DNA of 46,779 nt from Bacteroidota bacterium (GTDB lineage: Bacteria; Bacteroidota; Bacteroidia; Bacteroidales; Tenuifilaceae): positions 1 through 46,779 of the forward strand of contig JAKQEF010000196.1 in the NCBI GenBank assembly GCA_029558675.1. Reading direction: 5' to 3'. A program made the translations under genes and the position numbers. This document shows positions 1-46,779 of the stretch, piece by piece (within the stretch, counting starts at the first letter, position 1; every line of letters starts with the position of its first letter). The notes beneath the pieces were generated by a model. That model was given only the letters and a program-made list of their open reading frames with translations. It was not told the origin of the DNA and did not search any database.

Positions 1-301
1 CCCATTGCATGAGCGCAATGCTATCACAGGAAATCTTTTCAAAGCAGTTTCTGTAAACCTGTATTAAAGCAATGTACCCTACTAAAACTATGCATTATGA
101 AACAGGCATGTTAATTCGAAAACATACGTTTTTCGTTTACACTTATGAAATTTTAACCCGGTTTTGCAATGTATTGATATTTTTGCTTTAATTATTATCT
201 GCAGAAAAACTACATAACCTTCAATACAACTTAGATAATAAGTTTTTTTAAAAATCAATTAGGAACATTTGGTTTGTATAGGTTCCCATTGTTTAACTAA
301 A

Positions 302-1675
302 ATGAAAAAAATGAAACGAACTGCTAAAACACTCGGTTTACTGATGAGCCTTCTTCTGGCAATAGCTTTGAATTATTCAAAGGCTCAGGATCCCGACATT
401 CCCTTTTGCCAAAATGTGAAGCTGATTGACGCCGATTTGGGCACTAAGTTGACCTATTTTAAACCTTACAAAGATTTGCAGCAGGCAACCCTTTCAAAAA
501 CCGATGAGGGCTACGTGATTACCATTTTTTATAGAGCCAATGGCATCTTTCAGGTGGACAAGAAAGAAATCACCGAAGACGATTTGACGGCAATATGCAG
601 TGAAGTAGAGGCTTTGATTGCACGGCAAACCCTTTTGGAAGAGGACCCCAATCAGGAAGCCAAACGGAGGTTCATTGCAGCTACCACCACAATGTCATTG
701 GGTTACTATGGATGGGCTATACCCGCGGCTCTTGACTTGGAAGGCTATAAATCATACATGTCTTCCTATCTTTTCATTGGTAGTGCCGGCTTTTTTGTCC
801 CTTTCATTGCAACACGCCGATACGGGATAACCGATGGCATGGCCAATGCCTATTTTCTTGGAGCCCGGTTGGGGATTGCACATGGATTTTCGATGGCACT
901 ACTTATGCATGGGAATGATGCCAGCGCCCAGTCCCTCTTTGCATTGTCCAGCTTTGTCAGTTTGGCTGAGAGTTTTACCAACCTTGGATTGGCAAAAAAG
1001 TATGGCCACACCTGGGGCCAAACAAGCAGCCGGGGCAGTGGCGGAGCCTGGGGATATGCCTACGGTTTTGCCATTCCTAATATCTTTGCAGAAACTCCCG
1101 ACACCCGTCTTACCGCACTTTCCATGCTTGCCTTCTCGGGGGCGGGTATAGTGGCCGGTGATTATCTTTACAAGAAGCAAGGGGTTACCTATGGCGACGT
1201 AACGGTTATAAATTGTATCGGAATCCTTGGGGCGTTCTACCCAATGGTAATTATGAATTCTATGGATGTTGACGACAAACAGGCATACCTGGCAGGCTCA
1301 CTGCTTGGGTCGGCATCAGCCATTGCCTATGGGATCTATCATACCCGCGATTACAACTACACAAGGCAGCAATCGTATCTGATTGGCCTGGGTGAAGGGG
1401 CCGGGGGGTTGGTTGGTGCAGGAATTTCTGTTATTGCCGAAGCCAATGATAAGGTTACTCTTTGGCTGATCGCATTGGGAGCAACCAGTGGTCTTGTATT
1501 AACCGATTATCTGGTGAAGGATACTGACCAATCAACAAAAATGCACGCCTCCAATTTCCGTTTTCAATTCAACCCCAACGGCCTGCTATTTGCCCTGAAG
1601 CCCCAAACGAATCCGTTCAAACCGTGGGATTACCGTTATAGCAATAGTTTGGTTAATATTAGCTATTCTTTTTAG
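302..1675 (+). CDS. Hypothetical secreted/membrane protein with Gly/Ala-rich hydrophobic repeats and C-terminal Phe
   Basis: ORF 269..1675; the likely start is the internal MKKMKRTAKTLGLLMSLLLAIALNYSKAQ, which gives a signal peptide. C-terminus ...LVNISYSF is outer-membrane-like. No family recognised. Confidence 0.6.
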   Translation: MKKMKRTAKTLGLLMSLLLAIALNYSKAQDPDIPFCQNVKLIDADLGTKLTYFKPYKDLQQATLSKTDEGYVITIFYRANGIFQVDKKEITEDDLTAICSEVEALIARQTLLEEDPNQEAKRRFIAATTTMSLGYYGWAIPAALDLEGYKSYMSSYLFIGSAGFFVPFIATRRYGITDGMANAYFLGARLGIAHGFSMALLMHGNDASAQSLFALSSFVSLAESFTNLGLAKKYGHTWGQTSSRGSGGAWGYAYGFAIPNIFAETPDTRLTALSMLAFSGAGIVAGDYLYKKQGVTYGDVTVINCIGILGAFYPMVIMNSMDVDDKQAYLAGSLLGSASAIAYGIYHTRDYNYTRQQSYLIGLGEGAGGLVGAGISVIAEANDKVTLWLIALGATSGLVLTDYLVKDTDQSTKMHASNFRFQFNPNGLLFALKPQTNPFKPWDYRYSNSLVNISYSF

Positions 1676-1971
1676 TTAGCGTGAATGCCATATAAGAAAT
1701 CAGGGGATTGATTTGGAAAAACATAGGGGATTAGTTATCTTTATGTTGCTGACACACAGCGATGTAATTGTAACTAATCCCCTGTGATAGCCAACGATGA
1801 AAGCATTTTCAAAGCGTTACAATTTGTAACGGTTTCATTGCCCTCATCCAATAGTCTCTTTTTAAGGACTCTCCAATATGTTTGAGGATTACTACTTTCT
1901 GTTAATACTCCCACGACATTTCACCAGGGGGTAGTACAATACCCTTAACACTTTTCCTCTTACATGCTTTT

Positions 1972-2478
1972 TTACAGGGCGTTCTTATTGATCAATCCAT
2001 ACCTGTACTCATCGCAAATCACGCCATTTTTGAATACGGATTTTTCGAATACGCATTCCGGCTTGAATCCCGCCTTTTCAAGTACCCTTTGCGAGGCCTT
2101 ATTAAAGTCAAAAACCCCCGTGTAGATCCTCACCAAACCCAGTTGGTTAAATCCGTATTCCGTAATCAGCTCAACCGCTTTTGTGGCTATTCCCAGGCCC
2201 CAGTAGGGTTCGCCAAGCCAGTAACCTATTTCGGCCGTTAGCTTGTAAATATCCGTTTGCCTGACCAGCCCGACACAACCGGCGAACTCTCCGTTGTACT
2301 CCACTGCAAATGTTTGCTGCGGGTTCTCGCCCTGGCAATGCTCTATGAATTCCATGGCGTGCTTCTCGGTGTAGGGGAATGGTAGGTGATCCCGCATATT
2401 ATCCCAGATTTTTTTATTGTTGCACAGCTCCGCCAGCCTGGTGCTATCGGTGTTTTCAAACTTTCTTAGTCTCACCAT
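1972..2478 (-). CDS. GNAT family N-acetyltransferase (RimJ/RimL type)
   Basis: Protein has IGYWLGEPYWGLGIATKAVELITEYGFNQLGLVRIYTGVFDFNKASQRVLEKAGF, the typical GNAT acetyl-CoA binding region. Confidence 0.9.
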   Translation of the reverse strand: MVRLRKFENTDSTRLAELCNNKKIWDNMRDHLPFPYTEKHAMEFIEHCQGENPQQTFAVEYNGEFAGCVGLVRQTDIYKLTAEIGYWLGEPYWGLGIATKAVELITEYGFNQLGLVRIYTGVFDFNKASQRVLEKAGFKPECVFEKSVFKNGVICDEYRYGLINKNAL

Positions 2479-2857
2479 TGTTTTTTAGTGTTTTAGCAGC
2501 CCTGAGGCCTTCAGCCTCTCTGATGGCTAAGTAGAAGAACCATAATATGAGGTAGAAGTCAAACACCGGCAACCAGAGGTTTGAGAACCTGAAATCCCAT
2601 GCCATGCCCGCCAGCGCCACGGCAAAGAGGGCCAGGGGCAAAGCAGTTAGCAAAAGGTACAGGTATTGCTTGCCTTTGGCAAAGTGGATGAGATTGAGCA
2701 CTGCCCCTATTAAAAAGCCAAGATGCATGGTTTGAAGGAATACCTCTGCCAGTGTCTGGTTATCAGATCCGCTGAGTTTGTCATATGCCAACACCCCAAC
2801 CAGAAGCGAGGTTGATAGCACTATTACCATATCTAACGCCAGTCGAACCCTTTTCAT
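2456..2857 (-). CDS. Small integral membrane protein
   Basis: About four hydrophobic helices; overlaps the GNAT gene start by 23 bp, consistent with co-transcription. Confidence 0.6.
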   Translation of the reverse strand: MKRVRLALDMVIVLSTSLLVGVLAYDKLSGSDNQTLAEVFLQTMHLGFLIGAVLNLIHFAKGKQYLYLLLTALPLALFAVALAGMAWDFRFSNLWLPVFDFYLILWFFYLAIREAEGLRAAKTLKNNGETKKV

Positions 2858-3220
2858 TTTTAAAAATTTTTACGTTATTTTTTGTGGGTTTATAATGTCC
2901 ATTCCGCCTCTTTTAATGGCAAACCTATACCACAACCCCCAAACCAAAGCGGATGGTTCAAATTTACTGAAATTTTTCAAACGTTTATGTTTACCCTGTA
3001 CGGCGCAAAACATTTTTGGCATTGCCCGGTGATGGTTTTGTTGATTTGCTTTCTGATTTTACACGATGTCAATAAAGCCAACAGAACAGAACCATCACAG
3101 AGAGATGATTCAGAAAATTCTTCGAATTCATTTAAAAAACATGCGATTCGGATTGCTGTTTCATACGGATTGGGTTGGTACCCAACGAAGTGTGTGAAAG
3201 AAAATTTGACTAAGACAATA

Positions 3221-4099
3221 TCAATACTTTTGCCTATTTGGCACTACTGCTCTAACACCCCCTCGAGGGTTTGCCACATCGCCTTTGTAGCGGGGTATCA
3301 AATGAATATGAACGTGAAAAACAGATTGCCCTGCTGCTTCACCATCATTTATTCCTACGTTAAAGCCATGGGGATTGTATCGCTTTTCAATGATAGTTTT
3401 GCAACGATTTACCAAGAGCCATAATGCTCTTTGTTCGTGTATGGATAGATCGAAATAGCTTGCAGTATGACGTTTTGGGATAACCAAAGTATGTCCTTTA
3501 TTTACAGGAAAGCCATCTAAAAATGCTACTGCTGTTGCTGTTTCACTTATCAACTCGACCTTTGGATTTAAATTGCAGAACGGGCAATTGGTTCTTCCCT
3601 TTTTTATCTGATTAAAATGCTGATATTCATATATTTCACAATTTTCGTTTTGGAATATACTATTATAGGGTAATACCACATCGCTCTGATAGGTTGGTTT
3701 TTTGTGAACATAATGTGTGCGGAAACCCTCATTTTTCAAATCTCGTCGGACAGCAAAATATGCTTTTCCTGCGGGCTTCAGCAGTTCTGAAACTGACATC
3801 AGCACATCGGCTTGCTCGTTTGGTTCTAAAACATTTAGAACATAATTGCAGATAATCGTGTCAAAGCGTTTTTCGGGCAATTCCGGCCGATAATAGTTGT
3901 CGTAACCAATGATATTGTAACCTGATTTCTGCAAATGGTCTGTATCGTAACCAAAGCCGCAACCAAAATCTAATATTTCGCCTAGCAACAATTTTCGTTC
4001 TTTCAGAATACGGGTAGGGAACGATAACGAAGTTCGTTGAATGGCAGTTAGATGGGGATTGTTTACTTTCTTTTTCATGGCCGGGAAGAATTTTGCCAA
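3221..4099 (-). CDS. Fusion of class I SAM-dependent methyltransferase and HIT-family hydrolase
   Basis: N-terminal half LLGEILDFGCGFGYDTDHL (motif I); C-terminal half CPFCNLNP...HTLVIPKRHTASYFDL...GQSVFHVHIHLIPRYKGD (HIT histidine triad). Confidence 0.9.
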   Translation of the reverse strand: MAKFFPAMKKKVNNPHLTAIQRTSLSFPTRILKERKLLLGEILDFGCGFGYDTDHLQKSGYNIIGYDNYYRPELPEKRFDTIICNYVLNVLEPNEQADVLMSVSELLKPAGKAYFAVRRDLKNEGFRTHYVHKKPTYQSDVVLPYNSIFQNENCEIYEYQHFNQIKKGRTNCPFCNLNPKVELISETATAVAFLDGFPVNKGHTLVIPKRHTASYFDLSIHEQRALWLLVNRCKTIIEKRYNPHGFNVGINDGEAAGQSVFHVHIHLIPRYKGDVANPRGGVRAVVPNRQKY

Positions 4100-5145
4100 T
4101 ACTTAAACCCCATGTTCTCAGCAATTTGAGCGAGAGGTAAGAATGTCTTCTTGTAAATATTGATAAAGTCTTGTTCCGAACAATCCACCAACTCTGTAAG
4201 CGAACCATGCAGAGTTAAATAATCTTCCAATAGCTTGTTGTTCGGGTTTTTGGGGTAGATGGCTTGTATTGCTTTTTGGTGCAATCTGGCAAATGGCTCT
4301 AAGTATGTATCCAGAGAGGGTAGGTTATTGCTTTTAGATGAATTTATGCTTGCATCGGCAGGTAGTAAGTTCCATAACAAGCTATGCGATACGAAGCTCC
4401 AGGGTAAGAAATGGTCTAAATCGTATGCTCTTATGAATAATTCTTTGCCTGTGTATATGCACTTCATTGACCCGGTTATATCAATATAGGTATCCCAAAA
4501 ATTGCGCTGTTTTACAAGCGAATCGCGTGTAATGGGTTTTACCAATTTGGAGGGGAGATCGGGAACATTCGGATTACGTTTTTGAAGAAAGACAGTCAGA
4601 TTCCAAAAAGTAAAATCGCGCAGAATTAAGTAGTTGTCGTTTAAATACTGCTCCCATAGTGGATTAATAGCTATTGCCTCGCCTCTGATGGCATAAATAC
4701 AATTATTTGTGAATGCTTGCGATAGATTAACAACATCCTTGTCGGTTGTATAGCTTATCCATGGCGACAAAAATCGGTAGGGAACATTGAGCGTAAAAAT
4801 CCGAAGTAAACTCTTTACCCTCGTATTCCCAAGCTTATCATTTATTTGTTTTTTAATATCAGTTCTGCTGGCGTCGATGGGAATGCTCAAATCTTTTTGA
4901 AGTTCTATGATTTGATTGTACAAAGAATCGGATTTGCCAAACGACAACCGAAAATAGTGTATGGGATACCACGCTTCCGAAATCATTCCCACAATAATTT
5001 CCCAAAAAGAAATATACCTTTTCCCTGTTTTAACAAAAATTTCAAGAAATGATAAAAACCAATAGTATTTATAGGTTGCAACCGTGTTGTTGTAAATACG
5101 AACCAAACGACTTATTTCGAGCCTGTTGTCTTGTGGAAGATTCAT
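4075..5145 (-). CDS. HNH endonuclease domain protein
   Basis: C-terminal CIYTGKELFIRAYDLDHFLPWSFVSHSLLWNLLPADASINSSKSN is a His-Asn-His type motif. Its 3' end overlaps the MTase-HIT gene by 25 bp. Confidence 0.85.
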   Translation of the reverse strand: MNLPQDNRLEISRLVRIYNNTVATYKYYWFLSFLEIFVKTGKRYISFWEIIVGMISEAWYPIHYFRLSFGKSDSLYNQIIELQKDLSIPIDASRTDIKKQINDKLGNTRVKSLLRIFTLNVPYRFLSPWISYTTDKDVVNLSQAFTNNCIYAIRGEAIAINPLWEQYLNDNYLILRDFTFWNLTVFLQKRNPNVPDLPSKLVKPITRDSLVKQRNFWDTYIDITGSMKCIYTGKELFIRAYDLDHFLPWSFVSHSLLWNLLPADASINSSKSNNLPSLDTYLEPFARLHQKAIQAIYPKNPNNKLLEDYLTLHGSLTELVDCSEQDFINIYKKTFLPLAQIAENMGFKYWQNSSRP

Positions 5146-5148
5146 TTG

Positions 5149-5244
5149 TTATTGGTTGGATTGTGTTATAACACCATTCTCAGAAACTTTCTTGATAATG
5201 CGGAGTTTCTCCTCCTTGGTAAAACCACGTTTTTTCATCATCAT
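5149..5244 (-). pseudogene. Truncated IS3-family OrfA-like transposase N-terminus (remnant)
   Basis: Hand translation gives MMMKKRGFTKEEKLRIIKKVSENGVITQSNQ*, resembling the N-terminus of Bacteroidetes IS3 OrfA proteins (MKKR.(Y/F)(T/S)KEEKL.I(L/I)K...G) before it is cut off. Confidence 0.5.
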
Positions 5245-5282
5245 AAAAGTACGGATTTTTATCTATACTTATGTCCGATGAT

Positions 5283-5624
5283 TTAGGGGGCTGAAACATT
5301 GGAAGCAATTTCTTCTTTCAGTTTAGGAAGGTGATTGATAACAATACTCCAAATTAAATCGTCGGATATTTTGTCGTAACCGTGGGCAATTCTGTTTCTT
5401 GTTCCAATTATTTTATGGACGTTTTCTAAATGGAACTCTTTGTCTCGTTAGATTATTCTATTCGTTGCCTCTCCAATTATTTCTATATTCCTTTCGACAG
5501 CCCGTTTTGTTCTGATGTCGTTAATATATCCATCAAATCTCTTTGGCCTGTCTTCAAAGTAGCTTTCTATCTCTTCTATTGATTGTAAAATGTCGTACAA
5601 CCAAGTTTTAATTTCGCTATCCAT
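5283..5624 (-). pseudogene. hepT: HepT-like HEPN toxin with premature in-frame stop
   Basis: Hand translation: MDSEIKTWLYDILQSIEEIESYFEDRPKRFDGYINDIRTKRAVERNIEIIGEATNRII*RDKEFHLENVHKIIGTRNRIAHGYDKISDDLIWSIVINHLPKLKEEIASNVSAP*. The TAA is at 5448-5450; the HEPN RX4H..Y motif (RNRIAHGY) lies after it. Confidence 0.85.
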
Positions 5625-5916
5625 AAACTAGTTGCTTTGATGAATCAATTGATTGCTTTGAATAAGGATTTTTAATTGCTTTTTCTTCCAACAAATCCAC
5701 ATTACGTTTAAATAGGTTCTCCAATGATTCTTTTAAGTCAAAATAGTTGTCAGCGTATTCATGAAGGTCTACGTCTTGAAAGTCTACGACTAGGTCAACA
5801 TCGCTGTCCTTTTTGAAACTATCTGTCAATACAGAACCAAATGCAAATAGTCGTCTAACTTTGTGCCTTGAACACAAGTCTCGAATTGTATCGATATTTC
5901 TTTCTATTAGGTTCAT
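5617..5916 (-). CDS. mntA: MntA-type minimal nucleotidyltransferase antitoxin
   Basis: FAFGSVLTDSFKKDSDVDLVVDF (GSx10DxD) in a 99-aa protein; overlaps the hepT start by 8 bp. Confidence 0.9.
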   Translation of the reverse strand: MNLIERNIDTIRDLCSRHKVRRLFAFGSVLTDSFKKDSDVDLVVDFQDVDLHEYADNYFDLKESLENLFKRNVDLLEEKAIKNPYSKQSIDSSKQLVYG

Positions 5917-5972
5917 AGGACAAAGATAATAAATTTAGCAAATGTTGTCAATTTGCACCAAGGTTACACACG

Positions 5973-6076
5973 ACTCGTTTATAGTCCTAACCTTTCATCC
6001 CTATTCCCCCCACAACAGCCGAAAAGCCACAATAGGCTTGCATTTCATCCGCCTTTTTAAAATCCTGTATAAAATT
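5973..6076. repeat. Direct repeat copy 1 (76 bp identical core plus diverged tail)
   Basis: actcgtttatagtcctaacctttcatccctattccccccacaacagccgaaaagccacaataggcttgcatttcat is also present at 9010. Confidence 0.9.
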
Positions 6077-6170
6077 ACTAAACTTTACCAAAAAATTAAA
6101 CCAAAAGCCACTAATCGTCCAAAGGGGAAAACACCCATAGGTTATCCCAATCCGCTGTTATAGCCGGTGG

Positions 6171-7277
6171 TTATTCTTTTCTCAAGCTTGTCAGCTTATA
6201 ATTTGTGCTTCGGCCGCCCTCATTGGCTTCTTCCAAAATACCTTTTTCCATTAAGTCTTTAATATCGCGTAATGCTGTATCTGTTGAAACCCTGGTGATT
6301 TTTGCCCACTTGCTTGTCTGTAGCTTGCCATCAAATCCATCGAACAGCATATTCAAAACAGCTCTTTGCCTTTCGTTGATTGGCGTGTGTTGGTGTTGTT
6401 TCCAAAATTCAGCTTTATGCAATATTCGTTGTGTTGTTTGCTCGGTGGCCAGCATTGCATTTTTAAGACAATGCAAAAACCATTCGAGCCATTCGGTAAT
6501 ATCGCCTGTGCTGTGCTGTACTTTTTGCAACACCTCATAGTAGCGTTTACGTTCTATCAAAATTTGGCTTGACATACTGTAAAAACGTTCGCCGTTATTC
6601 TCGGCACGGGCCAGTAGCATATCGGCTATGGCTCTGGCTATACGCCCATTGCCGTCATCAAATGGGTGAATAATAATAAACCAAAAGTGGGCAATAGCCG
6701 CTTTCAGCACGGGATCGAGCTGCTTATCATTATTAAACCAATCTAAAAACTTGTCCATTTCGGATTTAACCAATTCCGGTGCTACGGCTTCGTAATGGAC
6801 TTTTTCTTTGCCCATGGCACCCGAAACCACCTGCATTTCAACGGTGCGGTATTTGCCTACTTCTATCTTATAAGGCCCGCTGTATCCTGTGGGGAAAAGG
6901 GCTGCGTGCCAACCAAACAAACGTTTTTCAGTTAATGGCAAGGAGTATTGCTGTGTAGCTTCAAGCATCATTTCTACAATACCCTCAATATGGCGATTGC
7001 TTGGCACAAGGCCTGCAGTGTTGATCCCTAAACGTCGTGCTATGGAAGAGCGTACTTGCTCATAGTTTAGCAGCTCTCCTTCTATTTCGTAAGATTTTAC
7101 TACGTCTAAGGTTAATGCCGTCAGTGTTACTTCTTCTTTGGCATAAAAACCTAATGCGTTCATCTGTCCGATGATTTTACCTTGCATCAAGCGGACTTCG
7201 CCAAACACAGCATTGATGGCCTTATCTTGCCAGGTGAAATCTGTCCAATTTTTATGCTCGTATATGTATTTAGCCAT
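6171..7277 (-). CDS. Fic family protein (N-terminal DUF4172-like, C-terminal winged helix)
   Basis: HPFDDGNGRIARAIADMLLAR (Fic HPFx[D/E]GN[G/K]R motif); KSYEIEGE fits the class II (S/T)xxxE(G/N) inhibitory motif. Start taken at MAKYIYEHKNW. Confidence 0.92.
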   Translation of the reverse strand: MAKYIYEHKNWTDFTWQDKAINAVFGEVRLMQGKIIGQMNALGFYAKEEVTLTALTLDVVKSYEIEGELLNYEQVRSSIARRLGINTAGLVPSNRHIEGIVEMMLEATQQYSLPLTEKRLFGWHAALFPTGYSGPYKIEVGKYRTVEMQVVSGAMGKEKVHYEAVAPELVKSEMDKFLDWFNNDKQLDPVLKAAIAHFWFIIIHPFDDGNGRIARAIADMLLARAENNGERFYSMSSQILIERKRYYEVLQKVQHSTGDITEWLEWFLHCLKNAMLATEQTTQRILHKAEFWKQHQHTPINERQRAVLNMLFDGFDGKLQTSKWAKITRVSTDTALRDIKDLMEKGILEEANEGGRSTNYKLTSLRKE

Positions 7278-7445
7278 TGCCGGAAACTTAATATGCATCA
7301 AATATACAAATTATTCAACGCATAAATGCGGTGAATGTTTCGTTTTTTCACCGCACCCTGAAAAAAATCATTTGATGCTGTTTCTATTTGTTTTAAAGGG
7401 TCTGTCGGCCTAACAATGGCTAAATGTATTGATTTTCTGTTGCCT

Positions 7446-8123
7446 TTACAATACAAATATAAGAAACAAAACGAGCCACGTTTTTTTAAAATCCCTGTTT
7501 GTCAGTAAATATGCTGCACCAAACAAAAATCCTGCTAATGTCGATAGTACACCGTTTTGAATATCAAAATGCCCTCTGCTGATTATATGTGCTATCCCCC
7601 AAGTCAATCCACAGATTATCCCACCCCAAGGTACATTGCGTTGTTTTGTCCATATTTCAAATGCCTTTTGCCCAAAGACAATAATCAACAAAAACAGCAA
7701 GATTTCGAACATATAGTAAATGTATTGAAATATGAATTTTAGTAAACCATTATAATTGAATTCCTTTATAACTTTAAAACCGTCCCACGCTAAAAAACTT
7801 ATCAATATAGATAATATAATACCAAGCAATACTGCAAGCACTTGCCACAATTTCATTTTCGTGCCTTTTACAAATAGGTCAAATTTCAGTTTGTTTTTTG
7901 CTATACGAATAAGCAAATAAGCGATACTGGCCCAAATTACGCAAGTAATGACCCAATGTATAATATTTTGCAATACCGAAAATTCTCTTAATTGTACTCC
8001 GAAAACAAGCGGTTCCCAGCCATAAGCGTGTAGAGCCTCAGTTCCGAGTCCCACAAAGGCACTCAATGAAAGTAATATATACTTCCACCCGGATTGATTA
8101 ACAATTTCATCATTTGTACTCAT
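7446..8123 (-). CDS. Multi-pass membrane protein, CPBP (CAAX-protease/bacteriocin-immunity)-like
   Basis: About six TM segments and GLTWGIAHIISRGHFDIQNGVLSTLAGFLFGAAYLLT, which resembles the later CPBP motifs. No clear EExxxR motif. Confidence 0.5.
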   Translation of the reverse strand: MSTNDEIVNQSGWKYILLSLSAFVGLGTEALHAYGWEPLVFGVQLREFSVLQNIIHWVITCVIWASIAYLLIRIAKNKLKFDLFVKGTKMKLWQVLAVLLGIILSILISFLAWDGFKVIKEFNYNGLLKFIFQYIYYMFEILLFLLIIVFGQKAFEIWTKQRNVPWGGIICGLTWGIAHIISRGHFDIQNGVLSTLAGFLFGAAYLLTNRDFKKTWLVLFLIFVL

Positions 8124-8370
8124 TTCCTTTACTTCTTTGTCTTTTCAACGATCGATATTTCGTTTAATTTTCAATTCTTTACGTCATTTTCCGCCGCGCT
8201 GTCGTCCGCTTGCTGATATAGTTCCGTGACTTGGTTCCTACGAAAGAACGTCGGGATCGGGCCGTAGAGTGCCCAACACATACCCTGCGAGCCATCGACC
8301 TACCAAAGTTACGCAAATTTATCCAAGGGGCAAGTTACCCGATAATATCTGAGCTGAAACCAAGCCGTTG

Positions 8371-8715
8371 TTACCTGCTGGGGTTTCTTTCGGGGTCATT
8401 AATTTTCGCTGGGTCTTGTCGGGTGTCAAATACGTCCGTGAAGAGAATGCCTTCGGGAATTTGTTTGTAGACAACCTTGTGGTTGCCTACAACTAGGTAT
8501 CTGTGGTCTTCGCCAAGTTCCTTCAGGGTTTCTTCTATTTGACCCGATTGGGGATGATGCTCCAGCTGTCGCACTGCTTTGAATACATCACTCTTAATTT
8601 TCTTAGCTACCTTTAGGCTCGCTTTAACCCTGTAGTAGGAATAGATTTTGGCGAGCACGGATGACGCAAAGTCTGTCCAAAGGATTTTCATGGGGTTACC
8701 AATCTTCGGATTCAA
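8371..8715 (-). CDS. ParE/RelE-type toxin
   Basis: ILWTDFASSVLAKIYSYYRVKASLKVAKKIKSDVFKAVRQLEHHPQSGQIEETLKELGEDHRYLVVGNHKVVYKQIPEGILFTDVFDTRQDP. Confidence 0.85.
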   Translation of the reverse strand: MNPKIGNPMKILWTDFASSVLAKIYSYYRVKASLKVAKKIKSDVFKAVRQLEHHPQSGQIEETLKELGEDHRYLVVGNHKVVYKQIPEGILFTDVFDTRQDPAKINDPERNPSR

Positions 8716-8950
8716 GCTCTAACTCCTGCTGCGTCTTTACCCTGCCCGCAAGGTAGTCTTTATTAGAGAGTTCAGCCCTGTCGATGAGCTGCTGACGGGT
8801 GAGCCGTTTGGGTTCATCCTGTTCACCCCTTCTGGCTTGGGCAATAGCACTCTCAATTTTCAAAAACAGGCTTTCGTCCTGAAGGTTAACAAGATACCTG
8901 ATGACATCATATTTTCTGGTCTCCAAATTCATCGCTCTGCATTTTAGCAC
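8696..8950 (-). CDS. Antitoxin of the ParE/RelE-type pair
   Basis: 84-aa charged protein immediately upstream of and overlapping the toxin; RLTRQQLIDRAELSNKDYLAGRVKTQQELELESEDW is typical of such antitoxins. Confidence 0.75.
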   Translation of the reverse strand: MLKCRAMNLETRKYDVIRYLVNLQDESLFLKIESAIAQARRGEQDEPKRLTRQQLIDRAELSNKDYLAGRVKTQQELELESEDW

Positions 8951-9009
8951 AAGATACGAAAATTAATAGGAATGGGATTCAAGTCTAGGCAAAAAAAGCC
9001 TTGCAGGTA

Positions 9010-9111
9010 ACTCGTTTATAGTCCTAACCTTTCATCCCTATTCCCCCCACAACAGCCGAAAAGCCACAATAGGCTTGCATTTCATTCGGCTTTTTAAACC
9101 CGTATAAAGTT
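9010..9111. repeat. Direct repeat copy 2 (76 bp identical core plus diverged tail)
   Basis: Same 76-bp core as 5973-6048, offset 3037 bp. Includes nested inverted repeats AGCCGA...TCGGCT and AAGCC-ACAATA-GGCTT. Confidence 0.9.
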
Positions 9112-9164
9112 ACAAAAATTCACTGAAAAATCAATCTTAAGACAGAATCGTCCGGTGGGGCGGT

Positions 9165-12100
9165 TCACTCCTCGGCGTACATAAGCTTTTCAATATCCAC
9201 CCTTTCCCTTTGGGTGCTCCGCCGGGGGTGCATTATCTTATACACCACGGGCACCACCACCAGCGTGAGTAGGGTGGAGATGGTCATACCCCCGATAATC
9301 ACCCAGGCCATGCCGTTGCGCAGCTCGGCACCCGAGCCCAGCGACAGGGCCACCGGCAGCATCCCTATAATGGTTGAGAGGGCGGTCATGAGTATGGGGC
9401 GGGTCCTTATCCTTACGGCCTGAACCAGCGCTTCGTCAATGCCCTTGCCCTGGCGGCGTGCATCGTTGGCAAAGTCAACCAGTAGAATGGCATTTTTTGC
9501 CACCAGCCCCACCAGCATCACCAGCCCCAGCATGGCGTAGATACTCATGGCCGTGTTGGTGAGCGCCAGTGCCAGAATGGCGCCCACAATGGAAAAGGGA
9601 ATGGAGAACATGATGACAAACGGGTCTATCCAGCTGTTGTAGAGGATTACCATGGAGAAATAGATGAGCAGCAGCGAGAGCAGCAGGGCGGTGGTGAGCA
9701 CATCCATGGAGTCGCTCATCTTCTTCATATCGCCTGTGGCCTCAATGCGCAGGCCGGCAGGCTTGTGAAGTTTCTCCACCCCGGCCATGAACTGCTTGGC
9801 AATGGCTCCGGGTGGCACCCCATAGGCTTGGGAGCGAATGGTAACTGAGCTGTTTCGGTTGTATCGCTCCAGGCGGTTTGGCCCGGTACCCGGCGAAATA
9901 TGGGCAAACTGCGACAGCCTCACGCTCTCGCCCCGGTTGTTGATAAACATCAGGTTGGGGACATTCTCAGCCTGCTGGCGGTAAATCTTGTCGGCACGGA
10001 TGTTTATATCGTACTCGTAGTTGCCCTCGGTGTACTTCAGCAGGTCGTTGCCCTGAAAGTTGAGTTGCATTACCGCTCCCACGTTATCCAGCGTAAGCCC
10101 CAGTGCCGACATCTTCTCGCGATTTACCCTCACCGTGATTTCGGGGGTTGCACTCTCCACCGATAGCTCCTGCTGCATCACTCCCGGTATGGAGCTCATC
10201 ACCTCCAACGCCTGCCCGGCAAACAGCATGAGCGAATCGGGGTTGGAGGCCGTGATAATATACTCCACTGCCGCCTTGGCGGCGGTACCCGTAAGGCTCA
10301 CGCTGAAGATGTTCACCTTGGCATCCACCAGGAAATCGGACAGGGGTTTGCGTATGCGCGTGATGTAGGTCTCGGTGCCCTCGGCCTGTTTCCTCAGCTT
10401 CACGTTCAGCTCGGCCAGGTAGGGTGTGCCCCTGGTACTCTGTAGGTTATCGCTGGTAAGTCCCACCATGGTAACCACGTTTTCCACCTCGGGCCGACTC
10501 ATAAACCAACCCTCGGCGCGCTGCACCAGGGCGTTGGATTCCTCCATGGAGATGCCCTTGGGCATCTCCAGCTGCACGATAAACTCACCCCGGTCGATGT
10601 AGGGTTGAAACTCAAAGTTGATGAACCCAAGGGGGAAGAGCGACATCACCGCCATCGTGATGGCCAGCACCACAAGTCCCACCCAGCGTTTGTGACCCAA
10701 CCCCCACCGGAGGATATCCGAAACCCAATGGCTAAACCGGGTAATGGCATTCTCAAAGCCTTTTAAAAATTTTCCGAATATATTGATCTCCTTTATCCCC
10801 CTGATGTTGCCAAAACGTGAAGTGAGGAGCGGAACCAGGGTGAGTGCAGCCAGCAGGCTGAAGAGGATGGAGATGACGATTACGGCACAAAACTGACGCA
10901 GGATATCGGAAACCAGTGTGTTGGTGAAGATCACCGGCAGGAACACCATGACGATGGCCACCGTGACGGAGATTACCGTAAACCCTATCTCGCGCATGGC
11001 ATCGAAGGAGGCCTTCACGCGATTTTTCCCCATCTCCATGTGACGGTACACGTTTTCGATGACCACAATGGCATCATCAACCAGCACGCCGATGACCAGC
11101 GATAGTGCCAGAAGCGACATCAGGTTGAGGGTGAAGTTGAAGAGCCACATGCCGATAAAGGTGGAGACGAGCGATATGGGAACCACCACCATCACGATAA
11201 GGGCATTGCGGAGGTTGTGCAGGAAGAGCAGAATAACCAGTGTTACCAGCAGGATGGCAAGCATCAGGTCGGTGAATACTGACTTTATGGATTGGTGCGT
11301 AAAAGTTGTTGTGTTCTGTACCATGTCAATCCTCAGGCCCTCCGTGGCGTATGCCAGCTGTAGTTGGTCAATGGTTTCCTGCACCCGGTGGCTGACCCAT
11401 ATGGCGTTGGCATCGGTTTGCTTTTGTAAGTTGATAAGGATGGCATCGTCTCCGTTCACCCTTCCCAGCTTCACGGGGTCCTTCACGGCGTCCACCACGT
11501 CGGCCACGTCGTCCAGCCGTATTTGTGCACCCGTTGGGGTGGTGGCAATCACCAGATTGCGAAGTTCCTCAATGCTTGTCAACTTTCCCGAGAGGCGTAT
11601 GGCGGTTTGCGATAGGTCGCTGTGCAGGTAACCGGTGGGGAAGTCGAGGTTGGCGGCACGGACAGCACCCTGCACCATCAGTGGTGTGAGGCCAAATGTT
11701 TTCAGCCTGTCCTGCTTTAAGTTGACTTGTATCTCGCGCTGCATACCGCCCACCAGCGATATTTTGGCCACGCCCGGCACCCGCGAAAATTCGGGCAGTA
11801 CCCTCTTGTCTATGAGGTCGTAAAAGTCGGTTGGCTCCATGTGCGATGTTGCCGAGAGAATCAGGATGGGCTTTTCGTCAATGGATATTTTGGTGATAGT
11901 GGGCGAGAGGATTTCTCGCGGCAGCGTGGCACGCTTGGCATTGAGAAGGTTCTGCGCATCGGTAACCGCCTTGTCGATATCGGTTCCGTAGCGGAATGAG
12001 ACGATGAGCATGGACATCCCCTCAAACGACAGCGACTGCATTTGGTCGATACCCTCCATGCCCGACAGGGCATCCTCGGCCTTGCGGGTAAGCGAATTTT

Positions 12101-12278
12101 CCACCTCGCTGGGCGATGCCCCCGGGTAGATAATCTGCACGTTGAGCACGGGAGGCGTGAACTTGGGCATCAGCTCGGCGCTCAGGTTTACATAGCTTAG
12201 GTATCCCAGGATGGCGAGCAGCATGAACACCACTGTCACGTATATGGGGCGCTTGATGGATATTTCTGTTATTTTCAT
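9165..12278 (-). CDS. RND-family efflux permease (AcrB/MexB-like)
   Basis: MKITEISIKRPIYVTVVFMLLAILGYLSYVNLSAELMPKFTPPVLNVQIIYPGASPSEVE; GVLVDDAIVVIENVYRHMEMG. Likely start is internal to the listed ORF. Confidence 0.95.
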   Translation of the reverse strand: MKITEISIKRPIYVTVVFMLLAILGYLSYVNLSAELMPKFTPPVLNVQIIYPGASPSEVENSLTRKAEDALSGMEGIDQMQSLSFEGMSMLIVSFRYGTDIDKAVTDAQNLLNAKRATLPREILSPTITKISIDEKPILILSATSHMEPTDFYDLIDKRVLPEFSRVPGVAKISLVGGMQREIQVNLKQDRLKTFGLTPLMVQGAVRAANLDFPTGYLHSDLSQTAIRLSGKLTSIEELRNLVIATTPTGAQIRLDDVADVVDAVKDPVKLGRVNGDDAILINLQKQTDANAIWVSHRVQETIDQLQLAYATEGLRIDMVQNTTTFTHQSIKSVFTDLMLAILLVTLVILLFLHNLRNALIVMVVVPISLVSTFIGMWLFNFTLNLMSLLALSLVIGVLVDDAIVVIENVYRHMEMGKNRVKASFDAMREIGFTVISVTVAIVMVFLPVIFTNTLVSDILRQFCAVIVISILFSLLAALTLVPLLTSRFGNIRGIKEINIFGKFLKGFENAITRFSHWVSDILRWGLGHKRWVGLVVLAITMAVMSLFPLGFINFEFQPYIDRGEFIVQLEMPKGISMEESNALVQRAEGWFMSRPEVENVVTMVGLTSDNLQSTRGTPYLAELNVKLRKQAEGTETYITRIRKPLSDFLVDAKVNIFSVSLTGTAAKAAVEYIITASNPDSLMLFAGQALEVMSSIPGVMQQELSVESATPEITVRVNREKMSALGLTLDNVGAVMQLNFQGNDLLKYTEGNYEYDINIRADKIYRQQAENVPNLMFINNRGESVRLSQFAHISPGTGPNRLERYNRNSSVTIRSQAYGVPPGAIAKQFMAGVEKLHKPAGLRIEATGDMKKMSDSMDVLTTALLLSLLLIYFSMVILYNSWIDPFVIMFSIPFSIVGAILALALTNTAMSIYAMLGLVMLVGLVAKNAILLVDFANDARRQGKGIDEALVQAVRIRTRPILMTALSTIIGMLPVALSLGSGAELRNGMAWVIIGGMTISTLLTLVVVPVVYKIMHPRRSTQRERVDIEKLMYAEE

Positions 12279-12337
12279 ACGGTTGACTTTTCTTAAAAAT
12301 TCACACGCTTTTTGTTTGTCGGCAGGGGCATTTCCCG

Positions 12338-13390
12338 TTACTGAATGCATCGTACCGCCGTGCCGTCGGATATGTTTATCAACCCACCCACCACCACGCT
12401 ATCGCCACGGTGCAGCCCTTGCAAAATCTCGATTTGCTCGCCCACCATGCTACCCGCAATCACGCTGCGTTTTCTGGCAATGCCATTCTCAACAATAAAC
12501 ACATTGGCAGCCAGCACGCTGCCGCTGATGGCATTACGGTTGACGAGGATGCCGTGTTTTTGGGCCTCGGAATTGAAGTGTACGGATACGTACATCCCCG
12601 ATTTCAGCCCTTTTTCGTTGTGATCCAGGGTAACCTCCACAGGGAAGTTCAGCGACCTGTCGGCTTTGTCGCCAACAAAGGTAATTTTTCCATGAAAAAC
12701 CTCTCCGGGAAAGGTTTCGCTGGTCAGCTCCACTGCCAGTCCCTTGCGGATATCCAACACCTGCTTTTCGGTGACGTAGCAAAGGGCTTTGAGCTGCAAG
12801 TCGTCGATGATATCGAAGAGCCGTGCTCCCGGGTTGAGGTAGCTGCCCACCTCCACATACCTCTTGTTGATGGTACCTGCAATGGGAGCCTTTATGGAGG
12901 CATCGGCCAGACGGCGTTTGCTGGTGGTGTAGCGGCTTTCGGCCGCCACCATCTGGGTGCGGATGTTGTCCAGCTGCTGATCGGTAATCCCTCCCAGCTC
13001 GTTGGAACTCTTGAACCGCTCGTAGTCCTTTTTAAGGCCTTCGTAGGCGGCCTGGCTCGAGGCCACGTCGGCAAGCAGCATCTCGTTGTCCAGCTGGATT
13101 AGCACCTGCCCCTTGTGGGTGTGGCTTCCCTCGTCCACGTAGATATCCACAATGCGACCGGCTATGTCCGATACGAAGGCCAGCTCGCGCCGCGCCTGGA
13201 GCACTCCGCTGGAAGTAAATTGGGAGGAGTAGGTACTCTCCTCAGTCACCATAACCTTCACGGCCACAGCCGATTTGTCGTGGGCCACCATCTGTGTCCT
13301 CTCCCGGGTTCTCCGCTTGTTCATTACCAGAACAATGACTATTGCGGCAACTACCGCACAAACCGAAAGGATGTAAACCAATTTTTTCAT
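12338..13390 (-). CDS. Efflux periplasmic adaptor subunit (membrane fusion protein, AcrA-like)
   Basis: DIAGRIVDIYVDEGSHTHKGQVLIQLDNEMLLADVASSQAAYEGLKKDYERFKSS... with DASIKAPIAGTINKRYVEVGSYL. Confidence 0.92.
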   Translation of the reverse strand: MKKLVYILSVCAVVAAIVIVLVMNKRRTRERTQMVAHDKSAVAVKVMVTEESTYSSQFTSSGVLQARRELAFVSDIAGRIVDIYVDEGSHTHKGQVLIQLDNEMLLADVASSQAAYEGLKKDYERFKSSNELGGITDQQLDNIRTQMVAAESRYTTSKRRLADASIKAPIAGTINKRYVEVGSYLNPGARLFDIIDDLQLKALCYVTEKQVLDIRKGLAVELTSETFPGEVFHGKITFVGDKADRSLNFPVEVTLDHNEKGLKSGMYVSVHFNSEAQKHGILVNRNAISGSVLAANVFIVENGIARKRSVIAGSMVGEQIEILQGLHRGDSVVVGGLINISDGTAVRCIQ

Positions 13391-13397
13391 ACTCTCG

Positions 13398-14792
13398 CTA
13401 TTTTATTTGTTGATTATCATTTAGTAAACTTCTGATACTGCCCGTGGTTTTTTTTAGCTCCACGCAGGCCTTCATGTAGTCATTCAGGGCGTTGGCATAG
13501 CTCAGTTGTGCTTGCACCAGCGATTGGCTGGCGTTGAGAATATCGGCCATGGACGAAAGCCCCAGCTCATAGTTCTTCTCGGCCACGTTGAACACCTCCT
13601 TGGCCAGTTCCTGATTGTCGGCTTGCAGTTCAATAGTGCCCAGGGCATCGGTAAGTTTCATGCGGGCGTTGAGGTAGGCCATATTTAGCGATTGCCCCAG
13701 TATTTGGGCATCCTCCTGGGCCTTGCTTATCTCGATGCTGTTTTGGTTTATCTTGGCACGCCGTGAGAACCCGCTGAATATGGGAACTCTTAAGTTTAAG
13801 CCCACCAGCGAGGTGGGGTACCAGTAGTTGGTTTCTCCCCTGAAAAACTCATCGCTCATCCCGCTGTATTGGTAATTGAACATGAGCGACAGGGTGGGCA
13901 TGTTTTCGAATACTGCCGACTTCTTTTGCAGCTTCACCATGTTCATCCTTTCCATGAAGAGGCGATAGGGGGTAAGGTTCTCCGGGGTAAAGGGCATCAG
14001 GTCTCCATGGCTGGTGTTGTCCACCAGTTGCTCTGTTCGGATGGGCTCAATGGCAATGGGGCTTTCCATGTCGAATCCCATTTGCAGTTTCAGCAGATTT
14101 TTTTGAATATCGGCGGCATTGCGAACGGCATTCTTTTGGGTTGTGAGGTTTACAAGGTTTACCCTCAGCCTGTCCACGTCAATCTTCTTAACCAAGCCGT
14201 TGGTGTAGTTCACCTCCATGGTGGCCAGCATCTTTCTAACCAGCTCAATGCTCTTTTCAATCCCGTCGGCTGCATACTCGGTTGACTGAATGGCATAGAA
14301 GAGGTTGGCCGTTTGGTATATCACATCCTCTTCGCCTGATTCCATGCTCAGCTCAGCCATTTTTTCGGCCGTTTTGGCAATGTCCATCATGTTGAAAAGG
14401 CTAAAATTGAGCAATTGCTGCGACAGCGATACCCCAACATTGGCATTGAAGTTTGTGCCCATCTCAATGGTCATGTACTTGGGGGCATTGGGGTCCTGTG
14501 CCGGTGGGGGCAGCATACTGTTCATAAAGTTTGGCATTATGAACTTGGCCTTTTTCAGGTTGTCGTTCAGATTGGCCGTGCCGTTTATCTGCGGAAGCAA
14601 TGTCCCCAGAATCTCTTGGCGTGCATACGCCGCCTTCTCCCTGTCGTATTGCGATTTTTTCAGGTTGTGGTTGTTCTCCACAGCATACTCCAAGCACTGC
14701 CGGAGCGTGTAGGCCGATTGGGCGGAAAGCCCAAGGGTGTTGAGAAGGAGAGCGCATGCCAAGTTTATCGTAATAAAGCAATCCCTTTTCAT
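13398..14792 (-). CDS. TolC-family outer-membrane efflux protein
   Basis: YTLRQCLEYAVENNHNLKKSQYDREKAAYARQEILGTLLPQINGTANL...; signal peptide; position in the efflux operon. Confidence 0.93.
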   Translation of the reverse strand: MKRDCFITINLACALLLNTLGLSAQSAYTLRQCLEYAVENNHNLKKSQYDREKAAYARQEILGTLLPQINGTANLNDNLKKAKFIMPNFMNSMLPPPAQDPNAPKYMTIEMGTNFNANVGVSLSQQLLNFSLFNMMDIAKTAEKMAELSMESGEEDVIYQTANLFYAIQSTEYAADGIEKSIELVRKMLATMEVNYTNGLVKKIDVDRLRVNLVNLTTQKNAVRNAADIQKNLLKLQMGFDMESPIAIEPIRTEQLVDNTSHGDLMPFTPENLTPYRLFMERMNMVKLQKKSAVFENMPTLSLMFNYQYSGMSDEFFRGETNYWYPTSLVGLNLRVPIFSGFSRRAKINQNSIEISKAQEDAQILGQSLNMAYLNARMKLTDALGTIELQADNQELAKEVFNVAEKNYELGLSSMADILNASQSLVQAQLSYANALNDYMKACVELKKTTGSIRSLLNDNQQIK

Positions 14793-14900
14793 ATCTTTAT
14801 TATTTTCTTGATTTGCGATGATTCAGACTTTTTATTTTTGTGACAGTATGTGCATGATTTTAATTCGCTTGCAAACACACCCTGACTTTTTTCGTGATCC

Positions 14901-15491
14901 CTACAGCAGCTGTCGTCCTTTATCTGATACAAGGGCGCGTAGATGATACTCAACGGCATCTTCGAAGTATGATTTGGACAAAAAGGCATTGTGCTTGATG
15001 ATGCTATTGATATAGAAACCAAAAACAGAATAGGCGAGATACTGACTGGCATACTCCACGTCGATATCCTGTCTGTAGATACCCTCCCCCATTCCCTGTC
15101 GCAGATTTGCTCCCATCTTAACCTGAAACAATCCCGAACCGATGAGGTGCTCCGCTGTGGCCTCGCCGGGGTTCATTCGCATAATATCGTGGAAGAAAAC
15201 CGGGCTGAGGGTTTCGAAGAGGATGTTCAGTTCGGAGAAGCTACTGCGTAGGTTTTCAATAGCCGATTTCTCCTTCATATCCAGCTTGGCTATGGCTTCC
15301 TGCATGTCGGTTGAAATGGAATGAATGCACTCCTTCAGCAGCTCGTCTTTTGATGAGAAGTGGTTGTACAGCGTTTTCTTGGTGATATTCATTTTGGCGG
15401 CCACTTCCTCCAGCGATAGCCGCAGGCCATCCTGCTTAAAAACGGCAATGGCTCTGGCGATGTACGATTCCTTACGATTCTCTATGCTCAT
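14901..15491 (-). CDS. TetR/AcrR family transcriptional regulator
   Basis: MSIENRKESYIARAIAVFKQDGLRLSLEEVAAKMNITKKTLYNHFSSKDELLKECIHS is the TetR HTH. Confidence 0.92.
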   Translation of the reverse strand: MSIENRKESYIARAIAVFKQDGLRLSLEEVAAKMNITKKTLYNHFSSKDELLKECIHSISTDMQEAIAKLDMKEKSAIENLRSSFSELNILFETLSPVFFHDIMRMNPGEATAEHLIGSGLFQVKMGANLRQGMGEGIYRQDIDVEYASQYLAYSVFGFYINSIIKHNAFLSKSYFEDAVEYHLRALVSDKGRQLL

Positions 15492-15531
15492 GGCTTGATA
15501 TCGGTAACAATGTAAAATTCGATGCAAAAAT

Positions 15532-15564
15532 ACACTATTTATTTATCAATAGTGTAATTAGTGT
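15532..15564. promoter_or_regulatory. Putative TetR operator: 7-bp inverted repeat plus a third half-site
   Basis: ACACTAT-n10-ATAGTGT (15532-15538 / 15549-15555) followed by TTAGTGT (15558-15564), about 40-70 bp upstream of the tetR start. Confidence 0.5.
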
Positions 15565-16023
15565 AATATTTTTTTAGTTTTTTATGTCCTATCCTATATT
15601 TATTGATTTACAGAGATTAAACAGCATGAAGTCAACTAAAACTACTTTTGTAATACAGGAGGCCTGTTGGCAGTTAATTTGTTACGAGCAAGTATATGTC
15701 AACCCTCAATTGAAAACCCATATTGCACTCAATATCAGAATACAAGCAGAATTATAATAAAAATACCGGCATCCGGTCAAGATATTATTATTTTAAATTT
15801 TAACTCCTTTTATGTTTTATCTCCCCTAATTTGGAGGTATTATATTTTGGCTAAGAACAAAAAGGCAATCAGCCCGTTGTGTTTGCGTCCCGCCATAGGC
15901 TGTGCCTTTTTTACAAACCTTCCAATGGAAGGGCAATTGACGTCAGTGCCTTTGAATTTCGAAGGGGAAAAAGGGCAATACCGGGCGGGAGCAAGAGATT
16001 AATTATTTAAAAGACAATATTTT

Positions 16024-17574
16024 ATGGCAACTTCATCACAGGTAATAGGTGCATCCATCCTTTTTGCCATTTACGGAATGCTGATTCTCTACTTTGTAGT
16101 GAAAGGCTCGCGTGGAACCAAAAACATTAAGGATTACGCACTGGGAAGCATCATTTTTTCACCGGTTTTTGTAGCCCTGTCATTGGCTTCGGCCATGACC
16201 AGCGCTGCCACCTTTGTTATTAACCCCGGGTTGATAGCAAACTACGGGCTAAGCGCCTATCTCTCTTTCGGGGTTGTCTTTCCGCTTGCCTCCATGGCTT
16301 CTCTGGTAATACTGACCAAAAGTTTCAGGAAACACGGGCAAGCTATGAATGCAGTTTCGCTATCGAGTTGGATTGGTAAGCGGTACGAGAGTAAGGGTTA
16401 CGCCCTTTTTATTGCCTTTCTCACCTTTCTGCTCATCACCTTTATTGTGCTTATTCTGGTGGCTTTGGTAAAGGTAGTTGCACAGGCACTCAATGCCAAT
16501 CAGATATGGGTTTTGGGGTTGATAATCGCTTTTATATTTGGCTACATGATGTTTGGCGGGGCCAACTCCATGGTTTACACCAACACCATTCAGGCCATTG
16601 TGATGATTCTGGTGGCCATTATTCTCATCGGCTCCGGTATCCAGTTTTTTCAGGGAGGGCTTATCGGTTTTTTCGAAAAGCTTAGGGTGATTGATCCTGT
16701 TTTGGTTAAATCCACCAACCCGCAAAGCCCGCTATTCCGCGATCTGTTCGAGATTATTTTCGTTCAAATAGTGGTTGGTGCAGCCGTAGTGGTTCAGCCG
16801 CACATCATCACCAAATCGCTTCTGCTGAAAAAGGAGAGCGATGTGAATAAGTTTCTTACGGTTGCCGTTATTGTGCAAATCCTATTCTACTCGGTGGTTC
16901 TGGTAGGCCTGTTTGCCCGCATCAAATTCCCCGACCTGCAGCAGAATGGAGTATCGCTCAATGTCGACGGGGTGATTCCGGCCTACGTTATCGAGGTCTT
17001 TTCGGGGGGCATCGGATCGCTGCTTGTGGGATTGCTGGTTATCATGGGGTTGATCAGTGCAGGCTTTTCCACCATCGAAGGGCTTATCCAATCGCTTAGC
17101 ACCACCATAACCAGCGATATTATTCAGCCCCTTTTCGGTAAAAAAATCCGCGAAGAGAAATATGTGAATATCAACCGGCTGGTAATAGTTGTATTGGGAA
17201 TTATCTCGTTTTTTCTCACCCGCGATCAAATCCTAAGCCCAAAACTAAGCGTGGCCATCTTTGCACAGAATGGCGTTTACTCCTATTTTTCCATTCTCTT
17301 CGTTCCCATCGTGTTTGGGATTTTCGTTAAGAATGTGAAGCTCATCGCCCCGTTATCCGGTTCCATAACGGCATTGGTGGTTTACTTCACCATCTACTAC
17401 GGGTTTCCCGCGTTACTCAAATCCGGTTTGGCTAACTTTGGCTATGCCAATATCTACCTTAGCGACACCGTTCAGAATCCGGCCATTGCCGCTGCCATGG
17501 CCATTATTGCATCGCTTGTAGTTGCCATTACTGTGCATTGGACTACGAAAAAAGCTAAAACTCAGTCAGCATAA
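16024..17574 (+). CDS. Sodium:solute symporter (SSF) family transporter
   Basis: 516 aa, ~13 TM; FGGANSMVYTNTIQAIVMILVAIILI and MGLISAGFSTIEGLIQSLSTTITSDI are SSF-like. Confidence 0.88.
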   Translation: MATSSQVIGASILFAIYGMLILYFVVKGSRGTKNIKDYALGSIIFSPVFVALSLASAMTSAATFVINPGLIANYGLSAYLSFGVVFPLASMASLVILTKSFRKHGQAMNAVSLSSWIGKRYESKGYALFIAFLTFLLITFIVLILVALVKVVAQALNANQIWVLGLIIAFIFGYMMFGGANSMVYTNTIQAIVMILVAIILIGSGIQFFQGGLIGFFEKLRVIDPVLVKSTNPQSPLFRDLFEIIFVQIVVGAAVVVQPHIITKSLLLKKESDVNKFLTVAVIVQILFYSVVLVGLFARIKFPDLQQNGVSLNVDGVIPAYVIEVFSGGIGSLLVGLLVIMGLISAGFSTIEGLIQSLSTTITSDIIQPLFGKKIREEKYVNINRLVIVVLGIISFFLTRDQILSPKLSVAIFAQNGVYSYFSILFVPIVFGIFVKNVKLIAPLSGSITALVVYFTIYYGFPALLKSGLANFGYANIYLSDTVQNPAIAAAMAIIASLVVAITVHWTTKKAKTQSA

Positions 17575-17590
17575 ACGTTGAAAAGACATT

Positions 17591-18904
17591 ATGAAAAAGT
17601 TTGATGAAATTTACAAAAGCAAGCTGATCCCGCTGGAAAAGATGCCCGATCTACTCCAAAGCAACACCGATGTCATTGTTGCACAATGCGCTTCGGAGCC
17701 TCAGGGCTGCATGTCGGTTTTCCACCTGGCCAAGAATAGGGTTAAAGACGTCAAGGTCTTTTCGGTGCTCACCATGAAGCCTTACGATTTCTACATGAAA
17801 CACGAGATGAAGGGCCATTTTGAGCTTTGCAGCTGGTTCCATGCACCCGGATCGCGTCAGGCACTGAAAGAGAAAACGGGTACCGTAACCTACGTTCCAA
17901 ACATGCTGCATCGTGCTGCATCGGATCGGATGAAGGTGCGTCGTCCTCATCTTTTTGTGGGAACCTGCACTCCGCCCGACGATAAGGGGTTTGTTTCTCT
18001 TTCTCTCGGCATAACCTATGAGAAGGATATCATCGAAGCAGCTGAAATCGTGGTGCTTGAAGTGAACGAGATGCTTCCCCGCACGTATGGCGACACACAG
18101 GTTCATGTTGCGGATGTGGATTATTTTGTGGAGTATTCCCAGATGCCCCCTACCCTTCCCGAGCCCCAACCCGATGAAGTGGCCATGGCCATCGGCAAAC
18201 ACATTGCCAACCTGGTTGACGACGGGGCCACCATCCAGCTTGGCATTGGAGAGATACCCAATGCTGCAGCACTGATGTTGAAGGACAAAAAGGATCTGGG
18301 CGTTCATACGGAAATGCTGGTGGACAGCATGATGGAACTGTATGAAATGGGTGTAATCACCAATAAGGCCAAAAGCGTGCATAAAGGGAAGTTTGTATGC
18401 ACATTTGCCATGGGTAGCGAAAAACTCTACAAGTGGCTCGACAACAACCCTGCCGTTGAATTCCTGAGGGGCAGCTACGTAAACGACCCCTGCATGATGC
18501 GGAAGAATTCAAAGATGGTGTCGATCAACACCTGTATCATGATTGATTTCACAGGGCAGGTGGCCAGCGAGAGTATTGGCATTGAGCAGTATTCGGGCAC
18601 AGGAGGACAAAGCGATACGGCAGTGGGCGCAACCGAAGGGTTCGACGGAAAAGGGAAATCCATCATTGCTTGCCGTTCCACGGCAAAACGGGGGACCATT
18701 TCCACCATTGTGCCTGTGCTACCAGCCGGAACAGGAGTTACGCTGCACCGCAGCAACACCGACTATGTGGTTACCGAGCATGGGAGCGTGCGCCTGACCG
18801 GTCTAACAGTTCGCGAACGAACTGAAGCGCTGATATCCATTGCCCACCCCGATTTCAGGGAAGAGTTAACCCGGCAGGCACGCGAAATGGGATATATCTT
18901 TTAA
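17591..18904 (+). CDS. Acetyl-CoA hydrolase/4-hydroxybutyrate-type CoA-transferase
   Basis: LGVHTEMLVDSMMELYEMGVITN (catalytic Glu region), GTGGQSDTAVGATEGFDGKGKSIIACRSTAKRGTISTIVP, TEHGSVRLTGLTVRERTEALISIAHPDFR. Confidence 0.9.
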   Translation: MKKFDEIYKSKLIPLEKMPDLLQSNTDVIVAQCASEPQGCMSVFHLAKNRVKDVKVFSVLTMKPYDFYMKHEMKGHFELCSWFHAPGSRQALKEKTGTVTYVPNMLHRAASDRMKVRRPHLFVGTCTPPDDKGFVSLSLGITYEKDIIEAAEIVVLEVNEMLPRTYGDTQVHVADVDYFVEYSQMPPTLPEPQPDEVAMAIGKHIANLVDDGATIQLGIGEIPNAAALMLKDKKDLGVHTEMLVDSMMELYEMGVITNKAKSVHKGKFVCTFAMGSEKLYKWLDNNPAVEFLRGSYVNDPCMMRKNSKMVSINTCIMIDFTGQVASESIGIEQYSGTGGQSDTAVGATEGFDGKGKSIIACRSTAKRGTISTIVPVLPAGTGVTLHRSNTDYVVTEHGSVRLTGLTVRERTEALISIAHPDFREELTRQAREMGYIF

Positions 18905-18921
18905 ACGTTAATTGTTCAGGA

Positions 18922-19929
18922 ATGGAAGCCATCAAAATAGCAGGAACCGGACTGTACGCACCCGGCACACCCATCAGCAATCAGGAGTTGATGGAGTTGA
19001 CGGGAATAGAGTTTGATGCCCAAAAATTTTCAGGGAAAATTGGCATTGAGAACAGGCACATTGCCCATTTGCGCGGGATTGACGAGACAACGGTCGACTT
19101 TGTAACGAAAGCCATGAGGCAGGCCATGGAAAATGCACACGTTGATGCTGATGCAATAGGGCTTTTCATTGTTGCCACCGACACCCCTGAGTATATAACC
19201 CCTGCTACGGCCATCATCGTACAGGGAAGGATTCAGGGTGGTGAAAAGTGGTCCATGTCTTTCGACGTTTCCGCATCGTGTGCCAGCTTTACCATGGCGT
19301 TTGATACCGCCTCGCGTATGCTTAGCAGCAACCCCCTGATAAAATACGCTGCCATAGCCGGTGTTTACAACATGCCCGCCTTTATCCGCCCCGATGATGC
19401 TTTTAGCACGCCCATCTTCTCAGATGGTGCTGCCGCTTTTATCCTCACTAGGGATGAAGAGAAAAAGTCGTTTTACATTGGCAACCAAATGCTTACAGAC
19501 GGAACACAGCTTGATTTTATTGGCATTTATGCCGGAGGTGCCAAAATGCCCGTAACACATGAAGTGATAGCCAATAAGCAGAATGGACTGCTCAGCCTGA
19601 AGCCCCTCCCCGGCGATCGTAACGTTAGGCTGTGGCCCATGATAGTTGAAAAACTTTTGAATAATTATGGTGTTCAACCCGACGAAGTTGACCATTACAT
19701 CTTCACGCAAATCAACAAATCAGTGATTTTAACAGTGATGGAGTTGCTAAATCAACCAACGGAAAAAGCCCACTTTGTGATGGACAAATATGGATACACC
19801 GGCTCTGCCTGTGTCCCCATGGCGTTTCACGAAGGCGTAAACTCAGGCAGGATAAAACGAGGCGAAAAGGTGCTTTTCGTTGCATCGGGAGCAGGTTTGG
19901 CCGTGGGAAGCAACCTTTTTACTTACTAA
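18922..19929 (+). CDS. Ketoacyl-ACP synthase III-like (FabH-like) protein, copy 1
   Basis: FDVSASCASFTMAFDTASRM (nucleophile Cys); DKYGYTGSACVPMAFHEGVNSGRIKRGEKVLFVASGAGLAVGSNLFTY is a FabH-like C-terminus. Confidence 0.85.
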   Translation: MEAIKIAGTGLYAPGTPISNQELMELTGIEFDAQKFSGKIGIENRHIAHLRGIDETTVDFVTKAMRQAMENAHVDADAIGLFIVATDTPEYITPATAIIVQGRIQGGEKWSMSFDVSASCASFTMAFDTASRMLSSNPLIKYAAIAGVYNMPAFIRPDDAFSTPIFSDGAAAFILTRDEEKKSFYIGNQMLTDGTQLDFIGIYAGGAKMPVTHEVIANKQNGLLSLKPLPGDRNVRLWPMIVEKLLNNYGVQPDEVDHYIFTQINKSVILTVMELLNQPTEKAHFVMDKYGYTGSACVPMAFHEGVNSGRIKRGEKVLFVASGAGLAVGSNLFTY

Positions 19930-19968
19930 CCTTAAGAATCAATAGAATATTCCCAGAATACACTTGTC

Positions 19969-20982
19969 ATGACCAAAGTAGGAATAGTTGGCACAGGAAT
20001 ATACCTTCCTGAAAAGAGAATGAGCGCCGCTGAAATATCGGCTGCTACCAAAGGTGTTTGGAGCGAAGAAGCCATCATTGAAAAGTTGGGCATAGTGGAA
20101 AAGACTATCCCCGGACCCGACGATGGAACACAGGAAATGGGGGCGCGTGCTGCTCTGGATTGCCTTAAAAATACCGGCATTGATCCGTTGGAAATTGATG
20201 TTATCCTCTGTGTTGGTGAAGAGTGGAAAGAGTACCCTCTCACCACGTCGGGGATTTACATTCAGCACCGTATCGGTGCCGATAATGCCTGGGCCATCGA
20301 TGTACAGCAACGCTGCAACAGCACGGTAGCAGCGCTGAAAATGGCCAAGGACATGATTATTGCCGATGCGGAGATTAGCACGGTTATGATTGTGGGAGGC
20401 TACCGGAATGGCGATTTCATTGACTATGAAGACAGCGCTGTTTCGTTTATGTTTAACCTCTCCGCCGGAGCAGGAGCGATACTTGTGAAAAGGGACTATC
20501 CTGCAAACCATATCCTTGGCACCCACATTATCACCGATGGCTCTCTGGCTCGCTCGGCAGGCGTGAAGTACGGTGGTACTGAATATCCCATAACGGTTGA
20601 TAATGCCCACGAGGCATACAAGTCTCTGAAAGTTTTTGACGAAAAATACATGAAAGACCGCCTGAACGAGGTTTCCATGTCAAACTGGTTCCACTGCATC
20701 GATAAAGCATTTGAGAAATCGAATTTAAAGCGGGAAGACCTTGGGTTTCTGGCCTGTCTGCATTTTAAGCGCAGCATGTTCAATAGCATGTTAGACGATC
20801 TGAACATTACGTTGGACAAAACCATTTATCTGGAGAATTATGGTCACATGGGGCAGATAGATGCCATTTTGATTCTACATCTGGCGCAACAAGAGGAAAG
20901 GCTGAAAGCCGGAACCTACGTTTCGATGATTGCAGCCGGTATTGGCTATGCCTGGGGAGCCAACGTTATCCGGTGGGGATGA
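19969..20982 (+). CDS. Ketoacyl-ACP synthase III-like (FabH-like) protein, copy 2
   Basis: VGIVGTGIYLPEKRMSAAEI; WAIDVQQRCNSTVAALKMAKDM (nucleophile Cys); YGHMGQIDAILILHLAQQEERLKAGTYVSMIAAGIGYAWGANVIRWG. Confidence 0.85.
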   Translation: MTKVGIVGTGIYLPEKRMSAAEISAATKGVWSEEAIIEKLGIVEKTIPGPDDGTQEMGARAALDCLKNTGIDPLEIDVILCVGEEWKEYPLTTSGIYIQHRIGADNAWAIDVQQRCNSTVAALKMAKDMIIADAEISTVMIVGGYRNGDFIDYEDSAVSFMFNLSAGAGAILVKRDYPANHILGTHIITDGSLARSAGVKYGGTEYPITVDNAHEAYKSLKVFDEKYMKDRLNEVSMSNWFHCIDKAFEKSNLKREDLGFLACLHFKRSMFNSMLDDLNITLDKTIYLENYGHMGQIDAILILHLAQQEERLKAGTYVSMIAAGIGYAWGANVIRWG

Positions 20983-21150
20983 TAAGTCAATGGCATTTTG
21001 TAAATCAACATTTAGTTGAATATCTTGTTTTTATATTATTTTTGAGCTATATTAACGGCATAGTCAAGCCCATGTTTTTTAATCGTGAAGTGAAGTTATT
21101 TTCTATTATAATCAATTTTGTATCAACACTAACCTTAAAAAAAAACAATC

Positions 21151-21657
21151 ATGAAAAAATTAATTTTTATTCTGATTTCAGCAGCAATTTTCTTTTCGGG
21201 CTGCAAGAAAAGTGAAGAGGAGGATAAGTATAATCCTTCTACGGACGGGCTAATCGGCAGTTGGTTATCAAAAGGTGACAATGTGGCTGAGCTGTTAAGA
21301 GTCTATTTCCAGGTTGACTCAATTACCGCTGTTTTCCATGAAAACAACACCTACAACGTAGTTTCCTACTCCGGCGGTACGCCAACAAACTACAACGGTA
21401 CCTTTGTACAAACCAAACCGACAAGCGGAACCATTTGGACCATCAAGTTGCTTCAGAGCGCACCAACCTCTGTGACCAGCGAAGGGATCTTTGAAATTAC
21501 CGGAAAAACGCCTAATTTCTTACTAACGTACGAGGTGGTACAAACCGAGCCCAACATCGGAGCTACACCTCCCACTCCTGCAGGAGGTTTTGGCAGCAGT
21601 AACGGTGGAGCCTTAGCAATGATGAATGTTCAAAAATTTGTTTACGTTCCGAAATAG
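21151..21657 (+). CDS. Small lipoprotein (lipocalin-like)
   Basis: MKKLIFILISAAIFFSGCKKSEEEDKY lipobox; DGLIGSWLSKGD...YNVVSYSGGTPTNYNGTF. Confidence 0.7.
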   Translation: MKKLIFILISAAIFFSGCKKSEEEDKYNPSTDGLIGSWLSKGDNVAELLRVYFQVDSITAVFHENNTYNVVSYSGGTPTNYNGTFVQTKPTSGTIWTIKLLQSAPTSVTSEGIFEITGKTPNFLLTYEVVQTEPNIGATPPTPAGGFGSSNGGALAMMNVQKFVYVPK

Positions 21658-21671
21658 CATCCTAATATTTG

Positions 21672-21708
21672 AAAAAGTCAGAGTGCCCAAAGCGCTCTGA
21701 CTTTTTCT
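21672..21708 (+). terminator. Rho-independent-type terminator
   Basis: GAAAAAGTCAGAGTGC-ccaaa-GCGCTCTGACTTTTTC, 16-bp stem with one G/T mismatch. Confidence 0.8.
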
Positions 21709-21743
21709 TTAATATACTTTCAATTAAACCAATCCGCCAAAGC

Positions 21744-23336
21744 ATGAGTAAGTCAAAACATATCATTTTGATCTTGTGCCTTTTCGGGAACTCTCTATTC
21801 GCACAGTTGCCAACTAACCAATACTTTACGAAAGAGATTCCGGAGAAAGCCAATAAGGAATTCCAATTTCTTGGGTTCTTTATCAATCAGGCTGTGACGT
21901 CCAACTTTTATCCCGAAAACGATTTTTTAAAAGGGCAAATAGTGGGGCGGTTGTTTGGAGCCAATACCTCAAAAACCAGCAACGAACACCGTAGTGCATA
22001 CGTTGAACAACGATTTATCCCATTCTTCATTTGGTCGCCCGCACTATTCAACGGTAAAGCCACCCTGCGGGCATCGTTCGAGCTGGATTGGACATGGGGT
22101 GACGTGGCCTACGGTGTGGGAGGTAACTTTGGGGGTGCTTTTTCGGCCGATCAGGTAAATCTGCAAACACAAAACCTCGAGGTTGAACTGCACCCCTGGG
22201 AAGGCGTATATATTAACCTTGGGCTGCAGCGCATTTTCGACACACCTTATAACCCTTACAAAACGCTTTTCGACAAGATGACCTACACCGGTTATAGGCT
22301 GGCCTATTTCGGTACCGATGGTGTCGGGGTTTCAGTTCGGAAAGATTGGGATTTCTCCCGGATAAAAGCGGGCTATTACAAGCTCTACGAGAACTACATC
22401 CACTTAGACGACGATGTTACCCTTTTCGAGCTGACCGGCGAAAAGGATATTAGCCGGAACTGGAAGATGGGTGGTTCGGCCTACTATATGCGCGACCGTG
22501 GTAACGGCGCAGGAGGCGTATCTATTCTGGGGCAGGGGCTTAACAGCCTGTTAGCCTCGCATAATGGCGTTTACCGCTTTAACTATGGCAGTGCCAAATA
22601 TAAAGCCGATGTTGCCTGGCTGGGAACATTCTTCAGCCGCAACGCCGATCAATACAACGACCCGTGGACCATCTCCGGGTTTGTGAATGTGAACCTTGGC
22701 CAAACCGATACGCTGAGCACAATTATCGCTGACAGCAAGTGGGAAAAGGCAACCAAAATAATGGGCGTGGGCAGTAATATCAGAGCGGCTTACCGCTACG
22801 GGCAAACCCCTGCCGATCAGGTAGTGCTGGACATTACTTACACCACAGGCGATGCCAATGGACTGAGCGATGGTGTGTACAATGGAGTAATTACCGGCAA
22901 CCAGTGGGGCGCACCGGGAGCCATTTTTGTCAGCTCTGGCTCATACATTCTAATGCCCCATGGGAATGTGGTTAACCGCTACACACCGGCCATTGTGGAT
23001 ATTTCGAACATGGGCTATGGGATGACCGCTGCCTCGTTCAGCGCTTCACAGGGTATTATTCCCCATAGGCTAAATGCCAAGCTGGGAGTTGCCGCTGCCA
23101 TGAGCAATGTACAGCCATTGGGCGGAGGTGTGTTCATGGGCACAGAGGTGAACGGAAACGTTGCCTACTTCTTTGGGCCGTATATGAGCCTTGAACTACA
23201 CGGAGCCTACCTGGTACTGGGCGACTTTTACGATAGCAAGCAAAGTGCCTATGGCAGTCCGGTAAACGGAGGCATTGATGGTCGTCCTGTCAACCCGTGG
23301 ACCGTTTTTCTGGTGTATAAATGGTTGCTGTTTTAA
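21744..23336 (+). CDS. Outer-membrane beta-barrel (porin-like) protein
   Basis: Start at MSKSKHIILILCLFGNSLFAQ (the listed ORF start lies before the terminator); alternating aromatic strand patterns, C-terminal ...VYKWLLF. Confidence 0.7.
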   Translation: MSKSKHIILILCLFGNSLFAQLPTNQYFTKEIPEKANKEFQFLGFFINQAVTSNFYPENDFLKGQIVGRLFGANTSKTSNEHRSAYVEQRFIPFFIWSPALFNGKATLRASFELDWTWGDVAYGVGGNFGGAFSADQVNLQTQNLEVELHPWEGVYINLGLQRIFDTPYNPYKTLFDKMTYTGYRLAYFGTDGVGVSVRKDWDFSRIKAGYYKLYENYIHLDDDVTLFELTGEKDISRNWKMGGSAYYMRDRGNGAGGVSILGQGLNSLLASHNGVYRFNYGSAKYKADVAWLGTFFSRNADQYNDPWTISGFVNVNLGQTDTLSTIIADSKWEKATKIMGVGSNIRAAYRYGQTPADQVVLDITYTTGDANGLSDGVYNGVITGNQWGAPGAIFVSSGSYILMPHGNVVNRYTPAIVDISNMGYGMTAASFSASQGIIPHRLNAKLGVAAAMSNVQPLGGGVFMGTEVNGNVAYFFGPYMSLELHGAYLVLGDFYDSKQSAYGSPVNGGIDGRPVNPWTVFLVYKWLLF

Positions 23337-23364
23337 CGTTAAAAAAATGGGAGGAGAAAGAAAA

Positions 23365-24324
23365 ATGAAAAAACATATTCTTAGCCTAATTGCTTTTTTA
23401 TCGTTAATTGCAGGCTGTTCAACGCCATATAGTGCTTACAAAAGGATTAGCTCTTTTGAAGAAATAGAGTATAAATACCCTGTAAAAAAGGTTTACCTAC
23501 CCAAAAATGATGTAACCATTGCATACAACGACATGGGCTCAGGCAGCAAAACCGTGATAATGATTCACGGGCTGGGAAGCTACCTGCGTGCATGGGAAAA
23601 AAACATTGAGGAGGTCAGCAAATCGGCCCGCGTAATAGCCATTGACCTGCCCGGGTACGGGAAATCGAGTAAAGACCCGCATAGCGGCATGATGTCGTAC
23701 TATGCAGGGGTAGTCAATGAGCTGGTGAGCGAGTTGAAGTTAGAAAACGTAATCCTTGCCGGACATTCCATGGGAGGACAAATATCCATTACAGCCTCCC
23801 TGCTTTACCCCGAAATGGTAAAAGGGATGATTCTGGTTGCCCCTGCAGGTTTCGAAAAATTTACCAAAGGGCAAAAACAGTGGTTTCGCGATGTGATGAC
23901 CCTAGACGGTGTAAGACTGACCTCCACCGAGGCCATCACCACTAACCTATCAAGCAACTTCTACCGGATGCCCCTTGATGCCGATTTTATGATAACCGAC
24001 CGCATTGCCATGCGTCATGCAGAAGATTTCATTCCCTACTGTTATGCTGTAGTACAATCGGTCAACGGCATGGTAAACGAACCCGTGCTCAAGTACCTGA
24101 AAGACATTAAAGTGCCCACACTGATTCTTTTTGGGAAGAATGACAACCTCATCCCCAACCGATTCCTGAATCCGGGTCCGACAGCCGACATTGCCAAGGT
24201 AGGCAATACCTTAATTGCCAACAGCAAACTGGTGATGGTACCAAAGTGTGGCCATTTTCTGATGTTTGAAAAACCTGCTGAATTTAACAGCGAGGCCATC
24301 CAATTTATCAAGTCAATTCAGTAA
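23365..24324 (+). CDS. Alpha/beta hydrolase lipoprotein
   Basis: MKKHILSLIAFLSLIAGCSTPY (lipobox); VIMIHGLGSYLRAWEKN, VILAGHSMGGQ, LILFGKNDNLIP, VPKCGHFLMFEKP. Confidence 0.9.
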   Translation: MKKHILSLIAFLSLIAGCSTPYSAYKRISSFEEIEYKYPVKKVYLPKNDVTIAYNDMGSGSKTVIMIHGLGSYLRAWEKNIEEVSKSARVIAIDLPGYGKSSKDPHSGMMSYYAGVVNELVSELKLENVILAGHSMGGQISITASLLYPEMVKGMILVAPAGFEKFTKGQKQWFRDVMTLDGVRLTSTEAITTNLSSNFYRMPLDADFMITDRIAMRHAEDFIPYCYAVVQSVNGMVNEPVLKYLKDIKVPTLILFGKNDNLIPNRFLNPGPTADIAKVGNTLIANSKLVMVPKCGHFLMFEKPAEFNSEAIQFIKSIQ

Positions 24325-24344
24325 AAAGAAGAGGAGCGCATTAG

Positions 24345-24389
24345 AATTATCGTGAGAAAAAGTATCGATTACTTTTTCTCACGATAATT
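24345..24389 (+). terminator. Strong hairpin terminator, perfect 20-bp stem
   Basis: AATTATCGTGAGAAAAAGTA-tcgat-TACTTTTTCTCACGATAATT followed by a T-rich stretch. Confidence 0.85.
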
Positions 24390-24432
24390 TTGTATTTTTT
24401 GGCCTGATTATTATCCGGTTCTATCCAATATA

Positions 24433-25854
24433 ATGCGCAAACAACTCAACACATTCACTCAATTCGCCCATGCGCTCTACCCGCATGAACTGGAGTATTT
24501 GCTTTCGATCCAGAATTTCAACAAGGCTCAAAATCTCAAATTGTTAAAGCAAATATATAGCAACACAACCTCAAACTCCCCAAAAGCATTTGATACGGGA
24601 ATAGACAAGCGCACCTACTCGTATGTGAAGAAATGGATTACGCAGAGCTTAGAGAAGATTGATGTTGATCTGTTTTTCGAATGGCTCATTACCACCGAAA
24701 CAAAAGTGCTTACCGACCTGATTGTACCCGAAGATGAGGCTCGCCTGCTGGGATCAATACAAAAGATGGATGCAACAAATTATAACTTCATCCGATTCTA
24801 CGAGTTGGTACAATACTACCGCGACTACCTGATGGTACGCAACCGGAAAAAAAACATTCAACTGGTTATCGGGTTTTTGACTCGCTACCAAGAGCATTAC
24901 CAATTACTAAAAGAAGTCAACCGCAGGCTTGATGAGATGACGGCTCAGATTGTCCAGGAAGAGATGTTCGACCCAATGGAGAGCGAGGTTTTAGAATCGT
25001 ACCTCAAAGAGGTGTATTTTGATGAAACGCTTGACGGCTACACCCGTTACCGTGCTGTAGTGAGGCTCACCATATTTTACTATAACAACCGCCAGTTCGA
25101 TGAGCAGTATAAGGTTTACCTGCACCTCGACGAAATGCTGAAAACTCCCCTCTTCTACTCGAAGCGAATATTGGCAAACTACTATGCAAACCGTGCCATG
25201 ATGCATTCAAAGCGCAACGAGCTGCATCAGGCTGAAACATTCGCCTACCTATCAATACAGAATAAAAACAGCGATTACCTATTTTATCTGATCAACCTTT
25301 GCGGGGTACTCCTAAGGGAAGGGAAAAAAACCGAGGCGCTTGTCCTCATGCGTAAATCAATCCCCGAGTTAAAAAACACCAGCAATAACTACTATAAAAT
25401 CGGATTTGCATCATACTATATCCGAACAATGATATACAACGGGATGGAGCAAAATGCCGTGGATTATGCTACTCAATATTTCGATGCCTATAAAAAGGAG
25501 ATCTTCGAGTATCGATGGCATCTCTTTATGCGCGAATATATCCGTGCGCTTATTGCGGCCGAAAAATACCCAAAAGTGCTGGCACTTTGCAAACGTTACA
25601 AACTCCTGAACAAGGAGAAAATTAGGATTGAGCGCATTGACTACCTGCCAATTATTCAAGCTTACTACTACCTGGCCGAATACATGGAAAATTCCATTTC
25701 GCTGGAGAAACTGGTAGCATCCATAACCAAAGCCATAAGCCAACCCATGAGGGGGAAATACCAATCGCTGAGAATCAACGAATTGCTTGACGAACTAATG
25801 CCCTTAATTCCAGAAGCGATAAAATCAGTCCGTACCGAATTACGCCTGAATTGA
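24433..25854 (+). CDS. Hypothetical cytoplasmic helical-repeat protein
   Basis: 473 aa, helical, TPR-like segments (LHQAETFAYLSIQNKNSDYLFYLINLCGVLLREGKKTEALVLMRKSI); no clear family. Confidence 0.6.
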   Translation: MRKQLNTFTQFAHALYPHELEYLLSIQNFNKAQNLKLLKQIYSNTTSNSPKAFDTGIDKRTYSYVKKWITQSLEKIDVDLFFEWLITTETKVLTDLIVPEDEARLLGSIQKMDATNYNFIRFYELVQYYRDYLMVRNRKKNIQLVIGFLTRYQEHYQLLKEVNRRLDEMTAQIVQEEMFDPMESEVLESYLKEVYFDETLDGYTRYRAVVRLTIFYYNNRQFDEQYKVYLHLDEMLKTPLFYSKRILANYYANRAMMHSKRNELHQAETFAYLSIQNKNSDYLFYLINLCGVLLREGKKTEALVLMRKSIPELKNTSNNYYKIGFASYYIRTMIYNGMEQNAVDYATQYFDAYKKEIFEYRWHLFMREYIRALIAAEKYPKVLALCKRYKLLNKEKIRIERIDYLPIIQAYYYLAEYMENSISLEKLVASITKAISQPMRGKYQSLRINELLDELMPLIPEAIKSVRTELRLN

Positions 25855-26140
25855 CAGGAAATTTCTGCCAAGCCGGTCATTGGCAAAACGTCTAACCATA
25901 AATTCCACATGAAATAGAGCAATAGATAAAAACTATAAAATGATAATTAAGGTTAGTATATAATTTTATACCAGGAAAGGAGAAAAGGCGGAGCATTTAA
26001 GGGAATTCAGGGGTGGATATTTATGATTGTCTGATTTAAAAAAATACCTAAGTTGCTTTTTTTGACAATAATGTGCGTTTTCAGAATAGAATTCTTTACT
26101 TTTATAGTGCCTTAATCTGTAGAACAATAATCCTAAACCT

Positions 26141-28831
26141 ATGAAACCAGCGAATTTCATTGCAACCATCGTGCTTACTGTTTTCTTATCAAATCAACTC
26201 TATTCACAGGGTACCGTGAGGGGCGTAGTAAAAGATGGCGAAACCAATGAGGTGCTTTCGGGTGCATTGGTAACCGTTAAGGAAACAGCCACAGGAGTAA
26301 TTACCGACATTAACGGGACGTTCATGCTCAAGGTTCCCGAAGGGAAACAAACCATCATCTTCGTTTTTCTGGGATTTGAACCCCGTGAAGAGGTAATTAA
26401 TGTGGAAAAGGGCAGAACCATAAACCTGCATCATGTGCTGCTTAAGCCCATGACCTTTGGCATTACCGGTATTCAGGTAGTTGCCGAAAGGGCAAGGGAC
26501 AGGGAAACTCCCGTTGCCTTTTCCAGCCTGTCGAAAGCAGAACTTCAGCAGACGCTGGGCTCACGCGATTTACCCTTGTCCCTTAATATTACCCCAAACG
26601 TTTATTCCACCACCCAGGGAGGCGGTGCGGGCGATGCCCGTGTAAACATCAGGGGTTTTAACCAGAGCAATGTCGCCATTATGATTAACGGAATACCCAT
26701 CAACGATATGGAGAATGGGTGGGTTTACTGGTCCAACTGGGACGGCATTGGCGACGCCGCCTCGTCACTCCAACTCCAGCGTGGGCTAAGTGCCATTAAC
26801 CTTGCAACCCCATCCATTGGAGGCACCATAAATGTAATCACTGATCCTGCGAGGAGAAAGGCCGGCTTTGTATTCCGGCAAGAGGGAGGATCGGGTCAAT
26901 TCATGAAAAGCACACTATACGGGCATACCGGGTTGATTGATGAAAGGTGGGCGTTGAGTGCCGGCGTTGTTCGCAAAGTGGGTAACGGAATTATCGATGC
27001 CACCTGGACAGATGCATGGGCATACTACATGGGCGCAACTTACATTCTGAATAAAAACAATAGGTTTGAGTTTTATGCCATGGGAGCACCACAATACCAC
27101 GGGCAAAATGCATACATGCAGAACATAGCTGCATACAGCCAGGCATACGCTAAAAGTTTGGGGTTTACCCCTGAAGCGTTACAGAGTTTTCCCGAGGCCA
27201 ATGCCGGCAGGTTCTACAATCAGAACTGGAATGCTGTCAATCCAACCTATTCATCGCGCCAATGGTGGAATGGCGCCAAGCATGTAAGGCATTCTCCAGT
27301 TTTTATGAACGAAAGGGAAAATTATTACCATAAACCACTGGTAAGCTTCAACTGGTACTCAAAACTTGGCGATGCCATGTCGCTTTTCACCACTGTTTAC
27401 TACTCCGGAGGTAAAGGGGGTGGGACAGGGACCCATGGAAGCATGGTATGGGATACCTCAGGCCCTTCGCGTATAGTTGACTGGGATGCTACCATTGGAT
27501 GGAATAAGTTTTTTCATAGCTCCCGAGGAATACTCCGGAATTCGGTCAACAACCAGTGGTCGGTAGGAACCCTTTCGAAATTGAAGTGGAGAATCAACGA
27601 CAACATTTCCACATCCTTTGGTATTGACGTGCGCACTGCTGAAGTTCAGCATTACCGGGAGATTCGCGATTTGTTAGGAGGAAGCTACTTCTTTTTCGAT
27701 GGGAACCAGTTTGACCAAACCATAGCCAGTTATTATAAGGGGATTGGCCATAAAATAGATTACGATTTTACCAACTCAATTAACTGGGCAGGAGCCTATG
27801 CACAGGGCGAATATAAAACTGAAAGTTTGACCGGTTATGCCATGGCCGGATACTCCATTATCGATTATAAATACGTTAACCATTTTGTTAAAGCAACCAG
27901 TGGGCTGCCATTTTCACAGGAATCGGGTATTATTGGCGGCTATCAGGTGAAGGGGGGTGGAAATTACAATATTTCCGAAACGCTAAACGCATATGTTAAT
28001 CTGGGTTACGTATCGAAAGTTCCAATTTTCGATGCCGTGATTGACGACAGAAGCGGCTCACTCAATGAGAATCCGGTGAACGAAACGTTTACCTCCTTTG
28101 AACTGGGTTCATCGTTCAAATCTTTCGATGGCAAACTTTGGCTTAATGCCAACGGTTACTACACAATGTGGAACAACCGCGCCAGAACCATTTCGGTCAT
28201 CCTGCAAAATGGCAATGAAGGGTTAATATCGCTAACAGGAATGGACCAACTGCACTACGGGGTAGAGCTGGAAGGTTCATACCAGCCAGTTAGCTGGCTG
28301 ATTTTAAACGCTGCCGGGTCAATCAATCACTGGAGCCATGCCAGCGATGCCTCAGGAAAGTTCAAAGACTGGTCGGATCCCAATTCAACCGATACCACTT
28401 ATAATTACTACGTCAAAGTGTTAATGATTGGCGATGCTCCGCAAACACAGGGTGTTTTAGGCGTAACATTTATCCACAAGGGGCTTCGCTGCCAACTGGT
28501 ATCGCGGCACTACGCACATCATTACGCCGATTGGGACCCCTTTAGCAGGACAGACCCTGCCGACGGCAATCAGGTTTGGATGCTACCCAACTACTCAGTA
28601 TTCGACCTACACGCCTCATTCGATATTCCATACGAGGCGAAGGTTAACTTCCAGATATTTGCACACGCATTCAACATTCTTGATAAGATATACGTGCAGG
28701 ATGCAGAAGACAACAGTGCTTTCAATGGATTTTACGGGCCAAATAACGAGTTTTCACATACGGCCATGTCGGCAGAGGTATTTTTAGGCACCCCGCGTAT
28801 GGTTAACGTTGGGCTATTGGTTACTTTTTAA
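26141..28831 (+). CDS. TonB-dependent receptor with carboxypeptidase-like regulatory domain
   Basis: GTVRGVVKDGETNEVLSGALVTVKETATGVITDINGTFMLKVPEGKQTI...; plug GGGAGDARVNIRGFNQSNVAIMINGIPINDMENG. Confidence 0.92.
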   Translation: MKPANFIATIVLTVFLSNQLYSQGTVRGVVKDGETNEVLSGALVTVKETATGVITDINGTFMLKVPEGKQTIIFVFLGFEPREEVINVEKGRTINLHHVLLKPMTFGITGIQVVAERARDRETPVAFSSLSKAELQQTLGSRDLPLSLNITPNVYSTTQGGGAGDARVNIRGFNQSNVAIMINGIPINDMENGWVYWSNWDGIGDAASSLQLQRGLSAINLATPSIGGTINVITDPARRKAGFVFRQEGGSGQFMKSTLYGHTGLIDERWALSAGVVRKVGNGIIDATWTDAWAYYMGATYILNKNNRFEFYAMGAPQYHGQNAYMQNIAAYSQAYAKSLGFTPEALQSFPEANAGRFYNQNWNAVNPTYSSRQWWNGAKHVRHSPVFMNERENYYHKPLVSFNWYSKLGDAMSLFTTVYYSGGKGGGTGTHGSMVWDTSGPSRIVDWDATIGWNKFFHSSRGILRNSVNNQWSVGTLSKLKWRINDNISTSFGIDVRTAEVQHYREIRDLLGGSYFFFDGNQFDQTIASYYKGIGHKIDYDFTNSINWAGAYAQGEYKTESLTGYAMAGYSIIDYKYVNHFVKATSGLPFSQESGIIGGYQVKGGGNYNISETLNAYVNLGYVSKVPIFDAVIDDRSGSLNENPVNETFTSFELGSSFKSFDGKLWLNANGYYTMWNNRARTISVILQNGNEGLISLTGMDQLHYGVELEGSYQPVSWLILNAAGSINHWSHASDASGKFKDWSDPNSTDTTYNYYVKVLMIGDAPQTQGVLGVTFIHKGLRCQLVSRHYAHHYADWDPFSRTDPADGNQVWMLPNYSVFDLHASFDIPYEAKVNFQIFAHAFNILDKIYVQDAEDNSAFNGFYGPNNEFSHTAMSAEVFLGTPRMVNVGLLVTF

Positions 28832-28882
28832 AGCTGGCAACACAGGTACAACACTGAAAACCATTCAAAAACAACAGGAATA

Positions 28883-28903
28883 CATGGTAATCTTAGTACC
28901 ATG
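28883..28903 (+). terminator. Putative terminator after the TonB receptor
   Basis: CATGGTA-atcttag-TACCATG followed by gagggagTTTTTTT. Confidence 0.65.
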
Positions 28904-29104
28904 AGGGAGTTTTTTTGTCATTTTTTCAAAATTTTTGCTTTCTTTTAAACGAACTTTCAATTTTTTTGTAATTTGTCATCGCTTAAGCGGTTGAAAGCCC
29001 TACGTACCATTAGTGCTCTTCACTCAGCAACTGTCCTTTAAATATAAATTCGCATTGTAACAAGACGTTGTAGATGATATTTTAACAAGTTAAAATGAAC
29101 GGTT

Positions 29105-30418
29105 ATGAAAAGAGAATTATCAAAAGTTCTTACTTTACTTTTTGTGCTAACAGCATTTATTAGCTGTAAAAAAGAACAACCAACCGGAGATATTCCGGTT
29201 TTAACCACAGCTGAAATTACTGAGATTACCAAAAGTTCTGCCGTAGGCGGAGGTAATATCACTTCCGACAATGGGCATGCGGTATTCGTAAGAGGAGTGG
29301 TTTGGGGAACCCATGATAATCCAACCATTAATGACAATAAAACAGTTGATGGCTCAGGTACAGGGAGTTTTGTCAGCCAACTGAAGGGATTAGAGCCCGA
29401 GACCGTTTACTATGTGAGAGCGTATGCTGCCAATAGCAAGGGAACTGCTTATGGAAACTCTGTAGTTTTTCAAACACTTGCCTTTGATATTCCTGTTCTC
29501 ACCACCGCTGAAGTTACCGCAATTACCCATAATTCTGCCACTTGCGGTGGCACCATTACTTCTGACGGAGGGGAACCTGTCATTGCGAGGGGAGTTGTTT
29601 GGGCAACCCATGAAAATCCAACCATAGAGGATAACAAAACGACAGATGGCGCAGGCATGGGGAGTTTTGTCAGCCAAATTACGGGTTTGGAGCCCGAGAC
29701 TGTTTACCATGTGAGAGCTTATGCCACCAATGCTATGGGTACTGCTTATGGCAATTCTTTAGTTTTTCAAACGCTGGCACAGCCGGAAACGGGTACATTT
29801 ATCGATAATAGGGATGGCACAGTTTACAAGACAATAAAAATTGGCAGTCAGGTTTGGATGGCCGAAAATCTCAGGTATTTACCCTCGGTGGTAGGGCCGG
29901 AAACATCCTCGGATTCAGAACCCTGTTACTATGTTTACAACTATAACGGTACTGATGTTGAAGAAGCTAAGGCCACTACGATTTACTCCATATTTGGCGC
30001 ATTATACAATTGGCCGGCGGCTATGAATGGAGAAACCAGCAGCAGCACCAACCCAAGCGGCGTTAAGGGTGTTTGCCCCGACAACTGGCACTTGCCAAGC
30101 GATGCCGAATGGACTCAACTTGTTGAGTATTTGGGAGGAGAAAACGTAGCCGGAGGGAAGATGAAAGAGAATTCAAACCTTTACTGGATAAGCCCCAATA
30201 TCGATGCCACAAATACATCAGGATTTACAGCCTTGCCGGGTGGCTATCTATACTATGATAACCATTTCCATCATCTGGGATACTACGCCTCGTGGTGGTC
30301 TGCCACCGCAGGGTACAATGGCATTTATGACCGATATATCAATAATGACAGCGGCAAGATTTACCGCTCGGAAAGCGGCAAATCCGGAGGGTGGTCTGTC
30401 AGATGCGTTAAGGATTAA
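29105..30418 (+). CDS. FISUMP-domain lipoprotein with two tandem ~99-aa fibronectin-like modules
   Basis: MKRELSKVLTLLFVLTAFISCKKEQ lipobox; duplicated DIPVLTTAE.T.IT..SA..GG.ITSD...; C-terminal DGTVYKTIKIGSQVWMAENLRYLP...WWSATAGYNG...GWSVRCVKD (FISUMP). Confidence 0.88.
   Translation: MKRELSKVLTLLFVLTAFISCKKEQPTGDIPVLTTAEITEITKSSAVGGGNITSDNGHAVFVRGVVWGTHDNPTINDNKTVDGSGTGSFVSQLKGLEPETVYYVRAYAANSKGTAYGNSVVFQTLAFDIPVLTTAEVTAITHNSATCGGTITSDGGEPVIARGVVWATHENPTIEDNKTTDGAGMGSFVSQITGLEPETVYHVRAYATNAMGTAYGNSLVFQTLAQPETGTFIDNRDGTVYKTIKIGSQVWMAENLRYLPSVVGPETSSDSEPCYYVYNYNGTDVEEAKATTIYSIFGALYNWPAAMNGETSSSTNPSGVKGVCPDNWHLPSDAEWTQLVEYLGGENVAGGKMKENSNLYWISPNIDATNTSGFTALPGGYLYYDNHFHHLGYYASWWSATAGYNGIYDRYINNDSGKIYRSESGKSGGWSVRCVKD
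29189..29782 (+). repeat. Tandem intragenic duplication, 297-bp period
   Basis: Two copies starting at 29189 and 29486, encoding near-parallel modules ending GTAYGNS(V/L)VFQTLA. Confidence 0.85.
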
Positions 30419-30441
30419 TAGTATTTTCTGTTTAAAACCTA

Positions 30442-31662
30442 ATGTTAAGTATTATGAGGTACTTCGTCCTATTCTTTATACTAACCTTTTCTATCCGTTC
30501 GTTGGGTCAGCTTGCCGATAAATACCCCAATGACATTGGAATTGAGTCCGACAGCAAAGTCCTGTTCGTTGAGAAGTTTAACGAAGAGCTGGCCGATATC
30601 ATAGGCCGCTACGATGAGGTTCTGCATCAAGAGGAGTTTACTTTGGATACCGATATCCCTAGGGGCAGTGCCGGGCCATACTCGTTAAAAATTTCCAATA
30701 CACAGGGTGTGAATAGCGGTGGGCATCTGTTCAAATCGTTTTCCCCCGGGTTCGACAGCACTGTTTTCCTTAGATACTACGTGAAATACCCCGCCATCGA
30801 GGATGGCTATGTTGGACATCAGGGGGTTTGGTTTGGGGGCTACAATCCGATAATACCCTATCCGTATCCACGTGCAGGAATATGCGGATTGGGCGATAGC
30901 CGCATAAGCATTGCTTTTGAAAGCGTGTGGCAGGACACTCCTCCCGGAATGGATACCTACCTCTATTGGGGCGATATGCATAGCTATGATGGCGGTAATA
31001 CTTGCTATGGCAACACCATGATAACGCGGGGCAAAACGGATCACGACCAACCACCCGGCGAGGATGAGCCCATTAACGATTTGGATGAATGGATGTGCAT
31101 TGAGATAATGGTTAAGCTGAACAATCCCGTTTCGGAATTCAATGGCGAACTTAAAGTGTGGAAAAACGGGGAGGAGTTGGGCCATTGGGGCCCGGGGTTC
31201 CCAAACGGACACTGGTTTAAGGATAAGTGGTACAACAATCCCGATGATCCCCCCTTTGAAGGGTTTAGATGGAGAACCGATGAAAACCTGAACATCAACT
31301 GGATATGGATTGAGTTTTACCACGATACCGGACCTGCGAGTTACATTAAATTTTCCAATATCGTAATGGCCAAGGAATATATCGGGCCAATATACCACAC
31401 CAACAATGCCGTAGAGAGTGTAAAAAAGAGTAATATCAAAGTTTATCCGAACCCTACCACAGGGATAATTAATATTACGAGTAGCGAAACAATCAACAGC
31501 GTGAGCGTTTTCAATGTTTTTGGACAAAAAGTTTTTACTAAAGATCATTCAACTGAGATTGACATAAGCAATCTTCAATCCGGAACCTATATCCTGAACA
31601 TTGAAACACAGGGAGAAAAACACAGGTTTGTCATAATAAAGGCTAATCAAATCGCCATGTAG
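30442..31662 (+). CDS. Secreted protein, possible polysaccharide-lyase-like fold, with C-terminal T9SS type A sorting domain
   Basis: C-terminus VYPNPTTGIINITSSETINSVSVFNVFGQKVF...LQSGTYILNIETQGEKHRFVIIK. N-terminal region has lyase/jelly-roll-like WFGGYNPIIPYPYPRAGICGLGDSRISIAFESVWQ. Confidence 0.75.
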   Translation: MLSIMRYFVLFFILTFSIRSLGQLADKYPNDIGIESDSKVLFVEKFNEELADIIGRYDEVLHQEEFTLDTDIPRGSAGPYSLKISNTQGVNSGGHLFKSFSPGFDSTVFLRYYVKYPAIEDGYVGHQGVWFGGYNPIIPYPYPRAGICGLGDSRISIAFESVWQDTPPGMDTYLYWGDMHSYDGGNTCYGNTMITRGKTDHDQPPGEDEPINDLDEWMCIEIMVKLNNPVSEFNGELKVWKNGEELGHWGPGFPNGHWFKDKWYNNPDDPPFEGFRWRTDENLNINWIWIEFYHDTGPASYIKFSNIVMAKEYIGPIYHTNNAVESVKKSNIKVYPNPTTGIINITSSETINSVSVFNVFGQKVFTKDHSTEIDISNLQSGTYILNIETQGEKHRFVIIKANQIAM

Positions 31663-31893
31663 CAGGCAGAATTGTTTGTCAACGATAATCGGTCATTTCA
31701 GCATGCGGAATCCCGTTATGCTCAACGGGCAATGTTCTTAACCCGGATATAATGCCCCTTACGTTGCCACTTCCTGCCGGATAACGAAAGGCGCTGATAC
31801 CAAAATACTTCGCATCATAGCAAAGCCACATGGAAACGTTTCTAACCGAAAAAATGGTATCCCATAGCCATATTCAACTCGCATTATTTTTCT

Positions 31894-31901
31894 ACATTTG
31901 T
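31894..31901 (+). promoter_or_regulatory. Bacteroidetes-type -7 promoter word upstream of hpt
   Basis: TACATTTG matches TAnnTTTG, 24 bp upstream of the hpt start codon; no convincing -33 TTTG box. Confidence 0.35.
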
Positions 31902-31924
31902 ATTTTTAAGCGCGTAAAGAAAGT

Positions 31925-32467
31925 ATGAAAAGAGTAAAACTTTGGGATAAAGAGTTCGAAATCAGCTATCCCGCCCATGAGATTAGGAAAAGCATTGAGC
32001 AGCTGGGAAACGCCATCAACAGAGATTTAGCTAACGAGGAAAAGCCCATTTTTATCAGCATTCTCAACGGCTCCTTCATCTTTACCGCTGATTTTATCCG
32101 TCTGATCAACTTCCCGTGCGAGGTTTCGTTCATCAAACTGGCCTCATACCAAGGAACCCAAACAACCGGGAAGGTTGAACAGCTCATCGGGCTTACCGAA
32201 AACATCGAAGGTCGAACTGTTATCATTCTGGAAGATATTGTGGATACGGGCATAACCCTCGGGAAGCTTATTGACAGGTTACAGCAGTATAAACCCAAGG
32301 CCATTAAGGTGGCAACTTTACTTTTTAAACCCGATGCGTACAAGGGCAGCGTAGCCATTGATTACATAGGCAAGGCGATTCCCAACGATTTTATAGTAGG
32401 CTACGGACTCGATTACGATGGGCTGGGAAGAAATCTCCCCGATATTTACACATTGGTCAAGCATTAA
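31925..32467 (+). CDS. hpt: Hypoxanthine phosphoribosyltransferase
   Basis: ISILNGSFIFTADFIRLI...VIILEDIVDTGITLGKLIDRLQQYKPKAIKVATLLFKPDAYKG...YIGKAIPNDFIVGYGLDYDGLGRNLPDIY. Confidence 0.95.
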   Translation: MKRVKLWDKEFEISYPAHEIRKSIEQLGNAINRDLANEEKPIFISILNGSFIFTADFIRLINFPCEVSFIKLASYQGTQTTGKVEQLIGLTENIEGRTVIILEDIVDTGITLGKLIDRLQQYKPKAIKVATLLFKPDAYKGSVAIDYIGKAIPNDFIVGYGLDYDGLGRNLPDIYTLVKH

Positions 32468-32485
32468 CCTTTAAAACCATACATC

Positions 32486-33067
32486 ATGCTTAACATTGTA
32501 CTATTCGGCCCTCCCGGTGCAGGTAAAGGGACACAATCGGAAATGATTATCCGTCGATACAACCTGCTGCACCTGTCAACAGGAGATATCCTGAGAAGTG
32601 CCATTGAAAAAAAGACCAAGCTGGGAATGGAAGCAAAAATGTATATGGATAAGGGCGAGTTGGTCCCCGACTCAGTTGTCATTGGCATCATAGGGCGGAT
32701 TCTGGATGAGAATCGGGATAAGGCCAGCGGATTCGTATTCGATGGTTTCCCCAGGACCACAGTACAAGCCGAGGAATTGGATAAAATGTTAGCCGAAAAA
32801 GGGCTATCCATATCCCAACTTCTTGCCCTGGAAGTGGAATACCAGGAACTGGTTGACAGGCTGCTTAAGCGGGGGCAGATAAGCGGCCGCAGCGACGACC
32901 GTAATATCGACGTCATAAAAAACCGCATCAACGTGTACAACGACAATACCCGTAGCGTAATGGATTACTACAGGGCACAGGGCAAGTACAGCGGCATAAA
33001 CGGGATGGGAACCATCGAAGAGATTTTTGAACGGATTTGTAAGGCTATGGATGCCTTGCCGAAATAG
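32486..33067 (+). CDS. adk: Adenylate kinase
   Basis: MLNIVLFGPPGAGKGTQSEMIIRRYNLLHLSTGDILRSAI; GFVFDGFPRTTVQAEELD. Confidence 0.97.
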   Translation: MLNIVLFGPPGAGKGTQSEMIIRRYNLLHLSTGDILRSAIEKKTKLGMEAKMYMDKGELVPDSVVIGIIGRILDENRDKASGFVFDGFPRTTVQAEELDKMLAEKGLSISQLLALEVEYQELVDRLLKRGQISGRSDDRNIDVIKNRINVYNDNTRSVMDYYRAQGKYSGINGMGTIEEIFERICKAMDALPK

Positions 33068-33091
33068 TCCATACCACTCCAAACGCAGGCA

Positions 33092-34090
33092 ATGTCATCG
33101 TCCAACTTTGTTGATTACGTTAAGATCTTTTGCCGTTCCGGCAACGGAGGGCCCGGGAGTACGCATCTCAGACGTGAGAAGTATGTACCCAAGGGCGGTC
33201 CCGATGGTGGCGATGGAGGACATGGAGGACACATCTACCTCAAAGGCAACGACCAGATGTGGACACTCCTTCACCTTAAATATCAGCGTCATATTTTTGC
33301 AGGCAACGGCGAAGGGGGAAGCCGCAGCCGCAGTACCGGAGCCGATGGGAAGGATGTTACCATTGAGGTTCCCATTGGTACGGTGGCCAAAGACCCCGAT
33401 ACCGGAGAACAGCTGTGCGAAATTACAGAGCACAACCAGGAGGTTACCCTAATGAAAGGAGGACGTGGCGGCCTGGGAAACTGGCACTTCAAATCGCCTA
33501 CGCTGCAAACACCCCGATTCGCCCAACCGGGCGAAAAGGGCGAGGAGCGATGGATTATCCTTGAACTGAAAATTCTTGCCGATGTAGGATTGGTTGGTTT
33601 CCCCAATGCGGGTAAATCCACCCTGCTCTCAACTATCACGGCGGCCAAGCCCAAAATTGCCGACTACCCCTTCACCACCCTGGTGCCAAATATTGGCATT
33701 GTTCCATACCGCGACAATCGGTCATTCGTAATGGCCGACATCCCGGGAATAATTGAGGGGGCACATCAGGGAAAAGGATTGGGGCTTAGGTTTTTGCGCC
33801 ATATTGAGCGCAACCCCGTTCTGCTGTTCATGATTCCTTCGGACAGTCCCGGCATTAAGGACGAGTACAACACCCTGCTCAACGAGCTGATGCAGTACAA
33901 CCCCGAACTGATGGACAAGCGACGGATACTTGCCATCACCAAGTGCGATCTGATTGACAGCGAGCTGACCAAGGAGATGGAAAAGGATATGCCCAACATA
34001 CCACACCTGTTCATATCGTCAGTGGCCAACAAGGGGTTGGAAAAGCTCAAGGATTTGCTCTGGGCCGAAATTAACCACGTTGAACCATGA
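33092..34090 (+). CDS. obgE: Obg family GTPase
   Basis: [97 protein letters not shown]. Confidence 0.97.
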
Positions 34091-34686
34091 TGGAGCACCT
34101 TGCCAAGATTGATACGCAGCTCTTCCTGTTCCTCAACGGGCTCAACTCGTCGTTCTGGGATGTGGCCATGTGGCACATTTCGGGTAAATACACGTGGATT
34201 CCACTTTACCTGTTAATCATTTTCTTTGTGGCCAAAAGACATCGCTGGCAAACACTATGGATACTACTGGCCATTGCGCTGGTTGTAGTTCTTGCAGATC
34301 AACTATCGGTGCATCTGCTCAAGAACGTTTTTGAACGGCTCCGACCATGCCACAACCCCGATATAAAGGAACTGGTTCACGTGGTCAAACGGTGCGGGGG
34401 CAAATACGGATTTGTATCATCGCATGCGGCTAACTCCTTTGGAGTTGCAGTTTTTCTCGTGTGCCTTATCAGGAAGAGGTGGTTCAGCATCGGCATCCTC
34501 TTCTGGGCTCTACTTGTCTCGTACAGCAGGATTTACATCGGGGTTCACTACCCGGGCGACATCGTGGTGGGCGCTGCCCTTGGCTCGTCAATAGGATTTG
34601 GCATCTGGAAACTGCTGGAGTACATCGACCGAAAGACAGGCAATAGGATCATAAAACCCCCTCAGAGCAAACATGCTGTGCATTAA
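34087..34686 (+). CDS. PAP2-family phosphatase
   Basis: [14 protein letters not shown]...[15 protein letters not shown]...[23 protein letters not shown] carries the PAP2 signature motifs. Confidence 0.92.
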
Positions 34687-35641
34687 ATCGCCTTCGCACG
34701 ATCCCTACTTCAACATCGCCTGCGAGGAGTACCTGCTAAAACACCGCACCGATGAGTTTTTCATGCTTTACCGCAACCAACCCTCGGTGGTGGTGGGGAA
34801 ACACCAGAACACGCTGGCAGAGATTGACCCCGATATAATCAAGGAAAAAGGCATTAAGGTGGTACGCCGATTGTCGGGAGGGGGTGCCGTGTACCACGAC
34901 CTGGGAAATATCAACTTCACCTTTATCAAGAACGGCAAAGAGGGTAAGATGGTCGATTTCAAAGGATATACGGAACCCATCATCGCAGCCTTGGCAAAAA
35001 TTGGCCTGGAGGCCAAATTTGAAGGGCACAACAACCTTACCATCAATGGCCTAAAAATATCGGGCAATGCCGAGCATGTCTTCAAATCAAGGGTTATGCA
35101 CCACGGGACCCTGCTTTTCCAATCCAACCTCCATCTGCTGGCCCAACTCCTTTACGTTGATAAAAACAGGTATAGCGACAGGGCGGTTCAGTCGGTTCTG
35201 GCAACCGTTACCAATATCAGCGACCATCTGCCGAAACCCATGACCATTGATGACTTTGCACAAAATCTTTGGAATCACATCCTTACGAATAATCCTCAAG
35301 CCACGGCGTACCACCTTTCGACAGATGATATCAGTCATATCAACAAGCTGTATGAAGAGAAGTACACCCGTTGGGATTGGAATTTTGGCTACTCTCCCGC
35401 CTATTCGTTGCAGAGGGAGATAGAGTTACCCTCGGGTACCATTACCATTGCACTGGAGGTGGACAATGGGTTTATATCCAACGTGGTGGTTACGGGCTTG
35501 TCATTGTCCCCACATGTGGCTCATAACATAGAGGAAACGCTAACGGGATGCCGACACGAAATCAACGAGTTGAACCGCGCCTTGGCGGAAATCCCTATGA
35601 ATGATGAGCTGAAAAATGCCATTGTGGAAGGGATCTTCTGA
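34673..35641 (+). CDS. lplA: Lipoate-protein ligase A
   Basis: PYFNIACEEYLLKHR...YRNQPSVVVGKHQNTLAEID...VVRRLSGGGAVYHDLGNINFTFI. Confidence 0.93.
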   Translation: MLCIKSPSHDPYFNIACEEYLLKHRTDEFFMLYRNQPSVVVGKHQNTLAEIDPDIIKEKGIKVVRRLSGGGAVYHDLGNINFTFIKNGKEGKMVDFKGYTEPIIAALAKIGLEAKFEGHNNLTINGLKISGNAEHVFKSRVMHHGTLLFQSNLHLLAQLLYVDKNRYSDRAVQSVLATVTNISDHLPKPMTIDDFAQNLWNHILTNNPQATAYHLSTDDISHINKLYEEKYTRWDWNFGYSPAYSLQREIELPSGTITIALEVDNGFISNVVVTGLSLSPHVAHNIEETLTGCRHEINELNRALAEIPMNDELKNAIVEGIF

Positions 35642-35695
35642 GGAGAAACCTAAATCTATGGGTAAAATGCCCAGACCGGTGTACATCTTCCCTTA

Positions 35696-36199
35696 CTACT
35701 CAACCCGATAGAAAACTTTCTCGGTAAGGATCAAATCAAACTCCTCGGGTTTAAGAACAGAGGCCACTCGAAAGGTTGTATCCAGAAGGAAAAGGCACTC
35801 CATTTCAACCATATCACCCGCAAGGTTATCCATGTTGAACTTGTGGAGCATGGTGTAGCCAAGCAGTTCGCCCAAGTTTTCCTCCAGTAGGACTTTCAAA
35901 CTATCCCTCACATCAGTACTTCCATCATCTTTTCCGGCCGCTTCCTCTCTCTCAATCATGGACATCAGCTGAAAGGTACGGTCGTGCCTCTCGTACCTTG
36001 CGTTGATCTCACCAAACACAATGGGCTTGTAATGAGGGTACTCATTGTTTTCGAACATCCAACTCTTAATGGTGTCCTCGGCACGCTGCTGCTTAGTAGG
36101 ACAATAAACTGTGTCCTCCTTCACGGGGCCTTTGCAAAAGATAAGCATCACAACCATAAGGAAGAAGAGAAGTGCAGATGGTATTGATTTTGTTCTCAT
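35696..36199 (-). CDS. Hypothetical lipoprotein
   Basis: MRTKSIPSALLFFLMVVMLIFCKGPVKEDT, signal/lipobox-like; no family recognised. Confidence 0.55.
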   Translation of the reverse strand: MRTKSIPSALLFFLMVVMLIFCKGPVKEDTVYCPTKQQRAEDTIKSWMFENNEYPHYKPIVFGEINARYERHDRTFQLMSMIEREEAAGKDDGSTDVRDSLKVLLEENLGELLGYTMLHKFNMDNLAGDMVEMECLFLLDTTFRVASVLKPEEFDLILTEKVFYRVE

Positions 36200-36268
36200 T
36201 TCCGTCAGTTTTTACATGGGGCAAGATAGTAAAAAGCTTGTAAAATGATGGAGGAAATACATTAAAAA

Positions 36269-36299
36269 AACCCGATTGTTCAAAAAAATCAATCGGGTT
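36269..36299. terminator. Hairpin terminator between dipeptidase and lipoprotein genes
   Basis: AACCCGATTG-n11-CAATCGGGTT, 10-bp perfect stem. Confidence 0.75.
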
Positions 36300-36320
36300 C
36301 AATGATTGCGAATTATTTTT

Positions 36321-37694
36321 CTAGCCCTTCATGGCCTCGGCAAAATACTTGTAGAATAGGGGGATGGTCTCAATGCCCTTGAAAAACATATCCAGCCGGT
36401 AGTTCTCATTGGGCGAGTGGATGGCATCCGACTCAAGGCCAAACCCCATGAGAATGGATTTCAGCCCCAACTTCTCCTCAAAGGTGCTGATAATTGGAAT
36501 GCTGCCTCCGCTACGGTAGGGTATGGGTTTCTTGCCAAAGGACTCTTCCATGGCTTTGCTCGCCGCCTGATATGCAGGAATATTGGTGGGTGATACGTAG
36601 CCCTGCCCGCCGTGTAGGGGTGTTACCTTCACCTTAACGTAAGGGGGGGCAATGGATTCGAAGTGCTTCTTGAAGAGTTCGGCAATCTTCATGTGATCCT
36701 GGTTGGGTACCAGTCGCATGGATATCTTTGCCGATGCCTTGGAGGGCAACACCGTTTTGGCCCCTTCGCCAATGTATCCGCCCCAAATACCGTTCACGTC
36801 GAGGGTTGGGCGAATACCCACGCGCTCAAGGGTGGTAAATCCTTTCTCGCCCCACACCTCTTTGATATCCAGTGCCTTTTTATATTCATCCGGGCTGAAT
36901 GGCGCCTTGTTCATTTCGGCACGCTCGGCGGGGTCAACCTCCAGCACATCGTCGTAGAAACCGGGGATGGTGATATGGTTATTCTCGTCGTGCAAGGACG
37001 CAATCATCTTGGCCAGTATGTTGGCGGGGTTGGCAACGGCACCACCAAAAAGCCCCGAATGGAGGTCGCGATTGGGCCCGGTAACCTCCACCTCAACATA
37101 GGCCAAGCCACGCAAACCCGTGGTTATGGAGGGTTCGTCCTTGCCCAGCAGTGAGGTGTCCGAAACCAGTATGATATCCGCCTTCAGCATCTCCTTGTGC
37201 TGATCCAACCACTTGCCCAGGCTGGGCGATCCCACCTCCTCCTCGCCCTCGATCATAAACTTCACGTTGCAGGGAAGGGTATTGGTCTTCATCATCAGTT
37301 CAAATGCCTTGGCATGCATAAATCCCTGTCCCTTGTCGTCGTCGGCACCGCGGGCAAAAATCTTACCATCCCTGATAACGGGCTCAAAGGGTTGCGACTT
37401 CCACTCCTCAAGGGGATCAACGGGCATCACATCGTAGTGGGCATAAACCAGCACGGTGGGGGCATTGGCATCGATGATTTTCTCACCGTAAACCACCGGA
37501 TGCCCTTCGGTGGACATAACCTCGGCTTTATCGGCACCTGCCTTCAAAATTTGATCGCGCCAGTACTCGGCACACTTCACCATATCTGGTTTATGTTCAG
37601 AAAGGGAGCTGATGGAAGGAATCCTGATCAGGCCAAAAAGCTCATCCAAAAACCGATCCTTGTTGTCGTCAATGTACTTCTTGATGTAATTCAT
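36321..37694 (-). CDS. M20-family dipeptidase (ArgE/DapE/CPG2-like)
   Basis: VLVYAHYDVMPVDPLEEW, FARGADDDKGQ, FMIEGEEEVGSPSLGKW, DLHSGLFGG. Start at MNYIKKYIDDNKDRF. Confidence 0.94.
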   Translation of the reverse strand: MNYIKKYIDDNKDRFLDELFGLIRIPSISSLSEHKPDMVKCAEYWRDQILKAGADKAEVMSTEGHPVVYGEKIIDANAPTVLVYAHYDVMPVDPLEEWKSQPFEPVIRDGKIFARGADDDKGQGFMHAKAFELMMKTNTLPCNVKFMIEGEEEVGSPSLGKWLDQHKEMLKADIILVSDTSLLGKDEPSITTGLRGLAYVEVEVTGPNRDLHSGLFGGAVANPANILAKMIASLHDENNHITIPGFYDDVLEVDPAERAEMNKAPFSPDEYKKALDIKEVWGEKGFTTLERVGIRPTLDVNGIWGGYIGEGAKTVLPSKASAKISMRLVPNQDHMKIAELFKKHFESIAPPYVKVKVTPLHGGQGYVSPTNIPAYQAASKAMEESFGKKPIPYRSGGSIPIISTFEEKLGLKSILMGFGLESDAIHSPNENYRLDMFFKGIETIPLFYKYFAEAMKG

Positions 37695-37829
37695 GTTTTT
37701 GTGTTTATTATTAGTATTTGTGTTTTCGCGGGCTAAATATAGCAGAAAAACGGGAGAACGACCCATTGGGGTGGTGAGAAAAAATGGACTTCATCACCTG
37801 TAAGTACGCCAAATGCACAAAACAACGGG

Positions 37830-38435
37830 CTAGCCCCCACCCCCCTTTTGGTATTGTATCCTTTGCTGTTCCAGCAGTTTGGCAGACTCCTCCATCTCTG
37901 CATAAAATGCCTCTCCATAGGCCCTGATAAGTGCCTCCCTAAGAAACTTATACACGGGAACGCCCTGCTTCTTGCCAAGCACTCTTGCCGGATTGCAAAC
38001 GCTCCACCGGTCGTAGTTGATGGCGGTGAAAGTGGAGTACTTCTTCACCCTTATGGGGTAGAGGTGGCACGATATGGGTTTCCGAAACCCAACCTTTCCA
38101 TCTATCCAAGCCCTTTCGATGGCACACATGGTAATGCCGTCCTCCTCAATGCAAAAGGCGCACTCCTCGCCATCGATAAGGGGTGTAACCATATCCCCCT
38201 CGAAGTCCCTCACGGCCACCCCCTGATCTTTGATGGCCTCCCTCCCCTCCGGTTTCAGGTAGGGGTCAATGGCAAGGAGCTCATTTTTGAGTATTTCCAC
38301 CTCTTCATCCTCTAGGGGTGCTCCCGAAAGGCCATGAACACAACATGCTCCCAAGCATTGGGGCAGGTCGCAGCAAAAGTGCTGTTCAAAAACATCGAAG
38401 CTGATGAGCTTATCATCAATCTGAATCATATGCAA
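37830..38435 (-). CDS. DUF3109 family protein (Cys-rich)
   Basis: FCCDLPQCLGACCVHGLSGAPLEDEEV...ECAFCIEEDGITMCAIERAWIDGKVGFRKPISCHLYPIRV. Confidence 0.88.
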   Translation of the reverse strand: MHMIQIDDKLISFDVFEQHFCCDLPQCLGACCVHGLSGAPLEDEEVEILKNELLAIDPYLKPEGREAIKDQGVAVRDFEGDMVTPLIDGEECAFCIEEDGITMCAIERAWIDGKVGFRKPISCHLYPIRVKKYSTFTAINYDRWSVCNPARVLGKKQGVPVYKFLREALIRAYGEAFYAEMEESAKLLEQQRIQYQKGGGG

Positions 38436-38473
38436 TTTGCAGTTGTCTCGTTCCTATCCATCGGACAAGGGGT

Positions 38474-40000
38474 TTATTGGCAAAGCGCTTTGCCTGTCAT
38501 CTCCTCGGGAATGGGAAGCCCCATGATGTTCAGTATGGTTGGTGCCACATCGGCCAGAATGCCATTCTCCACCCTTTTGCACTCATCGCTCACAAGGATA
38601 ATGGGCACGGGGTTGAGCGAGTGAGCCGTATTGGGCGAACCATCGGCGTTAATGGCATTGTCGGCGTTGCCATGGTCGGCAATGATGACCACGGTGTATC
38701 CATTATTGCGGGCTGCGGTCACAACCTCGCCCACACATTGATCCACGGCCTTTACAGCCGTCTGTATGGCACTATACACACCGGTGTGCCCCACCATATC
38801 ACCATTGGCAAAGTTGAGGCATATAAAAGGGTGCTCGCCCCTGTTGAGTTCCTCCACAATGGCATTCTTCACCTCAAAGGCGCTCATCTCGGGCTTCAAA
38901 TCGTAGGTGGCTACCTTGGGCGAGGGTATCAGTATGCGGCTCTCGCCCTTGAACTTCTCCTCGCGCCCGCCCGAGAAGAAGAAGGTTACGTGGGCATACT
39001 TCTCGGTTTCGGCAATCCTCAGCTGCTTGAGACCGGCAGCCGACACCACTTCTCCAAGGGTGTTCTTCAGGTTGTCCTTTTCGTAGGCCACGTGTACCCC
39101 TTTAAAGGTATCGTCGTAGCGGGTTATGGTGACGTAGTGCAACGGTATGGTCTTCATCCCGTGCTCGGGCATATCCCTCTGGGTTAGCGTGATGGTAATC
39201 TCACGAAGACGGTCGGTACGGAAGTTGAAGCAGATGACCACATCGCCCTCCCTGATCAACCCAACGGGTTGACCATCATCGTCCACCCTGATTATGGGCT
39301 TGATAAACTCGTCGGTAATGCCCTCGGCATACGACTCCTCCATGGCACGGGTGATGCTTTGGGTAGGTTTTCCTGTGCCACTCACCATCAGGTCGTAGCC
39401 AACCTTGATGCGCTCCCACCGCTTATCGCGATCCATGGTGTAGTACCTGCCGGTTAGCGAGGCGATAACCCCATTGCTGCTCTGCAGGTGTTTCTCCAGG
39501 CTGCGCACAAAACCCAATCCGCTCTGCGGGTCGGTGTCGCGACCGTCGGTCAGGGCGTGGATATAAACCCTATCCAGCCCGTACTCCTTGGTCATGTCGC
39601 ACATCTTGTAAAGGTGGGTATCCATGGAGTGCACCCCGCCATCGGAAACCAGGCCGATGAAGTGAACCGCGACTCCCTTTTCGCGGGCATGGGCAAAGGC
39701 TTTGGTCAACACCGGGTTGCTGTCTATCCTGCCCTCCCTTATCTCCCTGTTGATTCGCACCAGCTCTTGATACACCACCCTTCCGGCGCCGATATTCAGG
39801 TGTCCCACCTCGGAGTTGCCCATTTGCCCGGCGGGCAAACCCACATCCTCGCCACAGGCAAGCAGCCGAGCATGGGGGTAGCTGTTTTTCAGGGCTGTCA
39901 TATTCTCGGGCTGCGTGGTGGCAATGGCATCGCTCCTGTCGCCTTTGCCTATTCCCCAACCATCGAGGATCATAAGCAGCACTTTACTATTTTTGGTCAT
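38474..40000 (-). CDS. gpmI: 2,3-bisphosphoglycerate-independent phosphoglycerate mutase
   Basis: VLLMILDGWGIG...GLPAGQMGNSEVGHLNIGAGRVVYQ...VIIADHGNADNAI. Confidence 0.97.
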   Translation of the reverse strand: MTKNSKVLLMILDGWGIGKGDRSDAIATTQPENMTALKNSYPHARLLACGEDVGLPAGQMGNSEVGHLNIGAGRVVYQELVRINREIREGRIDSNPVLTKAFAHAREKGVAVHFIGLVSDGGVHSMDTHLYKMCDMTKEYGLDRVYIHALTDGRDTDPQSGLGFVRSLEKHLQSSNGVIASLTGRYYTMDRDKRWERIKVGYDLMVSGTGKPTQSITRAMEESYAEGITDEFIKPIIRVDDDGQPVGLIREGDVVICFNFRTDRLREITITLTQRDMPEHGMKTIPLHYVTITRYDDTFKGVHVAYEKDNLKNTLGEVVSAAGLKQLRIAETEKYAHVTFFFSGGREEKFKGESRILIPSPKVATYDLKPEMSAFEVKNAIVEELNRGEHPFICLNFANGDMVGHTGVYSAIQTAVKAVDQCVGEVVTAARNNGYTVVIIADHGNADNAINADGSPNTAHSLNPVPIILVSDECKRVENGILADVAPTILNIMGLPIPEEMTGKALCQ

Positions 40001-40113
40001 AAGGCATTCTCCTCCACTATGGTATAGTATGTTGGAACAAATTCGGTATAAAAAGGTTTAACGCGGAACGGCTGCAAAGGTATCTTTTTTTTGGATTTTT
40101 TTGGGGACGATGT

Positions 40114-40168
40114 AAAATCACCAAAACAATTTGTTTTAAGTTTATGTACAAATTGTTTTGGTGATTTT
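40114..40168. terminator. Perfect 21-bp inverted repeat (putative bidirectional terminator) between cas3 remnant end and gpmI
   Basis: AAAATCACCAAAACAATTTGT-n13-ACAAATTGTTTTGGTGATTTT. Confidence 0.7.
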
Positions 40169-40244
40169 ATTTGCCCGTGTACTCCTTTTCGTAGTGCTTG
40201 TTGAAAGCATTAAGAAATGTTCGTCCTACATTAATAGTAATCAT
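40167..40244 (-). pseudogene. 25-codon ORF, possible 5' stub of a truncated cas8b/cst1-like gene
   Basis: MITINVGRTFLNAFNKHYEKEYTGK*, starting 12 bp after the cas3 stop; the stop codon lies on the edge of the 21-bp inverted repeat. Cas8b identity rests on recall of similar N-termini and on operon position. Confidence 0.4.
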
Positions 40245-40255
40245 ATCGCTGGGTA

Positions 40256-42424
40256 TTAAATGAAATTATCATCGGTGTGAAACTTTGTTTTAGCCCTGCT
40301 AATATCAAACCCAAACTCGTTGCTATATGAGTGGTTGGGCACAATGTATGGCTTATTACCATATTCACATTGCGGGAAACCCTTTAGCTGCCAATAGCGT
40401 GCGGGTATTTCGAGCATCATACGCTGTTCAAAATTAGAGTTCTCATACTCTTCTATATCAGAATCGAGAATACAACTAACACTATCAATCTCAAGCAAAT
40501 CTAAAAGATACGATTTGGGTCTATGGGTAAGAAAATCAATTACCAATCGTCCATCCCTTTTAAAAATGGAGTGGGTTTCAATATCCATCACATCCACTTC
40601 GGGGAATACGGTGTCCAACTTTTGTTGTAAATCACGTTCTCGGAGTAATTCGTTGTGGGGTAGTACATCAAAACTTCTTTGGAGTATATCCACATCGTAT
40701 GGTAGAGCCTCTTTTCTATCGGTGGGGGGCGCAATCACAAACACGGGTTTGTATTTCCCTATTGTGCTTTCAGTCCTTTTCCTATTCACCCTCCCAAATC
40801 TTTGTATCAAAGCATCTAAAGGCGCTGCTTCGGTAATCATAAGATCGAAACTAATATCGAGGCTCACCTCCACTACTTGTGTTGAAATAACTATACACGC
40901 ACTGTCTGATGTATTAAATTTTCGCAAAGAATTCCCATTATCATCTAACCCAATCAATTCCTGCTCCTTGGTATTCCTATCGCCCCTTTTAAACCTACTA
41001 TGAATCAGCATTACAGGAATATCAGGGTATTTCTCTTGGTAATAGGCATAAATTTGCTGGGATGTACTCACCCTGTTACATACCACAAGTATTTTTTTAT
41101 TATCTGCAATACCATCGTCAATAATACTTTCAGCATTTTCCCATGACTCAACTTTGTAAACTACATGTCTATCAAACTTATCAAGTTCCTCGGGGGGAAG
41201 TGATACTTCATGCACACTATCTTTTCCCAGCATCTCAATAATCTGTTGGTATAGGCTTGTGGGCATGGTAGCGGTACCAATGTGAATTCGGCAATTGAGC
41301 CTATTAAGTACTTCGACCATTTTAATAACAATGGCTCTGGAAATCTCGGTATAGGTGTGGATTTCATCTAATATCACATCATTCCCTTTCAAATCAAGTA
41401 TTGTAGCCTCAAAGCCTCTCGTTCCAAAAAGTATCCCTGCTATTTGGTGCGGAGTTAAAATTTTAATTGATGAACCTACAAGCCCTTGTAGCATTCTCTC
41501 TTCCTGAGTGCCATTACGTTTTACTATTGCTGAAGAAGAGTGTAGTACCCTTATATCTAAATCGGGGTTGGTGGATAAAAGATCATTTGCCACCCTTTTG
41601 TACATGGCATTAATGGATGCCTGGAAAGGTAACGTGTAGAAAACCCTACTTTGACACCTGCGAAACAGGTAATCGGTCTTGCCTGCACCTGTACTAGCAA
41701 CAACTATGGTATGTTTTTTTGTGCTTTCAGCGCTAATTAACGACAAGGGGTATAACTTATGTTTTCTTTCAAAGAAATCTAGGTTAGGGTGTTTAAATAG
41801 TTTTTGGGTTTGCTCTATAGTGCTATCAACCATTGCCGAAGCAAAGTGATCAGATGCCATAAGCAAGCCTTTCCATTCAGAATAGCCTTGTTGTGATAAA
41901 GAATTTTTGACATAGTTTAGCGCATTATGATAATTAACTTCTGCCTCATTAAGTGATATGGCCCTAGTAGAAATGCCAAAAGAGCCAATAATTTCAAGTG
42001 CTTCTTTTGACCATTCATCCCAACGCTGAGCATGCAACTTAAACACATCGTCGTAGTTTTCATCCAAATCAAGAAGTCCCTTATCGCGAACATCGTTTTT
42101 CACTGGCTTATGGTGTGCGATAACCATCTCAATTAATTGTGGATGAATGTCTTCTGGGAAAAGTGAAAGGAAAAAGAGTGACGCAATTTCATGCCTGAAT
42201 GGCTTTACCCTATCATGCCATTGAAAATCAGGTTTTAGTCTCTCCTGAAAAATTGGACTAGCTTTACCTATGTCGTGTAGAATAGCCCCTTTTTTTGCAA
42301 TGTCCACAGAAAAGCCAAATGCCTCAGCAACCCTTTCAGCAACACATACAACATGTTCCAAGTGGGCATGCAGGGTAGTGTATTCGGGTTTACCCTTTGC
42401 TTTAATATGGCTGCATATACTCAT
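40256..42424 (-). CDS. cas3: CRISPR-associated helicase/nuclease Cas3 (N-terminal HD domain)
   Basis: GAILHDIGKASPIFQERL, VIAHHKPV, VVASTGAGKTDYLFRRC, VILDEIHTYTE, IHIGTATMP, QVVEVSLDISFDLMITEAAPLDALIQRFGRVNRKR. Confidence 0.95.
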   Translation of the reverse strand: MSICSHIKAKGKPEYTTLHAHLEHVVCVAERVAEAFGFSVDIAKKGAILHDIGKASPIFQERLKPDFQWHDRVKPFRHEIASLFFLSLFPEDIHPQLIEMVIAHHKPVKNDVRDKGLLDLDENYDDVFKLHAQRWDEWSKEALEIIGSFGISTRAISLNEAEVNYHNALNYVKNSLSQQGYSEWKGLLMASDHFASAMVDSTIEQTQKLFKHPNLDFFERKHKLYPLSLISAESTKKHTIVVASTGAGKTDYLFRRCQSRVFYTLPFQASINAMYKRVANDLLSTNPDLDIRVLHSSSAIVKRNGTQEERMLQGLVGSSIKILTPHQIAGILFGTRGFEATILDLKGNDVILDEIHTYTEISRAIVIKMVEVLNRLNCRIHIGTATMPTSLYQQIIEMLGKDSVHEVSLPPEELDKFDRHVVYKVESWENAESIIDDGIADNKKILVVCNRVSTSQQIYAYYQEKYPDIPVMLIHSRFKRGDRNTKEQELIGLDDNGNSLRKFNTSDSACIVISTQVVEVSLDISFDLMITEAAPLDALIQRFGRVNRKRTESTIGKYKPVFVIAPPTDRKEALPYDVDILQRSFDVLPHNELLRERDLQQKLDTVFPEVDVMDIETHSIFKRDGRLVIDFLTHRPKSYLLDLLEIDSVSCILDSDIEEYENSNFEQRMMLEIPARYWQLKGFPQCEYGNKPYIVPNHSYSNEFGFDISRAKTKFHTDDNFI

Positions 42425-43015
42425 TTATACTACACTCTGAACAGGATTACCCAAAACTCTAAGCCAACCAAACATTGGTGCTCCACTATTGAATCGATTA
42501 TAACCTACCAAGAAAGAGTTTTCTCCCTCTTCAAAAACCAATTCAAACCCAGGGAAACGTTCCTCATTCTCATTAAAATCCTGGCTATTAGTTTCAATAA
42601 TCTCTCCGCTGGGATATAAAATATCCTCATTTCTTGCCAAGCATATGTGTTGCTTTGCAGCAACAAGCGCATCTTCCTTATTTGAAAAGGCAAGATGTAA
42701 AATGGGGTCTAACAATATGCCTCTTACTAAAATGGCATAAGGCCTATGGTATTCCTTTTTTGCACCCTTACCCTTCTCGTTCCAACCCCTAGGCTGTGTT
42801 TGCTCCTGTTGCTGCGAAACCTGTTTGTATGATAATCTGTGGCCAATTATTTTATATATACCCCATTCTTTGTCAAGTAGTTCAGGGAACAGTTTACGCT
42901 CAATTCCAGCAACTATTGAGGGTGTAAGAAACTGCTGACTGTAAACTTCCTCGTCTCTTACAGCAGTCCACGGTTTTATAAAACCAAAAGGACCAGAGTA
43001 TTTTACTACGTACAT
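42425..43015 (-). CDS. cas5: Cas5-like CRISPR-associated protein (type I-B like)
   Basis: KYSGPFGFIKPWTAVRDEEVYSQQFLTPSIVAGIERKLFPELL...SFLVGYNRFNSGAPMFGWLRVLGNPV; located directly between cas6 and cas3. Confidence 0.65.
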   Translation of the reverse strand: MYVVKYSGPFGFIKPWTAVRDEEVYSQQFLTPSIVAGIERKLFPELLDKEWGIYKIIGHRLSYKQVSQQQEQTQPRGWNEKGKGAKKEYHRPYAILVRGILLDPILHLAFSNKEDALVAAKQHICLARNEDILYPSGEIIETNSQDFNENEERFPGFELVFEEGENSFLVGYNRFNSGAPMFGWLRVLGNPVQSVV

Positions 43016-43066
43016 ATTTGTATTTTTTTAACCCAACATTTGTAAAGCTGGGATAGTTATTATTCT

Positions 43067-43723
43067 CTATTGTATTGCGCCCAAACCAATTCCTGTTGAG
43101 TTGCCAAGCCCCACATTCCAAGCAAAGAGTTTGGTTTCGGGCTTGCCCTCAATAATTACAGGGCACCAACTACAAATATTATTCAGGTTGTTGTACATTA
43201 CATTCTTTTGCTTCTTGTAGGGAAAGCTAAGGTCAAAACTAATCCTAAATGTAGGGTCATCGAGTCCTACTTTACCCATTTTAGTAAGTAGAGTTTCCTT
43301 AAGGTATTCACCGGCTTTAGGGTCATTGAATAGAATAGGATTGATTCTGTCACCTTCTCTTCGCTTTATATAAATAGGACTAGCTGGATGAAAATGTGTT
43401 GTGTCCGAAAAATCAGGGTTCTCCTGAATAATAATCTCTTCCACTTTTAAGCCATCAAACATTTGTGGCTCTTGTTTGATGCCCTCAATTATTCGTTTAA
43501 TAATGTGCGGCTCATGAGCGCTAATAAAAAAGTTGCTTCCGCTCTCAAAATAGAGCATTCCCTCCTTATTCTTACCCCCTGTGAGCCACGAAAAGGAGTA
43601 AAGTGAAACACTTCCGTGTTCACGGTTTTCTCCCAGCCATTTATGAATGGTTCCTGTCAATTTTTGCTGATGGTTAAATGGTACCGGCTGACCATCACTC
43701 TTAATTTTTAGATGTATTCTCAT
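43067..43723 (-). CDS. cas6: CRISPR-associated endoribonuclease Cas6
   Basis: MRIHLKIKSDGQPVPFNHQQKLTGTIHKWLGE... and C-terminal Gly-rich LFAWNVGLGNSTGIGLGAIQ. Confidence 0.9.
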   Translation of the reverse strand: MRIHLKIKSDGQPVPFNHQQKLTGTIHKWLGENREHGSVSLYSFSWLTGGKNKEGMLYFESGSNFFISAHEPHIIKRIIEGIKQEPQMFDGLKVEEIIIQENPDFSDTTHFHPASPIYIKRREGDRINPILFNDPKAGEYLKETLLTKMGKVGLDDPTFRISFDLSFPYKKQKNVMYNNLNNICSWCPVIIEGKPETKLFAWNVGLGNSTGIGLGAIQ

Positions 43724-43805
43724 GTTTTTAAAATTATATTTTTGCTTTCAACTGTAAATCAAAATGTTGCGAAAAAAGATCTCTGTTTTTTTGGCTTGTT
43801 TGCAA

Positions 43806-44708
43806 TTATTGTCCTTTAAACCATATTTTTACCTTTTCTACAACATACGTCTGCAATTCTTTAGGCTCAATTATCCTCACCTCGTTGAGCAGCCCCATGA
43901 TAAACCGCCCTATCCCCTCAAACGAGTACACCATACCTTCGTAGAGAATGGCTTCCCCGCCCGTTTTTATGCTCAGCCCGGTGTCGGGGAACTCCTCCAC
44001 CATCAGCTTGTGGGCCAGGTTGCTCAGCTGCAACCTCACGGGTATGGGCGTGCTGCCGCTCATGCCAAAGTGATCTATCCGTTGCGAGCCATGCTGCCCC
44101 TCGTACTTCCAGGGTGTGTGCGTAAGCTCAACGCTCCCCATGCGGTCAATCTTAAACTGCCTCACCTCCTCCACCTCCGCATCGAAGGCCAGCAGGTAAA
44201 CGTAGTAGCTGAAGAATTTTATGGGCTCCACAAGCCTATCCCTGACATCACCGCCTGAAACCGATTGGTAACTTTTCAAAACCACCTGTTTCCTCTCCCT
44301 CATGGCTTCCCTGAGGGTGCCAATGCTCTTGCTAACGGACTGGCGGTAGATGGTATCGGAGATATCGTCCATATCGGTGAGGGCATAGAGCTTGCTCACA
44401 ATGCTCTTCTGCACAGGCGAGTGGGGTGTGCTCGTGAGGATGGCATCGCGGATAAAGGCAGCCTCCTCAAGGCTGAAAACAATAAGGTTCTCGGGGGTTA
44501 GCTGCCCCTTGTCAATTCTGGGAATTTTAAATCTATCGCCCTCCTTTTCTATTACAAAACCCAAATCGCGCAGCAGGCTGAAATAGCGCTCAATGGTACG
44601 CTCCGACACGTCGAAATCGCGGGCCAAAGCCCCTTTGGTGGCACCGAAAGGGCTACGGAGCCGTGAGATCAGCTGAAAGATGCGGTATAACTTCTTGTGC
44701 TCAACCAT
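43806..44708 (-). CDS. WYL-domain transcriptional regulator with N-terminal HTH
   Basis: MVEHKKLYRIFQLISRLRSPFGATKGALARDFDVSERTIERYFSLLRDLGFVIEKEGDRFKI; RLVEPIKFFSYYVYLLAFDAEVEEVRQFKIDRM. Confidence 0.88.
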   Translation of the reverse strand: MVEHKKLYRIFQLISRLRSPFGATKGALARDFDVSERTIERYFSLLRDLGFVIEKEGDRFKIPRIDKGQLTPENLIVFSLEEAAFIRDAILTSTPHSPVQKSIVSKLYALTDMDDISDTIYRQSVSKSIGTLREAMRERKQVVLKSYQSVSGGDVRDRLVEPIKFFSYYVYLLAFDAEVEEVRQFKIDRMGSVELTHTPWKYEGQHGSQRIDHFGMSGSTPIPVRLQLSNLAHKLMVEEFPDTGLSIKTGGEAILYEGMVYSFEGIGRFIMGLLNEVRIIEPKELQTYVVEKVKIWFKGQ

Positions 44709-44803
44709 GGTGTGTTGAATTTTATAATACCACGACAATTTACAAAAAATTGTTAGTTACAGCCTTATATTTAATGCAAATTTCAACTAACAGACCATCA
44801 TGA

Positions 44804-45139
44804 TCATTTCTTCCTATTCTTTTCCACAAATACCACCACCCTCACCTGCTCCTCGGGGTGGTTCTGCCCATCAACCATCTGAACGTAGGCGTTGAAAATA
44901 TTGTACCCCGCATTGAGCACCTTGCTCATCTCCCTGTTGCCGGCCTTGGGCACGTATCCCAGCTTGTAATTCTTCAGATAAATGGCAATGGCATTTTTGT
45001 CCACCGGGTTGGTGGGCTCCGACACCAGTTTCAGCTTCTTTCCAATTTTCAGTCGTCCGAAGGCCAGTGCCCCATCGTAGTAGGTAAATCCTGCAATGCA
45101 AAAATTGGCAAAATGCACCCTCTTTTCTCTCTTTTTCAT
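44804..45139 (-). CDS. HIRAN-domain protein
   Basis: FCIAGFTYYDGALAFGRLKIGKKLKLVSEPTNPVDKNAIAIYLKNYKLGYVPKAGNREMSKVLNAG. Start taken at MKKREKRVHFANF. Confidence 0.85.
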   Translation of the reverse strand: MKKREKRVHFANFCIAGFTYYDGALAFGRLKIGKKLKLVSEPTNPVDKNAIAIYLKNYKLGYVPKAGNREMSKVLNAGYNIFNAYVQMVDGQNHPEEQVRVVVFVEKNRKK

Positions 45140-45336
45140 GGCAAAATATTTTGAAATTTCTGCCAAGATAAAATGGTCAACCGACAAGTAGTGTCGGAGC
45201 GAAAAAGAATTATTATTATATTGATATTGTGGGTATTAGAAACAGACCAGGGAAGGTGAAACCTTATTCCCTCATGCTCTGGTGACTGGTAATTCATCTA
45301 ATCGCATTAATGAACCATACGAAATTTGAGGATTGT

Positions 45337-45366
45337 AATCCACAAAAATTATGTTTTTTGTGGATT
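45337..45366. terminator. Hairpin, 12-bp perfect stem, in long intergenic region
   Basis: AATCCACAAAAA-n6-TTTTTGTGGATT. Confidence 0.45.
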
Positions 45367-45815
45367 TGATTCCTTATTTATAAACCTTCAAGGGCACTCC
45401 CGAAGTTTCGGAAATGTAAGCGAATCACTACATTTTTGTAAAAAGGCCAATGCCTCAAAAGAAAAAATTTTAGGGCACCGGATGACGCCTCCAAGTTATT
45501 GTGGCTTTCAACTTCACGTTTACGTTTTAAAAACCATTAAACACCAAATATCAAAAATTTATGGCCAGCCCCAAATAATTTAGCCCCGGTATGGTCGTTA
45601 ACCTTTAGGTTTTTGTACCTATGGCAGGATATGAAAACCCCTCAATTCGGGTATGGTTAATGGCATCGCCTGTGGAAAACCTTGGAGGTGTTTTTTGCAG
45701 CAGATGGGTTGAAATTTCAAAAATATGTTTACTTTTACGTGATTTAGCCAATGGCTGCCCTTTCGGGGGCAAGGCTTTTTGGGTTACTTATTTTTGCATT
45801 GAAAAACACTGCACA

Positions 45816-46779
45816 ATGAGAGGGATAGCAAAACTACTATTCGTATTAGGATTCATTGGGATATTCGTAAACGGTGAGGCCCAAACCAATCGTTTGAAGC
45901 GCGCCAATGCGCTGTACGACGCCGGAGGATACTTTGAGGCCATTGAACTCTACAGGCACGATCTGGACAAAGTGGCTAAGGAGGAGATGGGGTTATACCT
46001 CACCAAGGTTGGCGATTGCTACCGGTTGATTGGGAACGCACGGCAAGCCGAGATCTGGTATTCCAAGGCCATATTGCGAGATCCTCCCGATCCGCGTGTT
46101 TACTACTACTACGCCGAAATGCTGAAGATGAACGAGAAGTACGACGAGGCTCTGGAGCAGTACCAAAAATATAAACAGCTGGTACCCAACGATCCCCTCA
46201 CCGATTTTGGCATTCAATCGTGCGATTTGGCCAAGAAGTGGATAGAAAGCCCTTCGGGCTACGAGGTGCTGAATATGCGGGCCATAAACAGCAAGCAGAG
46301 CGACTTCAGCCCGGCATACCTCTCCGACGATTACAGCGTTCTGCTATTCACCAGCTCGCGAAACGAGGCAACAGGAACGAAAAACCATGCCGGTACCGGT
46401 GAAAAGTTCACCGATATCTTCATTACCCAGCGCGATAAAAAGGGGACATGGAGCACTCCCCGACCCCTCGATGGCAATATTAATACCCCCAATGATGAGG
46501 GAGCCCCTTCGGTTACCGCCAATTTCAACAAGATTTACTTTACCCGCTGCCGGGCAGGCAAGCGCAACAAGCTGGGATGCGAAATACTGGTGAGCGAAAG
46601 GCGTGAACAGGGATGGCTCACACCCGAAGTCCTGCCACTGGCTCCCGACAGCATGGTGGTGGCCCATCCGGCCATATCGGCCGACGAGCTGACGCTTTAC
46701 TTCGTTAGCAACATCCCCGGAGGATACGGAGGCAAGGATATTTGGAAGGTTACCCGCAACTCCCCGTCGGACAACTGGG
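45816..46779 (+). CDS. TPR + PD40/WD40-like periplasmic protein (PorE/OmpA-family-like), truncated by window end
   Basis: Hand translation, absent from the ORF track: MRGIAKLLFVLGFIGIFVNGEAQTNRLKRANALYDAGGYFEAIELYRHDLDK...YYYYAEMLKMNEKYDEALEQYQKYKQL...SDDYSVLLFTSSRNEATG...ISADELTLYFVSNIPGGYGGKDIWKV. Confidence 0.85.
   Translation, partial: MRGIAKLLFVLGFIGIFVNGEAQTNRLKRANALYDAGGYFEAIELYRHDLDKVAKEEMGLYLTKVGDCYRLIGNARQAEIWYSKAILRDPPDPRVYYYYAEMLKMNEKYDEALEQYQKYKQLVPNDPLTDFGIQSCDLAKKWIESPSGYEVLNMRAINSKQSDFSPAYLSDDYSVLLFTSSRNEATGTKNHAGTGEKFTDIFITQRDKKGTWSTPRPLDGNINTPNDEGAPSVTANFNKIYFTRCRAGKRNKLGCEILVSERREQGWLTPEVLPLAPDSMVVAHPAISADELTLYFVSNIPGGYGGKDIWKVTRNSPSDNW

Follow-up and report, generated by a model that had tools for sequence, protein, structure and literature searches.

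Organisation of the locus

Two overlapping genes lie on the minus strand near the beginning of the window, the whole 46,779-nucleotide stretch of DNA that was analysed. The upstream member (4075..5145) encodes an HNH nuclease of 356 amino acids, here called type A; its reading frame is supported by a PF13395 match (2.2e-10) and by 35 diverse homologues. The downstream member (3221..4099) encodes a class I SAM-dependent methyltransferase (MTase) fused to a histidine-triad (HIT) domain, recognised by PF13489 and PF01230, and its start was compared over 80 loci. An earlier note on this DNA had described an HNH gene overlapping an MTase-HIT fusion gene, and both reading frames were confirmed at these positions and on this strand.

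How far do the two genes overlap? Read from a TTG at 4099, the MTase-HIT frame encodes 292 amino acids; read from an ATG at 4078, it encodes 285. The ATG is conserved and is probably the true start. The junction letters, ccATGAaaaag, place this start codon over the HNH stop codon (4075..4078, minus strand), and the resulting 4-bp ATG/TGA arrangement is kept at 48 of the 80 homologous loci in the start-codon comparison. The overlap is thus most likely a 4-bp ATGA junction rather than the 25 bp given in the earlier note, a figure that presumes the upstream TTG. The suggestion that the overlap couples translation of the two genes keeps its overlap, on a basis of 4 bp and not of 25 bp.

Toxin-antitoxin modules and an IS stub, which the earlier note had reported around the pair, are both present in the window. 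A short transposase-orfA-like stub (MMMKKRGFTKEEKLRIIKKVSENGV...; about 5150-5245, minus strand) lies immediately upstream of the HNH start. At 5300-5916, on the same strand, an MNT nucleotidyltransferase gene (PF01909) is followed by a HEPN/DUF86-like frame with an in-frame TAA; as it reads in the sequence, this MNT-HEPN pair is broken, its HEPN half being interrupted. Further along (6171-8950, minus strand) are genes for a Fic protein with DUF4172, a CAAX-protease-like membrane protein, and a ParE-like toxin with an 84-aa partner.

The HNH nuclease and the MTase-HIT fusion

The HNH protein consists of a helical N-terminal region with a TYK motif (Y25 K26), a hypervariable segment at about residues 81-120, and a Cas9-type HNH domain. 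The latter (residues 229-276; 4318..4461, minus strand) matches PF13395, HNH_4, with E=2e-10 and 40.8 bits against a cut-off of 22, and its catalytic residues (C229, D244-H245, N259, N268 and K271) are conserved, which places the protein in this family. H245, N259, N268 and K271 are invariant in A3, the alignment of HNH homologues, and the catalytic pattern is present in 73 of 76 type A and in all 12 type B nucleases. Residues 81-120 are the most variable stretch of type A, and the catalytic residues 241-260 the most conserved. An AlphaFold model of the protein (pLDDT 86, pTM 0.56; like the other structure models, a single chain) found nothing at E<=0.001 in a fold search, Cas9 HNH domains being the sole resemblance.

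The MTase domain of the fusion protein spans about residues 16-160 (3620..4054, minus strand). It matches PF13489 (E=5e-11), a cyanobacterial relative (hhalign, 3.5e-17) and the N-terminal part of TIGR04096, to which residues 16-102 align with E=4e-17. Its motif I (DFGCGFGYD), D67, N89 and R118-R119-D120 are invariant or nearly so among 91 homologues. The earlier note had found no DNA-MTase motif IV (N/D-PP-Y/W) in this half, and this holds: the equivalent position reads NYVLNVL, in which N89 is invariant in the 91 homologues.

The HIT domain follows (3224..3586, minus strand) and matches PF01230 at residues 183-272 (E=6e-24), PDB entry 3imi (5e-20), and 1y23 and 3imi in Foldseek (E about 6e-9). 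With the HIT fold and an intact HxHxH triad (HVHIHLIPRY; H262-V-H264-I-H266, followed by a Fhit-like PR), the domain belongs to the HIT superfamily. It also has a CxxC (C172, C175) and a conserved C-terminal tail, GDxxNPxGGVRxVxPxxxxY. DFGCGFGYD and HVHIHLIPRY, the motifs from which the earlier note had identified the two halves, are conserved in the 91 homologues, and among them the residues that bind SAM, like the Gln and His residues of HIT, vary little or not at all.

Pairing and distribution

Loci were collected in a scan of one genome per species. The best 80 of 255 loci all come from Bacteroidota, and rumen MAGs dominate among them. Since the search relied on MTase motifs, relatives with HIT alone are undersampled in this set. 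Wherever both clusters could be called, the HNH gene lies directly upstream of MTase-HIT (84 of 84 loci).

To assess distribution, 397 Bacteroidota genomes were drawn evenly. Full-length MTase-HIT occurs in 17 of these (about 4% of the sampled species), and in 16 of the 17 it adjoins the HNH family (Fisher p about 1e-24). The remaining genome (G326) carries an HNH_2 nuclease 3 bp upstream instead. In three other genomes of the 397 the HNH family is matched strongly and over its full length, and MTase-HIT is absent (the orphan nucleases of G060, G119 and G289); an orphan MTase-HIT was not seen in this draw. The pairing is not due to chance. The earlier note had chosen the co-occurrence of the two proteins' homologues beforehand as one of the points on which its proposal depended, and across genomes that co-occurrence is near-exceptionless.

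Both genes are under purifying selection, with dN/dS of 0.01-0.24 in close locus pairs. Is the pair carried by phages or plasmids? A phage origin was rejected, since among 2.9 million viral contigs there were only three weak matches, confined to the MTase, and the other phage matches were HIT-only. Plasmids yielded no full-length MTase-HIT; their matches were HIT-only or HNH-only and led to the wider family described below.

Exchange of the nuclease

Between the sister species Algoriphagus limi (L070) and A. kandeliae (L091), nucleotide identity is 94% across the 8.8 kb that lead to the HNH gene and 91% across the 10.8 kb that begin with MTase-HIT. Their HNH genes have no detectable DNA similarity, and the encoded proteins, one of type A and one of type B, have the TYK motif and the HNH core in common. 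The HNH has thus been replaced by a non-homologous HNH where MTase-HIT is about 94% identical. At least six switches between types A and B can be placed on the MTase-HIT tree.

In several other locus pairs, dS is saturated for HNH or reaches two to three times the MTase-HIT value, a pattern indicative of replacement of alleles by recombination. Positive selection was rejected as the cause of HNH divergence, as its dN/dS is 0.03-0.14 and dS is raised. The Algoriphagus pair occupies a fixed chromosomal site between genes that were named, from sequence, as ATP-synthase gamma and DoxX-like. The pair is therefore not always on an obvious mobile element.

These exchanges bear on restriction-modification. 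The earlier note had considered an ordinary restriction-modification pair unlikely, and this doubt grows with the finding that a non-homologous gene can take the place of the nuclease gene while the MTase stays as it is. An ordinary type II pair, in which nuclease and MTase would change together, was rejected on the missing motif IV and the swap, and a base-methylating system is unlikely given that motif IV and a target-recognition domain are both absent and the nuclease is freely swapped.

A defence-rich neighbourhood

Thirteen of 20 neighbour genes had a PADLOC match at E<1e-20, compared with one of 20 random Bacteroidales ORFs; the 20 genes were ten recurrent families and ten singletons, partly hand-picked. 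Recognised defence families account for at least 29 of the 60 same-strand +1 genes, six of which rest on an Mks-type operon recognised via its neighbours. The pair is thus enriched in defence islands, and its surroundings, which the earlier note had allowed might prove to be of a non-mobile housekeeping kind, are defence-rich against the random-ORF control.

The same-strand genes downstream are very diverse. They include Wadjet I JetA, an MksE/DUF3584/DUF7281 operon of Mks/Wadjet type, and Hachiman HamA and HamB, together with Mokosh-like, DdmD-like, Lamassu-like (LmuB), PbeA/PbeC-like, SspD-like, TIR-pAgo, HEC-01A and PDC-S60 genes. AbiL and PDC-S02 are among the genes upstream. Upstream genes are separated by gaps as short, and co-oriented as frequently, as those downstream. 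This means that the pair sits inside islands and does not head one operon, and the idea that it always comes first in an operon was rejected for the same reason. Neighbours differ even between MTase-HIT proteins that are more than 94% identical, and in the window and in Algoriphagus the pair has no partner defence operon. The pair may merely live in gene-dense islands, and a location in defence islands can be hitch-hiking.

Two neighbouring operons deserve mention for their own sake. In seven loci (L024, L028, L036, L081, L084, L087 and L096) the pair is followed by a four-gene operon with MksE (PF21980), a DUF3584 SMC-like protein and DUF7281; its proteins had no match in PADLOC-DB 2.0.0 at 1e-5, and it may be an uncovered Wadjet variant. 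In rumen Bacteroidales (L045, L039, L047), Pbe-like operons (PbeA, PbeC/LmuB-like) occur with the families c48 (AAA-like) and c5 (about 190 aa).

HIT as the constant partner of HNH nucleases

Is the MTase necessary to the pair? The same HIT clade, marked by its GDxxxPxGGVR...Y tail, pairs with four HNH subfamilies and is also fused to HNH. HIT alone was seen with nucleases of types B, C, D or HNH_2. Among close type-B relatives, MTase-HIT comes after the nuclease in L207 and HIT alone in L205 and L206, with an identical 13-nt ORF overlap; L183 likewise has HIT alone, without the MTase. The clade adjoins type C nucleases (L108, L109, L220, L223, L233), type D nucleases in Polaromonas (L105) and Aromatoleum (L107), and HNH_2 nucleases (L161, L163, L222, and L155, where the partner is MTase-HIT). 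In two loci an HNH domain (PF01844) and a HIT domain form a single protein (L238:877-1872; L242:2-967). None of 14 housekeeping HIT loci lay near such nucleases, and three of 11 assessable strong stand-alone HIT matches had no visible HNH neighbour, one of these being beside a masked stretch.

On these sequence comparisons, the HIT-nuclease pairing is the core and the MTase an optional add-on. Of the nuclease, HIT and MTase combination put forward in the earlier note, the HIT-nuclease part is constant and the MTase optional. The HNH subfamilies have only the catalytic core and the TYK motif in common, which counts against assuming a common target.

Other arrangements occur around these nucleases. 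Type-B nucleases are fused to another class I MTase in Pseudoalteromonas, Azospirillum, Sphingobium and Roseomonas; in L117-L120, from Alpha- and Gammaproteobacteria, a class I MTase forms the N-terminus of the type-B HNH, with domain-level PADLOC matches only. In one genome (G238) the N-terminal MTase fusion adjoins MTase-HIT. Type-A relatives from cyanobacteria have a helix-turn-helix at their N-terminus, and type-B neighbours include a NUDIX gene (L185) and a PRA-PH/NTP pyrophosphohydrolase gene (L122).

Links to DNA phosphorothioation

TIGR04096 describes a DNA phosphorothioation-associated putative methyltransferase. Members of this family lie directly upstream of dndBCDE (L250) or beside a cysteine desulfurase and DUF4007 (L251), and type-A HNH relatives without MTase-HIT occur in a dnd island (G119, L193) or beside a cysteine desulfurase-DUF4007-ATPase set (L112, L197). 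The set with the large ATPase, flanked by a type-A HNH or a TIGR04096 MTase, extends over L112:3995-9068, L197:7857-14702 and L251:1-7455.

The MTase half of the pair stays outside TIGR04096, at 62.1 bits against a cut-off of 150, and shows no dnd link: DndC was found in none of the 17 MTase-HIT genomes, a sample too small for this count to carry meaning. Ssp or Pbe genes lie beside a handful of pair loci only. An obligate link with phosphorothioation was rejected on the DndC result. HINT1 converts dGMPS into dGMP and H2S, and HIT enzymes can desulfurise nucleoside phosphorothioates (PMC8775712); on chemical grounds the HIT domain could thus act on nucleotides that carry sulfur, which is a lead rather than a result.

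Proposed function and alternatives

What might the pair do? Probably, the two genes form a complete defence module of Bacteroidota that has spread horizontally; that it acts in defence, targets DNA and recognises modification is our inference. The HNH protein would be the DNA-cutting effector, with recognition set by its varying N-terminal region or by the varying gene as a whole. MTase-HIT would process some nucleotide, or a conjugate of one, that is linked to the nuclease's activity, and the cell would thereby survive or the nuclease be correctly controlled. In the preferred version of this chemistry, nucleotide sanitation, the nuclease would attack DNA according to its modification state, while HIT, with the MTase as an optional extra, would destroy or neutralise odd nucleotides that would otherwise enter host DNA and make it a target. 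Sanitation is a tentative choice, and a good deal more doubtful than the defence role itself. We place it about level with, or slightly above, hydrolysis of a signal, since HIT is a nucleotide hydrolase, as are the NUDIX and PRA-PH partners seen in two loci, and since relatives lie in DNA-modification islands. The broader idea, that HNH with HIT and an optional MTase is a general undescribed defence architecture, in which unrelated HNH families each use one HIT clade that makes the nuclease safe or switches it on, is plausible at somewhat less than even odds.

The hydrolysis of a signal, as doubtful as sanitation, would have MTase-HIT make or destroy a nucleotide messenger that switches HNH on during infection. 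The messenger might be a dinucleoside polyphosphate, a methylated cap-like NpnN, or an AMP conjugate such as SAM-AMP. Fhit/Ap4A-type enzymes split dinucleotides, and the HIT domain here is Fhit-like (GQ-x-x-x-HxHxH-x-IPR), with its predicted nucleophile H264 intact; a conjugate resembling SAM-AMP would fit a protein that joins a SAM-binding domain to an AMP-hydrolysing one. One nucleotide-signalling defence system, Thoeris type II, already includes a HIT protein, ThsC (PMC8565338). However, unrelated HNH nucleases would all need to read one signal, no synthase or ligand-binding domain is linked to the pair, and the NUDIX and PRA-PH neighbours suit nucleotide breakdown equally well. Could MTase-HIT instead mark the cell's own DNA in some general way, perhaps on the backbone, with HNH cutting unmarked DNA? 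The relationship of the MTase to a family found directly upstream of dndBCDE, the type-A HNH relatives in dnd or cysteine desulfurase-DUF4007 islands and the MTase-HNH fusions of other phyla agree with such an unusual restriction-modification system, as does the finding that phosphorothioate writers stay constant while the restriction parts that go with them can be exchanged (PMC10853773). It is nevertheless improbable: the pair has neither a target-recognition domain nor motif IV, no known way of writing DNA marks involves HIT, and the close nuclease relatives in L205, L206 and L183 have HIT alone and no MTase.

Two further readings are less likely again. In a toxin-antitoxin system, HNH would be a DNA-cutting toxin and MTase-HIT an enzymatic antitoxin, one that could tolerate an exchanged toxin; two overlapping genes, a patchy distribution and other adjoining toxin-antitoxin genes would be in keeping with this. 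A simple system of this type is made less likely by the existence of orphan nucleases (G060, G119, G289) where no orphan MTase-HIT was seen, the reverse of the usual situation, and by the HNH-HIT fusions, which show that the two domains can be joined. Least likely is an accessory or mobility module that helps to spread or regulate adjoining defence operons. The short gaps to many different defence genes, and the change of neighbours around MTase-HIT proteins more than 94% identical, are what it would predict, but those neighbours are equally variable on both sides, and the pairs of the window and of Algoriphagus stand without a partner defence operon.

If the defence reading is true, an unrecognised defence module is present in about 4% of Bacteroidota species, among them inhabitants of gut and rumen, and in it a DNA nuclease is served by a HIT enzyme, a type of protein with few established roles in bacteria. 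The broader HNH-HIT architecture would represent a new principle, a nuclease with nucleotide sanitation or signal hydrolysis, rather than another restriction-modification or toxin-antitoxin system. The Algoriphagus swap offers a ready-made experiment, with the same MTase-HIT and two different nucleases in sister species, and, through the pair, the orphan family of phosphorothioation-associated methyltransferases is connected with two genes that can be tested as a unit.

Comparison with known systems

The earlier note had proposed that the pair is undescribed, and no named system was matched in PADLOC-DB or NCBIfam. PADLOC-DB 2.0.0 gave no full-length match for either protein, only domain-level ones (ThsC over 69 residues, the Cas9 HNH domain, and PDC-M01B at 0.01), and no NCBIfam model describes the pair. 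In the literature on HIT or histidine-triad proteins with HNH, nuclease or defence, a description of the pair was not found, ThsC being the only related case. ThsC, which matches over 69 residues at 2.9e-13, likewise places HIT in a defence setting, but the similarity is at the level of the HIT superfamily and the partner here is an HNH nuclease; ThsA and ThsB were absent among the recurrent neighbour families examined.

With Cas9 and IscB-type HNH domains (PF13395) the nuclease has the catalytic DH...N...N..K arrangement in common. In contrast to them, it has no RuvC, bridge helix or guide-RNA parts, and its helical N-terminal region has no close solved relative. The MTase half has the S-x-P and GCGxGxD...YVLN signature of TIGR04096, but is short, fused to HIT and below the cut-off of that family. 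HNH nucleases such as ScoMcrA and SspE are associated with phosphorothioation systems (PMC7461809, PMC9646914, PMC10853773). As in the present pair, HNH effectors of the Dnd, Ssp and Pbe systems are exchanged around a constant partner, and some loci are common to both; the pair differs in that no sulfur-binding, SRA or DUF262 domain was found in it and that it lacks a DndACDE writer.

The HIT domain has the fold of the Fhit/HinT-type HIT hydrolases (PF01230; 3imi, 1y23, 2fit), together with their HxHxH triad and catalytic Gln, and the CxxC is also a feature of zinc HIT proteins. Unlike these hydrolases, the HIT domain described here has an MTase fused to it or a nuclease as its partner, ends in the conserved GDxxxPxGGVR...Y tail, and belongs to a clade distinct from the housekeeping HIT copies of the sampled genomes.
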